64,000 nucleotides of DNA from Candidatus Neomarinimicrobiota bacterium (lineage in GTDB: Bacteria; Fidelibacterota; UBA2242; B5-G15). The stretch is taken from positions 1 to 64,000 of the forward strand of contig JACDNV010000006.1 of the NCBI GenBank assembly GCA_017656425.1, given 5' to 3'. Both the position numbers and the translations under genes were made by a program. Below are positions 1 through 64,000 of this stretch, one piece after another. Within the stretch, counting starts at the first letter, position 1, and the number at the start of each line of letters is the position of its first letter. Under the pieces are notes generated by a model. The model saw only the letters and a program-made list of their open reading frames with translations. It ran no database searches and had not been told where the DNA came from.

Positions 1-137
1 GCAAAATGAAGATTGCAAAGTGTAAAAGTCAAATTTATTTCTGTCTACATTTTGAGTGCAAAAGTCAAATCTGGCAAAAGGCGATTTTGCATTTTTCAAT
101 TTGCATTTTGCATTCTGCATTCTGCATTGAGCCATTG
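1..137. repeat. Degenerate GCAAAATG / CATTTTGC inverted word arrays
   Basis: The left arm (about 1-35) carries GCAAAATG, GATTGCAAAG and AAAAGTCAAAT. The right arm (about 83-137) carries a run of TTTGCATTTTGCATTCTGCATT-like words, which are the complement of the left-arm words. The two arms therefore form a loose inverted pair around a 50-base spacer that also contains a second AAAAGTCAAAT. It has the same architecture as the GAGTT/AACTC arrays at 42.4-47.3 kb but uses a different word. No coding sequence is apparent. Confidence 0.55.
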
Positions 138-140
138 CGC

Positions 141-482
141 TTAACGCTTTGGGAGTTTTATTTCTGTCACTGCTCCATCTTTTAACTTCAACGAAATCTT
201 ATTATTATTTCTATTTATACTGAAAATTTCGTTATAACTGATAAAATCCTTGTCATAAAAACCAGTTTTGCACCCTCTTATATAAATACCATTATTATCT
301 GATTTGAAAATATATAAGGGTAAATTCCTGTAATACAAATACCCCATAACAATAGCTATAGCAATAAAAATAGGCGAATAAATATAACCATTATCCACTC
401 TAAAAATTAAAACCAATGAAATTAGGATTATTGGAAATATAAATAGAATTAAACTTATTAGTCGATTTCTTTTTATTTCCAT
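141..482 (-). CDS. Small membrane protein of unknown function
   Basis: A 113-residue protein, not recognised by family. Residues 6-28 and 36-52 are two hydrophobic segments. They are followed by a soluble tail of about 60 residues with alternating beta-like stretches (IYIRGCK, ISLKLKDGAVTEIKLPK) that resembles a small PH-like domain; that resemblance is only an impression. I chose the ATG at 482 rather than the GTG at 491 because AGGGG lies 8 bases upstream of it. The gene runs toward the inverted word array at 1-137, whose end abuts its stop codon. It is likely an inner-membrane protein with a cytoplasmic C-terminus. Confidence 0.55.
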   Translation of the reverse strand: MEIKRNRLISLILFIFPIILISLVLIFRVDNGYIYSPIFIAIAIVMGYLYYRNLPLYIFKSDNNGIYIRGCKTGFYDKDFISYNEIFSINRNNNKISLKLKDGAVTEIKLPKR

Positions 483-546
483 GTTATACACCCCTATTTT
501 TTAAATAAACCACAGGGATTAAAGATTGTTATTTTTTCAGAAAAAA

Positions 547-909
547 TTATAAATATTTACAGGCATCTAAAATTTGCTTTTTGTGATGTTCAATTATGTG
601 CTCCGGTGTCCCCCATGCCTTTGAGATCTTTGCCATCTCATTAACCACTTTACAAATACCTTCTTTTGTAGGATTATCAAAATCCTCATTGAATCTCTTA
701 AACATCATCTTCACCATATTATACACACTGCTTCTAATACTTTCATCATCAGGTTGTTGTCCCAGTTTTTGTTTGGTAAAAGCAATTGTTTCTTTCTGAG
801 CATGAAAGAAACATTCCAGAATTAAATCTCTAAGCTTTACTGGTGTCAGATCATCAAGGCTCTTTTTGGGAATATTCCACAATTCGCGTGAACCAACGTT
901 CTCTGACAT
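547..909 (-). CDS. Conserved-looking small helical protein, function unknown
   Basis: A 120-residue soluble protein starting MSENVGSREL. The reading frame stays open upstream to 1044, but that extension is hydrophobic and low-complexity. GGGGA sits 5-6 bases before the ATG at 909, so that start is preferred. The protein looks all-helical, with an amphipathic block LRDLILECFFHAQKET near residues 25-42 and KEGICKVVNEMAKIS near 82-97. I do not recognise a named domain. It is divergent from purE across a 210-base gap that should hold both promoters. Confidence 0.5.
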   Translation of the reverse strand: MSENVGSRELWNIPKKSLDDLTPVKLRDLILECFFHAQKETIAFTKQKLGQQPDDESIRSSVYNMVKMMFKRFNEDFDNPTKEGICKVVNEMAKISKAWGTPEHIIEHHKKQILDACKYL

Positions 910-1120
910 ATCCCCTACCATAAAAATGTCAGACTTAAATAAGCAAAATAAATAAAAAAAATCAATAAATATTAGAATTTTTGTAACTATTGCTTTACAT
1001 AAAATTGGCTGTATCGTATATTGAAGGAACCGTAAAATTATCATTGCTACTAAATCCCAAATTATGGTTTAAAACTTACCTGAGATTTTTTTAAATTCCC
1101 GCAGCAAACATGGAGGTATT

Positions 1121-1591
1121 ATGTCTGAAGTAATAATATTAATGGGATCAAAAAGTGATATTGAATGGTCTAAGAAAATAGCAAGTTCATGCGAGAAATT
1201 TGGAATAAAGGCAACCTTAAGAGTTGCTTCCGCTCATAAAACCCCTCTAAAATGCCTCGAGATAATAAAAGAATATGAAAATAAAGACGTTGTCTTTATT
1301 ACTGTTGCTGGTAGAAGTAATGCATTGAGTGGGTTTGTAGATGCTCAAACTGACAAACCTGTTATTTCCTGTCCTCCCTATGGTGATAAGTTTGCTGGTG
1401 CCGATATATTCTCTTCTATAAGAATGCCATCAGGCGTTGCACCTATGCTCGTTTTGGAACCAGAGAATGCTGGCCTCGCAGCTGCTAAGATTCTGGCTTT
1501 AACTGATTCAGATATAAAAAAGAAAGTAATCGAATATCAGAGGAAAATGAAAGAAAAAATTCAAAAAGATGACGAGGAGATAAATGGGTAG
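1121..1591 (+). CDS. purE: PurE class II, AIR carboxylase-type
   Basis: Makes CAIR (4-carboxy-5-aminoimidazole ribonucleotide) in purine synthesis. The 156-residue protein has the phosphate loop GSKSD (9-13), SAHK (37-40) and AGRSN (63-67), followed by ISCPP (82-86). Class I PurE has AGAGGAAHLPG at the AGRSN position. AGRSN and ISCPP are the signature of class II enzymes (animal PAICS, Treponema PurE), which carboxylate AIR directly with CO2 and need no PurK; none is seen nearby. GGAGG precedes the ATG. The last 8 bases overlap purC, so the two are translationally coupled, mirroring the fused animal PAICS. The family is certain; the class assignment rests on these motifs. Confidence 0.93.
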   Translation: MSEVIILMGSKSDIEWSKKIASSCEKFGIKATLRVASAHKTPLKCLEIIKEYENKDVVFITVAGRSNALSGFVDAQTDKPVISCPPYGDKFAGADIFSSIRMPSGVAPMLVLEPENAGLAAAKILALTDSDIKKKVIEYQRKMKEKIQKDDEEING

Positions 1592-2612
1592 CGTAAAAGA
1601 TTTAATAGTCAAAAAAAGCCCAACTCAAAATGAAATGGGTGTTGGGCAGTTTATTTTCTCCGATAGGTATTCAGTTTTCGATTGGGGAGAAATGCCAGAT
1701 CATATTCCTGATAAAGGAAAATCTATAGCCATTCTTTCAGCATATTTTTTTGAAAAACTTGAAAATATGGGAATGCAAACTCATTTCATCGGCATTGTAA
1801 ATGAAAACAATAAGCCGTTAAAATTAGAAGAACTAACCTCGCCTTCCAATATTATGGAAATTAAACTCTTGAGAGTATTAAAACCTAAATATAAAGATGG
1901 CAAGTATGATTATTCCATTTACAAATATGAAAAAGGAAATTTTCTCATACCGCTTGAGATTATTTATAGAAACTCTTTGCCTAGTGGAAGCAGTGTCTTT
2001 AAGCGGTTAAAAGAAGGGAAAATTGAACCAGAGGATTTAGGTCTCAGCAAATACCCTGAGCCCGGCGAAAAACTAGATAAACCCATCCTTGATGTATCTA
2101 CAAAACTTGAAGCCTCAGATAGATATATTACCTGGGAAGAGGCATCTCAGTTAGCCTGTCTATTCGACAAAGAAGTTCAAAAAATCAAGGAAATGACTAA
2201 CACAATAAACAGTCTAATAACCAAAGAATTTGAAAAAATTGGCTTTGTAAATGAGGATGGGAAGATTGAAGTGGGTTTTAACGTAGATCGACAGATCATG
2301 CTTGTGGATGTACTTGGAACGCTTGATGAGTGCAGATTCACTTATAAAGGAATACCAATGAGCAAAGAGATAGCCAGAATATATTATAGGAAAACACCAT
2401 GGTATGAAGCTGTAAACGAAGCAAAATCGAAATATGGACCAGAATGGAAAAAACATTGTAAGATCAATCCCGAACCATTGCCAGAAGAGTTAAAAAACTC
2501 TATTGCCGATATTTATAGATACTGTACTAATATAATAACAGGCAAAGAATGGTTCAAACTAACAAATAGCTTGGATAAAAACCTGAGCACAATTGAAAAA
2601 TATTGTAACTAA
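1584..2612 (+). CDS. purC: SAICAR synthetase
   Basis: Phosphoribosylaminoimidazole-succinocarboxamide synthase joins CAIR and aspartate using ATP. At 342 residues it is longer than the roughly 240-residue enterobacterial form and resembles the long type found in many environmental bacteria. Visible signatures are the N-terminal FSDRYSVFDWGEMPD segment (25-39), the RNSLPSGSSVFKR block (about 130-142), KLEASDRYITWEEA (about 174-187) and DVLGTLDECRF (about 243-253). GAGGAGA lies within the 3' end of purE just before the ATG. The gene overlaps purE by 8 bases, giving a two-gene operon. Confidence 0.93.
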   Translation: MGSVKDLIVKKSPTQNEMGVGQFIFSDRYSVFDWGEMPDHIPDKGKSIAILSAYFFEKLENMGMQTHFIGIVNENNKPLKLEELTSPSNIMEIKLLRVLKPKYKDGKYDYSIYKYEKGNFLIPLEIIYRNSLPSGSSVFKRLKEGKIEPEDLGLSKYPEPGEKLDKPILDVSTKLEASDRYITWEEASQLACLFDKEVQKIKEMTNTINSLITKEFEKIGFVNEDGKIEVGFNVDRQIMLVDVLGTLDECRFTYKGIPMSKEIARIYYRKTPWYEAVNEAKSKYGPEWKKHCKINPEPLPEELKNSIADIYRYCTNIITGKEWFKLTNSLDKNLSTIEKYCN

Positions 2613-2808
2613 TTGAGACTGTTTCATTTTGAAATATTACCATACTTTTTAGTCTTCTTTACTCTTCTTTTATCAATTTTTCAAAAACATTATTCGTCCC
2701 ATATAGATCATTATGGGATATAAAAATAATTCCTGATTTCTATGGGTAAGAAATAAAATAAAAGTTGTGTAAGCGAGAGATTTATAAGAAAATAGAATAT
2801 TTATAATT

Positions 2809-4449
2809 TTATGGGAAAGGATTTTTATTAAGTGAATTAGAATTAATAAGATTTTTTGCCCCGCTTTTATTGAATAATAACACATAAGTATCCGGATTTT
2901 GTAATCTTAGAACTGGCTTGAATAAAGTGGGATTCTTTTTTATAGCGGGTAGAAGATATATATATGTTGAACTATATCCCAATTGATCCAGAACTACATA
3001 ATCAACATCTTTATCTACAAGATCTTTTATCAACTTCTTGTCATCACTCGTAAATAAATAATTGTAAATATACCTTTTACAATAGAAATATAAAATCCAA
3101 GGTTTTCTTGCACAAATAATCGCACCTTTTGGTGAGTTTTTTTCTAAATACTGAGCGGCTAAAAAATAATTCCTGTATGAAGGAGGATAGGAGCTCTTTG
3201 CCTGTAATCGAATCTCTTTTAGTGAGTTTATCATAAACGGTACTAAAATTAGAAACAAAAAAGGTAGGTAATAAAATTGTTTATTTGATGTAGTTACAAT
3301 TTGTAATAATTTAAAAATACCAAAGTAAAAGCATAAAGATATAAATGGTGCTAACGGGATCACATATCTGGGCCCATTACCACCATGCCATAAGATTAAA
3401 ATGCCTAAATTGGTAATTAAATAGAATAATAAGAAGAGGTTAATCTTTTTTACTTTTATTGCCCCGTAAAAAATTACGAATAGGACAATAAAGCCAGCTA
3501 ATATTCCCAAAGCGCTATTGGTGTTGTAATTTATTTTTATAAATGGAAAGATAACATCAATAAAACCCTTTAGTGCTATTTCATTGAAATTATTAACAAT
3601 TTTGTTTAGGAAATCGGTTATTGTACTGACTTTGCCTGTTTCAGGTCTCCAGGGGTTTGAGATAAAAATAACATTGAAATATCTGGACTTTATTCCAAAT
3701 ATAAAATTTCTTATCATCCATGGTAAATATAGCAATAAAAAACCTGCTGATGCGATAACTGCCAATTTCAGCCTCTTTTTAAATAACAAAAATAATATGA
3801 TGGAAACTAATAACGAAAGCCCTACTGGTCTTATATAAAATGCTAAAATTGAAGTTACTATAATTAAATAAAACTGTTTTGACCTCTCTGGTCTTTCTTC
3901 TGTAACAACTTTATTTAAAATAAAAATGGAAAGCAGTGTAAAAAATAAATAAGGAATCTCAGACATTAAGATAGTAGAAAAACGGCATAAAAATTTATTC
4001 AATAGTAAAAGTATAGAAATAACAAAAGATAAATTAGGGATTCCAGTTAATTCTTTGATTAATAGAAAAGTTATCAAAATTGACCCTAAAAATAATAAGC
4101 CATTTAATACTTTTAATAATACTACACTATCACCAAAGAGCTTTAACACAAGAGCAATAATTACAGGGTAGCCAGGAGGAAATTTTTTTGCTGGAGGATT
4201 ATCCGGTTGTAGTGGCACAGTATATCCTTTACCACTTGCTATTTGTTTACCAAGGAAATAGTATACAAAGTTATCTCCATTAAGATCAAACTTTGAATCA
4301 AAAATATATGAGTAGATAGCAATAAACACAAAAATCAGGACGAGGAATTTAAAATATTTATTTATATTACTAAAATAGAAAGGTTTATTCTTATTGTATG
4401 AGATATTTTTTATTTTGCCTTTTTTTGCCTTTTTTCTTTTATTAGACAT
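2809..4449 (-). CDS. GT39-like membrane glycosyltransferase (PMT_2 type)
   Basis: A 546-residue integral membrane protein with a lysine-rich N-terminus (1-25) followed by about eleven hydrophobic segments. The first periplasmic loop holds DLNGDNFVYYFLGKQIASGKGY (about 55-76) and PGYPVIIALVLKLFGD, the layout of GT39/ArnT-like enzymes that take a polyprenyl-phosphate sugar and transfer it to protein or lipid. The conserved acidic residue of this loop is present as D55 or D60. It lies 3 bases downstream of a DPM1-like GT2 gene, which would make the polyprenyl-phosphate sugar donor. The acceptor is unknown. Confidence 0.75.
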   Translation of the reverse strand: MSNKRKKAKKGKIKNISYNKNKPFYFSNINKYFKFLVLIFVFIAIYSYIFDSKFDLNGDNFVYYFLGKQIASGKGYTVPLQPDNPPAKKFPPGYPVIIALVLKLFGDSVVLLKVLNGLLFLGSILITFLLIKELTGIPNLSFVISILLLLNKFLCRFSTILMSEIPYLFFTLLSIFILNKVVTEERPERSKQFYLIIVTSILAFYIRPVGLSLLVSIILFLLFKKRLKLAVIASAGFLLLYLPWMIRNFIFGIKSRYFNVIFISNPWRPETGKVSTITDFLNKIVNNFNEIALKGFIDVIFPFIKINYNTNSALGILAGFIVLFVIFYGAIKVKKINLFLLFYLITNLGILILWHGGNGPRYVIPLAPFISLCFYFGIFKLLQIVTTSNKQFYYLPFLFLILVPFMINSLKEIRLQAKSSYPPSYRNYFLAAQYLEKNSPKGAIICARKPWILYFYCKRYIYNYLFTSDDKKLIKDLVDKDVDYVVLDQLGYSSTYIYLLPAIKKNPTLFKPVLRLQNPDTYVLLFNKSGAKNLINSNSLNKNPFP

Positions 4450-4452
4450 TAA

Positions 4453-5205
4453 TCAGTGCCTTAACTTTCTGAAAATTTTGGGTTTAATTATACTCCATTT
4501 ACTTAATCTATATTGAATAGAGGTTAATAAAACACCAAATGCATAAACAACACTTCTGGAGAAGTTTATGGAGGAGGCTTCTTTAAAATATCTAGTTGGG
4601 CATGTTATCTCTGCTATTTCATAACCCATGTAAAAAATTTGACACAGCATTTGATTATCGAACAAGAAATCATCTGAATTTGTTTCAAAGTCTATATTTT
4701 TTAAGACTTCAGAGGAAAATGCTCGATATCCTGAATGATACTCTGATAGTTTCTGGTTCAGCAAAATATTTTGTATAAAAGTTAAAACTCGATTTGCAAA
4801 ATACTTTACTTTTGGCATGCCCCCTTTTATTGCTCCTTTACCAAGAGTTCTGGAGCCTATTACAACTGGATATAAACCGCTTGCTATGATATGTGCCATA
4901 GCAGGGATTAATTTTGGGGTATATTGATAGTCTGGATGAAGCATTATTATAATATCAGCACCTATTTCTAATGCTTTCTTGTAACATGTTTTTTGATTTG
5001 CCCCATATCCCTTATTTTTATCATGTATTAGAATATTTTTTATATTTAACTCTTTAGCAATTTGAACGGTATTGTCTTTACTACCATCATCTGTTAAAAT
5101 TACATCATCAACCACATCAAAAGGAATTTCACTATAGGTTTTCCTTAAGGTAAGTTCAGCATTATATGCTGGCATTATAACTACAATTTTTTTCCCGTTT
5201 ATCAT
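4453..5205 (-). CDS. GT2 glycosyltransferase, polyprenyl-phosphate sugar synthase-like
   Basis: A 250-residue GT-A fold protein of the DPM1/DPG_synthase type. It shows VIMPAYNA (9-16), the acidic motif DDGS (39-42), a KGYGANQ block (65-71) and HPDYQY (90-95) in place of the usual DxD-adjacent MDaDlqh. No C-terminal membrane segments are seen, so it is the short soluble form. It is predicted to charge a polyprenyl phosphate with a sugar from a nucleotide donor. The operon with the GT39-like gene (3-base gap) supports a lipid-linked donor plus transferase pair. Confidence 0.8.
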   Translation of the reverse strand: MINGKKIVVIMPAYNAELTLRKTYSEIPFDVVDDVILTDDGSKDNTVQIAKELNIKNILIHDKNKGYGANQKTCYKKALEIGADIIIMLHPDYQYTPKLIPAMAHIIASGLYPVVIGSRTLGKGAIKGGMPKVKYFANRVLTFIQNILLNQKLSEYHSGYRAFSSEVLKNIDFETNSDDFLFDNQMLCQIFYMGYEIAEITCPTRYFKEASSINFSRSVVYAFGVLLTSIQYRLSKWSIIKPKIFRKLRH

Positions 5206-5602
5206 ATCAAAAATAAATATTATAACCCAATTATGTAAACAAACTAATACTAATTATCATAATATATAATAATGTAACTACTATTTCAATTATAAAGTTT
5301 GATTGTGTCAATAATTTTGTTTTAAAATGTTAATCGAGATGAAAAAGAGACATACCTCCCTTACGTTAAGAGAAAAAATACGTCAAAAGCAAAGAAAGGA
5401 GAAAAGGACAGCAAAGAAATCAGTATAAGTTAGTTTAGTGAAGCGAAGAGATTATGAAGTAATTAATACAGAGGGACGTACTTTATGTTTGTAGGAATGA
5501 TATGTATGGAGTATAGAGAGTACTTACAAAGTGGAAGATGTTATTTTAATATGGGAGATAGCGAAATTGATGAAATATCAAATATGAGGCTGGAGTTTTG
5601 TA

Positions 5603-5651
5603 ATGCAGTGTAACCTTCATTCCACTACATTCCATTACGGTTACACTGCAT
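5603..5651. repeat. Perfect 13-bp inverted repeat (hairpin)
   Basis: ATGCAGTGTAACC at 5603-5615 is perfectly complementary to GGTTACACTGCAT at 5639-5651, with a 23-base loop that contains two ACATTCCA-like words. It overlaps the stop codon of the 42-residue open frame at 5485-5613. There is no T-tract, so it is not a standard terminator. It could be the end structure of a lost element. Confidence 0.6.
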
Positions 5652-5706
5652 GCTTGGTGTTAAGGAGGGTGAATTTACATAACATCTTTGACTTGACTCT
5701 AATACA

Positions 5707-5871
5707 TCATCCTATATTATTGATATAACATTCCTTACATGGATTTAATATATTACATTTGCAATGTTTTTTAGAAATTAGCTTCTCAATCCTGTTTATT
5801 ACTTTCAGGTCTTTTCCGTTTGCTGTTTTTTCTTTTATCTCACCTGTTGCAATATTAAGACAGAAACACAT
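5707..5871 (-). CDS. Possible small cysteine-rich protein or gene remnant
   Basis: A 54-residue open frame beginning MCFCLNIATG, with a C-terminal cysteine cluster (HCKC, then CKEC) that could bind metal. AAGGGA lies about 11 bases upstream of the ATG. Only stop-riddled sequence lies upstream on the same strand, so it may be the surviving 3' end of a larger gene. It was not recognised. Confidence 0.25.
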   Translation of the reverse strand: MCFCLNIATGEIKEKTANGKDLKVINRIEKLISKKHCKCNILNPCKECYINNIG

Positions 5872-6132
5872 TAATGCGTTATTTCCCTTCTAATTCTGTT
5901 CCAACACTAATCCTCAAACTGTAAAGGCTTATAGCCCTCTCTGACCTGATGTTTAAGCAAACAACCTTACAATCCCGGTCTGGACACCATTCAAACATGA
6001 TTAATAGAATTAACTCCGCCTCTTATCTTGTCTTCTATAAATACCATAATGGTACTCTTTTTTAATAGTTAATCCATCATTCCTACCAAAACAAGCATAA
6101 AGCTTTCTGTTCTGCTATACAAGAGAAATGAT

Positions 6133-6750
6133 TCATGATCTATATTTTTTTAACACCGTATAATTATAAACCCACCTCTTCCTCTTTTCTACAATGGTGA
6201 AGTTATTCGATTCAAATAAAATATAAAATTCTTTTTCAGTAACATTATACCCTATTTCCCAATGATGATGCTTTTCAATAATTTTACCTCTTTTTATGGC
6301 AAAATGAATTGTTTTTTGACCAACCCTTGGAATGTAAAGCTCCAAATGCAGAATTACCTTTTCATTGTATGGTACACTAACTATTAGAAAATTCCTGCAA
6401 GATTTACTAATCTTTTTTATCACATTTTTAAAATCCTCAAAAGGTATATGTTCAAAAATCTCGAAGGCAAGTATAGTATCGTAAATATCAGTAAAATTAT
6501 ACTCTACAACATTAGCAACAATATCCGGATTTTTATTTCTATCAATATCAAGAGTAGTTACTGAATATCCCCTGGATATAAGATAGTTTGAAATAAACCG
6601 CGATCCACATCCAATCTCCAGAATTCTGTCCTCTTTTTTTACATACTTCTCTATTAACTTAAGCTGAAACCAGTACTGCCTCCAATGAATCTCTGACTCG
6701 AGCTTGTTGATCCAATCACTACTATATTGGTATTTCTTTTCAGAAACCAT
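6133..6750 (-). CDS. Class I SAM-dependent methyltransferase
   Basis: A 205-residue methyltransferase with motif I LEIGCGS (44-50), the acidic end of beta-2 in TLDIDRN, and a post-motif LAFEIFEHIPFEDF typical of the ubiE/Methyltransf_11 family. The start at 6750 (GTGGGA upstream) is preferred over the ATG at 6783, which would overlap the esterase gene. The substrate is unknown. The gene is last in the leftward glycoside-utilisation run, but nothing in it points to sugar metabolism. Confidence 0.7.
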   Translation of the reverse strand: MVSEKKYQYSSDWINKLESEIHWRQYWFQLKLIEKYVKKEDRILEIGCGSRFISNYLISRGYSVTTLDIDRNKNPDIVANVVEYNFTDIYDTILAFEIFEHIPFEDFKNVIKKISKSCRNFLIVSVPYNEKVILHLELYIPRVGQKTIHFAIKRGKIIEKHHHWEIGYNVTEKEFYILFESNNFTIVEKRKRWVYNYTVLKKYRS

Positions 6751-6760
6751 TTTAATCCCA

Positions 6761-7927
6761 CTATTTGAAAAGTAACAGAACAAAATCTCTTAAATACCTT
6801 CTCCAGTTAATCCAGGTATGGCCTCCCTCAGTTTCAACATATGTAACATTAAAGCCATATTTTTTAAACATATCCACTGTAGCTCTTGTAGTTTCTATTA
6901 GAAAATCGTCCTTACCAGTTGCAAACCAGAAAACATTTAAACCCTTCTTTAAATTTTTGTTCATCAGAAATCGTCTGTTTATATCTTCAAATTTTGCTCC
7001 TTCTTCTGTAAAAGTACTACCTTCTCCTGTAATACCAAATATACCGGAGCTAAAAACTCCAATATAACCGTATTCATCAAGATTCGGAATTGCTATACTT
7101 AAAGTCTGATATCCTCCCATCGATAGTCCAGCTATGGCAGTATGGACCCTATCTAATTTTATTCGGTAATGCTTTTCAATGTATGGTTTAATATCGTTAT
7201 TAAAATCTTCAATAAAAGGTTTAATTGAAAAAGACTCAGGAGGCATTCCAAAATAGAAAGGACCTGTGTGCCCCGCAGGCATCACAACTATCATCGGGGC
7301 AGTTTTACCTTCAGCGATTAAATTATCAAGGATAAATCCGGCTCTTCCGACACTTGGCCATGAATCATCACAATCAAATGCTCCATGCAACAAGTATAGC
7401 ACAGGGTATCTTCCTTTTCCATTCTCATATCCAGGAGGAGTATAAACATGCATCCTCCTGAACCTCTTTAGGGATTTAGAATAGTAATACACCTCAGATA
7501 TTTGCCCATGTGGTACATCCTTTAGATCCATAAAACTTTCGCCCTGAACGTAAAACAAGCTCCACAAATTCATATTTGATTCACTAGTAGAAGTATTTTT
7601 TGGATCAAGTGTAAATACGTTATCGATTAAAAAAGCATATCTATAAGCTCCAGGTGTTACTGGACCAACTTTTATTTCCCACACTCCATCATCTCTTTTT
7701 TCCATTTTTGCTGCAAATTCAACACCAGGTATATCACTCCCTATTAACAAAACCTCTTCAGCCCCTGGAGCATATACCCTCAATATAACAGAATTGTCCT
7801 CTAAAATCTGGATAGATTTTAAAGTATCGCCTGGTGTAATATCCCGTCTGAAATTTTGAGCGATGAGACTAAAATGCAAAATACTAAAACAAAGCACAAG
7901 CAATACAATTATTGAATAATTCCTCAT
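6761..7927 (-). CDS. Secreted CE1-type esterase (feruloyl/acetyl-xylan esterase-like)
   Basis: A 388-residue protein with a signal peptide (1-23), an N-terminal CBM48/E-set-like beta domain (about 40-120) and a C-terminal esterase D-type alpha/beta hydrolase (about 140-388). The catalytic triad appears complete: Ser269 in GLSMGG, Asp340 or Asp341 in GKDD, and His370 in GGHTW. Arabinoxylan feruloyl esterases and acetyl-mannan/xylan esterases share this architecture. In this locus the likely job is removing acyl groups from hemicellulose, possibly acetyl groups from glucomannan. AGAGGTG precedes the start. It follows the metallohydrolase gene by 17 bases. Confidence 0.82.
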   Translation of the reverse strand: MRNYSIIVLLVLCFSILHFSLIAQNFRRDITPGDTLKSIQILEDNSVILRVYAPGAEEVLLIGSDIPGVEFAAKMEKRDDGVWEIKVGPVTPGAYRYAFLIDNVFTLDPKNTSTSESNMNLWSLFYVQGESFMDLKDVPHGQISEVYYYSKSLKRFRRMHVYTPPGYENGKGRYPVLYLLHGAFDCDDSWPSVGRAGFILDNLIAEGKTAPMIVVMPAGHTGPFYFGMPPESFSIKPFIEDFNNDIKPYIEKHYRIKLDRVHTAIAGLSMGGYQTLSIAIPNLDEYGYIGVFSSGIFGITGEGSTFTEEGAKFEDINRRFLMNKNLKKGLNVFWFATGKDDFLIETTRATVDMFKKYGFNVTYVETEGGHTWINWRRYLRDFVLLLFK

Positions 7928-7944
7928 AACAACACCTCTTTTCT

Positions 7945-8787
7945 TTACAAAATTCTCACAATATTTTTTGATACTTTTTCAAACAGTTCCATTACCCTTT
8001 TATCATGGCCAGGTATTATAAACTTGCTATTATTAACTAACCTCTTCATTCTTCTTAAATTCTCCACATATTCCTTTTTACAAAAACACAATGTTACAGA
8101 AGGATTATTCCCCCAATTGTAATAATACCAACAGGCATCTGAAGTAATGATCACGGATTCAATTTTACCAGTATGAATTCTAGTGAATACTCTGACATAT
8201 TGATTTTTAAAGGTATGTTTTTCGCCTGTAAAAACCCATATCCCGGGAATTATTTCAAGACTATCACCATCAATTAAATTTAGTCTATCATTCAGGTTTT
8301 CCTTTAAAATTTCAATAACATTACCTTTAATAAATACTAAATTATTTCCACCAGCCTGCCATGCATCACCGACAAAATAGTAATAATCTACTCTCTGCAT
8401 CCATAATTTTGCTTTTTTGAAAAGTTTTATACCACCTATATGATCCCAATAGGGGTGTGTTATAATTATGTCAGAAATATCGTTAGGACTTATACCAATT
8501 TCTAATAATGCACTATCCGGTCTGATATAATTCGCATAATATTTATTAACAGAAACTATTCTCCTGGTATAACCTGCATCAACAAGTATTTTCTTACCAT
8601 TTTCACCTACTAAAAGCCATATAAAAAAAGAAGTTTGAACACTATTCACCTCATTCCCACCATACGCAACTGTAACTGCTGATACTTTCTCATCAGTACC
8701 AGCAAATTCTATTGCATAAACACCGTAAAGATTCTGAGAATAAACACAAATACTGTAAGCTATTAATAAAAAAATTATTTTATTCAA
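7945..8787 (-). CDS. Secreted metallo-beta-lactamase-fold protein with an altered metal motif
   Basis: A 280-residue protein with a signal peptide (1-18), related to the AHL-lactonase branch of the MBL superfamily. The HxHxDH motif reads HPYWDH (111-116): the second histidine is Tyr113 (TAT codon, 8449-8451). Other ligands look intact (D115, H116, H191, D217, and a late PGHD). Loss of that histidine would weaken the first metal site. The start is TTG at 8787, with GGAG 12 bases upstream and no better in-frame start. It sits 10 bases after the GH3 gene in the same operon. The substrate is unknown and lactonase activity should not be assumed. Confidence 0.7.
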   Translation of the reverse strand: MNKIIFLLIAYSICVYSQNLYGVYAIEFAGTDEKVSAVTVAYGGNEVNSVQTSFFIWLLVGENGKKILVDAGYTRRIVSVNKYYANYIRPDSALLEIGISPNDISDIIITHPYWDHIGGIKLFKKAKLWMQRVDYYYFVGDAWQAGGNNLVFIKGNVIEILKENLNDRLNLIDGDSLEIIPGIWVFTGEKHTFKNQYVRVFTRIHTGKIESVIITSDACWYYYNWGNNPSVTLCFCKKEYVENLRRMKRLVNNSKFIIPGHDKRVMELFEKVSKNIVRIL

Positions 8788-8797
8788 TTTTTTAAAT

Positions 8798-11311
8798 CTA
8801 CTCCATTATTATTTTTCTCCTTAGCCTGATATCATCTGATGAACTACCCACTAATACCTCAAATTCACCCGGTTCAACCATCCATTCATCAATATCTGGA
8901 TTATAGTAAGCAAAGGCATCTTTACCAAGGCTGAAAGCTACCCACTTTTCTTCACCCTTTTTTAAAAACACTTTTTCAAAACCTTTCAACTCCTTCACTG
9001 GTCTTGGCAATGTGGACTTCTTATCAGCTATGTAAAGCTGAATTATCTCTTTACCATTCCATTCCCCCATATTTTTAACCAATACCTTCGCAATTACATT
9101 TTCACCTATTTTATACCGTTTCTTATCAGTTTTTATCTTTTTGTAATCAAATTTAGTATAAGAAAGCCCAAATCCGAATGGAAACATCGGTCTTTTATCG
9201 CTCTTATCCCAATATCGATAACCAACAAATATTCCCTCTTTATAATAGACTCTTTTATCACCATCTTCATCAAAATAACTATTATAACATGGATTATCCT
9301 CTAATCTATATTCAAAAGATGCAGGTAACTTCCCTGAAGGATTTATAATTCCGAATATTGCTTCAGCAACCGCAATATTACCTTCCTGACCGGGATACCA
9401 TGCCATAATCAAAGCTTTTACATTATCAATCCAATTATTCATATCGACATTTCCACCTGCATTCAGCACAACGACACAGTTTTTATTTACTTCTGCAATC
9501 TCTTTAATTAGTTCGTCTTGCTTATAAGGCATTTCAAATGTTCTATCAAATCCTTCACTTTCGGTTTCTCTATTGAATCCTACAGACAAAATAACGAAAT
9601 CTGCATCTTCTGCAATTTTTTTGGCTTTAGTGAGATATTCCTCTGGACCATGCTCTACCTCGGATTTTTTAATCCCAAATCTTATTCTGGCATCTCCACC
9701 TCGCTGGTAGTACTCAATAACTATCTTATACTCTTCCCCCTTTTCTAGGAAACAATCATATTGAGCAGGTGTATCTGCCTGATCTCTCCAGTTCTCGATC
9801 ACCTCTTTATCATTTAAATAAACTCTATATCCATCATCCCCTGATACTCCCAGAATATGCCAACCCGATTCAGCAGGTATAAAGTAACAGGTATACCTGG
9901 CTGAATAATTCTCATCAGGGATATCTGGATCATCCCACATGTCGTTATTTATCAACTTTAATTTTTTATATGTTCTTCTGGCAATCGGTTCTCCCTTAAG
10001 TTCTATGTTACTAAAATACTCCGCAATTACTCCGCTGTTTTTCCTACCATTCAGATAATAGTAATAATTTACTGATTCAAATAAATCTTCTTCCCATCTC
10101 AATCTTGTGAATAAACCAACTTCATATGCTACCTCCACGTTATCTCCGGCAATTTTTTTTACCGCATCGAAAAGAGAAACAGGATGAAGAGGTTGAACAA
10201 ATGAACTACCGCCACCCCCAGACACGATAGGGTTACCATTTGGTCCAATAATGGCTATTTTTCTAATTTTATTTTTATCTACAGGTAGAAAATTTTTCTC
10301 ATTCTTCAATAAAACTATACCACCCCTCGCTACATCTATAGCCGTCTCCCTAATAAAACTACTATCAACTAAATAGTCCTTGCTTAAGTCAGGATTTTCA
10401 AAGAATCCAAATCGATTATATAGCGAAAGAATCCTCTTTACTTTTGTATTTATTAAATCTTCAATAATAATTCCCTGTTCTATAGCCGGTATCAGGGTTT
10501 CTTTATTCATCATTCTACCGGATGGCATCTCCAAATCAAGACCAGCTTTCGCACATTCAATACCGTCATAAGTTGATACCCAATCCGACATTACAATGCC
10601 ATCAAATCCCCACATATTTCTCAATACTTCTGTCAATAGATAATAATGTTGTGATGCGTGTATACCGTTAATGAGGTTATAAGAACTCATTATTGCACCG
10701 ACTTTACCTTCCTTTACTGCATATCGAAAAGCTGTTAAATATATTTCATGCAGAGTCCTTTCATCCATATCGGAAGAAACATTATGTCTATCATATTCCT
10801 GATTATTAGCAACAAAATGTTTTGCCGTGGCTACTACCCCTTCATCCTGCATCCCTTTTATATATGAGGCGGCTATTTTTCCAGCAAGGAAAGGATCTTC
10901 GCCAAGGTATTCAAAGTTTCTACCACAAAGCGGCATCCTGTATATATTCATACCTGGTCCAAGCATAATATGTACATTTTTAGCCCTTGCCTCCATAGCA
11001 ATAGCTTTTCCAACTCTGTATGCAAGTTCTTTATCCCAAGATGCTGCAAGACAAATGCTTGCTGGAAATGCAATTGCTTTCCCATAGTTCCTTACTCCGA
11101 CCGGTCCATCTGCCATATGTATCTCAGGAATACCACACTTTTTATATCCACGAATATTAAAATTCTCATACCCACCTATAATATCAATCTTTTCCTCAAG
11201 AGTCATTTGATCTAAAAGACTATCTACATTAACAGCCGGAGATTTAGAGAAAATTATAAAGCCAATGAAAAAAGCAATACTTATTAATCTGCAAATCTGA
11301 CGACATTTCAT
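8798..11311 (-). CDS. GH3 beta-glucosidase with inserted PA14 domain
   Basis: An 837-residue exported GH3 enzyme. It has a hydrophobic N-terminus (1-25), a GH3 TIM-barrel with HMADGPVGVR (65-74), KHF (164-166) and nucleophile Asp243 in IVMSDW, and a GH3 C-terminal domain interrupted by a PA14 domain (about 420-560, with GVSGDDGYRVYLN). A fibronectin-III-like domain closes the protein. PA14-bearing GH3 enzymes usually cleave cello- or sophoro-oligosaccharides. In this locus it would trim glucosyl residues from glucomannan oligosaccharides. AGGAG lies 8 bases before the ATG. It heads a four-gene leftward operon. Confidence 0.92.
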   Translation of the reverse strand: MKCRQICRLISIAFFIGFIIFSKSPAVNVDSLLDQMTLEEKIDIIGGYENFNIRGYKKCGIPEIHMADGPVGVRNYGKAIAFPASICLAASWDKELAYRVGKAIAMEARAKNVHIMLGPGMNIYRMPLCGRNFEYLGEDPFLAGKIAASYIKGMQDEGVVATAKHFVANNQEYDRHNVSSDMDERTLHEIYLTAFRYAVKEGKVGAIMSSYNLINGIHASQHYYLLTEVLRNMWGFDGIVMSDWVSTYDGIECAKAGLDLEMPSGRMMNKETLIPAIEQGIIIEDLINTKVKRILSLYNRFGFFENPDLSKDYLVDSSFIRETAIDVARGGIVLLKNEKNFLPVDKNKIRKIAIIGPNGNPIVSGGGGSSFVQPLHPVSLFDAVKKIAGDNVEVAYEVGLFTRLRWEEDLFESVNYYYYLNGRKNSGVIAEYFSNIELKGEPIARRTYKKLKLINNDMWDDPDIPDENYSARYTCYFIPAESGWHILGVSGDDGYRVYLNDKEVIENWRDQADTPAQYDCFLEKGEEYKIVIEYYQRGGDARIRFGIKKSEVEHGPEEYLTKAKKIAEDADFVILSVGFNRETESEGFDRTFEMPYKQDELIKEIAEVNKNCVVVLNAGGNVDMNNWIDNVKALIMAWYPGQEGNIAVAEAIFGIINPSGKLPASFEYRLEDNPCYNSYFDEDGDKRVYYKEGIFVGYRYWDKSDKRPMFPFGFGLSYTKFDYKKIKTDKKRYKIGENVIAKVLVKNMGEWNGKEIIQLYIADKKSTLPRPVKELKGFEKVFLKKGEEKWVAFSLGKDAFAYYNPDIDEWMVEPGEFEVLVGSSSDDIRLRRKIIME

Positions 11312-11456
11312 CTTTTAACTCCTTATATTATCACTTGAATACTTTATCTCACTAAATGGAATTTTAAAAAATGAAAACAAAAGTATCAATAAAAATACAA
11401 TTTTAAATATTTGCTCTATATTTTTTACAATCTTAGAAGAATTGTAAATAATCAAA

Positions 11457-11627
11457 TTATCTTACTTTCGGTTCTGGAAAACTACAATATTTTTGGGGCA
11501 TCTCTGCAAAACTTATAATAATTCGACCAATAACCAACCCTAGGTCAAATGTATAAATTCTCAACCTTGGTATCCAGTCTTTCCTGTTTTTTACTGAATC
11601 TTCCTTAAACCCCCAATTCCCATAATA
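11457..11627 (-). pseudogene. 56-codon C-terminal gene remnant
   Basis: An open frame with no start codon, lying between the GH130 gene and the GH3 gene. It reads YYGNWGFKED through FPEPKVR and a TAA stop, with a hydrophobic LGLVIGRIIISF segment in the middle. The composition looks like real protein, so I read it as the 3' remnant of a deleted gene. The parent family was not recognised. The rest of the gap (11312-11456) is AT-rich and probably contains the promoter of the GH3 operon. Confidence 0.4.
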
Positions 11628-11638
11628 TTATATGCGAC

Positions 11639-12838
11639 TTATTCCTTCATCAATTCCAAATTTTTCTCTATTAGCTGGATCCTTTGTCTTAAACATTCAT
11701 TTGATCTCAATCCGTCTGGAGGCGTATTTTTTGCATAATCAAGAAGTTTTTCAACAGTGGTAGTAGCAACATGTAGGCGTGTATCACTCGAACCATAATA
11801 AATATATATAGTTCCATCATCATCCGCTATCCATCCATTACAGAAAACTACATTTGACACATCACCTACTCTTTCTTCATCCGTCGGCGCTATCAGGTAG
11901 CCACCAGGTTTATAGATTACTTTCGTCGGATCATCAAGAGATGTAACATAAAGATAGAGAACATATCTCATACCAGCTGCTGTATTTCTTACACCATGAG
12001 GTAGGTGTAACCATCCTTCAGGAGTCTTTATCGGAGGTGGCCCCTCACCATTTTTGAGTTCTTTAATCGTATGATACTCTCTTCTTTCAATAATTACTTC
12101 TTCTTTTATAACAGGATTCTCTATATCATCTACAAATCCGAATCCTATACCACCACCTCTCCCAGCTTCTATAAAATCATCTTGAGGTCTGGTATAGAAT
12201 GCATATTTACCGTTTATAAATTCTGGGTGTAATACTGCGTTTCTTTGTTGTTTTGAAGGCGTCTTTAAATCTGGCAGTCTCTCCCAGTTTCTCAAGTCTT
12301 TCGTCCTGAGTATCCCGGCTTGTGCTTCTGCTTTTGTAGTATCCCATTCAGGAGCATCAGGATCCCTTCTCTCAGTACAGAATACCCCATATATCCACCC
12401 ATCTTCATGCTTTGTGAGTCTTATATCATAAACATTAACATCGGGCCTATCAAACTCGGGAATTATTACTGGATAGTCCCAAAATCTGAATCCATCGATC
12501 CCGCTTTCACTCTCAGCTATTGCAAAGAATGACTTTCTATCCACTCCTTCAACTCTCACCATTAGATAATATTTATCACCCAGTTTAATTGCTCCCGCAT
12601 TAAACGTAGAATTAACACCCATTCTTTCCATTAAATGCGGGTTAGTTTGATAGTTCAAATCATATTTCCAAAATGGTGGTATGTGATCTCTTGTCAATAC
12701 AGGATAAATATACCTATCGTATATACCGTTATAGAACTCGCTCTTTTTATTCTTTCGAGTAATTATCTCTTCATATTCATTAAAAATTTCTTTTAGCCTT
12801 TTATTAAACTCTTCCCTACTCACTTTGGATTCCTCCAT
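11639..12838 (-). CDS. GH130 4-O-beta-D-mannosyl-D-glucose phosphorylase
   Basis: A cytosolic 399-residue GH130 subfamily 1 protein. It phosphorolyses beta-1,4-mannosyl-glucose to mannose-1-phosphate and glucose. The block [20 protein letters not shown] (about 67-86), [12 protein letters not shown] and NVYDIRLT match the Bacteroides enzyme of this activity, and the length agrees (about 390). No signal peptide is present. It overlaps the cellobiose 2-epimerase gene by 19 bases, the pairing that defines the cytosolic mannobiose pathway (epimerase, then phosphorylase). GGAATCC-like spacing upstream gives a modest ribosome site inside the epimerase gene. Confidence 0.9.
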
Positions 12839-14037
12839 TCCCTCAAAATTTTATCAACTCTTAATATAATATTCACACAAGCCCTAACATTGTGATAAGG
12901 TCCTTTCCACTCTTCCACTTTAAGCTTCTTGAGATTTGGCTTTCCATCCTTTGAAACTTCATAAAACCACTCTCCATAATTCCAATCAACTAAAAAACTT
13001 TCAATGAAATCCCATGCAAGCAAAGCCTTCTCAAGATACCTATTATCTCCTGTCAACTGATACGCATTTATAAGGCCTACAACTGCCTCAGCCTGTGTCC
13101 ACCACTCAACATCATCTTCTAACTCTCCCGTTTCCCTCTGTTCTCTATAAATTGAATTCCTCTCATTGAATGCACTATTTAAAGTGGTTTCTGCAAGTTT
13201 TAGTGAAATTTTCCTCAGGTTTTCATACACTTCAGAGCCCAGCACTCCCATAGCTTCCGTCAATAACCAGCTGCATTCAATATCGTGACCAAATGATATA
13301 TTATTGGATTTTAAATCCCACTTCGAATCAAAAAATAACCCAAGATGTCCTGAGGGCAAAATAATATATCTTTGAAGTAATTCTAAAATATTAATTAGTC
13401 GACTTTTAACACTCTTCGCCCTGGTAACCCTATATAGATTAGTATACGCCTCCATCATATGTAGATGTGAATTCATAGACTTTTCTGCTTCCATATCCCT
13501 GTCACTTATACGCATCTCAGCAGGTTTTGACCAGTCACGATTAAAGGTTTCAAAATAACCATTATCTGCCACATCAAGGAATTTCTCCTCAATTAATGAA
13601 TAAAAATTATTTATCAGTTCCAGTAGTTTATCATTACCTTTGATCTCATAGTACTCACTTAATGCATAAATCAGAAAAGCATGCCCATATATTTTCTTTG
13701 CTTCGACATTAGGTCTACCATACTTATCTAAAATCCAGTATGCACCACCATATTCTCTATCAATAAAATTTCCCACTAAATAATTATAAGCGGTATCGGC
13801 CAGATTTTGATATTTGTCTTCTTTATACATTTTATATAAATAAGAAAATGCCCATAAAATTCTCGTATATAAAATCAAACTTATTCTTGCATCCCGTATA
13901 GGATTGCCAAAATTATCTACAGCACCGTAAAATCTATTATTATCTTTATCAAAACATTTTTCAATCCAGAAAGGTAAAATATTTTCAAATAATACCTTTT
14001 CAGCTCCCTCTTTTAGTCGACTCATCTGGTTATTCAT
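12820..14037 (-). CDS. Cellobiose 2-epimerase (AGE family)
   Basis: A 405-residue cytosolic (alpha/alpha)6 barrel. Conserved features are YGHAF (His119), FGHDIE (His251), EWWTQAEA (about 311-318) and YHNVR (His382); the two later histidines match the catalytic pair of cellobiose 2-epimerases. It converts mannobiose to mannosyl-glucose, or cellobiose to glucosyl-mannose, at the reducing end. The start at 14037 is preferred over 14082. It overlaps the upstream mannanase stop by 8 bases, and GGGAGGG lies about 13 bases upstream. Overlap with the GH130 gene on the other side makes a tight mannanase-epimerase-phosphorylase operon. Confidence 0.9.
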
Positions 14038-15865
14038 ACTCAATTTCAACCCTCCCGATCTGGCAATCTGTCCTTGCCTCAATACATAAAAATGAAAAGC
14101 TATCGTTTAAACTATTGGATATAATATATGGCACACAATATTTGTAATCGAGTTTACCTGCAAAAAAATCAATTATATCAAAGTTACATTTATTGTAATT
14201 TTTTCCATCCTTCGATAAACTCAAAATGACAGGAATTTTTATAGGTTTTTCTGTAAAGGCAATAATCTTGAAACTCTTAATATTACCAGGAAAACCATAT
14301 ACAATCTCTTCTCCCTTTTCGAGTCTAAACCGATGGAAATCCTCTTTATATCTCCTCGCATCATCACTTACAATTTTTACCTTCGATGACTTAAAAAACA
14401 TCTTCCCATAACTATCGCAATTATCAATTAGAAATTTTGACTTTACACAAATGGGACCTACAGTGTTAGAATATTCCGATTCACCCCATTGATTAATTGC
14501 TTTTATCCTATAGTAGTAAGATTTTCCTACCTCAACAGTTTCATCTGTAAACTGTGGGTAATAAGGTATTGAGGCATCATCAATATTAAAAGCCACAACC
14601 TCCCAGTTATCTTTATTTTCCTCCCTTCTTTCTATCACATAATATTTTGCTCCGGCACTACCCTGCCAGTTTATAAACGCGGGATGATCAAAATGCAATA
14701 GTTTTGGTTTATTAGGTCGACTTTTAACACCCTCATCCAAACCATTTATAGAGATCATATATTTTGCAAAAGTATTTAATATACCAATTTCATTATATAA
14801 ATTGCCCGAGTGGAAACCTGGCCAGTGATAAGCTTTATACAAGCCTCCTCCGCCTGGTTCACTATGCCAGTAAAATCCACCGTCCCTATTATGGAATCTC
14901 AAACTCCATAACAACGAACCAGAAACGTTTTTATTATCCGACAAATAATCCATTAATAATTTTATTGCTGAGGTACTAACAAATCCAAATTCACCAATAT
15001 AATATGGTTTTCTCCCATTTATCAATTTCACATTATTTCTAATGTGATCTATCATATCAATTGGATTTGGTTCATAATGATGTGTTGACAAAATGTCGAT
15101 ATACGGACTGTTTATTACATCATCTTTTATAAAAAATGTCTGCCTGCCATCATTCACAAGATGGTTAGAATCTATAGACTTTACAAAACTTGCCATTTCC
15201 TCAATCCACTCAATTGGTGCATTCCAGATTTCATTTGCCAGTTCCCACGCCAAAATCGCTTTATCCTCTTTGTAGATCGTTCCAGTAATTGTATTTTTTC
15301 TATTTAAAATAAATCCTATAGTCCTTTTAAAATCTGCTTTTATTTCAGGATCAGTCCAGAATTCATCCCCTCTCTTACCTCTAAACCTCGTATAATCTTC
15401 CTTCCCACCCATCCATTTCCAGTTATCAACAAAAGGAATGATCAATCTTACTCCAACCTCGTTGGCTATTGCCAGGACAGTGTCAAGAACCAGAAATGCT
15501 TCTTCATTAAAAATCCCCGGACCAACAACATGCTTAGGAGTATTTTTTAAATCTACATTTCTTCTTACTGTAATTGCATAGGTACGCGCTACATTCCCTC
15601 CCATCAATCTAATTGTCGATAAAGCATCCTTAATCTCATAAAAATTTGGCAATCTCCAGGCATTGGGATTATCAATCTGCATATTGTCTTCAATCATTAG
15701 TAAATTTGGAATATTAAATGAGACAAAACGAAACTCTCTTTTACCATCATAGAGCTTACCATCTTTTACATAAATGAAATCATCAAATACACTTTCCTCA
15801 GCATATAGCTTATAATAAAATAAAATTAAAGATAACGATAGAATCACATATTTTTTAAATAACAT
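14030..15865 (-). CDS. Secreted GH5-type beta-mannanase with fibronectin III domain
   Basis: A 611-residue protein: signal peptide (1-22), GH5 catalytic barrel (about 30-380), then a fibronectin-III-like domain (about 395-475) and a C-terminal beta domain. The acid/base is Glu212 in ELANEIW and the nucleophile is Glu292 in IGEFGF. THHYEP and GGFYWH aromatic motifs line the cleft, as in GH5 subfamily 7-like mannanases. The coupling to the epimerase and mannosyl-glucose phosphorylase strongly suggests beta-mannan as substrate. There is no type IX sorting domain, so it is likely periplasmic or surface-associated. Confidence 0.88.
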   Translation of the reverse strand: MLFKKYVILSLSLILFYYKLYAEESVFDDFIYVKDGKLYDGKREFRFVSFNIPNLLMIEDNMQIDNPNAWRLPNFYEIKDALSTIRLMGGNVARTYAITVRRNVDLKNTPKHVVGPGIFNEEAFLVLDTVLAIANEVGVRLIIPFVDNWKWMGGKEDYTRFRGKRGDEFWTDPEIKADFKRTIGFILNRKNTITGTIYKEDKAILAWELANEIWNAPIEWIEEMASFVKSIDSNHLVNDGRQTFFIKDDVINSPYIDILSTHHYEPNPIDMIDHIRNNVKLINGRKPYYIGEFGFVSTSAIKLLMDYLSDNKNVSGSLLWSLRFHNRDGGFYWHSEPGGGGLYKAYHWPGFHSGNLYNEIGILNTFAKYMISINGLDEGVKSRPNKPKLLHFDHPAFINWQGSAGAKYYVIERREENKDNWEVVAFNIDDASIPYYPQFTDETVEVGKSYYYRIKAINQWGESEYSNTVGPICVKSKFLIDNCDSYGKMFFKSSKVKIVSDDARRYKEDFHRFRLEKGEEIVYGFPGNIKSFKIIAFTEKPIKIPVILSLSKDGKNYNKCNFDIIDFFAGKLDYKYCVPYIISNSLNDSFSFLCIEARTDCQIGRVEIEYE

Positions 15866-15900
15866 TACTAAACAATTCTGAGCATTACCGAACTAACATT

Positions 15901-16090
15901 TCAAATATTTTCGTAAAAAAACGAAATATTTCGAACTAAATATAAGCATAGTATAAACTTTTTTCAATAACATTTTCCGACAATAATTAATTTAAATATC
16001 AATTCGAGCAATTCAGCACTGATATAAAATCTTTTCAGGCATCATAAAATTAAAATACGCCCTGATTTTTACGAAAATAGCGAAATTTAT
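15901..16090. promoter_or_regulatory. Divergent promoter region with CGAAA operator-like repeats
   Basis: This 306-base gap separates the leftward mannanase operon from the rightward GH5 gene. It contains TTTTCGT at 15908-15914 facing ACGAAAT at 15921-15927, the perfect palindrome CGAAATATTTCG at 15922-15933, and ACGAAAATAGCGAAA at 16071-16085. The same words occur near the TonB receptor and lacI starts. I infer binding sites for the LacI-type regulator at 30111-31097. Confidence 0.4.
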
Positions 16091-16171
16091 AGAAATATTT
16101 ATTGCTTGTTTGAACTTGTTTCATTATAATTCATAAGTTTAAATTCAATATTTCTATTAAACAGAGGTAAT

Positions 16172-17275
16172 ATGAAAAGGCGTGATTTTTTAAAAAGTGC
16201 AATAATAATTAGCCTCGTTAGTTCTTCTGGAGTATCTCTTCTCTCCTCACTAAAAAAACAAACAAAAAAGATTACAATACCAAAGTACTATGGATTTAAC
16301 TTACTGGAAAAATTCACAAATTATGGTGGGAGAAAAAAATTTGAAGAGAAGGATTTCGAAATAATGGCTGAGCTGGGATTCAACTTTGCAAGGATACCAA
16401 TGTCCTATTGGTGCTGGTCATCTCCGGATAACTGGTATCAGATTGACGAGAAAATTCTAGAAGATATTGATGAGTGTATTGAGTTTGGAAAACAATATGG
16501 AATCCACATTAATCTAAATATGCATCGAATCCCGGGTTATTGCATCAATGGAAGAGACAACGAGCCAATGGATTTATTTGATGATACCAAAGAAAATATG
16601 CAGAAAGCTCTCGACGCAGCAATTTATCACTGGAAAATATTTGCAAAAAGATACAAGGATATACCTAACAGAATATTAAGCTTCGATTTGATAAATGAAC
16701 CACCACATATGAAAAATGAAAGCAGATATATAGAAGTCGTAAAAGCACTTGTCAAAGGAATAAGAGAGGAAAGTCCTGATAGATTGATTTTTGCCGATGG
16801 AATTAATGTCGGTAGAACCCCCGTGTTTGGTATTGTTGACCTGGGTCTCGTTCAAAGCACACGTGGATATGATCCGATGAGTTTAACTCATTATAAAGCA
16901 ACGTGGGTTCCACCAGAGGCATTTCAAACAAAATCTCCTCCAACCTGGCCATTAAAAGCAGATAACGGAGAAATCTGGAATAAAGAAACCCTGAGAAAAA
17001 AATTAATTGATCCATGGAAACCGATAATGAAAAAAGGTGTCCCGGTTCATGTTGGTGAATGGGGTTGCTATAATAAAACCCCGCATGAGGTTTGTTTAAA
17101 GTGGATGAAAGATATTCTTTCTCTATGGAAAGAAGTAAACTGGGGATTTGCATTATGGAATCTAAGAGGAGCTTTCGGAATTTTCAATAGCAACAGACCG
17201 GATGTAAAATATGAAAACTATAAAGGATGGAAACTTGATAGGAAAATGCTCGAATTAATAAAGGAATATATGTAA
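16172..17275 (+). CDS. Exported GH5 family glycoside hydrolase (endoglucanase/mannanase-like)
   Basis: A 367-residue GH5 enzyme with an N-terminal Tat-like leader (RRDFLK at 3-8, then a hydrophobic stretch to about 26). The catalytic residues are Glu176 in DLINEPP and Glu296 in HVGEWG. NMHRIPGY (116-123) and LTHY (238-241) are typical substrate-binding segments of GH5 cellulase/mannanase enzymes. AGAGGTAA gives a good ribosome site. It is divergent from the mannanase operon and 26 bases ahead of the RraA-like gene. Exact specificity (beta-glucan or mannan) cannot be read from sequence. Confidence 0.85.
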   Translation: MKRRDFLKSAIIISLVSSSGVSLLSSLKKQTKKITIPKYYGFNLLEKFTNYGGRKKFEEKDFEIMAELGFNFARIPMSYWCWSSPDNWYQIDEKILEDIDECIEFGKQYGIHINLNMHRIPGYCINGRDNEPMDLFDDTKENMQKALDAAIYHWKIFAKRYKDIPNRILSFDLINEPPHMKNESRYIEVVKALVKGIREESPDRLIFADGINVGRTPVFGIVDLGLVQSTRGYDPMSLTHYKATWVPPEAFQTKSPPTWPLKADNGEIWNKETLRKKLIDPWKPIMKKGVPVHVGEWGCYNKTPHEVCLKWMKDILSLWKEVNWGFALWNLRGAFGIFNSNRPDVKYENYKGWKLDRKMLELIKEYM

Positions 17276-17301
17276 AAACTTTTTCAGCGGGAGGTATAAT
17301 T

Positions 17302-18123
17302 ATGTATCGAATCTTTATAACAATAATACTTCTAAAATTGGCGATCTTCCCACAAAACTACTCTAAAGAAGATTTGGAAAAGGGGATCAACTTTATAGAA
17401 ACCAGGGTATATTCCGAAAAGGAAAATCAGGAATTGCTAAAACTATTTGAAGGACTCAGGGTAGCTGATGTATCTGATGCAATGGATATGGTAGGTTTAC
17501 CGGATAAAGGGCTTGTTGACCCGACAATACATCCCTTATGGCAGGATTTTAAAAACCTTAGCCATCAGATAAGAGGCATAGCAATTACTGTTCGCTATGT
17601 CCCGACTCAAAAACCCGACAGACCGGCACCCGGTCAAGACTTCCATGAATGGGAAGGAAATTTTTACTCTAAATATTCCCACGAAGCATTTATGGATATT
17701 ATTTTCCCGGGTGCTGTTATAGTTATTGACGATGTCGAGGAAGACGATATTGGTAGTATTGGTAGTTATAACATAATGGAGTGGCACAGAAGAGGTGCAG
17801 TTGGAGTTGTAACTGATGCTTCTGCAAGAGATACAGATGAGATAACCATTCAAAGAATCCCGTTATATCTAAGGAAAAAAGGCAGAGGCATAAGACCAGG
17901 AAGAAATGAAATAGAATCTGTGAATCGTCCTGTAGAGATTGGTGGAGTCCTGGTATGTCCAGGAGATGTAATAGTAGCGGACGGAGATGGTGTTATAGTT
18001 GTTCCCAGAGCAGTTGCGAAAGAGGTTGCGAAATATGCTCGTGAAATATTAGAGAAAGATAAAGAAGGCAGAAGATCTCTTTATGAAAAATTAAATCTAC
18101 CCCTGGATAAAACTGTAAAATAA
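17302..18123 (+). CDS. RraA / HMG-aldolase family protein with signal peptide
   Basis: A 273-residue protein. Residues 1-16 form a short signal peptide ending near IFPQ, and the rest is an RraA-type fold. VADVSDAMDM (54-63), the metal/substrate block GSIGSYNIMEW, GVVTDASARDTDEI (about 172-185) and CPGDVIVADGDGVIVVP are the family hallmarks. Cytosolic relatives are 4-hydroxy-4-methyl-2-oxoglutarate/oxaloacetate aldolases or RNase E regulators. An exported copy beside a GH5 enzyme points to a sugar-acid or cell-surface role that is not established. GGGAGG precedes the ATG. Confidence 0.78.
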   Translation: MYRIFITIILLKLAIFPQNYSKEDLEKGINFIETRVYSEKENQELLKLFEGLRVADVSDAMDMVGLPDKGLVDPTIHPLWQDFKNLSHQIRGIAITVRYVPTQKPDRPAPGQDFHEWEGNFYSKYSHEAFMDIIFPGAVIVIDDVEEDDIGSIGSYNIMEWHRRGAVGVVTDASARDTDEITIQRIPLYLRKKGRGIRPGRNEIESVNRPVEIGGVLVCPGDVIVADGDGVIVVPRAVAKEVAKYAREILEKDKEGRRSLYEKLNLPLDKTVK

Positions 18124-18467
18124 TGTGGTAAAATTATTAGTAAAAAATAAAAAAATAACAATTACATTTGGTATAAAATTAGAAGTAAAACAGATAGTTG
18201 CAAAGTCATTTAGTAGTGCAAGTAACGATTTAAAATAAACAAGAATATGAAATTATTGAATATAGATGTGTTTATCTATTTAAAAAATGTGAATGGAAAA
18301 GGCATGAATTTTCACTTTTCTAATAGTTGCAAAAATAAAATCAAAATCAAAAAACTATATTTATTACCAGTTTTAATAAAATAGAATGTGAAAAATTTAA
18401 AAGGATAATCAGAAGTGAAACCGAAAGAATATAAATAATCTTATAAAACAGACAAGAGGAATCAAAT
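18124..18467. other. AT-rich intergenic region without genes
   Basis: No open frame or hairpin stands out. It consists of A/T-rich sequence ending in AGAGGAATCAAAT directly before the next start codon. It probably holds a promoter for the following gene. Confidence 0.5.
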
Positions 18468-19651
18468 ATGAAAATCCCATTAAAACTTCTTATTTCAATT
18501 TTTTTATATCAGTTTTTTCTTTTTCCAATGCACAGTTTATAGATGATTTCGAAGACACTTTAAAAATCGATCCCACAGCTCTTAATGGCTGGACCTTTTT
18601 TTCAGGTGATGGAAATGTTTCGATGAATTTTGTTAAAAAAGATGGATATGCATCTATTTACGTAGACGCCACAAAGGATAAAATGGGTATCTGGTGGGCA
18701 CTTATTAGAAGGTGCATATCTAATAATATGGATTTAAGTTTGATACAAAAGAATGAATACGAATTCAGAGTCGAAGCAAGAGTAAGAGTAAGCTCAGCTC
18801 CAAAACGAATAAATCTCCACTTGAATACTCAAAGAACAACTGATTTTCACACTCATCTGATGGAATATGATATACCTGACACTACCAACTGGCACGTAAT
18901 AAGTATGACAACAAAAAATTTCGATGCCAGACCGGGCGATCATGTTTTCGGACAATTAGCACTGATGGATTGGGGATTAGAAAAATACAGAGTGGATATA
19001 GACTATTATAAGGTAGATATTGTAAGAATTGATACAATAGTTCCAGATAAAGGTAATCCATTACCCTATCATCCCAAAATTCCAGATCTCAAAACATTTG
19101 AATATAAAATACCAGTTTCAAGAGATGGATTAATAAATTTAACTTACCCGGAATTAAAACTTTACGATTGGAAACTGTTCTATAGAAATAAAGAAGTACC
19201 CATTTTATCAGTTTCAAACGATCAATATGCAACCCTTGAATGGGATTTAAACAGATTTAAAGGTAAAAAAGTTAAGGGTTTTGGAGTTATTGAATTAACA
19301 ACTCATAGTGTTATTAAACTTAAAAGAGATTTAAAAGACTTTGGTATAATCAGAGTATCTGAAGTATATAATAATTATTGTCAACATGAAGATTCATTAA
19401 GTCTTGAAAATTTTTGTGGGAACAAAAACTTATATGATTTAATAAATTCACAGATGATTATTGATGTTGAAGTAAAAAAGAAAGGGAAAACTCTGATTGC
19501 AATTAATAATGCTGTGTTAACAAGAATGATAAATGGAATAACTAAAGGTATAGCTTTAAAACCACTTGGAGCAATAATATATTCGTTCTATCCGCATGAG
19601 TATAAAAATGGAAGATATCAACCCTATTTATATCTCAATCTTGAGGAATAA
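18468..19651 (+). pseudogene. Secreted protein gene with a frameshift in a poly-T run
   Basis: Translation from the ATG at 18468 (AGAGGA upstream) gives MKIPLKLLISIF and then runs out of frame at the 7-T run 18499-18505, stopping after 24 codons. One extra T restores a perfect signal peptide ending SFSNAQ, followed by FIDDFEDTLKI and the long open frame to 19651. The intact product would be about 394 residues with a beta-rich N-terminal domain like a carbohydrate-binding module. The function is not recognised. The break could be a real mutation, slippage-based phase variation or a sequencing error. Its neighbours are mannan-locus genes. Confidence 0.65.
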
Positions 19652-19721
19652 AATTATTTGTGAATTCAATTATTTTATATTTAATTGAAAATTATATTGA
19701 ATAACCTCTGGAGGTAACCAA

Positions 19722-21419
19722 ATGAGGAAATTAATTCAATACCTATTCTTATCATTCCTATTAATACTAACATCGTGTGCAAAAAGACCTGAGCCCGCTA
19801 AAAATATCCTATTGTCAACATCCTTTAAAAATTTTACCATGGAGGATTTTTATAATTATTTTCCTGAAAAATCTTTCAAAAACCTCAAAAAACACCAAAA
19901 GAAGGATTACATAATAGAATTTTGCAAAAGAGAACTTTTTTATAAAGATGCACTCGATAAAAATTATGACAGAATACCAGAAATAAAAAATGACTTGGAA
20001 ATACGCAGAAAAGAAATTCTTTTCAATTTATACTATCAAAAAGTGGTAATTGATACTATAATTAATGATGAGAAATTAAAAGACCTGTATGAAAAAATGA
20101 AAAAGGAAATCAATATGAGACAAATATTCATAAAGATTGGGGGAAAGAATGGAAGATCAAAAAAAGAAGCTTATAATCTCGCAATGAGTATATACAACAA
20201 GCTTAAAAACGATGCTGACTTTCAAAAGCTGGCAAAACAATACTCCGATGATAAAGCTTCTGCTGCCTATGGCGGAATATTACCACCCAAAAAGTGGGTA
20301 CGCCTACCAAAAAGCTATCGAGATATCATATACAACATGAAAGAGGGAGAAATTACAGAACCCATTTTCTATAATAATGGTTACTATATTTTTCAAGTCA
20401 TAAAAGTAGAATTCAAAAAACTTATTCCATTTGAAGAATATAAAGAAACATTAAAACAAATTTATATTATGGACAATCAAAGCTATGTTCGAAATATTCG
20501 CAGTAAAATGATTAATAATATTATTAATACACACAAAATAAAATTGAATAAAAATAATATCAAAGTTATTGCAAACTACTATAGGACAAAATTAAGAGAG
20601 CTAAAAAATCAAAAGATAACGCCTGAAAAGAAGGTTGAAATCCTAAAAACTTACCCAAAAAACATAGTTTTGGCCGAATGGGATAGTGGTAAATACAGGC
20701 TTAAAGATTTACTCAGTGATTACGAATACAAAACCGAAGCATTACTTTATAATGTTCAAATCGAATCCAACTTAGCATACCTACTCAGGGACATAATAAT
20801 TCGAAATATAGTCGAGAAGGAAGCTGTAAAATTCGGGCTGGATACTACAAAAACCTTTCTAAAAACATTCGAGAGCTATAGTAAAAACGTAATACTAAAA
20901 AAATATAAGAAGGAAGAGATTGAAAATAAGATAACAATAAACGACAATGAATTACTGGAATATTATAATAAACACAAGGATTCTTTATACATTAACCCAA
21001 CAATGGTTCAAACATGGTCAATAGTGGTTCCATCCAGAGATGATGCAAAAAGAATCATTAATATGCTAAGAAATGGGAGTGATTTTGATACACTTTTTAA
21101 TAACTATTCGAAAAGATTTCAAAAAATCAAAGGATATCTTGGTTATATCAACAAAAACCAATACAGTGTTATAGGACAAATAGCGACAAGAATGAAACCA
21201 AACACCATTTACCCGGAACCGGTCTCCTACAGAGGAGATTGGGCTGTTATCAAAGTTGGCAATATAATTCCTGAAGGTCCTTCCCCCTTTGAAGAAGTTA
21301 AGGGAAAAGTTAAAATTGATTTAATTAGATGGAAGACAAAAAATACTGAAAATCAGCTCTATATAAAGCTAAAAAATAAATATAGTGCTAAAATAAACTG
21401 GGCTTTAGCTGGCTTATAA
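19722..21419 (+). CDS. Parvulin-type peptidyl-prolyl isomerase lipoprotein, two PpiC domains
   Basis: A 565-residue lipoprotein with lipobox LTSC (Cys19). A SurA-like N-terminal helical region is followed by a clear PpiC rotamase domain (about 128-228, with MRQIFIKIG, FQKLAKQYSDDKASAAYGG and GEITEPIFYNNGYYIFQV). A second, weaker rotamase domain spans about 415-530 (FDTLFNNYSK through RGDWAVIKV). It is predicted to assist folding of secreted or outer-membrane proteins in the periplasm, perhaps the type IX-exported enzymes encoded next door. GGAGG lies before the ATG. It converges with the following gene, with an AAGATGAT / ATCATCTT inverted pair between the stops. Confidence 0.85.
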   Translation: MRKLIQYLFLSFLLILTSCAKRPEPAKNILLSTSFKNFTMEDFYNYFPEKSFKNLKKHQKKDYIIEFCKRELFYKDALDKNYDRIPEIKNDLEIRRKEILFNLYYQKVVIDTIINDEKLKDLYEKMKKEINMRQIFIKIGGKNGRSKKEAYNLAMSIYNKLKNDADFQKLAKQYSDDKASAAYGGILPPKKWVRLPKSYRDIIYNMKEGEITEPIFYNNGYYIFQVIKVEFKKLIPFEEYKETLKQIYIMDNQSYVRNIRSKMINNIINTHKIKLNKNNIKVIANYYRTKLRELKNQKITPEKKVEILKTYPKNIVLAEWDSGKYRLKDLLSDYEYKTEALLYNVQIESNLAYLLRDIIIRNIVEKEAVKFGLDTTKTFLKTFESYSKNVILKKYKKEEIENKITINDNELLEYYNKHKDSLYINPTMVQTWSIVVPSRDDAKRIINMLRNGSDFDTLFNNYSKRFQKIKGYLGYINKNQYSVIGQIATRMKPNTIYPEPVSYRGDWAVIKVGNIIPEGPSPFEEVKGKVKIDLIRWKTKNTENQLYIKLKNKYSAKINWALAGL

Positions 21420-21454
21420 AAGATGATATTTTATATTTCAACAGCACCGTAAAT

Positions 21455-24178
21455 TTATTTCAACAAAATCATCTTTCTTGTAATTCTCTTATTCGCAGTT
21501 ATCAATTGATAAAAATAGATCCCGGAGGGCATATTATCCATATCAATTCGAACAGAATAATATCCAGGTTTCACTTTACAATTTAGCACTTCCTTAACTT
21601 TTCGACCAACCAGATCGTATACTATCAGTTTGACATTTTCTTCTTCTGGTAAAGTAAAACGTATTACAGTATAAGCATTAAAAGGGTTAGGATAGTTTTG
21701 TAGTAATTCATAGTCCAGCGCAACATATTCTTCTTGATTCTCTATAGACTGCTCATACTTCTTATAAATATTAAAAATTTCCTCATCAGACAGTGCTCTG
21801 CTATATATTCTAATCTCATCTACCCTTCCTTTAAAGAAAGCATCATTATAGGGAGAATTTATCCCTATACCTAGGTAATCATCATTAATAGATAATAAAC
21901 CGCTATAGATATATATTGTATCCAAAAGTCCATCTATAAAATTCCTAATGTTATCTCCATCATAAACAAAGCCAAAGTGGTGCCATGATCCTGTCATTTC
22001 ATCTTTATTAATAGTGTATGGAAATATCCTCCACTCCTGATATCTATCTGAATAAAACACATTGTAAATTCTTGAATTATTTTCTCTTAGTTCAAAGAAA
22101 CCGTAATTTTTACCTTTTTGAATTAAATTCTGGTTTCCAGACGCATCTTCCAGCATGACCCACGCACATATTGTTATTTGATCAGAAATATCCAGACTGA
22201 AATCATCCTCAATTAAGCAATAACTACTACCGTTGAAACTCAAAGCATTCCCTTCTACACCTTCTACAATTTCTGTATTGTATAACTTACCGGAATTTCC
22301 TGCACTGGCATCTTTTACAATTGTACTTGTATCAGCAAGCTCATCAAATGTAAAATAAGCAACAAGATCCTCTTCCAGAGTCGTTCTTAAACCGATAATA
22401 TAAAAATAATCAAAGAGTGTCCACCCCCAGAATGCAACTATTGATAGCGTATTCTTTCCTTTTTTTACAGGAATCATTCCAGCATCTACTATTGACCATT
22501 CCTGCCCTGTCTTCGGGAAAAAAATCTCTCCAATTCTATCACCATTTACATATAGAAAATTGTATTTTTCAGTATCATAAGGATTCGAATACCCTATTTT
22601 TAGTGGGAAATTTCCTTCCAATAAAGAGTAAAATGTAATACATATACTATCTTCTGGAGGCTCATGGTCCATAAAAACATACCCACTCCCTGAATATCCT
22701 TGTTGATCAGTTTTTACCACTGCATCTCCAGATAACTGACCGGACTCCGCTTCTATCTTTACACCTCCAACACCTACATTTATATTTACTTTTTGACTTT
22801 CTCTATAATTTCCAACAGAATCATAAGCAACTGCAAAAACAGTGTAAAATCCAGATGGTACTTTTTCCAACAGAAATATGTAGATAGAATCACTATCATC
22901 CTCACTATATACAGAATCCACTCCAACTAAACTATCGTTTACATAAAATTCAACAAATGCAAGATTTCCATCTTCATCCCACGCTTTTGCCTTTATTTCG
23001 ATATCACTACTGTCTTTATATACATATCCTTCTTTTGGATTTAATAAATTAATTTTAGGCCATTGTCCCCATTTACCTTTAATATCCACTTCATCCCTAT
23101 AATTATTCCAGATATCAAACATATTGTATCGCATAAGTTCTCTTGAAGAAGTTTGCAAATCAGTCCATGACCAAGCAAGTGCACCAGCATAGCCCAGTTT
23201 ATACAATCTTCTAAATAGAGTGTCGGGTTCGCTGTATCTTGATTCTCCTGTACGATATGCCTTAGTATGAAACTCCGCAATCACCAATGGCTTATCAATC
23301 TGCCAGTAGGAAAATGGTCTATAAAAAGGTGAATCAGGATAATAGGGATAATCATAGTAATGAAGACAGTAAAAATCCATGTATCCCAAACTATCACCAC
23401 CAGCCCCCATTAACTCACTATCTTTATAATAATTTTTACTTACATTCTTATAGTCGCTTGTTTGTAGAACTACATCTGTTAATGCAAATAGCGCCCACGT
23501 CCCATTTGTAACTTTTGCATCAGGATCAGTTCGATGAATTGCACCTGCACAGAGATTTACAAACTTTTGTATATCAGCCATTGGAACATGCTCCGTAAAA
23601 TCCCATCCAAACTCATTACTCATGCCTTCTGCTTCATTAAATATCTCCCAAGCAATAACTGCAGGATGATCTTTTAGTGAATCTACCATTGGAACCAAAC
23701 AATTTTCTATATAGGAGCTCACATACTCATCATTGGTTAATAATTTCTTATTCCTTTCTTTTATATAATCAGGTAAGTTTTCTCTCAACATATCAAAAGA
23801 CCATAAACATAAAATAATTCCCACTTCTCGTCTCCAGGCTATATCAAGTATTTTTCTTAAATCTGATATTGCACTATCTCCGGGACCAATTACATATCCA
23901 TTCTCATCGAACTCAGGTGTTTCCACACCATTTGTATGCAACCATAATCTGACTGCATTTCCTCTATGATCGTGAATATCAAGAAACATATCAGCAAAGG
24001 CTTTAAAATCAGTCGGACTTGGTCCGATATCACGAGCAAAGTTTATCCATGCAACATTTACACCATTTAAGAATAAATCTTGATCATTAAATCCAATCCT
24101 GTTTAATTGCCCATATATATTTACTGTATGAATTATTAATATAGAAATGATAATAAACCTCAATTCCTTACACAACAT
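21455..24178 (-). CDS. Type IX-secreted GH5-like mannanase with CBM35-like and LamG domains
   Basis: A 907-residue modular enzyme. In order: signal peptide (1-23), GH5-type barrel (about 28-375), Ig-like domain (about 380-470, LAFVEFYVNDSLVG), CBM35/CBM6-like domain (about 475-600, KIEAESGQLSG), LamG/concanavalin-like domain (about 605-800) and a Por sorting domain with NYPNPFN. Glu182 in FNEAEG and Glu302 in IAEFHT are the catalytic pair. The ATG at 24178 with AGAGGTGG upstream is preferred to the GTG at 24187. It is a likely cell-surface beta-mannan or glucomannan depolymerase feeding the TonB receptor. Confidence 0.87.
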   Translation of the reverse strand: MLCKELRFIIISILIIHTVNIYGQLNRIGFNDQDLFLNGVNVAWINFARDIGPSPTDFKAFADMFLDIHDHRGNAVRLWLHTNGVETPEFDENGYVIGPGDSAISDLRKILDIAWRREVGIILCLWSFDMLRENLPDYIKERNKKLLTNDEYVSSYIENCLVPMVDSLKDHPAVIAWEIFNEAEGMSNEFGWDFTEHVPMADIQKFVNLCAGAIHRTDPDAKVTNGTWALFALTDVVLQTSDYKNVSKNYYKDSELMGAGGDSLGYMDFYCLHYYDYPYYPDSPFYRPFSYWQIDKPLVIAEFHTKAYRTGESRYSEPDTLFRRLYKLGYAGALAWSWTDLQTSSRELMRYNMFDIWNNYRDEVDIKGKWGQWPKINLLNPKEGYVYKDSSDIEIKAKAWDEDGNLAFVEFYVNDSLVGVDSVYSEDDSDSIYIFLLEKVPSGFYTVFAVAYDSVGNYRESQKVNINVGVGGVKIEAESGQLSGDAVVKTDQQGYSGSGYVFMDHEPPEDSICITFYSLLEGNFPLKIGYSNPYDTEKYNFLYVNGDRIGEIFFPKTGQEWSIVDAGMIPVKKGKNTLSIVAFWGWTLFDYFYIIGLRTTLEEDLVAYFTFDELADTSTIVKDASAGNSGKLYNTEIVEGVEGNALSFNGSSYCLIEDDFSLDISDQITICAWVMLEDASGNQNLIQKGKNYGFFELRENNSRIYNVFYSDRYQEWRIFPYTINKDEMTGSWHHFGFVYDGDNIRNFIDGLLDTIYIYSGLLSINDDYLGIGINSPYNDAFFKGRVDEIRIYSRALSDEEIFNIYKKYEQSIENQEEYVALDYELLQNYPNPFNAYTVIRFTLPEEENVKLIVYDLVGRKVKEVLNCKVKPGYYSVRIDMDNMPSGIYFYQLITANKRITRKMILLK

Positions 24179-24200
24179 AGTTACCACCTCTTACCTCAAC

Positions 24201-24240
24201 AAATAAAAAAGCCAGCAGGTGATTTCTCACCTGCTGGCTT
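24201..24240 (-). terminator. Rho-independent terminator after the beta-helix protein gene
   Basis: A perfect 14-bp stem: AAGCCAGCAGGTGA at 24209-24222 pairs with TCACCTGCTGGCTT at 24227-24240 around the loop TTTC. On the minus strand the stem is followed by a T-tract (A run 24205-24210 on the plus strand). It therefore ends leftward transcription from the gene at 24265-26823 and separates it from the GH5-LamG gene. Confidence 0.9.
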
Positions 24241-24264
24241 ATATAATACAAACCGAAGCATAGC

Positions 24265-26823
24265 TTACTTCAATACAACCATCTTTCTATTCAGCTTAAC
24301 TTTTCCAGCTTCCAGCTGATAAAAGTAGATCCCAGAGGGTAAATTACCTGCATCAAAATTAATAGCATGATATCCAGCATTCATATGCCGGTTTAACATA
24401 GTAGCTACTCTCTGTCCAAGCATGTTATAAATATTCAGTTTAACATGCTGTGGTTTTTCGATATAGAATCCAATAGTTGTTGTTGGATTAAATGGATTAG
24501 GATAGTTCTGGTCAAGTCTATACTGTTTTGCAAGATTATTGTCTTCTTTAATACCAACTTCAATTTCCGTCTTACTTATGATCTGGATAAGGTCTATCTT
24601 TGTGGAACTACCGGTAATTGCAATTTCATGGCTTCCAGCATCGGCAGAGAATGCGCCAGTCGTTAAATCTGTCCCAGTTGTATCATACTTAAATGTAACA
24701 TTTTCAATTACAGTCCCGTCAACTGATATACTACCAGTCGCATCAGCTCCACTGGAATTACAATAGAATACACGAACTTTATATTCTCCCGCATTTTCCA
24801 GATTTACTGTAAATGAGACAGTGCCATTTGTACCTAAATCAACAGATTTGAATGAGGATGGTACCCACGCACCTGAACCTCCTGGGGTAGCATTGTAACT
24901 AACAGCATCTTTTGCATCTAAGTGAACTATTAAATTTTCTGTGCCTGGTTCGTAAAATTCCACCCACTGAAATGAAATTGGATTCCAAGAATACTGTAAT
25001 TTTAGCGTATTCTGTCCAGAAACCAAAGCAATATATTCACTTCCATCAAAACAATGTAGTTCAGCTGTCGCATAAAAAGCTTCATAAAATTCATCCGTAC
25101 TTTTTCCGGTCCAGAATGTCTGTGGATCATCCGAGCCTGTCCATACAACAAGTTGCCCCCATTTACGAGCGGCATCAACAATATTGTGTCCATTTAAAAT
25201 AAAATCAAAGCCTATATTTACTCCATCAGCCCTAGCTTTCATTTTCATATCTATAGGACCCTCATAATCCGAATCGAAAGTCCACTCTATTGAAGAACCA
25301 GGTTCTAATGTATACCATGCTTCACCTTCAAAAGTAGCAACCTCGGCTCCATCACTAACATTACCATCTTCTGCTTCTATTGTGGCAATTGGTTGTTCTA
25401 TAATTTTATTACCAGGTAGCGCTTCTATCCATGCCACATATGCATCTTTATTTGCTTCCCAATCAGCTTTTTTATCAGGGAACCAGTTCAAATCACCAAG
25501 TGGTAATCCATCTGTTCCCTTTGTTAATAATTCGGCTGGCTGAGTGTAATGAAAGTCTTCAGGTAATGGCCATAGTATATCAGTATGTATTACATCACCA
25601 GCCTCATCAGTAGGTATCCCCCATGCCCATTCAGTCGATGGAGAGATTCCCTCTCTTAAACCCTCAATACATGCTATCATTGAATCAACTACCCAGTCGT
25701 CAACATCGGCATCAAAATTGGGTTTCTCAGCAAGCCATAATGTATCAAGCACCCTCCTCTGTATATATTCTTCACCAAAGTACCATTTTCTTGTGAAATT
25801 AGACAGAAATGGTTGTGGCTTATATGGTCCATCAGCTACCCCCTCTTTTGTATAGTATTCTGCAAATTTTGGATCTCTCCAAGCTGCTACAGGACCAAAA
25901 AGAATTCTCCTACCTTCTTCTGTACCATATCTGCTTGGTAGATCACCAACAGTGAAGAACCCAACCGCATCTACCCAGTCATCCCTCTCAGGATCATAAT
26001 TGGTCTCACTTGTATACTCAGTCTTGGTCTGACCATGCCAGAATGGGTTTATCAAAAGTAAATTTGTAAAATAGGCTTCTTTCCACCAGGCTCCTGCATT
26101 TAACGAACGTCCCATGTTGACTATAGTATTATGGTTAAATCTCACGTAATTGCCAGCACCACCCTCAAGCTGAAACGGAGTGAACATTATATTAAGATAG
26201 GTACAGTTTTCCACAATCACTGTATCCTGGTCTGTTGTTATCCTGATTGTCTGACCAAGCCATTGCTGATCCGGAAACATATCCCCAAAATGCCTGAACT
26301 TACAATCTTCGTAGATTATATCATTGTTTTTCCCAGCGTACAGAATAATTCCAAATTTCTCTCTTTCAAATATTACGTTTTTCATATAGAACTTACAATT
26401 CTCTGCACTTACATCAATTGGGAAATAATAAGTCTGCACGCCATTTTCATCACAACCCAAGATTGCAACATTCATCAGAGTAAGAGAATTACTTACATTC
26501 ATTAATTGACCAGCAATTGAACCATCTTCTCTTGAAACCATTTGAATTATCGCAGGATGTAAATCGCTAGTTGGCTCTTCACCTACTATCACCAATGGGA
26601 AATCAATATTCATAGTCTCTGTAATCCAGTAGTATCCACCTGCCTGCAATTTGTAAATCTTTGCATCTCCGTATTTCTCAATAGCCTTTCTTAAAGTGTC
26701 CACGAAAATTTGCGTCCCATCCGTCCAAGGTACAAGTAGTGTGTCAGCAGCATTAGCCTGTTCTGGAATCATTGTTAAAAACATACAGACTAACAGGGTT
26801 AAAATTAAGTAACCTCTCCTCAT
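24265..26823 (-). CDS. Type IX-secreted beta-helix protein with carbohydrate-binding domains
   Basis: An 852-residue exported protein: signal peptide (1-25), a right-handed beta-helix region (about 35-250) with rungs such as LTLMNVAILGCDENG and DTVIVENCTYLN, a mixed region, two beta-sandwich domains that look like CBM35/CBM6 modules (about 485-625 and 630-755), and a C-terminal Por sorting domain containing NYPNPFNP (about 770-778). Beta-helix repeats suggest a polysaccharide lyase or binding protein, but no catalytic residues can be assigned. AGGAGG lies before the ATG. It lies 22 bases downstream of the TonB receptor and probably shares its transcript, occupying the position a SusD or surface glycan-binding protein would take. 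Confidence 0.75.
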   Translation of the reverse strand: MRRGYLILTLLVCMFLTMIPEQANAADTLLVPWTDGTQIFVDTLRKAIEKYGDAKIYKLQAGGYYWITETMNIDFPLVIVGEEPTSDLHPAIIQMVSREDGSIAGQLMNVSNSLTLMNVAILGCDENGVQTYYFPIDVSAENCKFYMKNVIFEREKFGIILYAGKNNDIIYEDCKFRHFGDMFPDQQWLGQTIRITTDQDTVIVENCTYLNIMFTPFQLEGGAGNYVRFNHNTIVNMGRSLNAGAWWKEAYFTNLLLINPFWHGQTKTEYTSETNYDPERDDWVDAVGFFTVGDLPSRYGTEEGRRILFGPVAAWRDPKFAEYYTKEGVADGPYKPQPFLSNFTRKWYFGEEYIQRRVLDTLWLAEKPNFDADVDDWVVDSMIACIEGLREGISPSTEWAWGIPTDEAGDVIHTDILWPLPEDFHYTQPAELLTKGTDGLPLGDLNWFPDKKADWEANKDAYVAWIEALPGNKIIEQPIATIEAEDGNVSDGAEVATFEGEAWYTLEPGSSIEWTFDSDYEGPIDMKMKARADGVNIGFDFILNGHNIVDAARKWGQLVVWTGSDDPQTFWTGKSTDEFYEAFYATAELHCFDGSEYIALVSGQNTLKLQYSWNPISFQWVEFYEPGTENLIVHLDAKDAVSYNATPGGSGAWVPSSFKSVDLGTNGTVSFTVNLENAGEYKVRVFYCNSSGADATGSISVDGTVIENVTFKYDTTGTDLTTGAFSADAGSHEIAITGSSTKIDLIQIISKTEIEVGIKEDNNLAKQYRLDQNYPNPFNPTTTIGFYIEKPQHVKLNIYNMLGQRVATMLNRHMNAGYHAINFDAGNLPSGIYFYQLEAGKVKLNRKMVVLK

Positions 26824-26844
26824 AATTTACCTCCTTTTTATTTG

Positions 26845-29800
26845 TTAAAATTTATACCTTAGCCCAACATCCATAGAAAAACCATAATATTCAATGTAAG
26901 ATGGTCTTGTGTAGTCAGCACCTAAATAAGTTTCATCGGGTTTTTCATTTAAATTGTTAAAATTAGCGTATAGTTCAATCCTATTATTTAGCTTTTGCCT
27001 AAAAGTCAAATCCCATCTATAGTAAGGTCCTGTCCTACTATCAAATTCAGGGTATTCGGCAATATAGGTTACTTTGTCAGTCTGATATAGAAATGATAAT
27101 CTTACAGAAAATCCTTTGTAATCATACCCTAATGTTAAATTTGCAATATATTTCGGCTGATCAGTGATCCTCGATGTCCTGGTAGTATCATATAATGTGT
27201 ACTCTTTATGTGGCGGTGGAGGAAAAGCAACAACTTTTGACCTTACTTTCCATAACTCCTTTTTTATACTTGAAGTAATATAAGTGAAATTTACATTCAG
27301 CACGAGTCCACTAAACATCCCTCTCAAATACCAGAAGTTAGTCTGCCATTCAAATTCAAACCCTCTATAATATCCAGGATATTTATTATTAAGATATGTA
27401 TCAATCTGTGGTCCCTGTTTTAGCCAGACCTCCGGTATGTTTAAACCTGAAAGGTCTACATCACGAGTCTGGAAATATTTTGAATAATACCTGAAAGATG
27501 TAAATAAGATTAGATCATATATTTCCTTATAAAACCCTGAAATTGATAAATATCCCAGATAGTTATTATAAAACGAAAAAGCTAAATCATAATTAATTGC
27601 ATGCTGTGGCTTTAATTTTGAATTGTTGGCTACACCCCATGTCCCAAATACATTTATAAAGGTCCTTGGAACATATTGAATATAGTCCGGTCTTGATATA
27701 GTTTCAGTCCTGGACAGTCTTACCCTCATCCAATCATTAGGTTTGAGATTCATTAGTATCATTGGTAGAGTATATATATTATCCCTTTTAATTGTTAATG
27801 TATCATAATCATATAATGTCACAGCCTTTCCTTCTTTTATTGCTTCAAGAATTTCCTCAAGAGTAGGGGGCTGATTATTTATAGTTACTTCTCTATATTT
27901 TCTACCATTGTACTTACTAAAATCCCTTTCCCATCTTACCCCAGCTATAACAGATATTTTCTTACCTATATTAAATTCTCCCATTGCATATGCTGCCTGA
28001 TGTACTTCAAAACCATCGTAATCACGACCGAAATAATCTACCATTGGAACCCTATCGATATCTATCGTATCATTTACATCAGCATTGAATAAAGCTTCCA
28101 ACAGGTAATCAGCCATATCTTCCTTAATTATATAACCCTGAGGATACCTTCCTCCCAGAAAATCATCCCTTTTATACTTATTATCTATAACTAGATAAAG
28201 TGGAAATCCCCCCTCATATTCTGGAGTATCCCAAAATGTACTATCAAACACTGCAGGATATTTTTCCATTAAATAAGATACCATTGTCTGTAAATCGCCA
28301 TTAAAACCACCGTATTGCTCACCCCATCTTCCAACTCTGTTTTCATCATTTAATCTATCAACATGTCTATATTTACCACCAAACTTAATATAACCATGTA
28401 GCAGATTTCCAAAATTATAAGGAACTTTAATATTCAACTGAGAACTCCAGATTTTTTCATATCTATCTATACTATTTTTGTATGCTTCTGAAAACCAGGT
28501 TTTTGCTGAATCAGGTGTTAAAAGATCCGGTATATCAAAGGGATCGGTTTTCGGCCCAACCTTGGTGGCATCAAGATTATTTCTCTCACGTATAAATGTT
28601 ACAATACTATTCCCTGAATATGGCATATCAGCTTCCGAACTGGAACGAGAAATACTAAAATCATAACTTAAAAATCCAAAATTCTGCTCCATTCCCATTG
28701 CACCTGTAAAAAGACTCGTTGTACCCTGAGATTTTTCTAAGGAAAAATTTCTTCTATTATCCTGAGTATTCACACCACTTATATTATCAAGCCTGTTCAC
28801 CGCATCCCATGACAATACATTATAAAAAGCATTGGCAGTTATTTTTCCATATGAGATTCTATAATCAGACAACAAGCTCAAACCTCTTCTCTGACGATAA
28901 ACATTTTCATCCCTGAGGGTTATGTTACTTGGGACTTTCCCAATTTTAGTAACATTCACAGATTCCCCAATATCCGGATCAAACTCTTTCTCTTCATAAT
29001 CCCTACGAATATAACCTGCAGAAAATTTATCAGCGCTCCTATCATAATTATCAATATGCCATGTTCCAATTACCCCCAGCCTTTTATTGAAAAATCTATT
29101 ACTGATACTACCAGTGAATTGATAATTCCCGTAATAATTTCTATTTTTACTATAACCTCCTTGAAAAGCCATATTCATATTAAATCTATCTGGGGCTTCT
29201 TTTAACTTTAAATTCACAGTACCACCGAATACATCAGCATCCATATCTGGAGTCACCACTTTTTTCAGTTCAATACCATCAAGAATATTTGAGGATATTA
29301 GAGACAAATCCACACTTCTATCATCACCACCTGTTGCCGGCAATCTAACGTCATTCACTGTAATAGCATTGAATTTTGGAGATAGCCCTCTAATAGCAAC
29401 TTTTGTCGCTTCTCCACCATAGCGTTCAATTGCAACTCCAGGTAATCTACCAATGGATTCTGCAGCATTTACATCTGGTAACTCTTCAATCCTATCTTTC
29501 GAAACTACGTTAACTATTTCATTAGAAGTAAATTGCTGGTTAATTGCAGACAACTGACCCTCCACCTGAGCAGTAACAACAATCTCCTCCCCCATAACAC
29601 CGCGATAATTAAGCTCAGCCCTTACTGTGGCCGTCTCACCCGGTTTTACCGTAACATCAATTTCTTTCTCTTCATAACCTATATACGATATTAATAATGT
29701 ATAATCGCCAGCAGGAACATTTAAAATGCTAAATCGTCCATCTTTATCAGTGGCGGCACCAATAAATGTTCCTTTTAATAAGACATTAGCATATGCCAGA

Positions 29801-29922
29801 GGTTCCTTCGTTGAACTATCGTACACATATCCAGATATATTCCCAGTTGCTTGACCAAGTAATCTATTTACAATGAATAATAAAATAAAAATATAAATAG
29901 ATCCACTAATGATTCTTGTCAT
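26845..29922 (-). CDS. TonB-dependent receptor with carboxypeptidase-regulatory domain
   Basis: A 1025-residue outer-membrane importer. A signal peptide (1-24) leads to a carboxypeptidase-D regulatory-like domain (about 27-105, GNISGYVYDSSTKEPLAYANV), a plug domain (about 120-240, with DVNAAESIGRLPGVAIERYGGE) and a long beta-barrel ending in an aromatic GLRYKF. The plug resembles the TonB-Xanth-Caul type (TIGR01782) rather than classical SusC. No SusD-like gene is adjacent. It is predicted to import manno- or gluco-oligosaccharides. GGAGGAAAT precedes the ATG. CGAAAA operator-like words lie upstream, next to the lacI gene. Confidence 0.88.
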   Translation of the reverse strand: MTRIISGSIYIFILLFIVNRLLGQATGNISGYVYDSSTKEPLAYANVLLKGTFIGAATDKDGRFSILNVPAGDYTLLISYIGYEEKEIDVTVKPGETATVRAELNYRGVMGEEIVVTAQVEGQLSAINQQFTSNEIVNVVSKDRIEELPDVNAAESIGRLPGVAIERYGGEATKVAIRGLSPKFNAITVNDVRLPATGGDDRSVDLSLISSNILDGIELKKVVTPDMDADVFGGTVNLKLKEAPDRFNMNMAFQGGYSKNRNYYGNYQFTGSISNRFFNKRLGVIGTWHIDNYDRSADKFSAGYIRRDYEEKEFDPDIGESVNVTKIGKVPSNITLRDENVYRQRRGLSLLSDYRISYGKITANAFYNVLSWDAVNRLDNISGVNTQDNRRNFSLEKSQGTTSLFTGAMGMEQNFGFLSYDFSISRSSSEADMPYSGNSIVTFIRERNNLDATKVGPKTDPFDIPDLLTPDSAKTWFSEAYKNSIDRYEKIWSSQLNIKVPYNFGNLLHGYIKFGGKYRHVDRLNDENRVGRWGEQYGGFNGDLQTMVSYLMEKYPAVFDSTFWDTPEYEGGFPLYLVIDNKYKRDDFLGGRYPQGYIIKEDMADYLLEALFNADVNDTIDIDRVPMVDYFGRDYDGFEVHQAAYAMGEFNIGKKISVIAGVRWERDFSKYNGRKYREVTINNQPPTLEEILEAIKEGKAVTLYDYDTLTIKRDNIYTLPMILMNLKPNDWMRVRLSRTETISRPDYIQYVPRTFINVFGTWGVANNSKLKPQHAINYDLAFSFYNNYLGYLSISGFYKEIYDLILFTSFRYYSKYFQTRDVDLSGLNIPEVWLKQGPQIDTYLNNKYPGYYRGFEFEWQTNFWYLRGMFSGLVLNVNFTYITSSIKKELWKVRSKVVAFPPPPHKEYTLYDTTRTSRITDQPKYIANLTLGYDYKGFSVRLSFLYQTDKVTYIAEYPEFDSRTGPYYRWDLTFRQKLNNRIELYANFNNLNEKPDETYLGADYTRPSYIEYYGFSMDVGLRYKF

Positions 29923-30048
29923 ATTTCCTCCGTATTTCGTTCTCTTTAATAAACTTTTTCATTGCTAAATTCATCATCCCCTCATTTGATTAAATCACTT
30001 TAAAGACAGGATTAATATATAAAAACGGTAACATTATGTCAACATTTT

Positions 30049-30086
30049 TTCTAAATATTTTCGATTATATTGAAACTTTACGAAAA
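30049..30086. promoter_or_regulatory. Operator-like inverted repeat upstream of the TonB receptor gene
   Basis: AAATATTTTCG at about 30056-30066 faces TTACGAAAATAAAT at about 30078-30091, an imperfect inverted repeat. The 11-mer AAATATTTTCG also occurs at 15903-15913 in the GH5/mannanase divergent promoter. It is a candidate LacI-regulator site controlling the receptor operon. Confidence 0.35.
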
Positions 30087-30110
30087 TAAATATAAAGAAT
30101 TATTGAATCT

Positions 30111-31097
30111 TTATGCGGATTGCCGCTCAATTAATTTTACGGGAACTATTGTAGTAACTCCTCTGTAGGATTTACCACTTATTACATTCAATAATTGTCT
30201 AACAGCGATCGAGCCCATCTCTTCTTTATATACCCTCACTGTAGTCAAAGGTGGATTTGAGAATTTCGCCATATCAATATCATCAAAACCCATGACACTT
30301 ACATCATCTGGTATTTTCAATCCCTTATCCTTGATTGCTTTGTACCCGTAAATAGCGTTAAGGTCATTTGCGTAGAATATAGCAGTTGGTGGATTCTCAT
30401 TCTCCAATAAACTAATCGTATGTTCATACCCTCTTTCCAATCCACCTGTTTTTACTAAATTTTCGTCAAACTCTATTCCATAAAAATCAAGAGCTTTCTT
30501 GTATCCAATATATCTCTGATTAAAACTGAGCCTTTCAAGCTGTCCTGAAACAAAGGCTATTCTTTTATGCCCTTTATTTATAAGATACCGAGTAGCAATA
30601 AAACCTCCGTGCTCATTGTCTATTAATACCTGCGTCTCTTTATCCAAGTAAACTTTAGGGTCTACAAATACCGCTGGTATAATTGAGTTTCTAATGATAT
30701 TTGTAAACAGCTCATTAAAAACACCAACCACAATAATCCCATCAACTTGATTATCCCTTATCATTTTAGGCAATTTATTTGTTTCTGGATCAGGAATTAA
30801 TTGCAATATAAGATTGTAATTATTTATAACTATTTCTCCCTCAATTCCTTCAAGAACTCTGGAATAAAACGGATTATTTGATAATGGCCTGCCCTCCCTG
30901 CAGAAAATTACTCCTATATTATTAGTCTTCTCAGCTTCTAGCTTCCTCAATCTGTGATGATCATATTTTAATTCTTTTGCTATTTTAATTATTTTCTCCT
31001 TGGTCTCCCGACCTATATCCCTTCGGTCATTTAATGCCTTCGAAACTGTCGATATAGAAACGTTAGCTAATTTTGCTATATCCTTTATTGTTACCAT
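30111..31097 (-). CDS. LacI-family transcriptional regulator
   Basis: A 328-residue regulator. The N-terminal helix-turn-helix VTIKDIAKLANVSISTVSKALN (2-23) and hinge helix RKLEAEK are classic LacI, followed by a periplasmic-binding-protein-like effector domain (about 60-328). The start at 31097 (AAGGA 7 bases upstream) fits the family's MVTIKDIA opening better than 31136. It lies within the mannan locus between the receptor and the AGE/GH9 genes, so it probably senses a manno- or gluco-oligosaccharide and represses the locus. CGAAA-type repeats occur in its own promoter region. Confidence 0.88.
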   Translation of the reverse strand: MVTIKDIAKLANVSISTVSKALNDRRDIGRETKEKIIKIAKELKYDHHRLRKLEAEKTNNIGVIFCREGRPLSNNPFYSRVLEGIEGEIVINNYNLILQLIPDPETNKLPKMIRDNQVDGIIVVGVFNELFTNIIRNSIIPAVFVDPKVYLDKETQVLIDNEHGGFIATRYLINKGHKRIAFVSGQLERLSFNQRYIGYKKALDFYGIEFDENLVKTGGLERGYEHTISLLENENPPTAIFYANDLNAIYGYKAIKDKGLKIPDDVSVMGFDDIDMAKFSNPPLTTVRVYKEEMGSIAVRQLLNVISGKSYRGVTTIVPVKLIERQSA

Positions 31098-31119
31098 ATC
31101 AGCATCCTTCATATTTCTT

Positions 31120-31145
31120 AACTTAACGAAAAGCAACGAAAAAAT
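31120..31145. promoter_or_regulatory. Tandem ACGAAAA words upstream of lacI
   Basis: AACGAAAAGCAACGAAAAAA lies just upstream of the regulator's start, matching ACGAAAATAGCGAAA at 16071-16085. It suggests autoregulation. A separate perfect 16-bp palindrome with a central CG (31385-31400, AAATTTTCGAAAATTT) lies a few codons into the divergent AGE gene and could be a LacI operator. Confidence 0.35.
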
Positions 31146-31373
31146 ATAAATTGATTAAATTACTTTGTCAAGCCTTTATTTATTGAAAATATCATTTATT
31201 AATTTTATTAGATAAATATTTATATATAAATAGTGTTATACAGTTATATTAATATGAATTCGTGTTTAACATTTTAAATATATAGAAATTTAAGTTAATA
31301 AATTTTTCTTAAACTCTTGTATATGTAAATTATTTACTTTAATATATCTGACTATTAAAATAGAGAACAAGCC

Positions 31374-32729
31374 ATGTTACCACTAAATTTTCGAAAATTT
31401 ATCGTACCTATTATAATAACTCCAATTTTATTCCCATTCTGCAGTGAAAAAAATCTTTCTACTCAACTTTTAGAATCTCTAAATAGTAACATAATAAAAA
31501 TATGGTATCCATTGGCAATAGACACTGCCTATGGTGGATTTTTATCCAATTTTTCATTCGATTGGAAACCAACGAAAATGCAGAACAAAATGGTCGTAAC
31601 TCAAACGAGACATTTATGGACACTTGCAAATGCAGCAATATTCCTGAACAATAACAAGTTATTGGAACATGCTATCCATGGAGCAAAATTTATAACAACT
31701 AAAATGTGGGATAATAAGTATGGAGGCTTCTTTGATCTTGTTGACAGGACAGGGATTCCTCTATATGCTGAAACTTCTCCTCCAAAGACTGCATATGGAA
31801 ACTCTTTTGCAATATATGGCTTTACTGCATTATATAAAGTAACTAAAAATCAGACCTATCTTGACTGGGCAATAAAGACATTCCGATGGTTGGACAAACA
31901 TGCTTATGATAATGTTTATGGAGGCTATTTTCAAGCCCTGACTCGCAAGGGAAAACCTATTCCTCAAAATGTAGTTTCTTCAGAATTGAAAGATAAACTT
32001 AAAATCTGGAAAGACTATAACTCATCAATTCACCTGCTCGAATCCTTTTCCTCATTGTATGCTGTTTGGAAAGATTCTCTACTTCGCAAAAAACTAGAAG
32101 AAATGTTTTATATCGTTAGGGACACCATTGTAGATAAAAGAGGTTTTTTGTTATTACATTTTGCAAGAGATTGGACTCATATATCATTGAAAAGTCAACC
32201 CGTTCAAATATTCAGGAAAAATATCTATGTAGACCATGTTTCCTTTGGCCACGATGTCGAAACAGCATATTTACTCTTAGAGGCAGAGAAAACCCTATAT
32301 GGTAAATTTTCAGAAAAGACCCTGAAAATTTCAAAAAAACTTGTTGACCATGCAATAAAATATGGTTGGGATAAACAAAAAGGTGGATTTTATGATGCTG
32401 CCTATTACTTTAATACAGAGCCAGAAGTTGTTAACAAAGCAAAAATCTGGTGGACTCAAGCAGAAGGTCTAAATTCTCTACTTTTATTCTACAAACTTTA
32501 TCCCAATAATAAGAGTTACTACGAACTTTTTAAAAAACAGTGGGATTATATCGACAACTATTTAATTGATCAAAAATACGGAGGCTGGTATGCTGAAGGA
32601 CTGGATACTGACTCTCCCCAGGTAAGTAAGCCAAAGGCATGGACATGGAAAGGCAATTACCATAACGTTAGAGCACTAATATGCTGTATAAAATACCTTG
32701 AAAATAATCATGAATTATTAAAAAGATAG
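31374..32729 (+). CDS. Lipoprotein AGE-family epimerase
   Basis: A 451-residue (alpha/alpha)6-barrel protein of the N-acylglucosamine/cellobiose 2-epimerase family. Its N-terminus is a lipoprotein signal with FPFC (Cys23). Family residues are present: TRHLWTLANAA (about 80), YGNSFAIYG (about 140), FGHDVETAYLL (about 302-312), WWTQAEG (about 360-366) and YHNVRAL (about 428-434). Cellobiose epimerases are normally cytosolic. A membrane-anchored copy suggests epimerisation in the periplasm, or a binding or scaffold role. It is about 35 percent similar by eye to the cytosolic epimerase at 12820-14037. Confidence 0.8.
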   Translation: MLPLNFRKFIVPIIITPILFPFCSEKNLSTQLLESLNSNIIKIWYPLAIDTAYGGFLSNFSFDWKPTKMQNKMVVTQTRHLWTLANAAIFLNNNKLLEHAIHGAKFITTKMWDNKYGGFFDLVDRTGIPLYAETSPPKTAYGNSFAIYGFTALYKVTKNQTYLDWAIKTFRWLDKHAYDNVYGGYFQALTRKGKPIPQNVVSSELKDKLKIWKDYNSSIHLLESFSSLYAVWKDSLLRKKLEEMFYIVRDTIVDKRGFLLLHFARDWTHISLKSQPVQIFRKNIYVDHVSFGHDVETAYLLLEAEKTLYGKFSEKTLKISKKLVDHAIKYGWDKQKGGFYDAAYYFNTEPEVVNKAKIWWTQAEGLNSLLLFYKLYPNNKSYYELFKKQWDYIDNYLIDQKYGGWYAEGLDTDSPQVSKPKAWTWKGNYHNVRALICCIKYLENNHELLKR

Positions 32730-32760
32730 TAACGTAATTAGAATTAATATGAGGTTAAAT

Positions 32761-35256
32761 ATGAGAATTACAGATAACTTTTTACTTATTATATTCATTT
32801 TTCTATCCTTTTCAGCTATATTATGCTATGCTAAAACCAAAGAATATGAAATCAAACTTAACGATATGAATTACTTCTCAACTAAGGGATTCGATGTTAT
32901 AGTTTTTGATGATTTTTATCCCGAGGGTCACCAGAGTGGTATAACCATAATCCATCATGGTGTAAGAGTCGCTGCTAATGGCGATATTCGACTCCAAGCA
33001 GCGCCAGGTCAGTGGGAACCTGTTCCAAAACTCATAAATAAAAAAATAATTAAAGAAAAAAACCAGATAATGGTTTCCCTATATTATCCTGATCCCGATA
33101 GAAACAGAAAAGGTTTTAATCCAATTATTTATCCTGATTTGAAATTGGAATACAAAATTAGAGTATACTCCAAAGCCAATAAAATAATAATTGAAGTAGC
33201 CCTGAATAATCCTCTACCCGATAAATGGGCTGGGAAAGTCGGGTTTAACCTTGAGCTATACCCCGCTGAGTTCTCTGGTAAACACTACATAATGGATAAT
33301 AAAACAGGTCTCTTTCCACCTCAATTCACCAGCTCAATTAATAAGAAAGATAATAGCGAAGTTGAAGTAATACCAATGGCAACAGGCAAAAGTCTGACTA
33401 TTGCTCCCGAAGACCCCTATAGAAAACTAACCATAAACGCCTTAATTGGTAATTTGGAGCTAATAGATGGAAGAGCAAGACACAATAACGGATGGTTTAT
33501 TGTAAGTTCAAAAATAGGCAAAAGAACTAAAAACGTTATTAAGTGGGAAATTATACCAAATATTGTCAAAGATTGGTTTTATAAACCCGTGATTCATGTT
33601 TCGCAAATTGGATACCTACCCAATCAACAAAAAATTGCTGTCATTGAAACCGACAAAGATTATAAATCCCAAAAAGAGATTAAACTGATAAAAATAGAAA
33701 CAGATGGAAACAATAAAATAGTATTTGAATCAAAACCAGAATCATGGGGTAAATTTTTAAGATACAATTATTATAAATTTGACTTTTCAAAAATTAAAGA
33801 AGAAGGTATTTATTTCGTAAAATGGGACGATTATAAATCTAATTGTTTCAGAATCTCAAAGAATGTATTTGACAAAGATGTATGGCAACCAACATTATCC
33901 TATTTCCTCCCAATTCAGATGTGCCATATGCGTGTAGAAGATAGATACAGGGTGTGGCATGATCTGTGTCATATGGACGATGCCTTAATGGCTCCAACAG
34001 ATATAATACACTTTGATGGATACAGACAGGGTCCATCTACCCTTACCAGATACAAACCTTATGAACATGTCCCCGGTCTCAATGCAGGTGGATGGCACGA
34101 TGCTGGTGATTATGACCTGAGGATAGAGTCACAAGCTGGGACAGTAAGGTCACTTTCCATAATATACGAGCTCTTTAAAATTGAATATGACCAGACAACT
34201 ATCGATCAGGATAAACATCTCGTCATTTTAAACGAACCCGATGGAATCCCTGATATACTTCAGCAAATTGAACACGGGCTTATAACAATAATTAATGGAT
34301 ATAAAAGTCTCGGCAGGTTTTATCGTGGGATTATTTGTCCTACTTTAAAACAGTACGTATTACTTGGTGATGCAAGGTCGATGACGGATAATAAAATTTA
34401 TAATTCTGACCTGAATGATAAGGAAATTAGGGCAACAGAAAGTCATATCCCCGATGACAGATGGGTATTTACGGAGGAAAACCCCTATCGAGAATTATAC
34501 GTTGCTGCCTGCCTTGCACAGGCTTATAGAGTAATGAAAAACTATAAACCAAAAATTGCAAATGAATGCCTTGATATTGCAAAAACCGTGTTTGAAAATT
34601 ATAAAGATGTTGATGGTCGAGCTGTTATCTCCAAAATAGAAGTAGCATCAGAACTATTATTATCGACTGGAGAGGAAAAATATCGTCAGGAAATCATTCA
34701 AAGTATGAAAATAATAAAAAAGCACTTTAACAGGATAGGATGGATTGTTTCAAGAATATTACCTTTAATTAATGATAAAGAATTCGAGAAAATAATGAGA
34801 AAGACCGTGAAAAAATATAGGATTGAACTTGACAAACAACTAAGTGAAACTCCTTTTGGAATTCCCTTTCATCCACATATATGGGGTGCTGCCTGGGGAC
34901 TGGAAAATTTAGCTGTAAGATTATACTTTCTCCATAAATCATTTCCTGAAATAATACCAAAGGAACCAGTAGAAAGGACCCTTGATTATCTACTGGGAGT
35001 TCATCCAGGTAAAAATACGTCATCACTTGTATCTGGAGTTGGGGTCAAATCTGCAACTATAGCGTACGGCTTTAATCGTGCTGACTGGTCATATATACCA
35101 GGAGGAGTAATCTCAGGACCGAATTTGATCAGACCTGATCTTCCCGAATTAAAAGAGTTTCCATACCTCTGGCAGCAATCGGAATACGTAATAGGGGGTG
35201 CAGCGTCAAACTTTATATTTCTTATATTCGCAATAAAAGAGTTAAATCAGAAATAA
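32761..35256 (+). CDS. Exported GH9 family glycoside hydrolase with N-terminal Ig-like domain
   Basis: An 831-residue protein with a signal peptide (1-24) and an N-terminal beta-sandwich domain (about 25-265). A CelD-type Ig-like domain follows (about 270-365, VIHVSQIGYLPNQQKIAVIE), then a GH9 (alpha/alpha)6 barrel (about 375-831). GGWHDAGDYDLR holds the catalytic base aspartates, and QSEYVIGGAASN near the C-terminus carries the acid glutamate. The ATG at 32761 with GAGG upstream is preferred to 32749. GH9 enzymes cut beta-1,4-glucans, and some cut glucosaminides or mixed-linkage glucans. The N-terminal domain is not recognised. Confidence 0.85.
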   Translation: MRITDNFLLIIFIFLSFSAILCYAKTKEYEIKLNDMNYFSTKGFDVIVFDDFYPEGHQSGITIIHHGVRVAANGDIRLQAAPGQWEPVPKLINKKIIKEKNQIMVSLYYPDPDRNRKGFNPIIYPDLKLEYKIRVYSKANKIIIEVALNNPLPDKWAGKVGFNLELYPAEFSGKHYIMDNKTGLFPPQFTSSINKKDNSEVEVIPMATGKSLTIAPEDPYRKLTINALIGNLELIDGRARHNNGWFIVSSKIGKRTKNVIKWEIIPNIVKDWFYKPVIHVSQIGYLPNQQKIAVIETDKDYKSQKEIKLIKIETDGNNKIVFESKPESWGKFLRYNYYKFDFSKIKEEGIYFVKWDDYKSNCFRISKNVFDKDVWQPTLSYFLPIQMCHMRVEDRYRVWHDLCHMDDALMAPTDIIHFDGYRQGPSTLTRYKPYEHVPGLNAGGWHDAGDYDLRIESQAGTVRSLSIIYELFKIEYDQTTIDQDKHLVILNEPDGIPDILQQIEHGLITIINGYKSLGRFYRGIICPTLKQYVLLGDARSMTDNKIYNSDLNDKEIRATESHIPDDRWVFTEENPYRELYVAACLAQAYRVMKNYKPKIANECLDIAKTVFENYKDVDGRAVISKIEVASELLLSTGEEKYRQEIIQSMKIIKKHFNRIGWIVSRILPLINDKEFEKIMRKTVKKYRIELDKQLSETPFGIPFHPHIWGAAWGLENLAVRLYFLHKSFPEIIPKEPVERTLDYLLGVHPGKNTSSLVSGVGVKSATIAYGFNRADWSYIPGGVISGPNLIRPDLPELKEFPYLWQQSEYVIGGAASNFIFLIFAIKELNQK

Positions 35257-35313
35257 AGCATTTGATTTGTTATTAAAATAAAATTAAATTTGCTTGATTA
35301 TTTTATAATTGAT

Positions 35314-35386
35314 TCCGGCGTAGCTCAATAGGCAGAGCGGGTGGCTGTTAACCACTAGGTTGTAGGTTCGAGTCCTACCGCCGGAG
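35314..35386 (+). tRNA. tRNA-Asn(GTT)
   Basis: A complete 73-base cloverleaf. The acceptor stem TCCGGCG pairs with CGCCGGA, and the discriminator is G at 35386. The D-loop contains AGCTCAATAGGCAGAGC, the anticodon loop is CTGTTAA (anticodon GTT) and the T-arm has GGTTCGAGTCC. No CCA is encoded. It borders the restriction island that starts at about 35.6 kb, a common arrangement for tRNA-associated islands. I see no duplicated tRNA 3' end. Confidence 0.96.
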
Positions 35387-35626
35387 CTTTCATTTATTTT
35401 ATCTAACTATCCCTTTTGATCCCCTTAATAAAATTCATAAATGTAAAAGAATAAACTTTTAAGGAAATATTAAACCCATACACTCCTTAAAATATTTTAC
35501 ATTTTACTTGACTTTTGGATTATTTTTTATATAATTACGAAAAATGAGTTACTTTATAGTAAAACTCTGTATTCTAAATAATAAAAGAAGGTATCCTTAA
35601 AAAAGTTGAAAGACTCTCCGTGAATA
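35387..35626. other. Intergenic sequence between tRNA-Asn and the restriction island
   Basis: AT-rich with no open frame or repeat that I can support. The island boundary, if one exists, should lie in this stretch. Confidence 0.4.
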
Positions 35627-35737
35627 TTAACGGTAAAGCAATTGGCGGATTATCTACAGATGGATGAACATACCGTCTATAAACTTGCCCGCTCTGGTCA
35701 AATCCCCTCTATCAAAATCGCTGGTCAGTGGAGATTT
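35627..35737 (+). pseudogene. Truncated inverted copy of the excisionase-type HTH gene
   Basis: These 37 codons read VKQLADYLQMDEHTVYKLAR and on to AGQWRF. They match residues 9-45 of the intact HTH protein at 42085-42309 at 31 of 37 positions. The start codon is lost (ATG replaced by TTA) and the gene is cut off exactly where the stop codon of the methylase fusion begins. It is on the plus strand while the intact copy is on the minus strand, so the two form an inverted pair around the 6.5-kb restriction island. Confidence 0.85.
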
Positions 35738-38260
35738 TTAAATTGCTCCTTCTTGTAATTTTCTTATTTCTTCTACAGCTTTCCACTTTAACTCAAAAGC
35801 ATTTTGGACCTTTTTACTAATATCAGATCTCACTTTCTTATTTCTATGGATAGGTAAAAGTAATTCTGTCCATCTATCAGCAATGTTAGGAAGAGTAGTT
35901 TCAATAAGAACTTTATCTTCTATTTGAAGTTGTACTATTGGATGGGTTAAGAGATAAATAAGGTAATAAGGTGTGATGTCGAAGTCATTTTCTTTCTTAA
36001 CTACACGAAATATTAAAATTTCTTTTGTTAATAAAACTTTTTTATCAAAAGGTGAAACAAGAGCTACGCTGCCAATTCGATAACTTCCACGTCTGACAAA
36101 AAGAAGATCACCCACCTCCAAGTCTATACCCCGCCCCTTCTTTTTCAAATAGATATCTTCTGGAATTAAAGCGGTAGGATTCTTATAAACTTCTAAATTA
36201 ACAATATCTGCAACCCTTACATAGGGAATAGTCCCTGTTCCCTTATAAATTGCATCAGGTGAACCGTGTCCTTCATAAACTTTCAATATCTCTCGTCTAC
36301 ACAACTCACCTAATGGAATTAACTCGCAATCATTTTCTTTAGCATACTGTTCTATAGTTTTTATATAGGCTCGCCAATAATATCTTGGAACCAATACCTT
36401 ACGGTTTATCTCATCGTATCTTTTATAAAACAATAGGGAAGTAGGAATAACTTTTTTAGAGGATCTATATTCTCTTAATTTCTTTATTATTAGAGGAATC
36501 TCGTCGTCAATCTCATTTGTCCTTTCTTTTGTTATGGGATCGATTTTATAGAGTATTCTACCTGTATGATCGTGACCAACTGTTTTGGCAATTGAAAAGA
36601 AAATCTTATGGTTCTCTTTAGGCGCGCTCTTTTCTAAAACTACAACAACTGTCTTTGCGTTATTATGAGGTCTAAAAGTATCATGGGAAAGATCGACTAC
36701 ATGTAGAATTTTATATTGCTGTAAAAATTGTAATATATGTTCGGAGTTCTTTGCGTGAAGATATGTCTCTGGTAAAATAATAGCCATTCTTCCGCCCGGT
36801 TTTAATAATTGGATACATCTTTCAATAAAAAGAATTTGTGGAACTTGTTTATCTAATACCTTATCAGTTCTTTCATACTTACCCGTTTTCTTATTTAATT
36901 TCCATTTAAAGCCAAGTTCATATTGCTGCAACAACGATTTGCTGGTAATAGGAATTTTTGAACCAAAAGGAGGATTTGTCAAAAGTACATCGAAAGTACC
37001 AAGTTTAATCATTTCTCTTTGAATAGGTGGCCATTCTTTAGGATCTACTAAACTATCTGAACAAAAAATGCCTCCTCGGCCATCTCCTACAATTGCCATA
37101 TAAGCTTTACTTACCTTAGCTAAATCGAATTCTTTATCGATTCCGTAGAAATTTCTTGAGGCAATCTCACTTTTTAAAGCACCTATTTTTTCCTTTGAAA
37201 GATGTTTATATTTCTGCTCCACTTTTTTCCAAACATATTCCAAAGCAACTATTAAAAAACCGCCCGAGCCACAAGCAGGATCAATAATTTTTTCGTTTGG
37301 TTTGGGATCAAGTAATTCAACACACAACCTAACCACATTTCTAGGCGTGAAAAACTGACCTTTTTCTCCTCTCAATGCTGGTCCTATAAAAACCTCAAAA
37401 GCGTCTCCAACAGCATCTTTGTCAGTTCTCAACAAACTATAATTTTGTAACTGGCTTACTACATAAGCAATAGATTTATCATCAAGTAATAGTCTCTCAT
37501 CTTTCTCAAAAACATCTTGATATTCCTTTTTGACTTTTTCAAATAATTCCTTTATTCTCTCAGCAACTTTTTTGTCTGGCTCTTCTGCCCCAGCCTTGAA
37601 CTTTAAATCCCTGTAATTATGCATTTCATCGTATATTTTACAGAATATTAGTCGTGTCATTTCTCCTCCAAGTCTTTCTGCTCTTGGAAGATTACTATTA
37701 GTGTAAAGATGGTAATAGATAACTTTGAAGATAGACTTTAGATTTTGAGCAGGAATAAGTTCATCACCAGTTTTATACTTTCCAATTTCTTCCCAAGATT
37801 GACCTTTTTTGGGGATATTTCTCCATTCAACAAGTTGTGGTGTGTAAGATGGCGGTTTCCTTATAACTCTAAAGTAAGCTATTTCAGTTCCATTGAACCA
37901 AACTCCGCCTTCTGCAGGAGTGGGATCGATATAACTTTTGAGTTGTTTTATTCCATCCTTCCTGTCTTTCCTTTTTGTTTCAACAATAAGAAAAATATTA
38001 TCAAATGTCTTTTTACTATCTATAAAAACTACTATATCTGCTGGACCGATTTTTGTACTTCCTTTTTGAATATAAAATTCTGGAAAAGTTTGAATCTGGT
38101 CCTTCGAATACCCATACTCATTTAGGAGCCTTTCAGCAAAGATAAGTTTTGCTTCTACTCTTTCAGGGGTTATTTTTACAAGACGGCCTGATACGGGATC
38201 CTTAATATATCCTTCTTTGGTCTCGAACTCTTCAGTCGGCTTAAATTCTTTTTCAGGCAT
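35738..38260 (-). CDS. Nuclease-methylase-specificity fusion (HSDR_N + N6 methylase + HsdS-like)
   Basis: An 840-residue restriction protein. Residues about 30-110 form a type I HSDR_N-like PD-(D/E)XK nuclease (Asp75 in GPADIVVF, Glu94-x-Lys96 in VETKRK). Residues about 170-560 are an HsdM-type N6-adenine methylase with motif I DPACGSGG (327-334) and motif IV NPPF (429-432). About 600-830 is a single target-recognition domain of HsdS type with a helical tail. It resembles a type IIG/DrmMI-like enzyme. The partner SNF2 translocase is 20 bases upstream in the same operon. GAGGGAG precedes the ATG. Confidence 0.85.
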   Translation of the reverse strand: MPEKEFKPTEEFETKEGYIKDPVSGRLVKITPERVEAKLIFAERLLNEYGYSKDQIQTFPEFYIQKGSTKIGPADIVVFIDSKKTFDNIFLIVETKRKDRKDGIKQLKSYIDPTPAEGGVWFNGTEIAYFRVIRKPPSYTPQLVEWRNIPKKGQSWEEIGKYKTGDELIPAQNLKSIFKVIYYHLYTNSNLPRAERLGGEMTRLIFCKIYDEMHNYRDLKFKAGAEEPDKKVAERIKELFEKVKKEYQDVFEKDERLLLDDKSIAYVVSQLQNYSLLRTDKDAVGDAFEVFIGPALRGEKGQFFTPRNVVRLCVELLDPKPNEKIIDPACGSGGFLIVALEYVWKKVEQKYKHLSKEKIGALKSEIASRNFYGIDKEFDLAKVSKAYMAIVGDGRGGIFCSDSLVDPKEWPPIQREMIKLGTFDVLLTNPPFGSKIPITSKSLLQQYELGFKWKLNKKTGKYERTDKVLDKQVPQILFIERCIQLLKPGGRMAIILPETYLHAKNSEHILQFLQQYKILHVVDLSHDTFRPHNNAKTVVVVLEKSAPKENHKIFFSIAKTVGHDHTGRILYKIDPITKERTNEIDDEIPLIIKKLREYRSSKKVIPTSLLFYKRYDEINRKVLVPRYYWRAYIKTIEQYAKENDCELIPLGELCRREILKVYEGHGSPDAIYKGTGTIPYVRVADIVNLEVYKNPTALIPEDIYLKKKGRGIDLEVGDLLFVRRGSYRIGSVALVSPFDKKVLLTKEILIFRVVKKENDFDITPYYLIYLLTHPIVQLQIEDKVLIETTLPNIADRWTELLLPIHRNKKVRSDISKKVQNAFELKWKAVEEIRKLQEGAI

Positions 38261-38280
38261 AAATTACACTCCCTCTTAAC

Positions 38281-41200
38281 CTACATGATTTTTACAACTC
38301 CCCCAGCGATAAGATTAAATCCTACTGAAACAGCTCTTTTTAATTCCAACTCTTTTATTTTCTCTTCCATAGAAATTTTAAAATTGCGAATCCTTCCATT
38401 ATGAAGCCTTATTATTGGATCTTTGTCACTTTTTCCTTGTTCTTTAAGTTTTCTAATAATTTCTTCTGCTTTTTTTATTTTAATTGTAGCTGATTGCCTC
38501 ACACTTTCAATTTGATTATTTACTAATGTATCATTTCTTCTTTTTAATTTTTGCTCTTCTTCTTCACGAATCATTTCAAGATATTCCCCCGCCTCTTTAA
38601 ATATTCTCTCAAAATCTTTAGTTTCATAAGTTGCAAGATATTCATCATTGAGAGGTTGCGCCTGTACAATTTCACCTAAAAACCAATCGCAAAGTTCATC
38701 TACTATATGAACCTTCTCATTTGCTAAATTAACAAGGATTGGTATTAGAATAAGGTCTTTTTTTAAAGCTGTCTTTTCCAATAAATATATAAAAAAGAGA
38801 TAATTCCCATGGTATTTATTATCTCCTCTTAAGCTAAATTGTGCTGTAGCATGGATTTGTTGTTTATTTTCATCATAAAATCGTTTTATTGCCTTCATAA
38901 TTGGATGATGAATTGTAATAAATTCTAATGAATCATCTCTACAGGCTTCTTGATCACTAAAAGTCACCAAAAAGCCCCCATCAAAAGACATTTTTCTTTC
39001 TATTTCCTTTATATTCTCAGTGCTAGAGGCATACTGCCTAACAAATCTACGAAATCCTTCATCACATTTTAGGACAAATACATTGTCTCTTCCTCTCTTT
39101 GGGGGATGTAATGTAGATTTTGGAAAATTTGTTTTAAGGAAAAATTTAAGAAGGAATAAGACCTCATCCGAGGTTATAAATCGCTTTGTTTCCAAAATTC
39201 TTGTAACTTCTTGATTAAAATATTCATCTTGTCCTATAAACTTCTGGCATTCTTTCTCAAATTCTTCTAGTTCTTTTTGTCTTCTTTCTATGTTTTCTGC
39301 GATTTTTTCAATCTTCTGAACTTTCTGTTCATAAGTAAGTTTTGTGTTAAATATTTCTTTGGTCAATTCTGTTATTTGATCCCCTAGTATAGCATCTAAA
39401 TCTCCAATATACCTTTCAAACACATTTATTCTTCTATACAAACGGTTTAAAATTTCATCATCTATAGTACCAACCATTGAAAAGTTATAAATAAGAATTT
39501 TCTCATGTTGCTGACCATAACGGTCAAGCCTACCAATTCGTTGTTCAACTCTCATTGGATTCCAGGGTAGATCATAGTTAAAAATCACATTACAGAACTC
39601 AAAATCCAAACCTTCGCCACCTACCTCTGATGAAAGCAAAATTTTTATTTCGTTCGTTTGGCGAAACTTTTTAATAATTTTCCCACGGTCTTTGGGATGT
39701 ATGTCACCGTGAATTAAAGCCACTTTTCCTCTATATTCTGTTGAGGTTAATCTTTTCATTAAGTATTCTAATGTTTTCTTAAAAAATGCAAAAACCATTA
39801 TCTTTGCATTTGGATCTTCTTTGTCTAGTTTTCGCAAAGCTTCTACGAACATATTGAATTTTGTATCAGTATCGCCTACTTTCTGAGCAATTTTTTTTAG
39901 TTTCGAAAGGGAAGCTATCTCTCCACTTTCTAATTTCCAAGATGAATCAATATTCATGGAAAGGTCAATCACATCTCCATTGTCTCCAGATGATGTCTTA
40001 ATAGCCCTTTTTTTAATTATATTATCAAGCCTTTCCTTCATAGCTTGAATACAACTTGCCACCTGTCTTTGAGGCATTATAACAGCAAATGAAATTCCCT
40101 GAGAAGAGCCATACTTTGCTGTAAATCGCTCCGAAACAAAGTCGGTTATAGCATTATAGAACTCCATTTCCTCTGGCGTAAACTGCACTCGAATTACCCT
40201 TGCTTCCCTAATTGGGAATTGAATTTCAACATCTCTCTTTTTCGTTCTAGTAAAAACATAGGATAGACAATTTAGCTCAATAAGAAGCTTTTGTAGACGA
40301 ATTGCCTGATCACGGGTTAAATTGTTATTTCTACTTAATAGATCTATTGCTTCTCGATAGAAAGAATTTTTTATAAATTTTTCTCTTTGGGATGTTTCTT
40401 CAACTTTTTTAAGTAATTCTAAAGCAGCTTTTGGGTCATATAATCTACGTAATGCATTGTTTATATATTCATTAGGTTCAATGAGCCTATGAAATAAAAG
40501 AAAATCTGAAAATTCTTCTGGAATAAGTAAACTAAGAAGATTAAAAAGATCTGGGGTACCTAACTGTAGAGGTGTAGCAGATAAAAATAACATCGCATCT
40601 GACAACTCTGATAAAACTTCACCCAGTTCGCTACTTAAAGTTTCAGGGTTTCTCATGTAATGTGCCTCATCAACAATAACGATATCAAAATGTGGACTCA
40701 CTTCTCTTAACCTTTCTATCATCTTATTCGATCTAAGAGTTTGAAGAGAAATAATGCCTTTCATTTTTTCTGCTTCTCCATATTCTATATATCGCTGTAA
40801 GAATTTTATAAAATCATTTCTTGTCAAAATGTCAAAATTTAAGCTAAATCTCTTTTGCATTTCTCTTTCCCATTTAGAAAGTAACATGGAAGGACATACA
40901 ATCAAAACTCTCGATAACTCTCCTAAACGTGCTGATAATTCTGTAATGATAATGCCTGCTTCAATAGTTTTCCCTAAACCGACTTCATCGGCCAGTAAGA
41001 GTCTTTGTTTAAATGTATTAAGTAGTTTAAGTACCGGTTTAAATTGATGAACTTGAAATTCCGTTCTGGAGGCATAAAAGGTATAGAGATTATCAGATAA
41101 AGGTTTTTCTAATTTCTTATAAATAAGTGATTGAATAAAACATTCCACATCGGAGAATTCTTTTTCTTTCAATTGTTGTTCTACAGATTTTGGAGGAATA

Positions 41201-41370
41201 AATTTTTCAAGAGAATCTTCTGGGTAATAGGGGCTAGGTTGACTTGGGTCAACAGAAACAGGATAAAATAATTTACCTTTTGTTTCTTTGGGGTTACCAT
41301 CGATAATACCTATTTTCCTTCTCAATGCTTTTATTACAACTTTATCTCCTTTAAAAAATTTCGGCTCCAC
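38281..41370 (-). CDS. DrmD/HepA-like SNF2 helicase
   Basis: A 1029-residue superfamily 2 DNA translocase. Walker A is ADEVGLGKT (127-135), motif II DEAH (234-237), motif III LSATP (263-267), and motif VI QRIGRLDR (610-617). A charged coiled-coil region follows, then a C-terminal domain. No nuclease motif is evident. The size and the DEVGLGKTIEAG signature recall DrmD of class 1 DISARM and RapA/HepA. The start is GTG at 41370, with AAGGA upstream, 3 bases after radC. With the nuclease-methylase fusion it would supply the ATP-driven translocation of a restriction system. Confidence 0.85.
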   Translation of the reverse strand: MEPKFFKGDKVVIKALRRKIGIIDGNPKETKGKLFYPVSVDPSQPSPYYPEDSLEKFIPPKSVEQQLKEKEFSDVECFIQSLIYKKLEKPLSDNLYTFYASRTEFQVHQFKPVLKLLNTFKQRLLLADEVGLGKTIEAGIIITELSARLGELSRVLIVCPSMLLSKWEREMQKRFSLNFDILTRNDFIKFLQRYIEYGEAEKMKGIISLQTLRSNKMIERLREVSPHFDIVIVDEAHYMRNPETLSSELGEVLSELSDAMLFLSATPLQLGTPDLFNLLSLLIPEEFSDFLLFHRLIEPNEYINNALRRLYDPKAALELLKKVEETSQREKFIKNSFYREAIDLLSRNNNLTRDQAIRLQKLLIELNCLSYVFTRTKKRDVEIQFPIREARVIRVQFTPEEMEFYNAITDFVSERFTAKYGSSQGISFAVIMPQRQVASCIQAMKERLDNIIKKRAIKTSSGDNGDVIDLSMNIDSSWKLESGEIASLSKLKKIAQKVGDTDTKFNMFVEALRKLDKEDPNAKIMVFAFFKKTLEYLMKRLTSTEYRGKVALIHGDIHPKDRGKIIKKFRQTNEIKILLSSEVGGEGLDFEFCNVIFNYDLPWNPMRVEQRIGRLDRYGQQHEKILIYNFSMVGTIDDEILNRLYRRINVFERYIGDLDAILGDQITELTKEIFNTKLTYEQKVQKIEKIAENIERRQKELEEFEKECQKFIGQDEYFNQEVTRILETKRFITSDEVLFLLKFFLKTNFPKSTLHPPKRGRDNVFVLKCDEGFRRFVRQYASSTENIKEIERKMSFDGGFLVTFSDQEACRDDSLEFITIHHPIMKAIKRFYDENKQQIHATAQFSLRGDNKYHGNYLFFIYLLEKTALKKDLILIPILVNLANEKVHIVDELCDWFLGEIVQAQPLNDEYLATYETKDFERIFKEAGEYLEMIREEEEQKLKRRNDTLVNNQIESVRQSATIKIKKAEEIIRKLKEQGKSDKDPIIRLHNGRIRNFKISMEEKIKELELKRAVSVGFNLIAGGVVKIM

Positions 41371-41373
41371 AGT

Positions 41374-42081
41374 CTATCCTTCCTTAATTAACCCTTCATT
41401 ATAAAAACTATAGTATTTATTATCTCCTAATATCACATGGTCTAGAACTCTTATTCCTACAAGTTCACAGGCAGAAATTAACCGATTAGTTATTTCAATA
41501 TCATCTTGACTTGGTTCAGGTTCACCGCTTGGATGATTATGGAGTAGGATAAGGGCAGAAGCTGACTCACTAATTGCCTCCTTTATTACCTCTCTCGGAT
41601 GGACTATTCCCTTATTTAAAGTGCCTTCTGATATTGTGACATCTTTAATTATTTTGTTTTTACCATCAAGGAGAATGACTTTAAAAATCTCCTTTTTAGC
41701 ATCCCTCATATAAGGCATAAAATAGTCTACTATGTCTCTGCTCGTCTTGATTTTTATCTTTGTAAGGTTCTTTTCTTTAAGGAATCTTTTACCTATCTCA
41801 ATAGCAGCTTTTATTTGAGCAATCTTAGCAGTTCCCAAACCTTTAATTTTTTTAAGTTCGGCGACACTTTTAGTATCTATGTTTCTAAAACTCCCAAATT
41901 TCTTAATTAACTCTCTCGCCATATCAACCGCACTTTGGCCACTTGACCCTACTCGTAAAAGAATGGCAAGAAGTTCCGTATCAGAAAGTTTATCAGCACC
42001 AAATTTTATTAATCGCTCTCGTGGTCGCTCGTCTTCAGGCCAACTATAAATTGCTTTTGGATACTTTTTCTCTTTAGTCAT
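41374..42081 (-). CDS. radC: RadC-family JAB/MPN protein
   Basis: A 235-residue UPF0758/RadC protein. An N-terminal helix-hairpin-helix region (about 30-95, IKGLGTAKIAQIKAAIEIG) is followed by the metal-binding JAB domain with HNHPSG (181-186) and Asp194. Despite the name, its DNA-repair role is doubtful; relatives are often carried on genomic islands beside anti-restriction or restriction genes. It lies 3 bases after the HTH gene and 3 bases before the SNF2 gene, so it is a component of this operon. Confidence 0.9.
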   Translation of the reverse strand: MTKEKKYPKAIYSWPEDERPRERLIKFGADKLSDTELLAILLRVGSSGQSAVDMARELIKKFGSFRNIDTKSVAELKKIKGLGTAKIAQIKAAIEIGKRFLKEKNLTKIKIKTSRDIVDYFMPYMRDAKKEIFKVILLDGKNKIIKDVTISEGTLNKGIVHPREVIKEAISESASALILLHNHPSGEPEPSQDDIEITNRLISACELVGIRVLDHVILGDNKYYSFYNEGLIKEG

Positions 42082-42084
42082 AAT

Positions 42085-42309
42085 TTATCTGTTTTCTCCA
42101 CTCTTAGAAAATTTGTTCTGTGATATTCTATCCAATGATTTTTCACTTATCCATTTATCGATCACCTCTTTTTTAAACTTCCACTGACCAGCGATTTTGA
42201 GGGAGGGGATTTGACCAGAACGAGCTAGCTTATAGATGGTATGTTCATCCATTTGGAGATATTCAGCAACTTGCTTGACCGTCATTATCTCTTTTTCTTT
42301 CTCCTTCAT
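42085..42309 (-). CDS. Excisionase-type helix-turn-helix protein
   Basis: A 74-residue HTH_17 (excisionase/MerR-like) DNA-binding protein: MTVKQVAEYLQMDEHTIYKL (9-28) is the helix-turn-helix and PSLKIAGQWKFKKEVIDKWI forms the wing. It is the first gene of the leftward operon and probably its autoregulator, or an excisionase-like factor. A degraded inverted copy lies at 35627-35737 and a more distant decayed relative heads the second restriction system at 57478-57641. Confidence 0.85.
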   Translation of the reverse strand: MKEKEKEIMTVKQVAEYLQMDEHTIYKLARSGQIPSLKIAGQWKFKKEVIDKWISEKSLDRISQNKFSKSGENR

Positions 42310-42396
42310 AACCTAACCTTTTTATTTTATCAAACCACAAAATATAATAAAATAATACAATATAAACCAAGAGATGTCAACTTTTTGACAATGCAA

Positions 42397-42423
42397 GGGT
42401 TTATGAGTTGATGGGTTGGTGGT
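42397..42423 (+). repeat. Array 1, GAGTT orientation
   Basis: GGTTTATGAGTTGATGGG and a following TTGG, in the GAGTT sense on the plus strand. It is the weakest of the ten arrays and faces array 2 across about 40 bases, upstream of abiEi. Confidence 0.55.
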
Positions 42424-42464
42424 TTTTTATCCGACTTGAGATTATTCATTTTCAAAACTTCTAT

Positions 42465-42533
42465 ACTCATAACAACTCACAAACTCATTAACTCATTAAC
42501 TCATTAACTCACTAATCCATTAACCCACTAATT
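42465..42533 (-). repeat. Array 2, AACTC orientation
   Basis: A run of AACTCAC, AAACTCATT, AACTCATT, AACTCACTAATCCATTAACC words, the complement of array 1. It occupies the abiEi upstream region. Confidence 0.8.
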
Positions 42534-42602
42534 TGCTTGACAAACCGAATTATTTGTTTTATTTTTGTTTCTGTAAATAATAATTTTTTATGACTTACGG
42601 AA

Positions 42603-43238
42603 ATGAAATATTTAGAGTTTAAAAATGCGGTTAGGGAGTTCCCCATAATATCATCCACCCATATTTTTAATATCAATAAGGGCACTCGGACTCTTAAAAC
42701 CCAGTTAGTCGGATGGCAAAAGAAGGGTTTAGTTATCAAATTGAAGAGAGGGCTATACATTTTAAATGAGCGGGACAGGAAACATGAACCGTCCAGAATA
42801 TTCCTTGCCAATGCCCTATATTCACCATCTTATGTGAGTACAATTTATGCCCTGGGTTACTATGATTTAATTCCTGAAAAGGTGGTTGATGTTACATCAG
42901 TTACTACCAAAAAGACTACGAAATTTACAAATCCTTTTGGTACCTTCATTTATCAGCACTTGAAAACCAATTTATTTTTTGGTTTCAAAGAGATTGAAGA
43001 TGAAAATGGTTTTCCTGTTCTTATTGCAGAGCCAGAAAAGGCAGTGCTTGATTTCATTTACTTAAATTTACAGGATTTTAAAAGTAAAAATGAGGATGTC
43101 TTCAGTCTCTCATACAGGTTCCAAAATTTAGATATACTGAGAAGGAGATACCTTGTTGATTTTGCTAAAAAATACGAAAACAAGGAAATGCTTGATGTAG
43201 TAGAAAATTTATTAAGCTTTATGAAAGAAGAGAGATAA
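42603..43238 (+). CDS. abiEi: AbiEi-type antitoxin
   Basis: A 211-residue protein with an N-terminal winged helix (about 12-60, TRTLKTQLVGWQKKGLVIKL followed by KRGLYIL) and the AbiEi C-terminal domain (IAEPEKAVLDFIYL at about 142-155). It is the antitoxin and autorepressor of a type IV-like abortive infection pair. It is followed after 3 bases by the AbiEii nucleotidyltransferase. It has no strong ribosome site and is flanked upstream by the inverted arrays 1 and 2. Confidence 0.85.
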   Translation: MKYLEFKNAVREFPIISSTHIFNINKGTRTLKTQLVGWQKKGLVIKLKRGLYILNERDRKHEPSRIFLANALYSPSYVSTIYALGYYDLIPEKVVDVTSVTTKKTTKFTNPFGTFIYQHLKTNLFFGFKEIEDENGFPVLIAEPEKAVLDFIYLNLQDFKSKNEDVFSLSYRFQNLDILRRRYLVDFAKKYENKEMLDVVENLLSFMKEER

Positions 43239-43241
43239 TTT

Positions 43242-44054
43242 ATGCTTGATTTAATAAAGCGAAGTATCAAAGGCATTCCAGACAGTGAGATGAAAGTTCA
43301 CATCACCAGAGAATTTTTGCAATTACTTATATTAAAGATTATTTCCGATAAAGATTATTTTAAGAATCTCGCCTTTGTTGGGGGAACAGCATTGAGATTT
43401 CTTTATAGCCTAAGGAGATTTTCAGAAGACCTCGACTTTTCACTGATTAATAAAGAAGGTTATAAATTTGAGAGTTTTTTGGGAAAAATTACTTATGAAT
43501 TAGAAAAATATGGCCTTTCTGTAGAGATTAAGAAAAGTGCAAAAGAACCTGTCCAATCCGCCATGGTTAAATTTAAAGATATTTTGTATCTTTTAGGATT
43601 ATCCAGGCAAAAGGGCCGAAGACTTTCAATTAAGCTTGAAATAGACTCAAATCCACCTGTGGGTTGGAATACAGAGCTTTCTTTAGTGAATAAGCATTTT
43701 GTTTTTACAGTCCTACATTTTGATATTCCCTCTCTTTATGCTACAAAGATTCATGCCTGTTTTTTTAGAAAATACATTAAAGGAAGGGACTTTTATGATC
43801 TCATATGGTACTTTGGGAAAAAGGCTATGCCTAATTTTGAGCTTCTCAATAATGCCATAGAGCAGACAGAAAAAAAGAGAATGGATTTAAATGCGAAAAA
43901 TTTTAATGATTTTTTAAAAGAAAGATTAATAGGTATCGATTTTGCAAAAGTAAGGAAAGATGTAGAGAGATTTATAGAGGACAAGAACGAACTCAAATTA
44001 TTGAACAGGGATGTGATTTTAAAACTTCTGAATAAAGAGTTGATGAGTTTATGA
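43242..44054 (+). CDS. abiEii: AbiEii nucleotidyltransferase toxin
   Basis: A 270-residue DUF1814/AbiEii protein. The nucleotidyltransferase signature is GGTALRF (47-53) and EDLDFS (62-67), followed by a conserved KIHACFFRKYIKGRDFYDL block (about 167-185). AbiEii toxins such as MenT modify tRNA or other acceptors with nucleotides and block growth. The last codons (KELMSL and stop) are encoded by the first units of array 3, so the repeat supplies the C-terminus. Confidence 0.87.
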   Translation: MLDLIKRSIKGIPDSEMKVHITREFLQLLILKIISDKDYFKNLAFVGGTALRFLYSLRRFSEDLDFSLINKEGYKFESFLGKITYELEKYGLSVEIKKSAKEPVQSAMVKFKDILYLLGLSRQKGRRLSIKLEIDSNPPVGWNTELSLVNKHFVFTVLHFDIPSLYATKIHACFFRKYIKGRDFYDLIWYFGKKAMPNFELLNNAIEQTEKKRMDLNAKNFNDFLKERLIGIDFAKVRKDVERFIEDKNELKLLNRDVILKLLNKELMSL

Positions 44055-44093
44055 GTTTATGAGTTTAGGAGTTTAGGAGTTAGAGTTGGAGTA
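44037..44093 (+). repeat. Array 3, GAGTT orientation
   Basis: GAGTTGATGAGTTTATGAG and further GAGTTTAGGAGTT units. It encodes the AbiEii C-terminus and stop codon and fills the gap before livH. Confidence 0.85.
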
Positions 44094-44103
44094 TTAATAA
44101 GAG

Positions 44104-45002
44104 ATGATACAACAACTAATAGTGAATGGAATTATTGCAGGAAGCATTTACGGCTTAGTCGCTATTGGATTCACAATTATTTACCGCACGGTTAAATTTT
44201 TTCATTTTGCCCATGGGGTGGTTTATACAATAGGGGCTTACCTTGCTTACACTTTTATTAACTCACTAACCCATCAACTCCCAAACTCATTAACTGTTTA
44301 TATAACCTCTTTTCTTCTATCCGTAATCCTTGCTGCTATTCTTGGAATCGCTATTGATAGATTAGTCTATTATCCTCTCCGACGGCAGAATGCATCAAAT
44401 CTGATTTTTCTCCTTGCCTCATTCGGTGTTTTTATCTTTCTTCAGAATCTGATTCAACTCATATACGGGGCACAAATTCTCACGATTAGAACTGGACCCA
44501 TAAAAGAGGGACACCATTTCCTTGGTGCAGTGATTACCGATATTCAAATCTTAATACTGGTGGTTTCCATCATTCTTATGATACTGCTCTGGTTCTTTAT
44601 TCAGAAGACAAAACTAGGTAAGGCAATGAGGGCTGTTTCGGATGATCCTTTAGCAGCAAATTTGTCGGTATAAATCCTGAAAAGATAATCATGTCCTCAT
44701 TTGCTATTGGTTCTGCCCTGGCTGGTGCTGCTGGAATACTTATTTCTTTTGAAACCAATATTGAACCCACCATGGGATTTAGTGCTCTTCTGAAAGGTAT
44801 TATTGCCTCTATTATTGGTGGGATTGGCAGTATCCCTGGAGCTGTGCTTGGTGGATTCTTTCTTGGACTGGTTGAGAACCTTGGTATCTGGAAGATATCT
44901 GCTGGATGGAAGGATTGTATTGCGTTTGTAATACTCATAATCTTTCTATTGATAGGACCATGGGGTTTATTGAGTAATAAAACGGAGAAATTGAGTTTGT
45001 GA
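44104..45002 (+). pseudogene. livH: livH, branched-chain amino acid permease with a frameshift
   Basis: A LivH-type ABC permease in two frames. 44104-44673 gives about 189 residues up to KAMRAVSDDPLAANLSV, then a TAA stop. The continuation INPEKIIMSS through GPWGLLSN (44671-45002) is one frame over. A single missing G near 44662 (LVGINPEK) explains it. Transmembrane segments and the EAA-like KAMRAVSDDP loop are normal. The loop at codons 53-66 (NSLTHQLPNSLT) is encoded by array 4 and the last codons (KLSL) by array 5. The frame break may be a real inactivation or an assembly error. Confidence 0.82.
44258..44297 (-). repeat. Array 4, AACTC orientation, inside livH
   Basis: ACTCACTAACCCATCAACTC then CCAAACTCATTAACTG. 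It is read in frame within livH as an Asn/Ser/Leu-rich loop between membrane segments. Confidence 0.85.
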
Positions 45003-45137
45003 GTTTGGGAGTTTGTGAGTTTGTGAGTTTGTGAGTTTGGGGGTTTGTGAGTTGGTGAGTTATGGAGTTAGGAGTTAGGAGTTAGGAGTTAGGGAGTTTA
45101 GGAGTTTAAGAGTTTAAGAGTTTAGGAGTTAGGGAGT
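44994..45137 (+). repeat. Array 5, GAGTT orientation, longest array
   Basis: About 17 units of GAGTTTGTGAGTTTGGGAGTT and GAGTTAGGAGTT type. It contains the livH stop codon and ends at the start codon of the S23 gene, where AGGAG units 5-10 bases upstream double as ribosome-binding sites. Confidence 0.92.
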
Positions 45138-45138
45138 T

Positions 45139-45546
45139 ATGGCGAAAATAGAAAAGTTTGAAGATATTGAGGCCTGGCAAAAGGCAAGAAGTTTAGTTAA
45201 AGAAGTTTATAGAGTTTGTGGATTTGAGAGATACAAAAAAGATTATAATCTTATTGATCAAACGAGAAGCTCTGCAATTTCAATTATAGCTAACATTGCA
45301 GAAGGTTATGCCAGACGAACAAATAAAGAATTTATAAATTTTCTTGGAATGGCACATGCTTCAGCAGCAGAGCTTCAATCACATCTTTATGTCGCTTTAG
45401 ATCAGAGGTATATTTCTGATCAGGATTTTAGGATCATTTATTCATTAGCAGATCAAGTTTCTAAAATGATCCAGGGCTTTATTACTTACTTGAAAAACTC
45501 CCAAACTCCAAAACTCAAGAACTCTCAACTCAAAAGGAAAAATTAA
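45139..45546 (+). CDS. Four-helix S23 / 23S rRNA intervening-sequence-type protein
   Basis: A 135-residue four-helix bundle protein (TIGR02436 type): FEDIEAWQKARSLVKEVY (about 6-23), DQTRSSAISIIANIAEGYAR (about 40-59), FLGMAHASAAELQSHLYVAL (about 67-86). Members occur in 23S rRNA intervening sequences, as stand-alone genes and as relatives of the retroelement Avd protein. It splits livH from livM, lies between inverted arrays 5 and 6, and its C-terminus (NSQTPKLKNSQLKRKN) is array 6 sequence. The stop overlaps the livM start (TAATG). Confidence 0.85.
   Translation: MAKIEKFEDIEAWQKARSLVKEVYRVCGFERYKKDYNLIDQTRSSAISIIANIAEGYARRTNKEFINFLGMAHASAAELQSHLYVALDQRYISDQDFRIIYSLADQVSKMIQGFITYLKNSQTPKLKNSQLKRKN
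45486..45538 (-). repeat. Array 6, AACTC orientation, at the S23 C-terminus
   Basis: AAAAACTCCCAAACTCC, AAAACTCAAGAACTC and TCAACTC units. It encodes the last 15 residues of the S23 protein and is the inverted partner of array 5. Confidence 0.88.
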
Positions 45547-46415
45547 TGGAACATTTACTTCATATATTAGTAATCGCTGGAATATACATCATCTTGACTC
45601 TGAGCCTTAATCTCATTGTTGGATATACAGGACTGCCTGCACTGGGTCATGCAGCCTTTTCCTGCATTGGTGCGTATACGTCGAGTCTGCTTGCGCTGTA
45701 TATTGGGGTATCCCCATGGATAGGATTATTGATAGGGGGATGTTTGGCAGCTCTGTCAGGCATTATAATAGGATATCCTGCAGTACGATTAAAAGGGGAT
45801 TATCTTGCTCTGGCAACATTCGGGATGGGAGTTATTGTTTACTCCATCGCTAAGAACTGGGTATCCCTTACAAGGGGTCCAATGGGACTTCCCGGAATCC
45901 CCGGGTTTTCTATTTTTGGTATCCAGCTATCAGAGATATGGTCTTACCTGCTTCTGGTTTCGGTTTTTGTGGCAATTACCATATTTGTTATTAACAGGAT
46001 AGTAAATTCTCCATTTGGCAGGATACTTCGGTCTATCAGAGAGGACGAAATTGCCTCAGAGGCTTTAGGAAAAAATACAACCAAATATAAACTCCTGGTT
46101 TTTATTATCGGAGCATTCTTTGCTGGTATTGCTGGAAGCCTTTATGCTCACTACATAACCTTTATTGACCCTTCAAGCTTCACTGTTATGGAATCCATAA
46201 CCATTCTTCTTATGGTTATCTTTGGAGGAATGGGGAGCATATCAGGTTCTATAGTGGGAGCAGTGGTTTTGGTAGTATTTCCTGAACTTTTGAGATTTCT
46301 TGGAATGCCGTCTTCAATCGCAGCGCCTATGAGGCAAATGATATATGGATTGTTGCTCGTATCTCTTATGCTTAAAAGACCTCAGGGAATAATGGGGGTT
46401 TATAAGTTTAAGTAA
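45546..46415 (+). CDS. livM: LivM-type branched-chain amino acid ABC permease
   Basis: A 289-residue membrane permease with about eight hydrophobic segments. GLPALGHAAFSCIGAYTSSLL (about 29-49), PAVRLKGDYLALATFG and RSIREDEIASEALGKNTTKYKLL (about 160-182) are family-typical. ATG overlaps the S23 stop by one base. The C-terminus (YKFK) enters array 7. With LivH it would form the channel of a HAAT-family transporter for branched-chain amino acids, amides or urea. Confidence 0.92.
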   Translation: MEHLLHILVIAGIYIILTLSLNLIVGYTGLPALGHAAFSCIGAYTSSLLALYIGVSPWIGLLIGGCLAALSGIIIGYPAVRLKGDYLALATFGMGVIVYSIAKNWVSLTRGPMGLPGIPGFSIFGIQLSEIWSYLLLVSVFVAITIFVINRIVNSPFGRILRSIREDEIASEALGKNTTKYKLLVFIIGAFFAGIAGSLYAHYITFIDPSSFTVMESITILLMVIFGGMGSISGSIVGAVVLVVFPELLRFLGMPSSIAAPMRQMIYGLLLVSLMLKRPQGIMGVYKFK

Positions 46416-46449
46416 GTTTTTGAATTTATGAGTTAATGAGTGATGAGTT
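46400..46449 (+). repeat. Array 7, GAGTT orientation, livM-livG junction
   Basis: GTTTATAAGTTTAAGTAAG, then GAATTTATGAGTTAATGAG and TGATGAGTT units. It encodes the LivM C-terminus and contains the livG start codon (ATGAGT at 46443). Confidence 0.75.
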
Positions 46450-47249
46450 ATATTTTGCGAATAAAAAATCTTGTTAAGGAGTTTGATGGATTAAGGGCGG
46501 TAGATGACCTATCCTTTGATATTAAGAGAAATACTATCACTGCATTGATTGGACCGAATGGTTCAGGTAAGACCACTGTGTTTAACATAATAAGCGGTTT
46601 CTTAAAGCCAGAAGGAGGCAAGGTTATTTTTCAACTCAATAACTCATCAACTCATGAACTCACAAAACTTAGTCCTTATAGAATAGCCAGACTGGGTATT
46701 TCGCGGACATTTCAGAATATCAGATTATTCCCCCAGATTACGGTAATGGAAAATATGTTACTTTCGACCAGATATGAGAAGGGTGAAGGACTCATACCTG
46801 CACTTCTCCAGTCAAAGATCATGAAGGATGAGGAACGGAGAAATAGAGAAAAGGACATGGGATATCTTGAATTGGTAGGTCTTACTGATAAGAAAGATGA
46901 GCTTGCACAAAATCTATCGCATGGACAGAGAAGATTGCTTGAGTTAGCACGGGCACTGGCAACAGAAGCAGAACTCTTTTTACTGGATGAACCGACAGCA
47001 GGTGTCTTCCCAAATATGAGAATTAAGATTCTGGATGTGCTTGAGAAATTAAAAACCAAAGGCAAGACTATCCTACTCATTGAGCATGATATGAAGGTAG
47101 TGACAGGGATTTCCGATAATGTAATTGTGTTGAATTACGGTCAAAAGATTGCTGAAGGGCCTCCAGAGGTGGTAACCAGAGATGAGAGGGTTATAGAAGC
47201 CTATCTTGGCAAGAAAAGGAGTTCGGGAGTTGGAGAGTTCAGGAGTTGA
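46443..47249 (+). CDS. livG: LivG-type ABC ATPase
   Basis: A 268-residue ATPase: Walker [10 protein letters not shown] (about 37-45), signature [15 protein letters not shown] (about 159-173), Walker [11 protein letters not shown] and the H-loop LLIEHDM. Between the Walker A helix and the Q-loop (ISRTFQN) lies a loop [12 protein letters not shown] that is encoded by array 8 and replaces the usual short connector. The start codon lies inside array 7 with no other ribosome site. The last residues ([11 protein letters not shown]) are array 9 sequence. Confidence 0.92.
46625..46667 (-). repeat. Array 8, AACTC orientation, inside livG
   Basis: CAACTCAATAACTCATCAAC followed by TCATGAACTCACAAAACTT, translated in frame in livG as an Asn/Ser/Thr-rich loop. 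Confidence 0.85.
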
Positions 47250-47256
47250 GGAGTTA
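47217..47256 (+). repeat. Array 9, GAGTT orientation, livG-livF junction
   Basis: AGGAGTTCGGGAGTTGGAGA, then GTTCAGGAGTTGAGGAGTT. It encodes the LivG C-terminus and its stop, and GAGGAG serves as the livF ribosome site. Confidence 0.85.
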
Positions 47257-47260
47257 AAAA

Positions 47261-48037
47261 ATGAACTATAATCAAAAAAAATTTGATAATAAATTTCTAA
47301 CTCAAAAACTCACTAACTCAAAAACACATTTAACTCTTTTAGAAGTAAAAAACTTAACAGTACATTACGGCTCTGTCCTCGCTCTGGATGATATTTCTCT
47401 CTCTGTCAATGGGGGAGAAATTGTGGCAATGATAGGTCCGAATGGTGCTGGAAAATCTACAGCTTTAAAGGCAATTTGTGGTCTTGTAAAATCCACATCA
47501 GGAGAAATCTTATTTCAGGGAGAAGATATAAATGGCAATCAGCCATATCAACTGGTTGAGAAAGGATTATGCCTTGTGCCAGAAGGAAGACGAGTTTTTA
47601 CTTCAATGACTGTTTTAGAGAATTTGGAGATGGGAGCTTATACCAGAAATGATAAAAATATTCAGGAAGATATTGATAGAGTATTTACTTTATTTCCTGT
47701 TCTCAAGAAAAGACAGAAACAGAGAGCAGGAACATTGAGTAGTGGAGAACAACAGATGCTTGCTATTGGCAGGGCACTGATGCTAAAACCAAAACTGCTT
47801 TTATTAGATGAACCATCACTGGGACTTTCTCCAAATTATATGGAAACTGTATTTGAAAAGATAAAAGAAATTAACAAAGAGGGAACTATAATTCTCCTCG
47901 TGGAGCAGAATGCCAGGATGGCTCTGGAATATGCTGATAGAGGCTATGTATTTAAAATAGGCAAAATTGCTTTTGAGGATAATGCAAAAAACCTCCTTGA
48001 AAATGATGAAATTAAACAGTCATTTTTAGGAGGATAA
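47261..48037 (+). CDS. livF: LivF-type ABC ATPase
   Basis: A 258-residue ATPase with Walker A GPNGAGKST (about 63-71), signature LSSGEQQMLAIGRAL (about 164-178) and LLLLDEPSLGLSP. Normal LivF starts at LLEVKNLTVHYG, which here begins only at residue 27. The 26-residue extension MNYNQKKFDNKFLTQKLTNS and KTHLT is largely array 10 translated in frame, and no alternative start codon exists after it. It is the last gene of the transporter. No livK binding-protein gene is present in the window. Confidence 0.92.
   Translation: MNYNQKKFDNKFLTQKLTNSKTHLTLLEVKNLTVHYGSVLALDDISLSVNGGEIVAMIGPNGAGKSTALKAICGLVKSTSGEILFQGEDINGNQPYQLVEKGLCLVPEGRRVFTSMTVLENLEMGAYTRNDKNIQEDIDRVFTLFPVLKKRQKQRAGTLSSGEQQMLAIGRALMLKPKLLLLDEPSLGLSPNYMETVFEKIKEINKEGTIILLVEQNARMALEYADRGYVFKIGKIAFEDNAKNLLENDEIKQSFLGG
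47289..47338 (-). repeat. Array 10, AACTC orientation, inside livF 5' end
   Basis: CTAACTCAAAAACTCACTAA, then CTCAAAAACACATTTAACTC. It codes for the N-terminal extension of LivF and is the inverted partner of array 9, 30 bases away. Confidence 0.85.
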
Positions 48038-48163
48038 ATTAAGAAAAATATTTATCATACTTTTAAAAAGTAAAGGGAATAGAAAGACACCATAAACTTG
48101 TAGATTCAAGTATATAACCAAGGACATTTATATAAATTTTAGTAAGAAGTAGGTGTAGAGGTT

Positions 48164-48415
48164 TTATCTATTATAATTGAAATAGAATTGGTAGGATGAA
48201 GCTTTAACAAGGAAATCTTTTACTGAGCTGAATGATTCTATGCAGTAGAATTCGTCTTCGATTAATCTGTGAGAGGATTCTACATTGGCATTAGCATTGG
48301 GGTAATGTGTCCGTAGGATCCCTAATCGGGATAGGTTATGTTTTTTACTTATCTTTGATTCTTTTCCCAAAAATCTCACAGAGAATAGCCAGTCAATGGG
48401 GTATGGTCTTATCAC
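48164..48415 (-). pseudogene. IS481-type transposase remnant (integrase core, C-terminal part)
   Basis: An open frame of 83 codons containing HYPNANANVESSHRLIEDEF, the integrase-core segment around the catalytic glutamate of DDE transposases (rve family). The two upstream catalytic aspartates and the N-terminal HTH are absent, and no terminal repeats are visible. It is a dead fragment between the transporter region and the cassette array. Confidence 0.75.
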
Positions 48416-48773
48416 TCATTACCCTCAATTTAATCAATTCTATTGTACCATTATATGCATGAAATTTTCAGAAAATGGATAAAAAATATTTTGATTTTTG
48501 AAGTATTTTTTATTATACTTAAAAAGTAACATAAGAGAAGTAAATGCGTCAGGTTCATGTTCATAAGGGTAATTCGGGCGGAATTAGGGATTATTTTTTG
48601 TATGATCCTTTTCTAACAAATAATAATGAGAAAATGTGATTAAATTTATGAATAATAAACAGTTAACAATTAACGAGCGAAATGAATTAGGTAGCCATGA
48701 AGAGCAACTTTTGCTTTTTTCATTAGTACCCCCTAATTTTATGTTAGCCGATCGAAATAGTGGAGGATATGAT
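48416..48773. other. Intergenic stretch before the cassette array
   Basis: Mostly AT-rich. A leader-like open frame reads into the next gene from 48636, but that gene's own ribosome site lies at 48764. GGTAATTCGGGCGGAATTAG at 48569-48588 contains a short inverted pair (AATTC/GAATT) and could be a decayed recombination site. No integrase gene is seen. Confidence 0.35.
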
Positions 48774-49025
48774 ATGAAAAGATGTTATGAATTGAAGAAT
48801 TGTGGAATGGACAAGAAGTCCCCAGAAGAAGGTAGTTGTCCAGCCTATGCATCAAGTACAGATTGCTGGTACTATGACTGGGAATCCTTCTGGAAAGAGA
48901 TGGCAGATGGTCCAGAAAAGGAAGAAGGAAAGAAGGGAATGTTAGCTGACTGCTCTTCTTGTCCGGTGAGAGAAGTACACAAAGAGGAAGTGGATCTGTT
49001 CATGTCAAAGGTTCGTCAAGTGTAG
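48774..49025 (+). CDS. Small cysteine-rich (CWE-type) protein
   Basis: An 83-residue protein starting MKRCYELKNCG. The spacing CYELKNC, SCPAYA, DCWYYDW and CSSCPV resembles small metal-binding two-CW-type domains found in environmental bacteria and in some signalling proteins. GGAGG lies 8 bases before the ATG at 48774. An upstream ATG at 48636 has no such site. It is followed by a palindromic attC-like site, so it appears to be the first gene cassette. Confidence 0.6.
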   Translation: MKRCYELKNCGMDKKSPEEGSCPAYASSTDCWYYDWESFWKEMADGPEKEEGKKGMLADCSSCPVREVHKEEVDLFMSKVRQV

Positions 49026-49061
49026 AGTGGTTGATCTGAATGTACCGAAGAGTAGCAAATG

Positions 49062-49141
49062 ACGGCTAACAACGCCATGCACCCTGACGCGAATTCCGCT
49101 GCGCTCCATTCCCGCCGGTGATGGCGACATTATGTTGCTAC
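49062..49141 (+). other. attC-like recombination site 1
   Basis: An imperfect palindrome: GGCTAACAACGCCAT at the left faces ATGGCGACATTATGTTGCT at the right. Inside, CACC pairs with GGTG and GAATTCCG / CCATTC form further steps. The layout (AAC box, GTT box, GC-rich arms) fits integron attC sites. Confidence 0.65.
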
Positions 49142-49166
49142 GTGTAGCTGATAGGTGCGAGAGAAA

Positions 49167-49616
49167 ATGAAGAGGATGTTGTGGATTCCAATCGCCTACA
49201 TGGCAGTTTTCGGCGTATTGCTGCTTATTGCCTGGCCCCATCTTGATGCCACGGGAACCATCGGTGTGGTAAGCGTACTCGGAGGCGGCTTAGCCGGCGT
49301 GGTCGGCGCATTCGTTGGTGCGGTGGTCGCCCTGCAACGGATAGAAAAGGAGAGCCAGACCAAGATCAAAGAATCTGCCGCCTCCCAAGCCCTGGAGCTC
49401 ACGAAACTCGAGATTGGCCTACGATTGAAGGAGGGCAAGCAACACCAACTCTTGGCAGCCGCCAAGATCTATCGTGAATTCTACAAGGCTCTCTTCAAAC
49501 TCTATGACACTAAGAGGTGGCCTAAGGAAATTGAACAGCAAGGGCTCATCAACATTTACGACTTCGGCGGAGGTCATCCATCTGATGCGAAAGGTCAAGA
49601 CGAAGAGGCCACATAA
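49167..49616 (+). CDS. Cassette gene: small membrane protein, GC-rich
   Basis: A 149-residue protein with two N-terminal membrane segments (about 5-23 and 31-54, the latter glycine/valine-rich) and a helical cytosolic tail containing KIYREFYKALFKL. The function is unknown. Its base composition is conspicuously GC-rich against AT-rich neighbours, a sign of recent transfer. The ATG at 49167 with GAG upstream is preferred to the GTG at 49155. Its stop codon lies inside the following attC site, as is usual in integron cassettes. Confidence 0.6.
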   Translation: MKRMLWIPIAYMAVFGVLLLIAWPHLDATGTIGVVSVLGGGLAGVVGAFVGAVVALQRIEKESQTKIKESAASQALELTKLEIGLRLKEGKQHQLLAAAKIYREFYKALFKLYDTKRWPKEIEQQGLINIYDFGGGHPSDAKGQDEEAT

Positions 49617-49676
49617 CAATTCACTCCAGCCGACCGCTCGGCTTAGCCTCGCGGCGACTGAGTTAGAGCGTTATGT
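49611..49676 (+). other. attC site 2
   Basis: A 66-base palindrome bounded by ACATAAC (49611-49617) and its exact complement GTTATGT (49670-49676). Internal arms CACTCCAG / CTGAGTTAG and GCCG / CGGC give the bulged hairpin of an integron attC. It is the clearest site in the array. Confidence 0.8.
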
Positions 49677-49700
49677 AAATTATTACAGAAGGAGTTAAAG

Positions 49701-50258
49701 ATGCCAATATATGAAGATTTAAAAAATGAATTACAAGAAATTTCAGAAATATTATCTAAATTTCCTGAATCTATCCAACCTAAAGTTTTTGATATTTTAA
49801 TAAACAATTTTCTAGGTCGAACAGGAAGTGAAAAAATGAACAAAAAAGAAAATGATATAGACAAAAAAACAAAAGATAAAAAAGGTTCTAAACGGAAAAT
49901 ATCTTCAAAAGAAACCTTCACAATAGTTAAGGATTTAAATTTAATGGGACCAAAAGATAAACCAACTTTTAAAGATTTTTATGGTGGAAAAAAACCAAAA
50001 TCAAATATAGAATTTAATGTAGTTTCGATTTACTATTTAAAAAAGATACTTAATATAGAAAAGGTAAATCTTAATCATATTTATACTTGCTATAAAGAAG
50101 TGGGAAGGAAAATTCCGAGCAATTTAAAGCAGAGCATATATGATACTTCAGGTCCCAAATACGGTTACATTGATGCGAGTAATTCAAATGATCTAAAATT
50201 ACCCACTACTGGCGAGAACCTCGTTGAGCATGAACTGCCTCGAAAAAAGAAAAAATAG
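49701..50258 (+). CDS. Cassette gene: hypothetical lysine-rich protein
   Basis: A 185-residue soluble protein beginning MPIYEDLKNELQEISEIL, with a lysine-rich linker (about 45-70) and a C-terminal globular part (LKKILNIEKVNLNHIYTCYK, about 112-131; KIPSNLKQSIYDTS). The C-terminal part resembles small HTH-like domains that read effector context, but I cannot name a family. AGGAG lies before the ATG. It is very AT-rich, unlike the preceding cassette. The next gene follows after 9 bases, so both may share one cassette. Confidence 0.55.
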   Translation: MPIYEDLKNELQEISEILSKFPESIQPKVFDILINNFLGRTGSEKMNKKENDIDKKTKDKKGSKRKISSKETFTIVKDLNLMGPKDKPTFKDFYGGKKPKSNIEFNVVSIYYLKKILNIEKVNLNHIYTCYKEVGRKIPSNLKQSIYDTSGPKYGYIDASNSNDLKLPTTGENLVEHELPRKKKK

Positions 50259-50267
50259 GATATTAAA

Positions 50268-51029
50268 GTGGATACTAAAATTTTACTTGAAAATATACCT
50301 AGTAAGATTCGTGATGAGCTATTTAATGCATTTAATGAAATCTTAAAAAACTATCGTGAACAAAGATGGGAACCATCTGAACTGAATGGCGGAAAACTTT
50401 GTGAAATTATTTACACAATACTAAATGGCTATATAAATGGCCAAATTCCTGACAAACCTAAAAAGCCCAATAATTTCGTTGATGCTTGTAGAAAATTAGA
50501 ATCATCCCCTACGTCTTTTTCACATTCAATAAGAATACAAATACCAAGAATGTTGATAGCTTTATATGAAATTTGAAATAATAGAGGTGTTGGGCATTCT
50601 GGAGGCGATGTTAATCCTAATAAAATGGATGCTACAGTTGTTGTTTATATGAGCAAATGGTTAATGGCTGAGTTAATCAGAATATTTTACAAAATTGATT
50701 CAGATGAAACACAATTAGCAATCAATAATATTATTGAAACCATTATTCCTGTTGTATGGGAAGTAGATGGAAAGTTAAGAATACTTCACCCTGAATTGAA
50801 AATGAAGGATTCTACTTTATTGCTTTTGTATCATTCAAGAAATGGTTTAAGTGAAAAGAAGTTAGTTGAAAATTTAGAACATTCAAACCTGTCTGTGTAT
50901 CGACGGGATATTTTAACAAAACTTCATAAGAAACGTTTCATAGAATTTAACGAAAAAACCAAAATAGCAAAGATTTCGCCAAAAGGGAGAAATTATGTTG
51001 AGAATAATCTTTTAAAAAATTTAACATAA
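50268..51029 (+). pseudogene. Cassette gene interrupted by an in-frame TGA
   Basis: One reading frame from the GTG at 50268 to 51029 (about 253 residues), broken only by TGA at 50574-50576. The text on both sides is continuous: IPRMLIALYEI, stop, NNRGVGHSGGDVNPNKMDA. The RNNRGVGHxGGDVxPNxMDA block is a recognisable conserved motif of uncharacterised proteins, with an arginine where the TGA stands. The C-terminal part has a winged-helix look (LSVYRRDILTKLHKKRFIEF). Most likely a nonsense mutation (AGA or CGA to TGA). Function unknown. Confidence 0.7.
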
Positions 51030-51096
51030 CAAAACGCTCCGCCTGACCGCCATTCCGCTGGCATCTTATAGCGGTAGGTGAGATTGGTAGTTAGTA
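51022..51096 (+). other. attC-like site 3
   Basis: ACATAAC at 51024-51030 contains the stop of the preceding gene. The arms CTCCGCCTGACCGC and GCGGTAGGTGAG pair imperfectly, and a GTTAG box ends the structure near 51091. It fits the attC pattern less tightly than site 2. Confidence 0.6.
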
Positions 51097-51147
51097 AAAA
51101 AGAAGAAAGTAGAAATTGTGAAACTACAAAACCCAATTGATAACACA

Positions 51148-51177
51148 GGCTATATGCTATTAAAACGACATATAGCC
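51148..51177. repeat. 9-bp perfect hairpin upstream of the nuclease cassette
   Basis: GGCTATATG (51148-51156) pairs with CATATAGCC (51169-51177) around a 12-base loop, with TTAACCGC after it. It could be part of a second, degenerate recombination site or a transcript-processing hairpin ahead of the nuclease gene. Confidence 0.5.
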
Positions 51178-51230
51178 TTAACCGCTAGACGCAACGCCTA
51201 TTTTGATATCTGAAAATGTTGTGGTGAACT

Positions 51231-52256
51231 ATGACAAATAAAGTAGGTCGTAAAGAGATTGTATACAGAGACAATACTATTGATAGGGAGAATCTTCCAC
51301 TTCCAATAGTGCTCTACCCTGGATTCTACGGGGCTTTTTTTGGTTTTCGGCAAACAGAAGTTTCTCCCATTATCTTGTGTTCATGCGCGAAAGAGGCAAT
51401 CGAAAACTATCTGAGGTTCCGGATATCGAAGCCGATTCCACTAAATACAGACCCTGGCAGAATGTTCGTTTTGGATTCTATGTACTTTCCACGAGCTCTA
51501 GTTGACATTTTGATGAAGCACAATGTACAAAATAACTATAAAGTAATTAATCACCTTCTATTTGAAAACAATCTTTGTCACGAGTGTAATGGGGTTATCC
51601 CAAAATATCGTTACTGTCACGAAATGTATGGAGGCGCATTTAAGCAAAACTATGGGTGGTACATAAATAAACAGGCATACGAATTTGGTATTGAACCGAT
51701 ATCAAACCGTGTACTTCCTGAGGTATGTCCAAGGGAAATACTAGAAATTATCAAGCTCGACCCTATAGAAACACCCAAACGTTATCAGGAATTAGTAGAA
51801 ACCAACCCTGCTGAGGCAGATAGGTTATGGAAGAAATTTCAAAAACAGAACAGGCGCGTTTGGAATATCATTGAAAACGAGGTAAGACAAAAATTTGGGC
51901 ATAGAAAAATCGGGGAATCCTGGACTAGCGAAACCATTCTGTATTACATCGTACAGTCTCTTTTCCAAGACATGACTGTTATAAGACACTATCGCTCTGA
52001 ATTCCTTCAAGGATTAGAACTTGATATATTTATTAAAGAACTAAAAGTAGGTATTGAGTATCAAGGTATACAGCACTTTGAGCCAGTGGATCACTGGGGT
52101 GGTATAAAAGCTCTGCAGAAATTAAAGGCACGAGATAAAAAGAAAAGAGATATATGCAAATCTTCGGGCATAGATCTTATCTACTTTAAATATGACGAAG
52201 ACTTAAGCAATGATTTGGTATTGGCTAAGTTAAAAAAATACATTGAAAAATTTTAA
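51231..52256 (+). CDS. Cassette gene: zinc-finger plus PD-(D/E)XK-like nuclease
   Basis: A 341-residue protein. The N-terminal half has cysteine pairs CSC (50-52) and CHEC (116-119) with CH at 129-130, a possible zinc site. The C-terminal domain (about 255-340) reads LELDIFIKELKVGIEYQGIQ followed by HF (D265, E276, Q278), then a charged RDKKKRD and an IDLIYFKYDED strand. That is the pattern of restriction/homing-type PD-(D/E)XK nucleases of the VSR-like kind. It is likely a DNA-cleaving defence or mobile protein. It is flanked by attC-like sites. Confidence 0.65.
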   Translation: MTNKVGRKEIVYRDNTIDRENLPLPIVLYPGFYGAFFGFRQTEVSPIILCSCAKEAIENYLRFRISKPIPLNTDPGRMFVLDSMYFPRALVDILMKHNVQNNYKVINHLLFENNLCHECNGVIPKYRYCHEMYGGAFKQNYGWYINKQAYEFGIEPISNRVLPEVCPREILEIIKLDPIETPKRYQELVETNPAEADRLWKKFQKQNRRVWNIIENEVRQKFGHRKIGESWTSETILYYIVQSLFQDMTVIRHYRSEFLQGLELDIFIKELKVGIEYQGIQHFEPVDHWGGIKALQKLKARDKKKRDICKSSGIDLIYFKYDEDLSNDLVLAKLKKYIEKF

Positions 52257-52269
52257 ACTTGGCACTGCT

Positions 52270-52358
52270 TCTAACGGTGAATAAAAGGCTTCGCTATGCT
52301 TCACCTAAATTGTCTTCGGCAACTTCTATTATCCGAAAACCTTTATACGCCATTGCTT
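52270..52358 (+). other. attC-like site 4
   Basis: Long imperfect palindrome: AACGGTGAATAAAAGG (52273-52288) faces CCTTTATACGCCATT (52340-52354). The centre holds GGCTTCGC and TCTTCGGC hairpin words typical of long attC sites. The end boxes are less clear, so the call is moderate. Confidence 0.5.
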
Positions 52359-52382
52359 GTAATGGAATGGAGGTTATAAACC

Positions 52383-53282
52383 ATGATGCATAAAGGGACA
52401 CGAACTACAGGTGGGAATATGCCTGCAAAACTTAAACAGAAAGTCAATAAACTATTAGACGAATTCGGAACCTTAGTCCAAGGCATTTCACAGGAGCGTC
52501 ATCTTCAGAGAGCAGTTGTAAGAAGTTTGTTAACTTGTAGCTTAGTAGCGCTTTTGGACAAGAACAACCTTTTCATCCTTGCGCAGCGTCACTTTGGGAT
52601 GCCGTCCTCTCTATTTATTTATGTTCCTGAAAAGCAACTAACCCCACAGCAAGCATTAGGTAGTGCTCGATGGGAATTTGGCCTTGAGGACCCGTTTCTG
52701 ATCGTTTTCCCAAGCGCGTTGCTCGAACAAGAGGAAGTACAACGGCGGCCAGCATTAGAGGCAATTGCTGTTGCTCATGTTGATTCCGAATTTCAGAGGG
52801 TAATAAAGATGACAAGTCTTATACAAATCAATCCATTATTTGGTCCTGCATCATATAGTGTAGATGAGCGATTAGCTTTCGTACTTATGCCTTTTGCTGA
52901 GGATCTAACAAGGGTCTATACTTCCATTATCAAGCCCACGGTTGAGGCGACAGGTTTAGTTTGCCGTCGCGCTGATGATTTCAAAACTAATAAAGCGATA
53001 ATTCAAGATATTTGGAAAGCAATCTGTGAAGCACGAATCGTTATTGCCGACCTTACTGATTTGAATCCCAATGTGATGTATGAGCTAGGAATTGCACATA
53101 CAGTTGGTAAAGAGACAATTTTGATCTATCAACGTGGAAGAGGAAAGGATCCCAAGTTCCCATTTGATCTGGCACATATTCGAAGAATACAATACGAGGA
53201 CAGTGCTACGGGTGGGAAGAAATTAGAAAACGACCTTTCCGATACATTGAAATCTATACTTGAACCAACAGCAGTATCTTAA
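52383..53282 (+). CDS. Cassette gene: TIR/nucleoside deoxyribosyltransferase-like effector
   Basis: A 299-residue protein. The N-terminal half is helical, of unknown family (about 15-160). The C-terminal half (about 165-275) reads AFVLMPFAEDLTRVYTSIIK, VCRRADDF, IIQDIWKAICEARIVIADLT and NPNVMYELGIAH. This is the conserved core of the nucleoside 2-deoxyribosyltransferase/TIR-like fold seen in many prokaryotic immune effectors that consume NAD or nucleotides; the NPNVMYELG glutamate is the usual catalytic residue. GGAGG 9 bases before the ATG fixes the start. Immune activity is inference. Confidence 0.7.
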   Translation: MMHKGTRTTGGNMPAKLKQKVNKLLDEFGTLVQGISQERHLQRAVVRSLLTCSLVALLDKNNLFILAQRHFGMPSSLFIYVPEKQLTPQQALGSARWEFGLEDPFLIVFPSALLEQEEVQRRPALEAIAVAHVDSEFQRVIKMTSLIQINPLFGPASYSVDERLAFVLMPFAEDLTRVYTSIIKPTVEATGLVCRRADDFKTNKAIIQDIWKAICEARIVIADLTDLNPNVMYELGIAHTVGKETILIYQRGRGKDPKFPFDLAHIRRIQYEDSATGGKKLENDLSDTLKSILEPTAVS

Positions 53283-53295
53283 AATTACCATAAGA

Positions 53296-53398
53296 ATAGC
53301 AACGGCGTATACCAGAGTGTATATGGCTTCGGTTTCGCCTCCGTTCAAATTCCTCGCTTTGCTTTAAACTTCGGATATGTCCGGATCGTTATATGACA
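53296..53398 (+). other. attC-like site 5
   Basis: A 100-base region with AGCAACGGCGTATAC at the left and CGGATCGTTATATG at the right. Inner repeats include GGCTTCGGTTTCGCC and AACTTCGGATATG. Complementarity is partial. Its position after a cassette gene supports a long attC. Confidence 0.45.
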
Positions 53399-53435
53399 TC
53401 TGGCTTCAGTTATTTCACAAAGTAGTGAAGTAAAT

Positions 53436-54236
53436 ATGATGATCAATATCGACTATAAAAGCGGAATTAAAACCCTTCTGGATGAGTATAAGGGGGTTCT
53501 TAACGAAGAAATTAAAAAGGGATTGGAATGGAGACACAAAATAGAGAGTAGAAAATTGTCCTGTGAAGATCAACAGGAGTTATTGAAAGATGTAATTGCT
53601 CAATTACTTGTTCAGGGGAAAAGTGCAAAGGGAGTAGAAATACAGATCAATAACATTAAAGAAGTAATTGGAGAATGGAGTACAAAAAACGTTGAGAAAA
53701 ACTTGGATACTTTGGGAATGTCAAACAGGAAAATACAGAAGTTGAGAGATATTTTACAGTATTTAAAAAGCAACTCTATTGCTGTTTGGGTAATTAAACT
53801 GCATGAAGATAACAATCACATACCTCGTATGGGATTAAAAAGCGATGATGATTTTCTCAAATCCCATGGTTTTTATGAACATTTACCTGTTGACAGGCAT
53901 ACTCAACGTTTTTTATTTAGAACAGGCATAATTCAGTGGTATCTAAAGAAAAATAACGATGATGTGTTAACCTTGTTTTCGGAAACATATGAAAAGAAAT
54001 ATAAATTTTTCCAGAAAATCGTAGTAGCACTTTGTGAAAAGTTCTGTGATGATGTATACATACAGATTCCAGATGTAAAGTTGAGATTAGCAGAAAATCC
54101 AGGCATTCTTGACATTGTGATATGGCGTCATTGTGGAGAAGATGAAAATCTGGGTTGTAGAAATATCTGTGGAAATATATCAAGATGTAATGAATGTGTA
54201 TTTAAGGAGGCTTGTTTATGGCATTTATTGAAATAA
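53436..54236 (+). CDS. Cassette gene: HhH-GPD-like protein with 4Fe-4S loop
   Basis: A 266-residue, mostly helical protein. The C-terminal segment has CGNISRCNECVFKEAC, spacing C-x5-C-x2-C-x5-C. This is close to the C-x6-C-x2-C-x5-C iron-sulfur loop of endonuclease III-type DNA glycosylases. PVDRHTQRFLFRTGII (about 151-166) resembles the helix-hairpin-helix/catalytic neighbourhood of that family. A DNA-repair or base-excision defence role is possible; the assignment is tentative. No ribosome site is clear, and no attC was found after it. Confidence 0.5.
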   Translation: MMINIDYKSGIKTLLDEYKGVLNEEIKKGLEWRHKIESRKLSCEDQQELLKDVIAQLLVQGKSAKGVEIQINNIKEVIGEWSTKNVEKNLDTLGMSNRKIQKLRDILQYLKSNSIAVWVIKLHEDNNHIPRMGLKSDDDFLKSHGFYEHLPVDRHTQRFLFRTGIIQWYLKKNNDDVLTLFSETYEKKYKFFQKIVVALCEKFCDDVYIQIPDVKLRLAENPGILDIVIWRHCGEDENLGCRNICGNISRCNECVFKEACLWHLLK

Positions 54237-54390
54237 TCTCGAAGCTCAATGCCTCGCTACCATCATGGTTTGCCCTTATGATTTAGTTCGAAATAAAAAT
54301 ATGGTTACCCTTTATGGACAATTTTCCAACATTGCATTTGAGATTTGGAAATACAATAAATAAGGAAGTATTTGCGCATACGCCCCGTAG

Positions 54391-54567
54391 TCTCAGTTCT
54401 TATTGATTAACATCGGGATTGCCTATGATCCGTGCCTGCTCTCCATTTTACAGGCTCCCAAAGATTCTTACCCTCGTTGGCTTTGTTCCGATTTCTATTA
54501 TGAAAGACTTTTTATAGTTAAAGAAGGAGAAGAAGTCTTCATTTTAACAGAGCTGGATTTGAATTAA
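54391..54567 (+). pseudogene. 59-codon C-terminal gene remnant
   Basis: An open frame without a start reads LLINIGIAYDPCLLSILQAP and ends RLFIVKEGEEVFILTELDLN. It follows a stop at 54388 and looks like the truncated 3' end of a gene. The rest of the 520-base gap (54237-54757) has no supportable gene. The parent is not recognised. Confidence 0.35.
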
Positions 54568-54757
54568 AAAGATAAATCTATTAATGATAAATGTATCTTT
54601 TAAAAAAACACACCAGACAGGTGTCATCGTAAGATTGCGTTTTAACTTAGTCGAAACAGGAAAGAGGTATATCTATTCCCACCAATTACCCTAATAAAAA
54701 TCGATATTTAATTCATTCGCTACTTTTTCCTAAAAATGTAAAATGATTAGGTGGGAT

Positions 54758-55444
54758 TTATTTAATTTTTTGCATTATTATTAAATACTTAAATCCTCTT
54801 AAATAGAAATTATACTTTTTAGCTCTTTGATGCCAGATGGGAGTATTTGAAGTCTGATTATGTCTTGCCACACAGACAATATCTACTGGTTTAAAATATT
54901 TTTCGAGAATAGAGTACATCTTAAATCCTACTGGTACAAATATTTTCTTTTTTGCTTGATCTCCAATAAGCCAAGCAATATACTTTCCTTTCTTTAAAAT
55001 TCGATGTGCTTCTTTTGCAACCTTATCTAATTCTTCGAAAAATCTGGGATTTTCACAAGAAATATTACCAATATTGTCTGGGCGGTCATTGTACCTAATG
55101 TTGTCTGAATAAGGTGAATCTATAAAAACAAAATCTGCTACCCCGTTCTTTAATGGTAATCTTCTAGCGTCGGCTTGTTTTATATCCTTCCTATAAGGAA
55201 CAATATCAAAACCTAAAACCTTTCGTTTTTCCTCTTTGCAAACATCAATAGTAGTTCCACTCCCACACATTGGATCTACTACTAATTCACCTTCTTTGGT
55301 GTATCTCTGAATTAAATTCCAAATAACGAATGCAGGAGTTACTCCTCTATATTTATTGTCTCCGTGAGGTCTATTACCATAATTTTGTGTTGGATAGTCC
55401 CAAAGAGTTGTGGTTTCAAATGGAGGCTTATTATTATTTCTCAT
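54758..55444 (-). CDS. DNA methyltransferase (N4/N6 amino type) of a type II system
   Basis: A 228-residue amino-methyltransferase with motif I DPMCGSGTT (57-65) and motif IV DSPY (109-112), an uncommon variant of DPPY/SPPY. The N-terminal TTTLWDYPTQNYG segment and VTPAFVIWNLI are shared with small methyltransferases that accompany type II enzymes. The order of motifs (I before IV) makes it the gamma-like or TRM11-like arrangement. It overlaps the endonuclease gene by 11 bases and is last in a three-gene leftward operon. Confidence 0.82.
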   Translation of the reverse strand: MRNNNKPPFETTTLWDYPTQNYGNRPHGDNKYRGVTPAFVIWNLIQRYTKEGELVVDPMCGSGTTIDVCKEEKRKVLGFDIVPYRKDIKQADARRLPLKNGVADFVFIDSPYSDNIRYNDRPDNIGNISCENPRFFEELDKVAKEAHRILKKGKYIAWLIGDQAKKKIFVPVGFKMYSILEKYFKPVDIVCVARHNQTSNTPIWHQRAKKYNFYLRGFKYLIIMQKIK

Positions 55445-56120
55445 TCTCCAGTAATTTTTTTAGATCATCAATGAAATGTTCAAAGAGTTTTACTTTATCA
55501 CTTTCCTCAACTTCTTCATCAGTTAAAACATAACTTCCATCTAGATCTATCTCAACGATAGCTCTCCCTTTTTTAGGAGGAACTTTTCGTGTTAGAGTTC
55601 CATCTTCATCAGGGGTAATGAAGTAAACTTTAACGTGTTCGGTTGCTCTATCCTGTGAAAGTTTAAGCTTCCAATAACCTGTTTGGGCAATCCGTTCTCT
55701 CAAGGTCACCTTACTTGAAATAGCAGCCAAAACCTTACAATTCTCTGGATTATAAATAATTATATCAACATCTGGTAGATGCAAGCCAAATTCACCATAA
55801 TCAATTGCTAAGTTCCTTTTCACTTGACTCAGCTCTTTAGATAAATTTATTGTTCTTTCTAATTTATTTCCATTAACAACTTTTAACCCAAGTTCTTCAA
55901 CTTCATCAGTAATAATATATTGAACTAACTTTTCTAGATTTTTACCCTTAAATGCTCTCCAGCTTTGTTCATGATCTCCATTTGGGGTAGGATTCTTTAA
56001 CCAGTCTTGTCTATGAATCTCTTTTGCTTCTTTTAATAATTCCGAAATATGCTTGTATGCGTTTACTCCAAACTTCTTTTTTTTCTTTAAATATAAATTC
56101 TTTAAATCTTCGAAATTCAT
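55434..56120 (-). CDS. BsaWI-like type II restriction endonuclease
   Basis: A 228-residue protein whose active-site block matches the BsaWI/AgeI/SgrAI group: Glu63 in KNLEKL, Asp117/119 in HLPDVDIII and the SxK motif AISSKVTLRERI (Lys137). This group cuts sequences with a CCGG core (BsaWI recognises WCCGGW). The assignment rests on the SSKVTLRERIAQ motif and length. It lies between two methyltransferase genes: overlap of 11 bases downstream, 3-base gap upstream. The recognition site of this enzyme cannot be deduced. Confidence 0.75.
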   Translation of the reverse strand: MNFEDLKNLYLKKKKKFGVNAYKHISELLKEAKEIHRQDWLKNPTPNGDHEQSWRAFKGKNLEKLVQYIITDEVEELGLKVVNGNKLERTINLSKELSQVKRNLAIDYGEFGLHLPDVDIIIYNPENCKVLAAISSKVTLRERIAQTGYWKLKLSQDRATEHVKVYFITPDEDGTLTRKVPPKKGRAIVEIDLDGSYVLTDEEVEESDKVKLFEHFIDDLKKLLENEK

Positions 56121-56123
56121 TTT

Positions 56124-57473
56124 TTACTCCTTTAAGCCAATTATAATATATTCAAAGGGGTAGGCTTCTGAATTTGCTTTATCATTATTAGCAAATCTCC
56201 CTGTCTTTTCATCCCTTTTTTGAGGAAGTATTTTTAGGGGGATTTCCCTTTTTATGATTTTATCCAATTTAAACCCTGAATATTGTAAACTCTCTGAAAA
56301 AACTTCAGCATTTAAAATGCTTATACCTTTCAATACAGTATTACCAATTACATAGCAACATCGTCCCCCTCTTTTTAAAATCCTATAACTTTCATCAAAT
56401 ACATCTTGCATATCGATAAAAAAAGTCTCGATCTCTTTAGCCATCTTTTTACTCTTTTGCTTCATTTTATCAACGATATTTTTAGCTATAATACTTTTCA
56501 ATTTTCTCTTTTCTGAAAGCTTGTAAGCAGAACCAATGAACTTTTTTTTATATGCCGTCAAATTATCTGCAAAATCCAACCAGATAGTAGAAAGTTGATG
56601 TAAATCAGCGTATTCATAGCTGGTTACATAAGGACTTGAGCTAACAATTAAATCTACACTATTATCCTCAACAGGCTGTTTTTTAGCATCTTGTGCTTTT
56701 ATGTTTAAATATTTTATTAGATTTTCTCTAACCTCTTGAGGCACTACTTTATAAAATTCTTCATTCCCCTTTTGCATCTTTTTTAAATGTCTTCTAAACA
56801 CTTCCAATGGATCGGCAGGCTTTTTTTTTAAATCTCTTGTAGGTTTAGTGCTTCCTTGAAGCCATATAGAACAATTCTTTAAAATATGACTAAAAGCTAT
56901 TAATAAGAAATCTCTTATAATTTCGTCATATTCTTCGTAAATTACCCTCAAAATTTTCCCCAATTCAATTTTGTTTTTTTCATCAAACCAATAATTTATT
57001 CTTTCGATATGTCTTTCTGGAATTAATGGAGTAATATCTTTAGAAAATAGTCCAGATAGTCTAATTAAAGTCCGTTCTATTTTCTTTTCTAGATAATTAG
57101 GATCAATTGGTGTAGACTTTACCTTTGTCATTAAATAAGCTATTTTATTTATGTCCGTTCCACTTGCTTTAAATCCTCTCGAGATAGCAGTAACAATTGT
57201 CGTTCCACTACCCATAAAAGGATCATTAATATGAGCATCTTTAGTAGTTATATATTCATCAATTAACCTTTCTACCAATTGAGGAATAAATTTTGCTGGA
57301 TATCGATGATAACAATGTGTCCATTTACCTGTATCTTTTGGTTTTAATTCATTAAAGGACCAACTCTTATCAATTTGTAATTCTCTAAAAAGCTGCAAAA
57401 TATCTGTATGGTTAAAATAATTAACTTGAGATGTTAGCATTTCATTTCGTTTTATTTCGCTCACTAGTTTCAC
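56124..57473 (-). CDS. DNA methyltransferase with large insertion, second of the type II system
   Basis: A 449-residue amino-methyltransferase. The SAM motif DPFMGSGTT (84-92) precedes the catalytic motif SSSPY (278-282), with about 190 intervening helical residues that probably hold target recognition. YHRYPAKFIPQLV (55-67) is a conserved N-terminal element of this subgroup. The start is GTG at 57473 (AGG upstream); an ATG at 57440 is the alternative. Two methyltransferases beside one endonuclease suggest different strands or different bases of the site are modified. Confidence 0.82.
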   Translation of the reverse strand: MKLVSEIKRNEMLTSQVNYFNHTDILQLFRELQIDKSWSFNELKPKDTGKWTHCYHRYPAKFIPQLVERLIDEYITTKDAHINDPFMGSGTTIVTAISRGFKASGTDINKIAYLMTKVKSTPIDPNYLEKKIERTLIRLSGLFSKDITPLIPERHIERINYWFDEKNKIELGKILRVIYEEYDEIIRDFLLIAFSHILKNCSIWLQGSTKPTRDLKKKPADPLEVFRRHLKKMQKGNEEFYKVVPQEVRENLIKYLNIKAQDAKKQPVEDNSVDLIVSSSPYVTSYEYADLHQLSTIWLDFADNLTAYKKKFIGSAYKLSEKRKLKSIIAKNIVDKMKQKSKKMAKEIETFFIDMQDVFDESYRILKRGGRCCYVIGNTVLKGISILNAEVFSESLQYSGFKLDKIIKREIPLKILPQKRDEKTGRFANNDKANSEAYPFEYIIIGLKE

Positions 57474-57477
57474 TATA

Positions 57478-57641
57478 CCTATTCCTTTCTATCCATTTAT
57501 AAATAGCTTTTTTTAAATCTTCAATTGCCACCGACTTTAAAAGAGAGGATTTTTTCTTTCTTTAGCAAGCCTGTAAATAGTCTTTTTGGTCATCTTTAAA
57601 TAATTAGCAATTTCTTTTATAGTCATAATGTCTGTTTTCAT
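57478..57641 (-). pseudogene. Decayed excisionase-type HTH gene upstream of the type II system
   Basis: From the ATG at 57641, the frame reads MKTDIMTIKEIANYLKMTKK and TIYRLAKERKN, the same HTH_17 type as the protein at 42085-42309. After that the text breaks: the expected SFKVGGNWRF occurs out of frame with the tryptophan codon as TGA (SFKVGGN, stop, RF), and AIYKWIERN follows in a third frame. The reading frame is therefore destroyed. Its position mirrors the HTH gene heading the first restriction operon. Confidence 0.8.
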
Positions 57642-58074
57642 TGCTAATTCCCTATGATAATTCTTTAGAATCTGGATATACTATACAAATCAATTAAAAT
57701 AAAGTCAAGAAAATTGTATGAAATTTTACAATATTTTCCATTTTAAGGAAATAATAACAAATTAATGAAATATTGATTTTCATTAGGTTAGCAAGTAGGA
57801 ATAGATATTCCTTTTTGTCCCGGTAATAATCGGGACATAGGCTGACGAAAGCACTTATCTTGAGTAGGCTTTTTACTAAAAAAAGACTTCCTGAAAAATA
57901 TCTTATCTTTTAAAAACTTTGTAAATTAAAAACTAAAATATTTCTTTCCTTCTCTTAAAAACAAAATATATCTCAATAACAACCAGGGATAAAATCCAAA
58001 CAATTTCACATAATCCATTTTTTCACTAAAAAAATTTTTATAACTTTGCAACAACTTTACTGGAGGCAGGCTTT
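57642..58074. other. Intergenic region with two short hairpins
   Basis: GGAAT-AGAT-ATTCC followed by five T (57798-57816) is terminator-like. Immediately after it, TGTCCCG (57816-57822) pairs with CGGGACA (57831-57837). No known riboswitch core (SAM, cobalamin) could be matched ahead of the methionine gene. GGAGG lies before the next ATG. Confidence 0.45.
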
Positions 58075-59910
58075 ATGGGTAAGATTAATTTTTTAGAATA
58101 TTTAAAAGACAATACAGTTCTCTTCGATGGAGCTATGGGAACAATGCTATATTCTAAGGGAATTTTTATAAACAGATGCTTTGATGAGGTAAACTTAAGC
58201 AATCCTGAGCTTGTAAAAGAAATACATAGCGAATATATAAAGGCAGGGGCAGATGCAATCGAAACAAATACTTTCAGTGCAAACAGATATAAACTCGCAA
58301 AATTCGGACTTGTAGACAAACTATATGAAATAAATAAAAGAGGAGCAGAGATTGCAAAAGAAGTTGCACAAGATGATACCTGGATTGCAGGATCTATCGG
58401 CCCTCTTGGTGTAAAAATAGAACCAATAGGGCCTACACCTATCGATGAGGCAAAAGATGCTTTTAAAGAACAGATAAAAGCACTAATTGATGGTGGCGTA
58501 GATTTACTTATTTTTGAAACCTTCTACGATGTAAATGAAATTCTGCAGGCAATCTCTATTGCAAAAGATTTAACTGATATCCCTATTATTGCTCAGATGA
58601 CAGTGAATGAAGACGGTAATACTCACTATGGGACACCCTCTGAGGTATTTACAAAAAAACTTGAGGAGGCTGGTGCTGATGTAATCGGAATCAATTGTAG
58701 TGTTGGTCCTCAACCAATGCTTGAAGTTGTCAAACGGATGCTAAAGGTTACCAAAAAACCTATCTCCGTACAGCCAAATGCCGGAGTCCCAAGGAATGTA
58801 GATGGAAGAAACATTTACCTTGTCTCACCTGAGTACATGGCAGAATACGCAAAAAGATACGTCAATATGGGCGCAAAAATTGTAGGTGGTTGTTGCGGTA
58901 CCACTCCCCAACATATAAAGGAGATGAGAAAAGCAATTCATTCACTAATACCAAGGAAAAGGTTTGTGGAAATTACTGAGGTCAAAAAGGAGATAGCAAG
59001 ACTGAAGCCTGTACCACTCGAGCAAAGATCAAATTTCGCTAAAAAATTAAAACAGGGGGAATTTGTAACCAGTGTCGAGATGGTACCCCCAAAAGGTATA
59101 AACTCAGAAAAGGAAATTGAAAAGGCAAAAAGATTAAAAGAGGCAGGTGTTGATGCAATAAACATTCCCGATGGTCCAAGGGCTCTTGCAAGAATGGGAG
59201 CAAGTTACCTTGCAAAAATTTTACAGGATGAAGCAGGGATAGAAACCATACTGCATTATACCTGTAGAGATAAAAATCTCCTTGGGATAATGTCGGATTT
59301 ACTTGGTCTCCATTCAATAGGAATTAGAAATCTTTTAATAATAACGGGTGATCCACCAAAGATGGGAGATTATCCTGATGCCACAGCAGTATTTGATGTA
59401 GATTCAATTGGGCTTGTAAATATAGCTAAAAATTTGAACATGGGAATAGATATTGGTGGAAATTTCATCGGTTCTCAAACTGAATATTTCATCGGTGTCG
59501 GAGTCAATCCCGGAGCTGTAGGTCTGGACTATGAACTCGAAAGATTCGGATGGAAAATAAAAGCCGGTGCAGAATTTGCAATTACCCAACCCGTATTCGA
59601 TCTGGACACATTTTATAATTTCTATAAAAGAATAGAGAATTATAAAATACCAATCATCGCAGGTGTCTGGCCACTTGTAAGCTATAAAAATGCCGAATTC
59701 CTGAACAACGAAATACCTGGCATTACCATACCAGACGATATTATGAAAAGAATGAAAAATGCCGAAACTAAAGAGGAAGCTTTAGAAATAGGGCTCCAGG
59801 AAGCCATAAAAATAATTAAAAACATCAGAGAAATTGTTCACGGCGTACAGATTTCAATGCCTTTCGGAAGAGTTGAAATCCCAATTAGAATCTTAGAAGA
59901 GATTATTTAA
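58075..59910 (+). CDS. Bifunctional homocysteine S-methyltransferase / methylenetetrahydrofolate reductase
   Basis: A 611-residue fusion of the YitJ type. Residues 1-290 form a homocysteine methyltransferase barrel with zinc cysteines C208 (GINCSVG) and C273/C274 (GGCCGTTP). Residues about 325-611 form a MetF domain (SVEMVPPKG, ITGDPPKMGDYPDA, ITQPVFD). It couples 5-methyl-THF production to methionine synthesis. It lacks the B12 and activation domains of MetH. GGAGG precedes the ATG. The stop overlaps the 3' end of the opposite small gene by 4 bases. Confidence 0.92.
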   Translation: MGKINFLEYLKDNTVLFDGAMGTMLYSKGIFINRCFDEVNLSNPELVKEIHSEYIKAGADAIETNTFSANRYKLAKFGLVDKLYEINKRGAEIAKEVAQDDTWIAGSIGPLGVKIEPIGPTPIDEAKDAFKEQIKALIDGGVDLLIFETFYDVNEILQAISIAKDLTDIPIIAQMTVNEDGNTHYGTPSEVFTKKLEEAGADVIGINCSVGPQPMLEVVKRMLKVTKKPISVQPNAGVPRNVDGRNIYLVSPEYMAEYAKRYVNMGAKIVGGCCGTTPQHIKEMRKAIHSLIPRKRFVEITEVKKEIARLKPVPLEQRSNFAKKLKQGEFVTSVEMVPPKGINSEKEIEKAKRLKEAGVDAINIPDGPRALARMGASYLAKILQDEAGIETILHYTCRDKNLLGIMSDLLGLHSIGIRNLLIITGDPPKMGDYPDATAVFDVDSIGLVNIAKNLNMGIDIGGNFIGSQTEYFIGVGVNPGAVGLDYELERFGWKIKAGAEFAITQPVFDLDTFYNFYKRIENYKIPIIAGVWPLVSYKNAEFLNNEIPGITIPDDIMKRMKNAETKEEALEIGLQEAIKIIKNIREIVHGVQISMPFGRVEIPIRILEEII

Positions 59911-60050
59911 CATCCCCAAACGAAATATAAAAGTACATAAAAAATAATTCCCGCCAGTAATAGCAATATTGCAGTTTGCATTCCAGGAGAAATTTTAAAC
60001 TTCCTTCTCTTCTTTTTCTTTACCAATCTGAGGTTTTTTTCTTCAGCCAT
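59907..60050 (-). CDS. 47-residue single-span membrane protein coupled to the PAP2 gene
   Basis: MAEEKNLRLVKKKKRRKFK gives a highly basic N-terminus, followed by a single membrane helix TAILLLLAGIIFYVLLYFVW. The ATG at 60050 overlaps the PAP2 stop codon by 8 bases (TGA at 60045-60043), so translation is probably coupled. The gene converges with and overlaps the methionine gene by 4 bases. It looks like a real small membrane protein, function unknown. Confidence 0.6.
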   Translation of the reverse strand: MAEEKNLRLVKKKKRRKFKISPGMQTAILLLLAGIIFYVLLYFVWGC

Positions 60051-60606
60051 TTTTACTACCATCTTTTATTGTATTTTTTATCATTTTTAAAAGCTGGCTA
60101 CTAATATACACAAATAATATCCCTATAAAATATCCTGCGAAAACATCAAGAGGATAATGTACCCCGAGGTAAATCCTGCTAAAACCAACCAATAAGATTA
60201 TAAGAATAAGCAGAATTTTTATAATAAAATTGAAATGAAAAATAAATGGTACCGTTAAAGCTGTTACATTTGCTGCATGGTTCGATGGGAAACCATATTT
60301 ACCACCCCTCTTCCCTCTAACTATCGCAGAAGGATACCCATGTGATGGTCTTAATCTTTTTATAGATGGCTTTAATACTCTTGCACAGAAGATGTCTGAT
60401 AGAGAAACTGATATTATTGTTACTAAGATGGTATATCTAAACCTCTTTCCAAATTTTAAAATACCATAAATTATAAAAAACAGCATAACAGGAATCCAGA
60501 AAACCGGGTTTGAAAAAACAGGCATAATAAAATCAAAGAAAGAACTTGATAAGCCTCTATTTATCAGACTAAATAATTTTTTATCTAATAAAATTACTTT
60601 ACTCAT
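60043..60606 (-). CDS. PAP2-family membrane phosphatase
   Basis: A 187-residue PAP2/undecaprenyl-pyrophosphate phosphatase-like protein. Three signature motifs are present: KPSIKRLRP (K-x6-RP), PSNHA and SRIYLGVHYPLDV. About five membrane segments. The active site faces the periplasm. It may recycle lipid carriers (undecaprenyl pyrophosphate) or hydrolyse phosphatidyl-glycerol phosphate. The following 47-residue gene overlaps its stop codon. Confidence 0.88.
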   Translation of the reverse strand: MSKVILLDKKLFSLINRGLSSSFFDFIMPVFSNPVFWIPVMLFFIIYGILKFGKRFRYTILVTIISVSLSDIFCARVLKPSIKRLRPSHGYPSAIVRGKRGGKYGFPSNHAANVTALTVPFIFHFNFIIKILLILIILLVGFSRIYLGVHYPLDVFAGYFIGILFVYISSQLLKMIKNTIKDGSKNG

Positions 60607-60771
60607 AAAAATTAAAATTCCATTGATTTTAAATTATAAAATATGACAAAGGAAAACAAACTATTTATTACATATTTAACCCACCAGATAGCTTTTTCAC
60701 TTTTATTTTATCAAAAACAATTTATATTTTTTCAAGTTGACAAACGTTAAAATTTTCAAAAGGAGGAGAAA

Positions 60772-61191
60772 ATGAAATCATATACTAAGTATATCACAGT
60801 AAACACCCCCACAAGACGAGCATTTATCAATATAACTCCAGTGGTTGAAAAAGCTGTTGAAGAAAGCGGTGTGAAAGAAGGACTGTGTCTTATTAATGCG
60901 ATGCACATCACAGCCAGTGTTTTTATTAACGATGATGAAAGAGGTTTACATCAGGACTTTGAAAGATGGCTTGAAGGACTTGCTCCCCATGAACCAATAA
61001 GTAGATATATGCACAATCGTACAGGGGAAGATAATGGTGATGCTCACCTGAAAAGAACAATTATGGGCAGAGAAGTTGTCGTTGCTATAACAAACGGTAA
61101 ACTCGATTTTGGTCCCTGGGAGCAAATCTTTTATGGTGAATTTGATGGCTGTAGACCAAAACGATATTTGATAAAAATAATTGGCGAATAA
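60772..61191 (+). CDS. YjbQ/UPF0047 family protein
   Basis: A 139-residue UPF0047 protein. Conserved segments are ECGVKEG-like [25 protein letters not shown] (read 33-57), [15 protein letters not shown] (about 82-96) and [19 protein letters not shown]. The His and Cys residues in these blocks form the putative metal site. Some relatives have weak thiamine-phosphate-synthase activity, but the role is unsettled. GGAGGAG precedes the ATG. The oxidoreductase gene follows after 13 bases. Confidence 0.85.
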
Positions 61192-61204
61192 GTATGAGGC
61201 TAAA

Positions 61205-62182
61205 ATGAGTAAAATTAGATTGGGTATTGTAGGCTCAGGTATAGTTGTAAAAGAGTTCCACTATCCAGCACTTAAGGAGCTAACAGACTTATTTGAAATA
61301 ACTGCTGTAACATCTCGAACAAAGAAAAATGCCGTAGCACTTGCTAAAACGGTAGGCACTGCCCAGGTATTTGATAACATGGAAGAAATGCTCAAATCAG
61401 GATTGGTAGATGCTGTTGATCTTGCACTACCTGTTAACTTAAACTATGAATTCATTAAAAATGCTATCAAATACAACGTTCATGTAATTTGCGAGAAACC
61501 AGTAGCCCACAACTTAGAATACGGGGAAAAAATTGTTGAGTTATCCCAAAAAACAGATAAAGTAATTTATATAGCTGAAAACTATCGGCATTTTAAATCA
61601 TTTCACAAGGCTAAAGAATTAATCAAACAGGATAAAATTGGCAATCCATTACACCTGTCATGGATAATCTTTAACGGATTGGATATAAACAACCCATATG
61701 CAAAAACTGCTTGGCGCAAGATGCCCAAACACTTAGGTGGATTCATCTCCGATGGAGGTGTACACAATGTAGCATCTATGCGATTGATTCTAGGAGAAAT
61801 AAAAAATGTTAAAGCTATAACTAAAAATATATCAGGCTATCTCGGTGGATATGACTTCATTACTTCGGTATTTGAATTTGAAAGCGGCGCAACAGGGCAT
61901 TATACCGTTTTTTATAGTCTAAACAGTGAAGAAGAATTTTTAATATTTGGCGACAGGGGGACACTGAAAATTGGCTATGATTACCTGCAATTCAATGATG
62001 ATTTAATCAAATTTCCGGAAGAGACCTTTGAAAATTCCTTTAATTATGAATTTATAGACTTTTATAAAATCGTAACCGGGCAGAAACCAAATGACCTTGG
62101 TTCCCCCATGGAAGCTTTAAAAGACCTTGAGTTTTTTGAAAAAGCACTGTCAGGTAAAAATAAACAAGAAAGAGAACAATGA
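61205..62182 (+). CDS. Gfo/Idh/MocA family oxidoreductase
   Basis: A 325-residue NAD(P)-dependent dehydrogenase. It has the Rossmann loop GIVGSGIVVKEFHYPAL (6-22) and the CEKPVAHNLEYGEK block (about 95-108, with the family's EKP lysine), then a C-terminal alpha/beta domain (SDGGVHNVASM with the usual His). The substrate is unknown, probably a sugar or cyclitol. The ATG at 61205 with GAGG upstream is chosen over the TTG at 61181. Its stop overlaps the next small gene (ATGA). Confidence 0.85.
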   Translation: MSKIRLGIVGSGIVVKEFHYPALKELTDLFEITAVTSRTKKNAVALAKTVGTAQVFDNMEEMLKSGLVDAVDLALPVNLNYEFIKNAIKYNVHVICEKPVAHNLEYGEKIVELSQKTDKVIYIAENYRHFKSFHKAKELIKQDKIGNPLHLSWIIFNGLDINNPYAKTAWRKMPKHLGGFISDGGVHNVASMRLILGEIKNVKAITKNISGYLGGYDFITSVFEFESGATGHYTVFYSLNSEEEFLIFGDRGTLKIGYDYLQFNDDLIKFPEETFENSFNYEFIDFYKIVTGQKPNDLGSPMEALKDLEFFEKALSGKNKQEREQ

Positions 62183-62337
62183 AAAAAATTTATCTCGTAC
62201 CTATAGTTTTAATTTTCCTCTTAACAAAAACTTCAGCTACCGAATTTGTAACTGCATATTCAGATGGCATGATGCTAAACTTCAGAGGAATTGAAAAAGT
62301 TTTAAAAGATGAAATGAATTTTATAAAAAGGAGTTAA
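62179..62337 (+). CDS. Small exported peptide or truncated gene
   Basis: A 52-residue frame: MKKIYLVPIVLIFLLTKTSA is a clear signal peptide with a TSA-T cleavage site, followed by EFVTAYSDGMMLNFRGIEKV and a short tail to KRS. The start overlaps the oxidoreductase stop (ATGA). The AGGAG at its 3' end is the ribosome site for the SGNH gene. It may be a small secreted protein or the remnant N-terminus of a longer one. Not recognised. Confidence 0.5.
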   Translation: MKKIYLVPIVLIFLLTKTSATEFVTAYSDGMMLNFRGIEKVLKDEMNFIKRS

Positions 62338-62342
62338 AAATA

Positions 62343-62990
62343 ATGAAAAATTCTCTGTTCACTATTTCCTTAATGTTTTCATTTATTTTAATGTTTACTC
62401 TTTGCTCCAGAAACCCGCTAAAAATTGTTGCCTTCGGTGATTCAATCACTGCAGGAACATACCTCAATGGGAAAAGCTGGGTTTATCACCTAGATAAGCA
62501 AAATGACAAAATCACAGTTGTAAATGCAGGCAGAAATGGTAGAAAAACCTCAGACAAACATGAATTAATTCCTGTGATTCAAAATAACAAAGACACCGAT
62601 ATTTTTATGATATTCCTCGGAGTAAATGATCTTAAGGATGGGAATGACTCACTTGTGGAAAATTGTGTAAATAATGTAAGCTGGATGATAGATATGCTAA
62701 AGCAATCAATACCCGATGTTAAAATCTATCTTCTATCTCCCTGCGATATAAACCTTGAAACCATGTCTGAATTAAATAAACAGAAAAAATATAATCAGAA
62801 CACAAAGAATTCTTTATACAAACTGAATAAAGAATATGAAAAGCTTGCAAAAAGAAAGAAAGTAGAATTTATCTCGCTGTTAAAATCAGTATCAACGCAA
62901 AATTATACCGATGGATTGCATCCAGATTCAAATGGTCAAACGGAAATAGCAAATACAATCTGGGAAAGATTAAAATGTTGCGTAAAATAG
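62343..62990 (+). CDS. SGNH/GDSL hydrolase lipoprotein
   Basis: A 215-residue esterase-type protein with a lipobox MFTLC (Cys21). SGNH blocks are complete: GDSIT (block I), a glycine in NAGRNG (block II), LGVNDLKDG (block III) and DGLHPD (block V). The Ser-Asp-His catalytic residues are therefore present. It is a probable acyl- or acetyl-esterase acting on lipids or surface glycans in the periplasm. It overlaps the GT2 gene by 16 bases. Confidence 0.85.
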   Translation: MKNSLFTISLMFSFILMFTLCSRNPLKIVAFGDSITAGTYLNGKSWVYHLDKQNDKITVVNAGRNGRKTSDKHELIPVIQNNKDTDIFMIFLGVNDLKDGNDSLVENCVNNVSWMIDMLKQSIPDVKIYLLSPCDINLETMSELNKQKKYNQNTKNSLYKLNKEYEKLAKRKKVEFISLLKSVSTQNYTDGLHPDSNGQTEIANTIWERLKCCVK

Positions 62991-63721
62991 TTGTAATTTC
63001 ACCTGTATATAACGAAGAGAAGTACTTACTTGAATATTATAAAGCTATAAGAAAGAATTATTTGGGACCCATCCTGTTCGTTGACGATGGGTCTACAGAT
63101 TTTTCTTCTAAAATTTTAAAAGAAATATGTAATTTAGACACCGACTGCGATTGCATCCGACACCCTTCGAGAAAAGGTTATGGAGCTGCCCTCATAACAG
63201 GCTTCAATTATTCTTTAAAAGATAAATTTAACATAGTTGTGACAGTTGATGTAGACCTGCAACATGATCCAAAATATCTACCTGTATTTATCGATAAGCT
63301 AAATGAATATGATGTTGTACTTGGTTCACGATACCTGCAGATAGGAAGCTGTCTTAATATACCCAAAGACAGATTAATAATTAATAGGTATATTTCAAGA
63401 GTCCTGGAAATAAAGCTTAATAAAAAATTTTCCGATCCCTTTTGTGGATTTCGTGGCTATAAAACCAATTTTCTTAAAAATGCTAATTTAAAAGAAAATA
63501 GCTACGGTATAGCTCTTGAAATATTATTTGAAATAGTAAGACAAAAAGTAAATTATGTGGAAATTCCCATTGAGGCTATTTATCATGATATGAATCGAAA
63601 ATTCCTTGATGGGCTGGACAATCCCAGAAATAGATTATTGTACTATTTAAACATTATACAAAGAAAGCTTGAGGAAATCTATGAAAAGCAGAATAATGAT
63701 AATAAGTCCACATCCAGATGA
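62975..63721 (+). CDS. GT2 glycosyltransferase
   Basis: A 248-residue GT-A fold enzyme with VISPVYNEEKY (7-17), DDGSTDFSS (about 37-45), KGYGAALITGFNYS and DVDLQHDPKYL (DxD at about 91-93). It lacks membrane segments and fits the DPM1/polyprenyl-phosphate glycosyltransferase group. The overlap with the upstream SGNH gene and the downstream deacetylase gene marks an operon for glycan or glycolipid modification. It is about as long as its paralogue at 4453-5205. Confidence 0.85.
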   Translation: MLRKIVVISPVYNEEKYLLEYYKAIRKNYLGPILFVDDGSTDFSSKILKEICNLDTDCDCIRHPSRKGYGAALITGFNYSLKDKFNIVVTVDVDLQHDPKYLPVFIDKLNEYDVVLGSRYLQIGSCLNIPKDRLIINRYISRVLEIKLNKKFSDPFCGFRGYKTNFLKNANLKENSYGIALEILFEIVRQKVNYVEIPIEAIYHDMNRKFLDGLDNPRNRLLYYLNIIQRKLEEIYEKQNNDNKSTSR

Positions 63722-64000
63722 TGCCGAACTGGGAATGGGAGGAAGTATTATTAAATTTATAGATCAGGGGCATGAGGTAATTGTAGTTGATATGACCAGT
63801 GGAGAGCCAACCCCCTGTGGCACCCCGAAAAAAGGAAGAAGGAGACAATGGAAGCTTCAAAGATTCTCGGTCTAAAACGGAGAATCAATCTTGGACTTGA
63901 GAACAGGTATCTTATAGACTCTAAAGAAACCAGAATAAAAGTTGCCGAACAAATAAGAATTTTCAAACCGGATATATTATTTTGCCCTTACTATCAGGAC
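63681..64000 (+). pseudogene. PIG-L/BshB1-like deacetylase, frameshifted and cut by the window end
   Basis: From the ATG at 63681 the frame reads MKSRIMIISPHPDDAELGMG and TSGEPTPCGTPK. This is the N-terminus of a LmbE/PIG-L zinc deacetylase of the bacillithiol BshB1 kind, with zinc motif HPDD. After about 48 codons the frame is lost. One missing base near 63827 restores EKRKKETMEASKILGLKRRI and RIFKPDILFCPYYQD, running past the window end. It could be an assembly error. It overlaps the GT2 gene by 41 bases. Confidence 0.75.

Follow-up and report, generated by a model that had tools for sequence, protein, structure and literature searches.

REP, BIME and REPIN sequences and the Rickettsia palindromic elements are short, inverted, hairpin-forming repeats that lie at operon junctions or in frame within genes. 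In Coxiella, the intervening sequence (IVS) of the 23S rRNA is 428 nt long, carries an S23p/IVP ORF, possesses a 28-bp stem at its boundaries and is removed by RNase III; 23S rRNA IVSs with an S23p/IVP ORF have been reported in Leptospira and Brucella as well (PMC4990558). Members of the PF05635 family resemble, in both sequence and structure, the Avd proteins of diversity-generating retroelements (DGRs; PMC10053308). Direct TAACTGA repeats occur in marine Beggiatoaceae, cyanobacteria and Bacteroidetes (PMC4679880) and, in the available part of another account, the P6b stem of the Nostoc trnL group I intron is described as built of degenerate heptad repeats of Class I (TDNGATT) or Class II (NNTGAGT), for which replacement of the whole stem is proposed (PMC4476775).

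We herein describe arrays of short degenerate repeats in the window, i.e., the whole 64,000-nucleotide stretch analysed, which comes from a Candidatus Neomarinimicrobiota genome of 2.8 Mb. A first-pass annotation had listed ten GAGTT or AACTC arrays in alternating orientation across an abiE module and a liv transporter operon. All ten were recovered at the sites claimed (42399-47338) and their orientations alternate throughout; arrays 2-6 and 8-10 are strong, while array 1, with one exact GAGTT, and array 7, which is degenerate, are weak. The array unit is mostly 8 bp (GAGTTNNN). That annotation missed the gene filling the gap between arrays 5 and 6, which encodes a four-helix-bundle (4HB) protein of 135 aa; it also missed that each of the GAGTT-sense arrays 3, 5, 7 and 9 overlaps the stop of the ORF upstream, and that each of the AACTC-sense arrays 4, 6, 8 and 10 lies within an ORF. 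The features of the segment are as follows.

42399..42432, plus strand: array 1, a weak GAGTT-sense array that forms the left arm of an ORF-less hairpin 5' of abiE (predicted fold of 42390-42540, z -5.4)
42461..42531, minus strand: array 2, in AACTC sense; forms the right arm of ORF-less hairpin 1/2
42603..44054, plus strand: abiEi-abiEii, type IV toxin-antitoxin module; host sequence separating arrays 2 and 3
44037..44093, plus strand: array 3, in GAGTT sense; runs over the stop codon of abiEii
44254..44296, minus strand: array 4, in AACTC sense; read in frame as an insertion in LivH (about NSLTHQLPNSL) that is not in the ortholog of genome G237
44104..45002, plus strand: livH, permease; an apparent frameshift near 44673 splits the gene
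44985..45138, plus strand: array 5, with about 18 units in GAGTT sense; forms the left arm of the 4HB element and provides the livH stop codon
45139..45546, plus strand: 4HB gene, 135 aa; PF05635 (E 7e-34), TIGR02436; C-terminus encoded by the right arm
45490..45534, minus strand: array 6, in AACTC sense; forms the right arm of the 4HB element, immediately 5' of livM
45546..46415, plus strand: livM, permease
46396..46451, plus strand: array 7, GAGTT sense, degenerate; spans the livM stop and the livG start
46440..47249, plus strand: livG, ATPase
46627..46669, minus strand: array 8, AACTC sense; in-frame insertion of 11 residues in LivG
47214..47257, plus strand: array 9, GAGTT sense; spans the livG stop and forms the left arm of ORF-less hairpin 9/10
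47295..47338, minus strand: array 10, AACTC sense; right arm of that hairpin, within a 23-aa N-terminal extension of LivF
47261..48037, plus strand: livF, ATPase

Judged by its profile matches (PF05635, 116.6 bits against a cutoff of 33.8; TIGR02436, 112 bits against a cutoff of 24), the window 4HB gene belongs to PF05635/TIGR02436, the family of the ORF-bearing 23S rRNA IVSs; relatives of its product have solved structures (2GSC, 2RLD), and the product matches bAvd weakly. Like REP/BIME/REPIN sequences and Rickettsia palindromic elements, 4HB elements are short, inverted and hairpin-forming, and are found at junctions or in frame. However, their arms have no conserved core palindrome, being degenerate tandem repeats whose word differs per locus, and the gene linked to them encodes a 4HB protein, where REPINs have a RAYT transposase. 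In-frame coding insertions of the Rickettsia kind are present in LivH, LivG and LivF when compared with G237, but in place of one conserved palindromic sequence the arms are bare arrays of varying length. The window elements are neither BIMEs nor Rickettsia palindromic elements, and the first-pass proposal of an unnamed family of paired inverted elements was right about the pairing, the inversion and this distinction, while it lacked the key feature, the 4HB gene. Its idea of a family defined by a GAGTT consensus unit has to be abandoned, GAGTT being just one of very many arm words in the class.

In gene content, the window element resembles the rRNA IVS: it has the same protein family, with the ORF in the loop between complementary, stem-capable termini, and 4HB elements show a similar size and a patchy presence with empty sites (PMC4990558). 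Unlike an rRNA IVS, the window element does not lie inside an rRNA gene but at a protein-gene junction, between livH and livM, and its arms are degenerate 7-9 bp tandem arrays with a word for each locus. The arms also resemble the Nostoc P6b stem, which is a paired stem of degenerate heptads and whose Class II motif is close to the window word; that stem differs in residing in a group I intron, and the available part of the account mentions neither an ORF between its arms nor a linked 4HB gene (PMC4476775). The TAACTGA repeats and STRRs are, similarly to our arrays, intergenic heptads near gene ends with patchy occurrence across phyla, but the TAACTGA repeats consist of one fixed word, are direct (with one inverted case), mostly lie upstream of starts and have no 4HB gene (PMC4679880), whereas the words described here vary and the arms are inverted around a gene. 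A DGR-like reverse-transcriptase route was rejected for this genome; it is unlikely because no match to RVT_1 was found there (99.66% complete), and the elements accordingly do not require a reverse transcriptase encoded in the genome that carries them.

Our survey of 4HB genes took in 80 loci spread over many phyla, which were selected for their similarity to one 4HB subgroup and have ORF-based gene calls. When flank mates were swapped to give a null distribution, 73 of 79 loci had an inverted flank similarity beyond its 95th percentile, and an inverted-flank score of at least 28 was reached by 77% of the 4HB genes vs 3.8% of 293 control genes. The arms are convergent, inverted, degenerate repeats, usually of 7-9 bp (periodic in 127/138, with period 7 in 86, 8 in 29 and 9 in 10), and the word varies from locus to locus and matches between the two arms of a locus. 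Moreover, G exceeds C in 58 of 69 left arms, and all three genes of a locus share one strand in 54/76 loci, compared with 48% of control triples. Since complete plasmids of named strains show the gene together with its arms (7/7), this anatomy is not an artefact of metagenome assembly. Same-word ORF-less convergent hairpins were found near 4HB genes in five cases (four unrelated loci and the window), against no divergent ones and a control value of 0.1. Our search of the open-access full-text literature found no description of the arms. Taken together, these observations point to hairpin-armed 4HB elements as a widespread, apparently undescribed kind of mobile element. Arm words do not track the 4HB phylogeny, and the gene and its arms may therefore not always travel together.

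Heptad and octad repeats could instead be born by slippage, like cyanobacterial STRRs and the TAACTGA repeats of Beggiatoaceae, and serve in cis-regulation close to starts and stops, with an incidental 4HB gene. TAACTGA repeats are indeed intergenic and positioned relative to start codons (PMC4679880), and the related genomes G064, G067 and G036 commonly have solo GAGTT arrays at gene ends with no 4HB gene. We nevertheless regard slippage as very improbable, given the difference in arm frequency between 4HB and control genes, the agreement of both arms of a locus in a word that varies by locus, the confinement of the arrays to 5 kb of 2.8 Mb and the existence of both filled and empty sites. 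In G036, convergent arrays without a 4HB gene (L301, L302) are partly explicable as the separate 3' arrays of two convergent genes.

As for the confinement, what we state about the whole genome is based on searches by pattern, by family and by DNA. The pattern GAGTTN{2,5}GAGTTN{2,5}GAGTT has 30 matches in the genome, all within the 5 kb, and the reversed control pattern has 0. The remark that no arrays were noticed elsewhere in the window can be extended to the genome, where no array with three units lies outside the 5 kb; the two-unit GAGTT pattern outside the 5 kb shows no excess (18 matches vs 29 for the reversed-pattern control). A genome without arrays elsewhere would also suit import of the AbiE-liv segment as a whole from a donor genome rich in GAGTT arrays, the clustering being a footprint of the transfer, as would the finding that only 5/245 genomes of the phylum have LivM homologues at E<=1e-60. 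Such import seems improbable to us, since ten arrays in 5 kb is a density far above that of the array-rich relatives examined, and G011, the genome with the closest LivM (81%), belongs to the same order and has no GAGTT arrays by our scoring.

Comparison with orthologous sites agrees with the claim that the arrays are foreign to the ancestral liv operon. In the ortholog G237 the livH-livM junction is empty, the genes being a few nt apart with tight junctions, and the liv genes are without the LivH, LivG and LivF insertions. In G011 the same junction holds a different 4HB gene, from a separate clade, with GACTTTAGACT arms, and an array of the same word as these arms is also present at livM-livG. 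The hypF-hypC junction in one related genus of the phylum is empty in 8 species, filled in 4 (G064 is filled) and decayed in 2; at filled junctions, the array starts within the last hypF codons and provides the stop.

The window genome also contains four 4HB copies that belong to another subgroup and are dispersed; they share 96-99% identity over about 440-470 bp, and their flanks are unrelated. About 25 further matches share the ends and arms of these four; they are mostly ORF-less and include units of 187-205 bp, some of them tandem. Target-site duplications around the TTAAGCG...AAGACG copies were inconsistent, and neither a transposase nor a target-site duplication, nor any other signature of movement, could be established, a point against the mobile-element reading. 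Since this genome has both gene-bearing and gene-less copies, we apply the same model to the window, i.e., a 4HB element accompanied by ORF-less hairpins and single arms. We consider it likely that the ten arrays are the arms of a 4HB element (5/6) together with ORF-less or single-arm derivatives of it. The hairpin arms might alternatively be the termini of a DNA element that some transposase mobilises in trans, with the 4HB gene as a passenger and no RNA processing; gene-less matches do outnumber the 4HB copies, and both ends are common to all. This alternative appears unlikely, as the same protein family is near-universal between the arms across phyla, which argues against a mere passenger, and the target-site duplications are not consistent.

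Returning to the 4HB element and its derivatives, the grouping of the ten arrays into five inverted pairs proved correct only in part: 1/2, 5/6 and 9/10 can be discrete elements, but 3/4 and 7/8 cannot, for they hold conserved livH and livG coding sequence, and their arms must therefore have been placed separately. For such placement of single arms the 4HB-element reading needs an additional account, which counts against it. The five window pairs have predicted folds with z from -2.6 to -5.4 (mononucleotide shuffles). Partner-specific pairing of the arms was rejected, the RNA duplex-energy matrix showing no preference for the assigned partner. The chance of 1 in 500 attached to the alternation is not a proper p-value: arms are convergent and the reading frame limits their orientation, so that alternation is expected, in contrast to ten independent coin flips.

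We propose, tentatively, that the strict alternation is a by-product, in which GAGTT-sense arms, which carry stops, survive at gene ends and AACTC-sense arms, which are readable, survive inside genes. This reading covers the alternation only, is compatible with the 4HB-element explanation, and rests on ends and interiors of genes alternating along the operon. The positions of arrays 3 to 10 described above favour it; moreover, arms 4, 8 and 10 have no open frame in the GAGTT sense and at least one in the AACTC sense. Solo GAGTT arrays in relatives start -15 to +22 nt from a stop codon in 26/51 cases in sense vs 6/51 in antisense. The by-product reading leaves unexplained, however, the wholly intergenic arrays 1/2 and the ORF-less convergent hairpins elsewhere. 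Distal same-word arrays were found at 41 loci vs 16 in the control under loose thresholds, in a noisy test; with a stricter filter alternation was not significant (16 vs 8). We therefore make no general claim of alternation and restrict ourselves to convergent close pairs (5 vs 0).

Starting from what is directly observed, namely the gene with its arms, sites in the empty, filled and decayed states, relatives that are multicopy or ORF-less, and the stable predicted hairpins, we suggest the following course of events. Arrays 5 and 6 would be the arms of a small IVS/S23-type mobile element placed between livH and livM, and the other arrays of the same word would be ORF-less hairpins (1/2, 9/10) or single arms (3, 4, 7, 8) that may have spread by local reseeding through the same gene run. 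The elements would be co-transcribed within the polycistronic operon mRNA, where each convergent arm pair could fold into a long imperfect hairpin. Possibly, the stems are cut by RNase III or a similar enzyme, as in the rRNA IVS, where religation does not follow, although we would put the RNase III step at somewhat below even. By analogy with Avd (PMC10053308), the 4HB protein may bind the hairpin nucleic acid and help the element to spread; the protein may either drive movement or ride along. GAGTT-sense arms would tolerate stop codons and AACTC-sense arms would tolerate readthrough, which would fix orientation relative to the genes.

More broadly, it is conceivable, although we lean slightly against it, that mobile intervening elements of this kind form a class found in protein-coding operons throughout bacteria, with a 4HB gene in the hairpin loop and degenerate heptad arms rebuilt with a new word at each new site. 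Such elements would leave ORF-less hairpins and single arms behind and might explain heptad repeats with a scattered occurrence, among them the Nostoc trnL P6b stems. PF05635 4HB genes are small uncharacterised genes found across bacteria. If nearly all of them are armed at operon junctions and variable between species, they would constitute a common, overlooked mobile element acting on mRNA layout. If true, this would tie together rRNA intervening sequences, Avd-like proteins and the heptad repeats of intergenic regions, would give a reason for the presence of IVP genes inside cas loci and transporter operons, and, with common laboratory strains, would make the function of S23p testable.

Immediately upstream of livH in the window lies an AbiEi/AbiEii pair, a type IV toxin-antitoxin system (42603-44054), and the livH reading frame itself is broken by an apparent 1-base frameshift at 44660-44700. 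Sequence comparison shows that the window product reads AANLSV followed by a stop, and its counterpart in the relative G011 AANVVGINPER; livH would be either a pseudogene or misread through a sequencing error. Since livG of G011 (1770-2537 of its extracted liv region, L157) is likewise split, by a stop or a frameshift, decay of the liv operon may be recurrent. The livM-livG junction of G011 (L157 1640-1790) carries a GACTTTAGACT array of the same word as the neighbouring arms; hence, arm spread onto adjacent junctions may also recur.

In another relative, G036, GAGTT arrays at two loci (L301 and L302) are positioned at gene ends and enclose, in convergent orientation, 220-310 bp of apparently non-coding DNA, with no four-helix-bundle (4HB) gene.

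Dispersed repeats of a second family also occur in the window's own genome; they have the form TTAAGCGCAA...AAGACG, measure 187-205 bp and have heptad arms (ATTTTGC):

window 84-128, and contigs C5, C7, C9, C11, C21, C24 and C26 of the same genome: TTAAGCGCAA...AAGACG repeats

Some of these repeats are in tandem, several contig ends are occupied by them, and four copies contain a 4HB gene.

In Anabaena sp. 90 plasmid pANA02 (L299 1998-2366), an armed 4HB gene is flanked by cas6 and cas4 within a type I-D CRISPR operon. IVP genes were previously reported in cas loci (PMC3936711), and such an armed gene between cas6 and cas4 may explain those reports.
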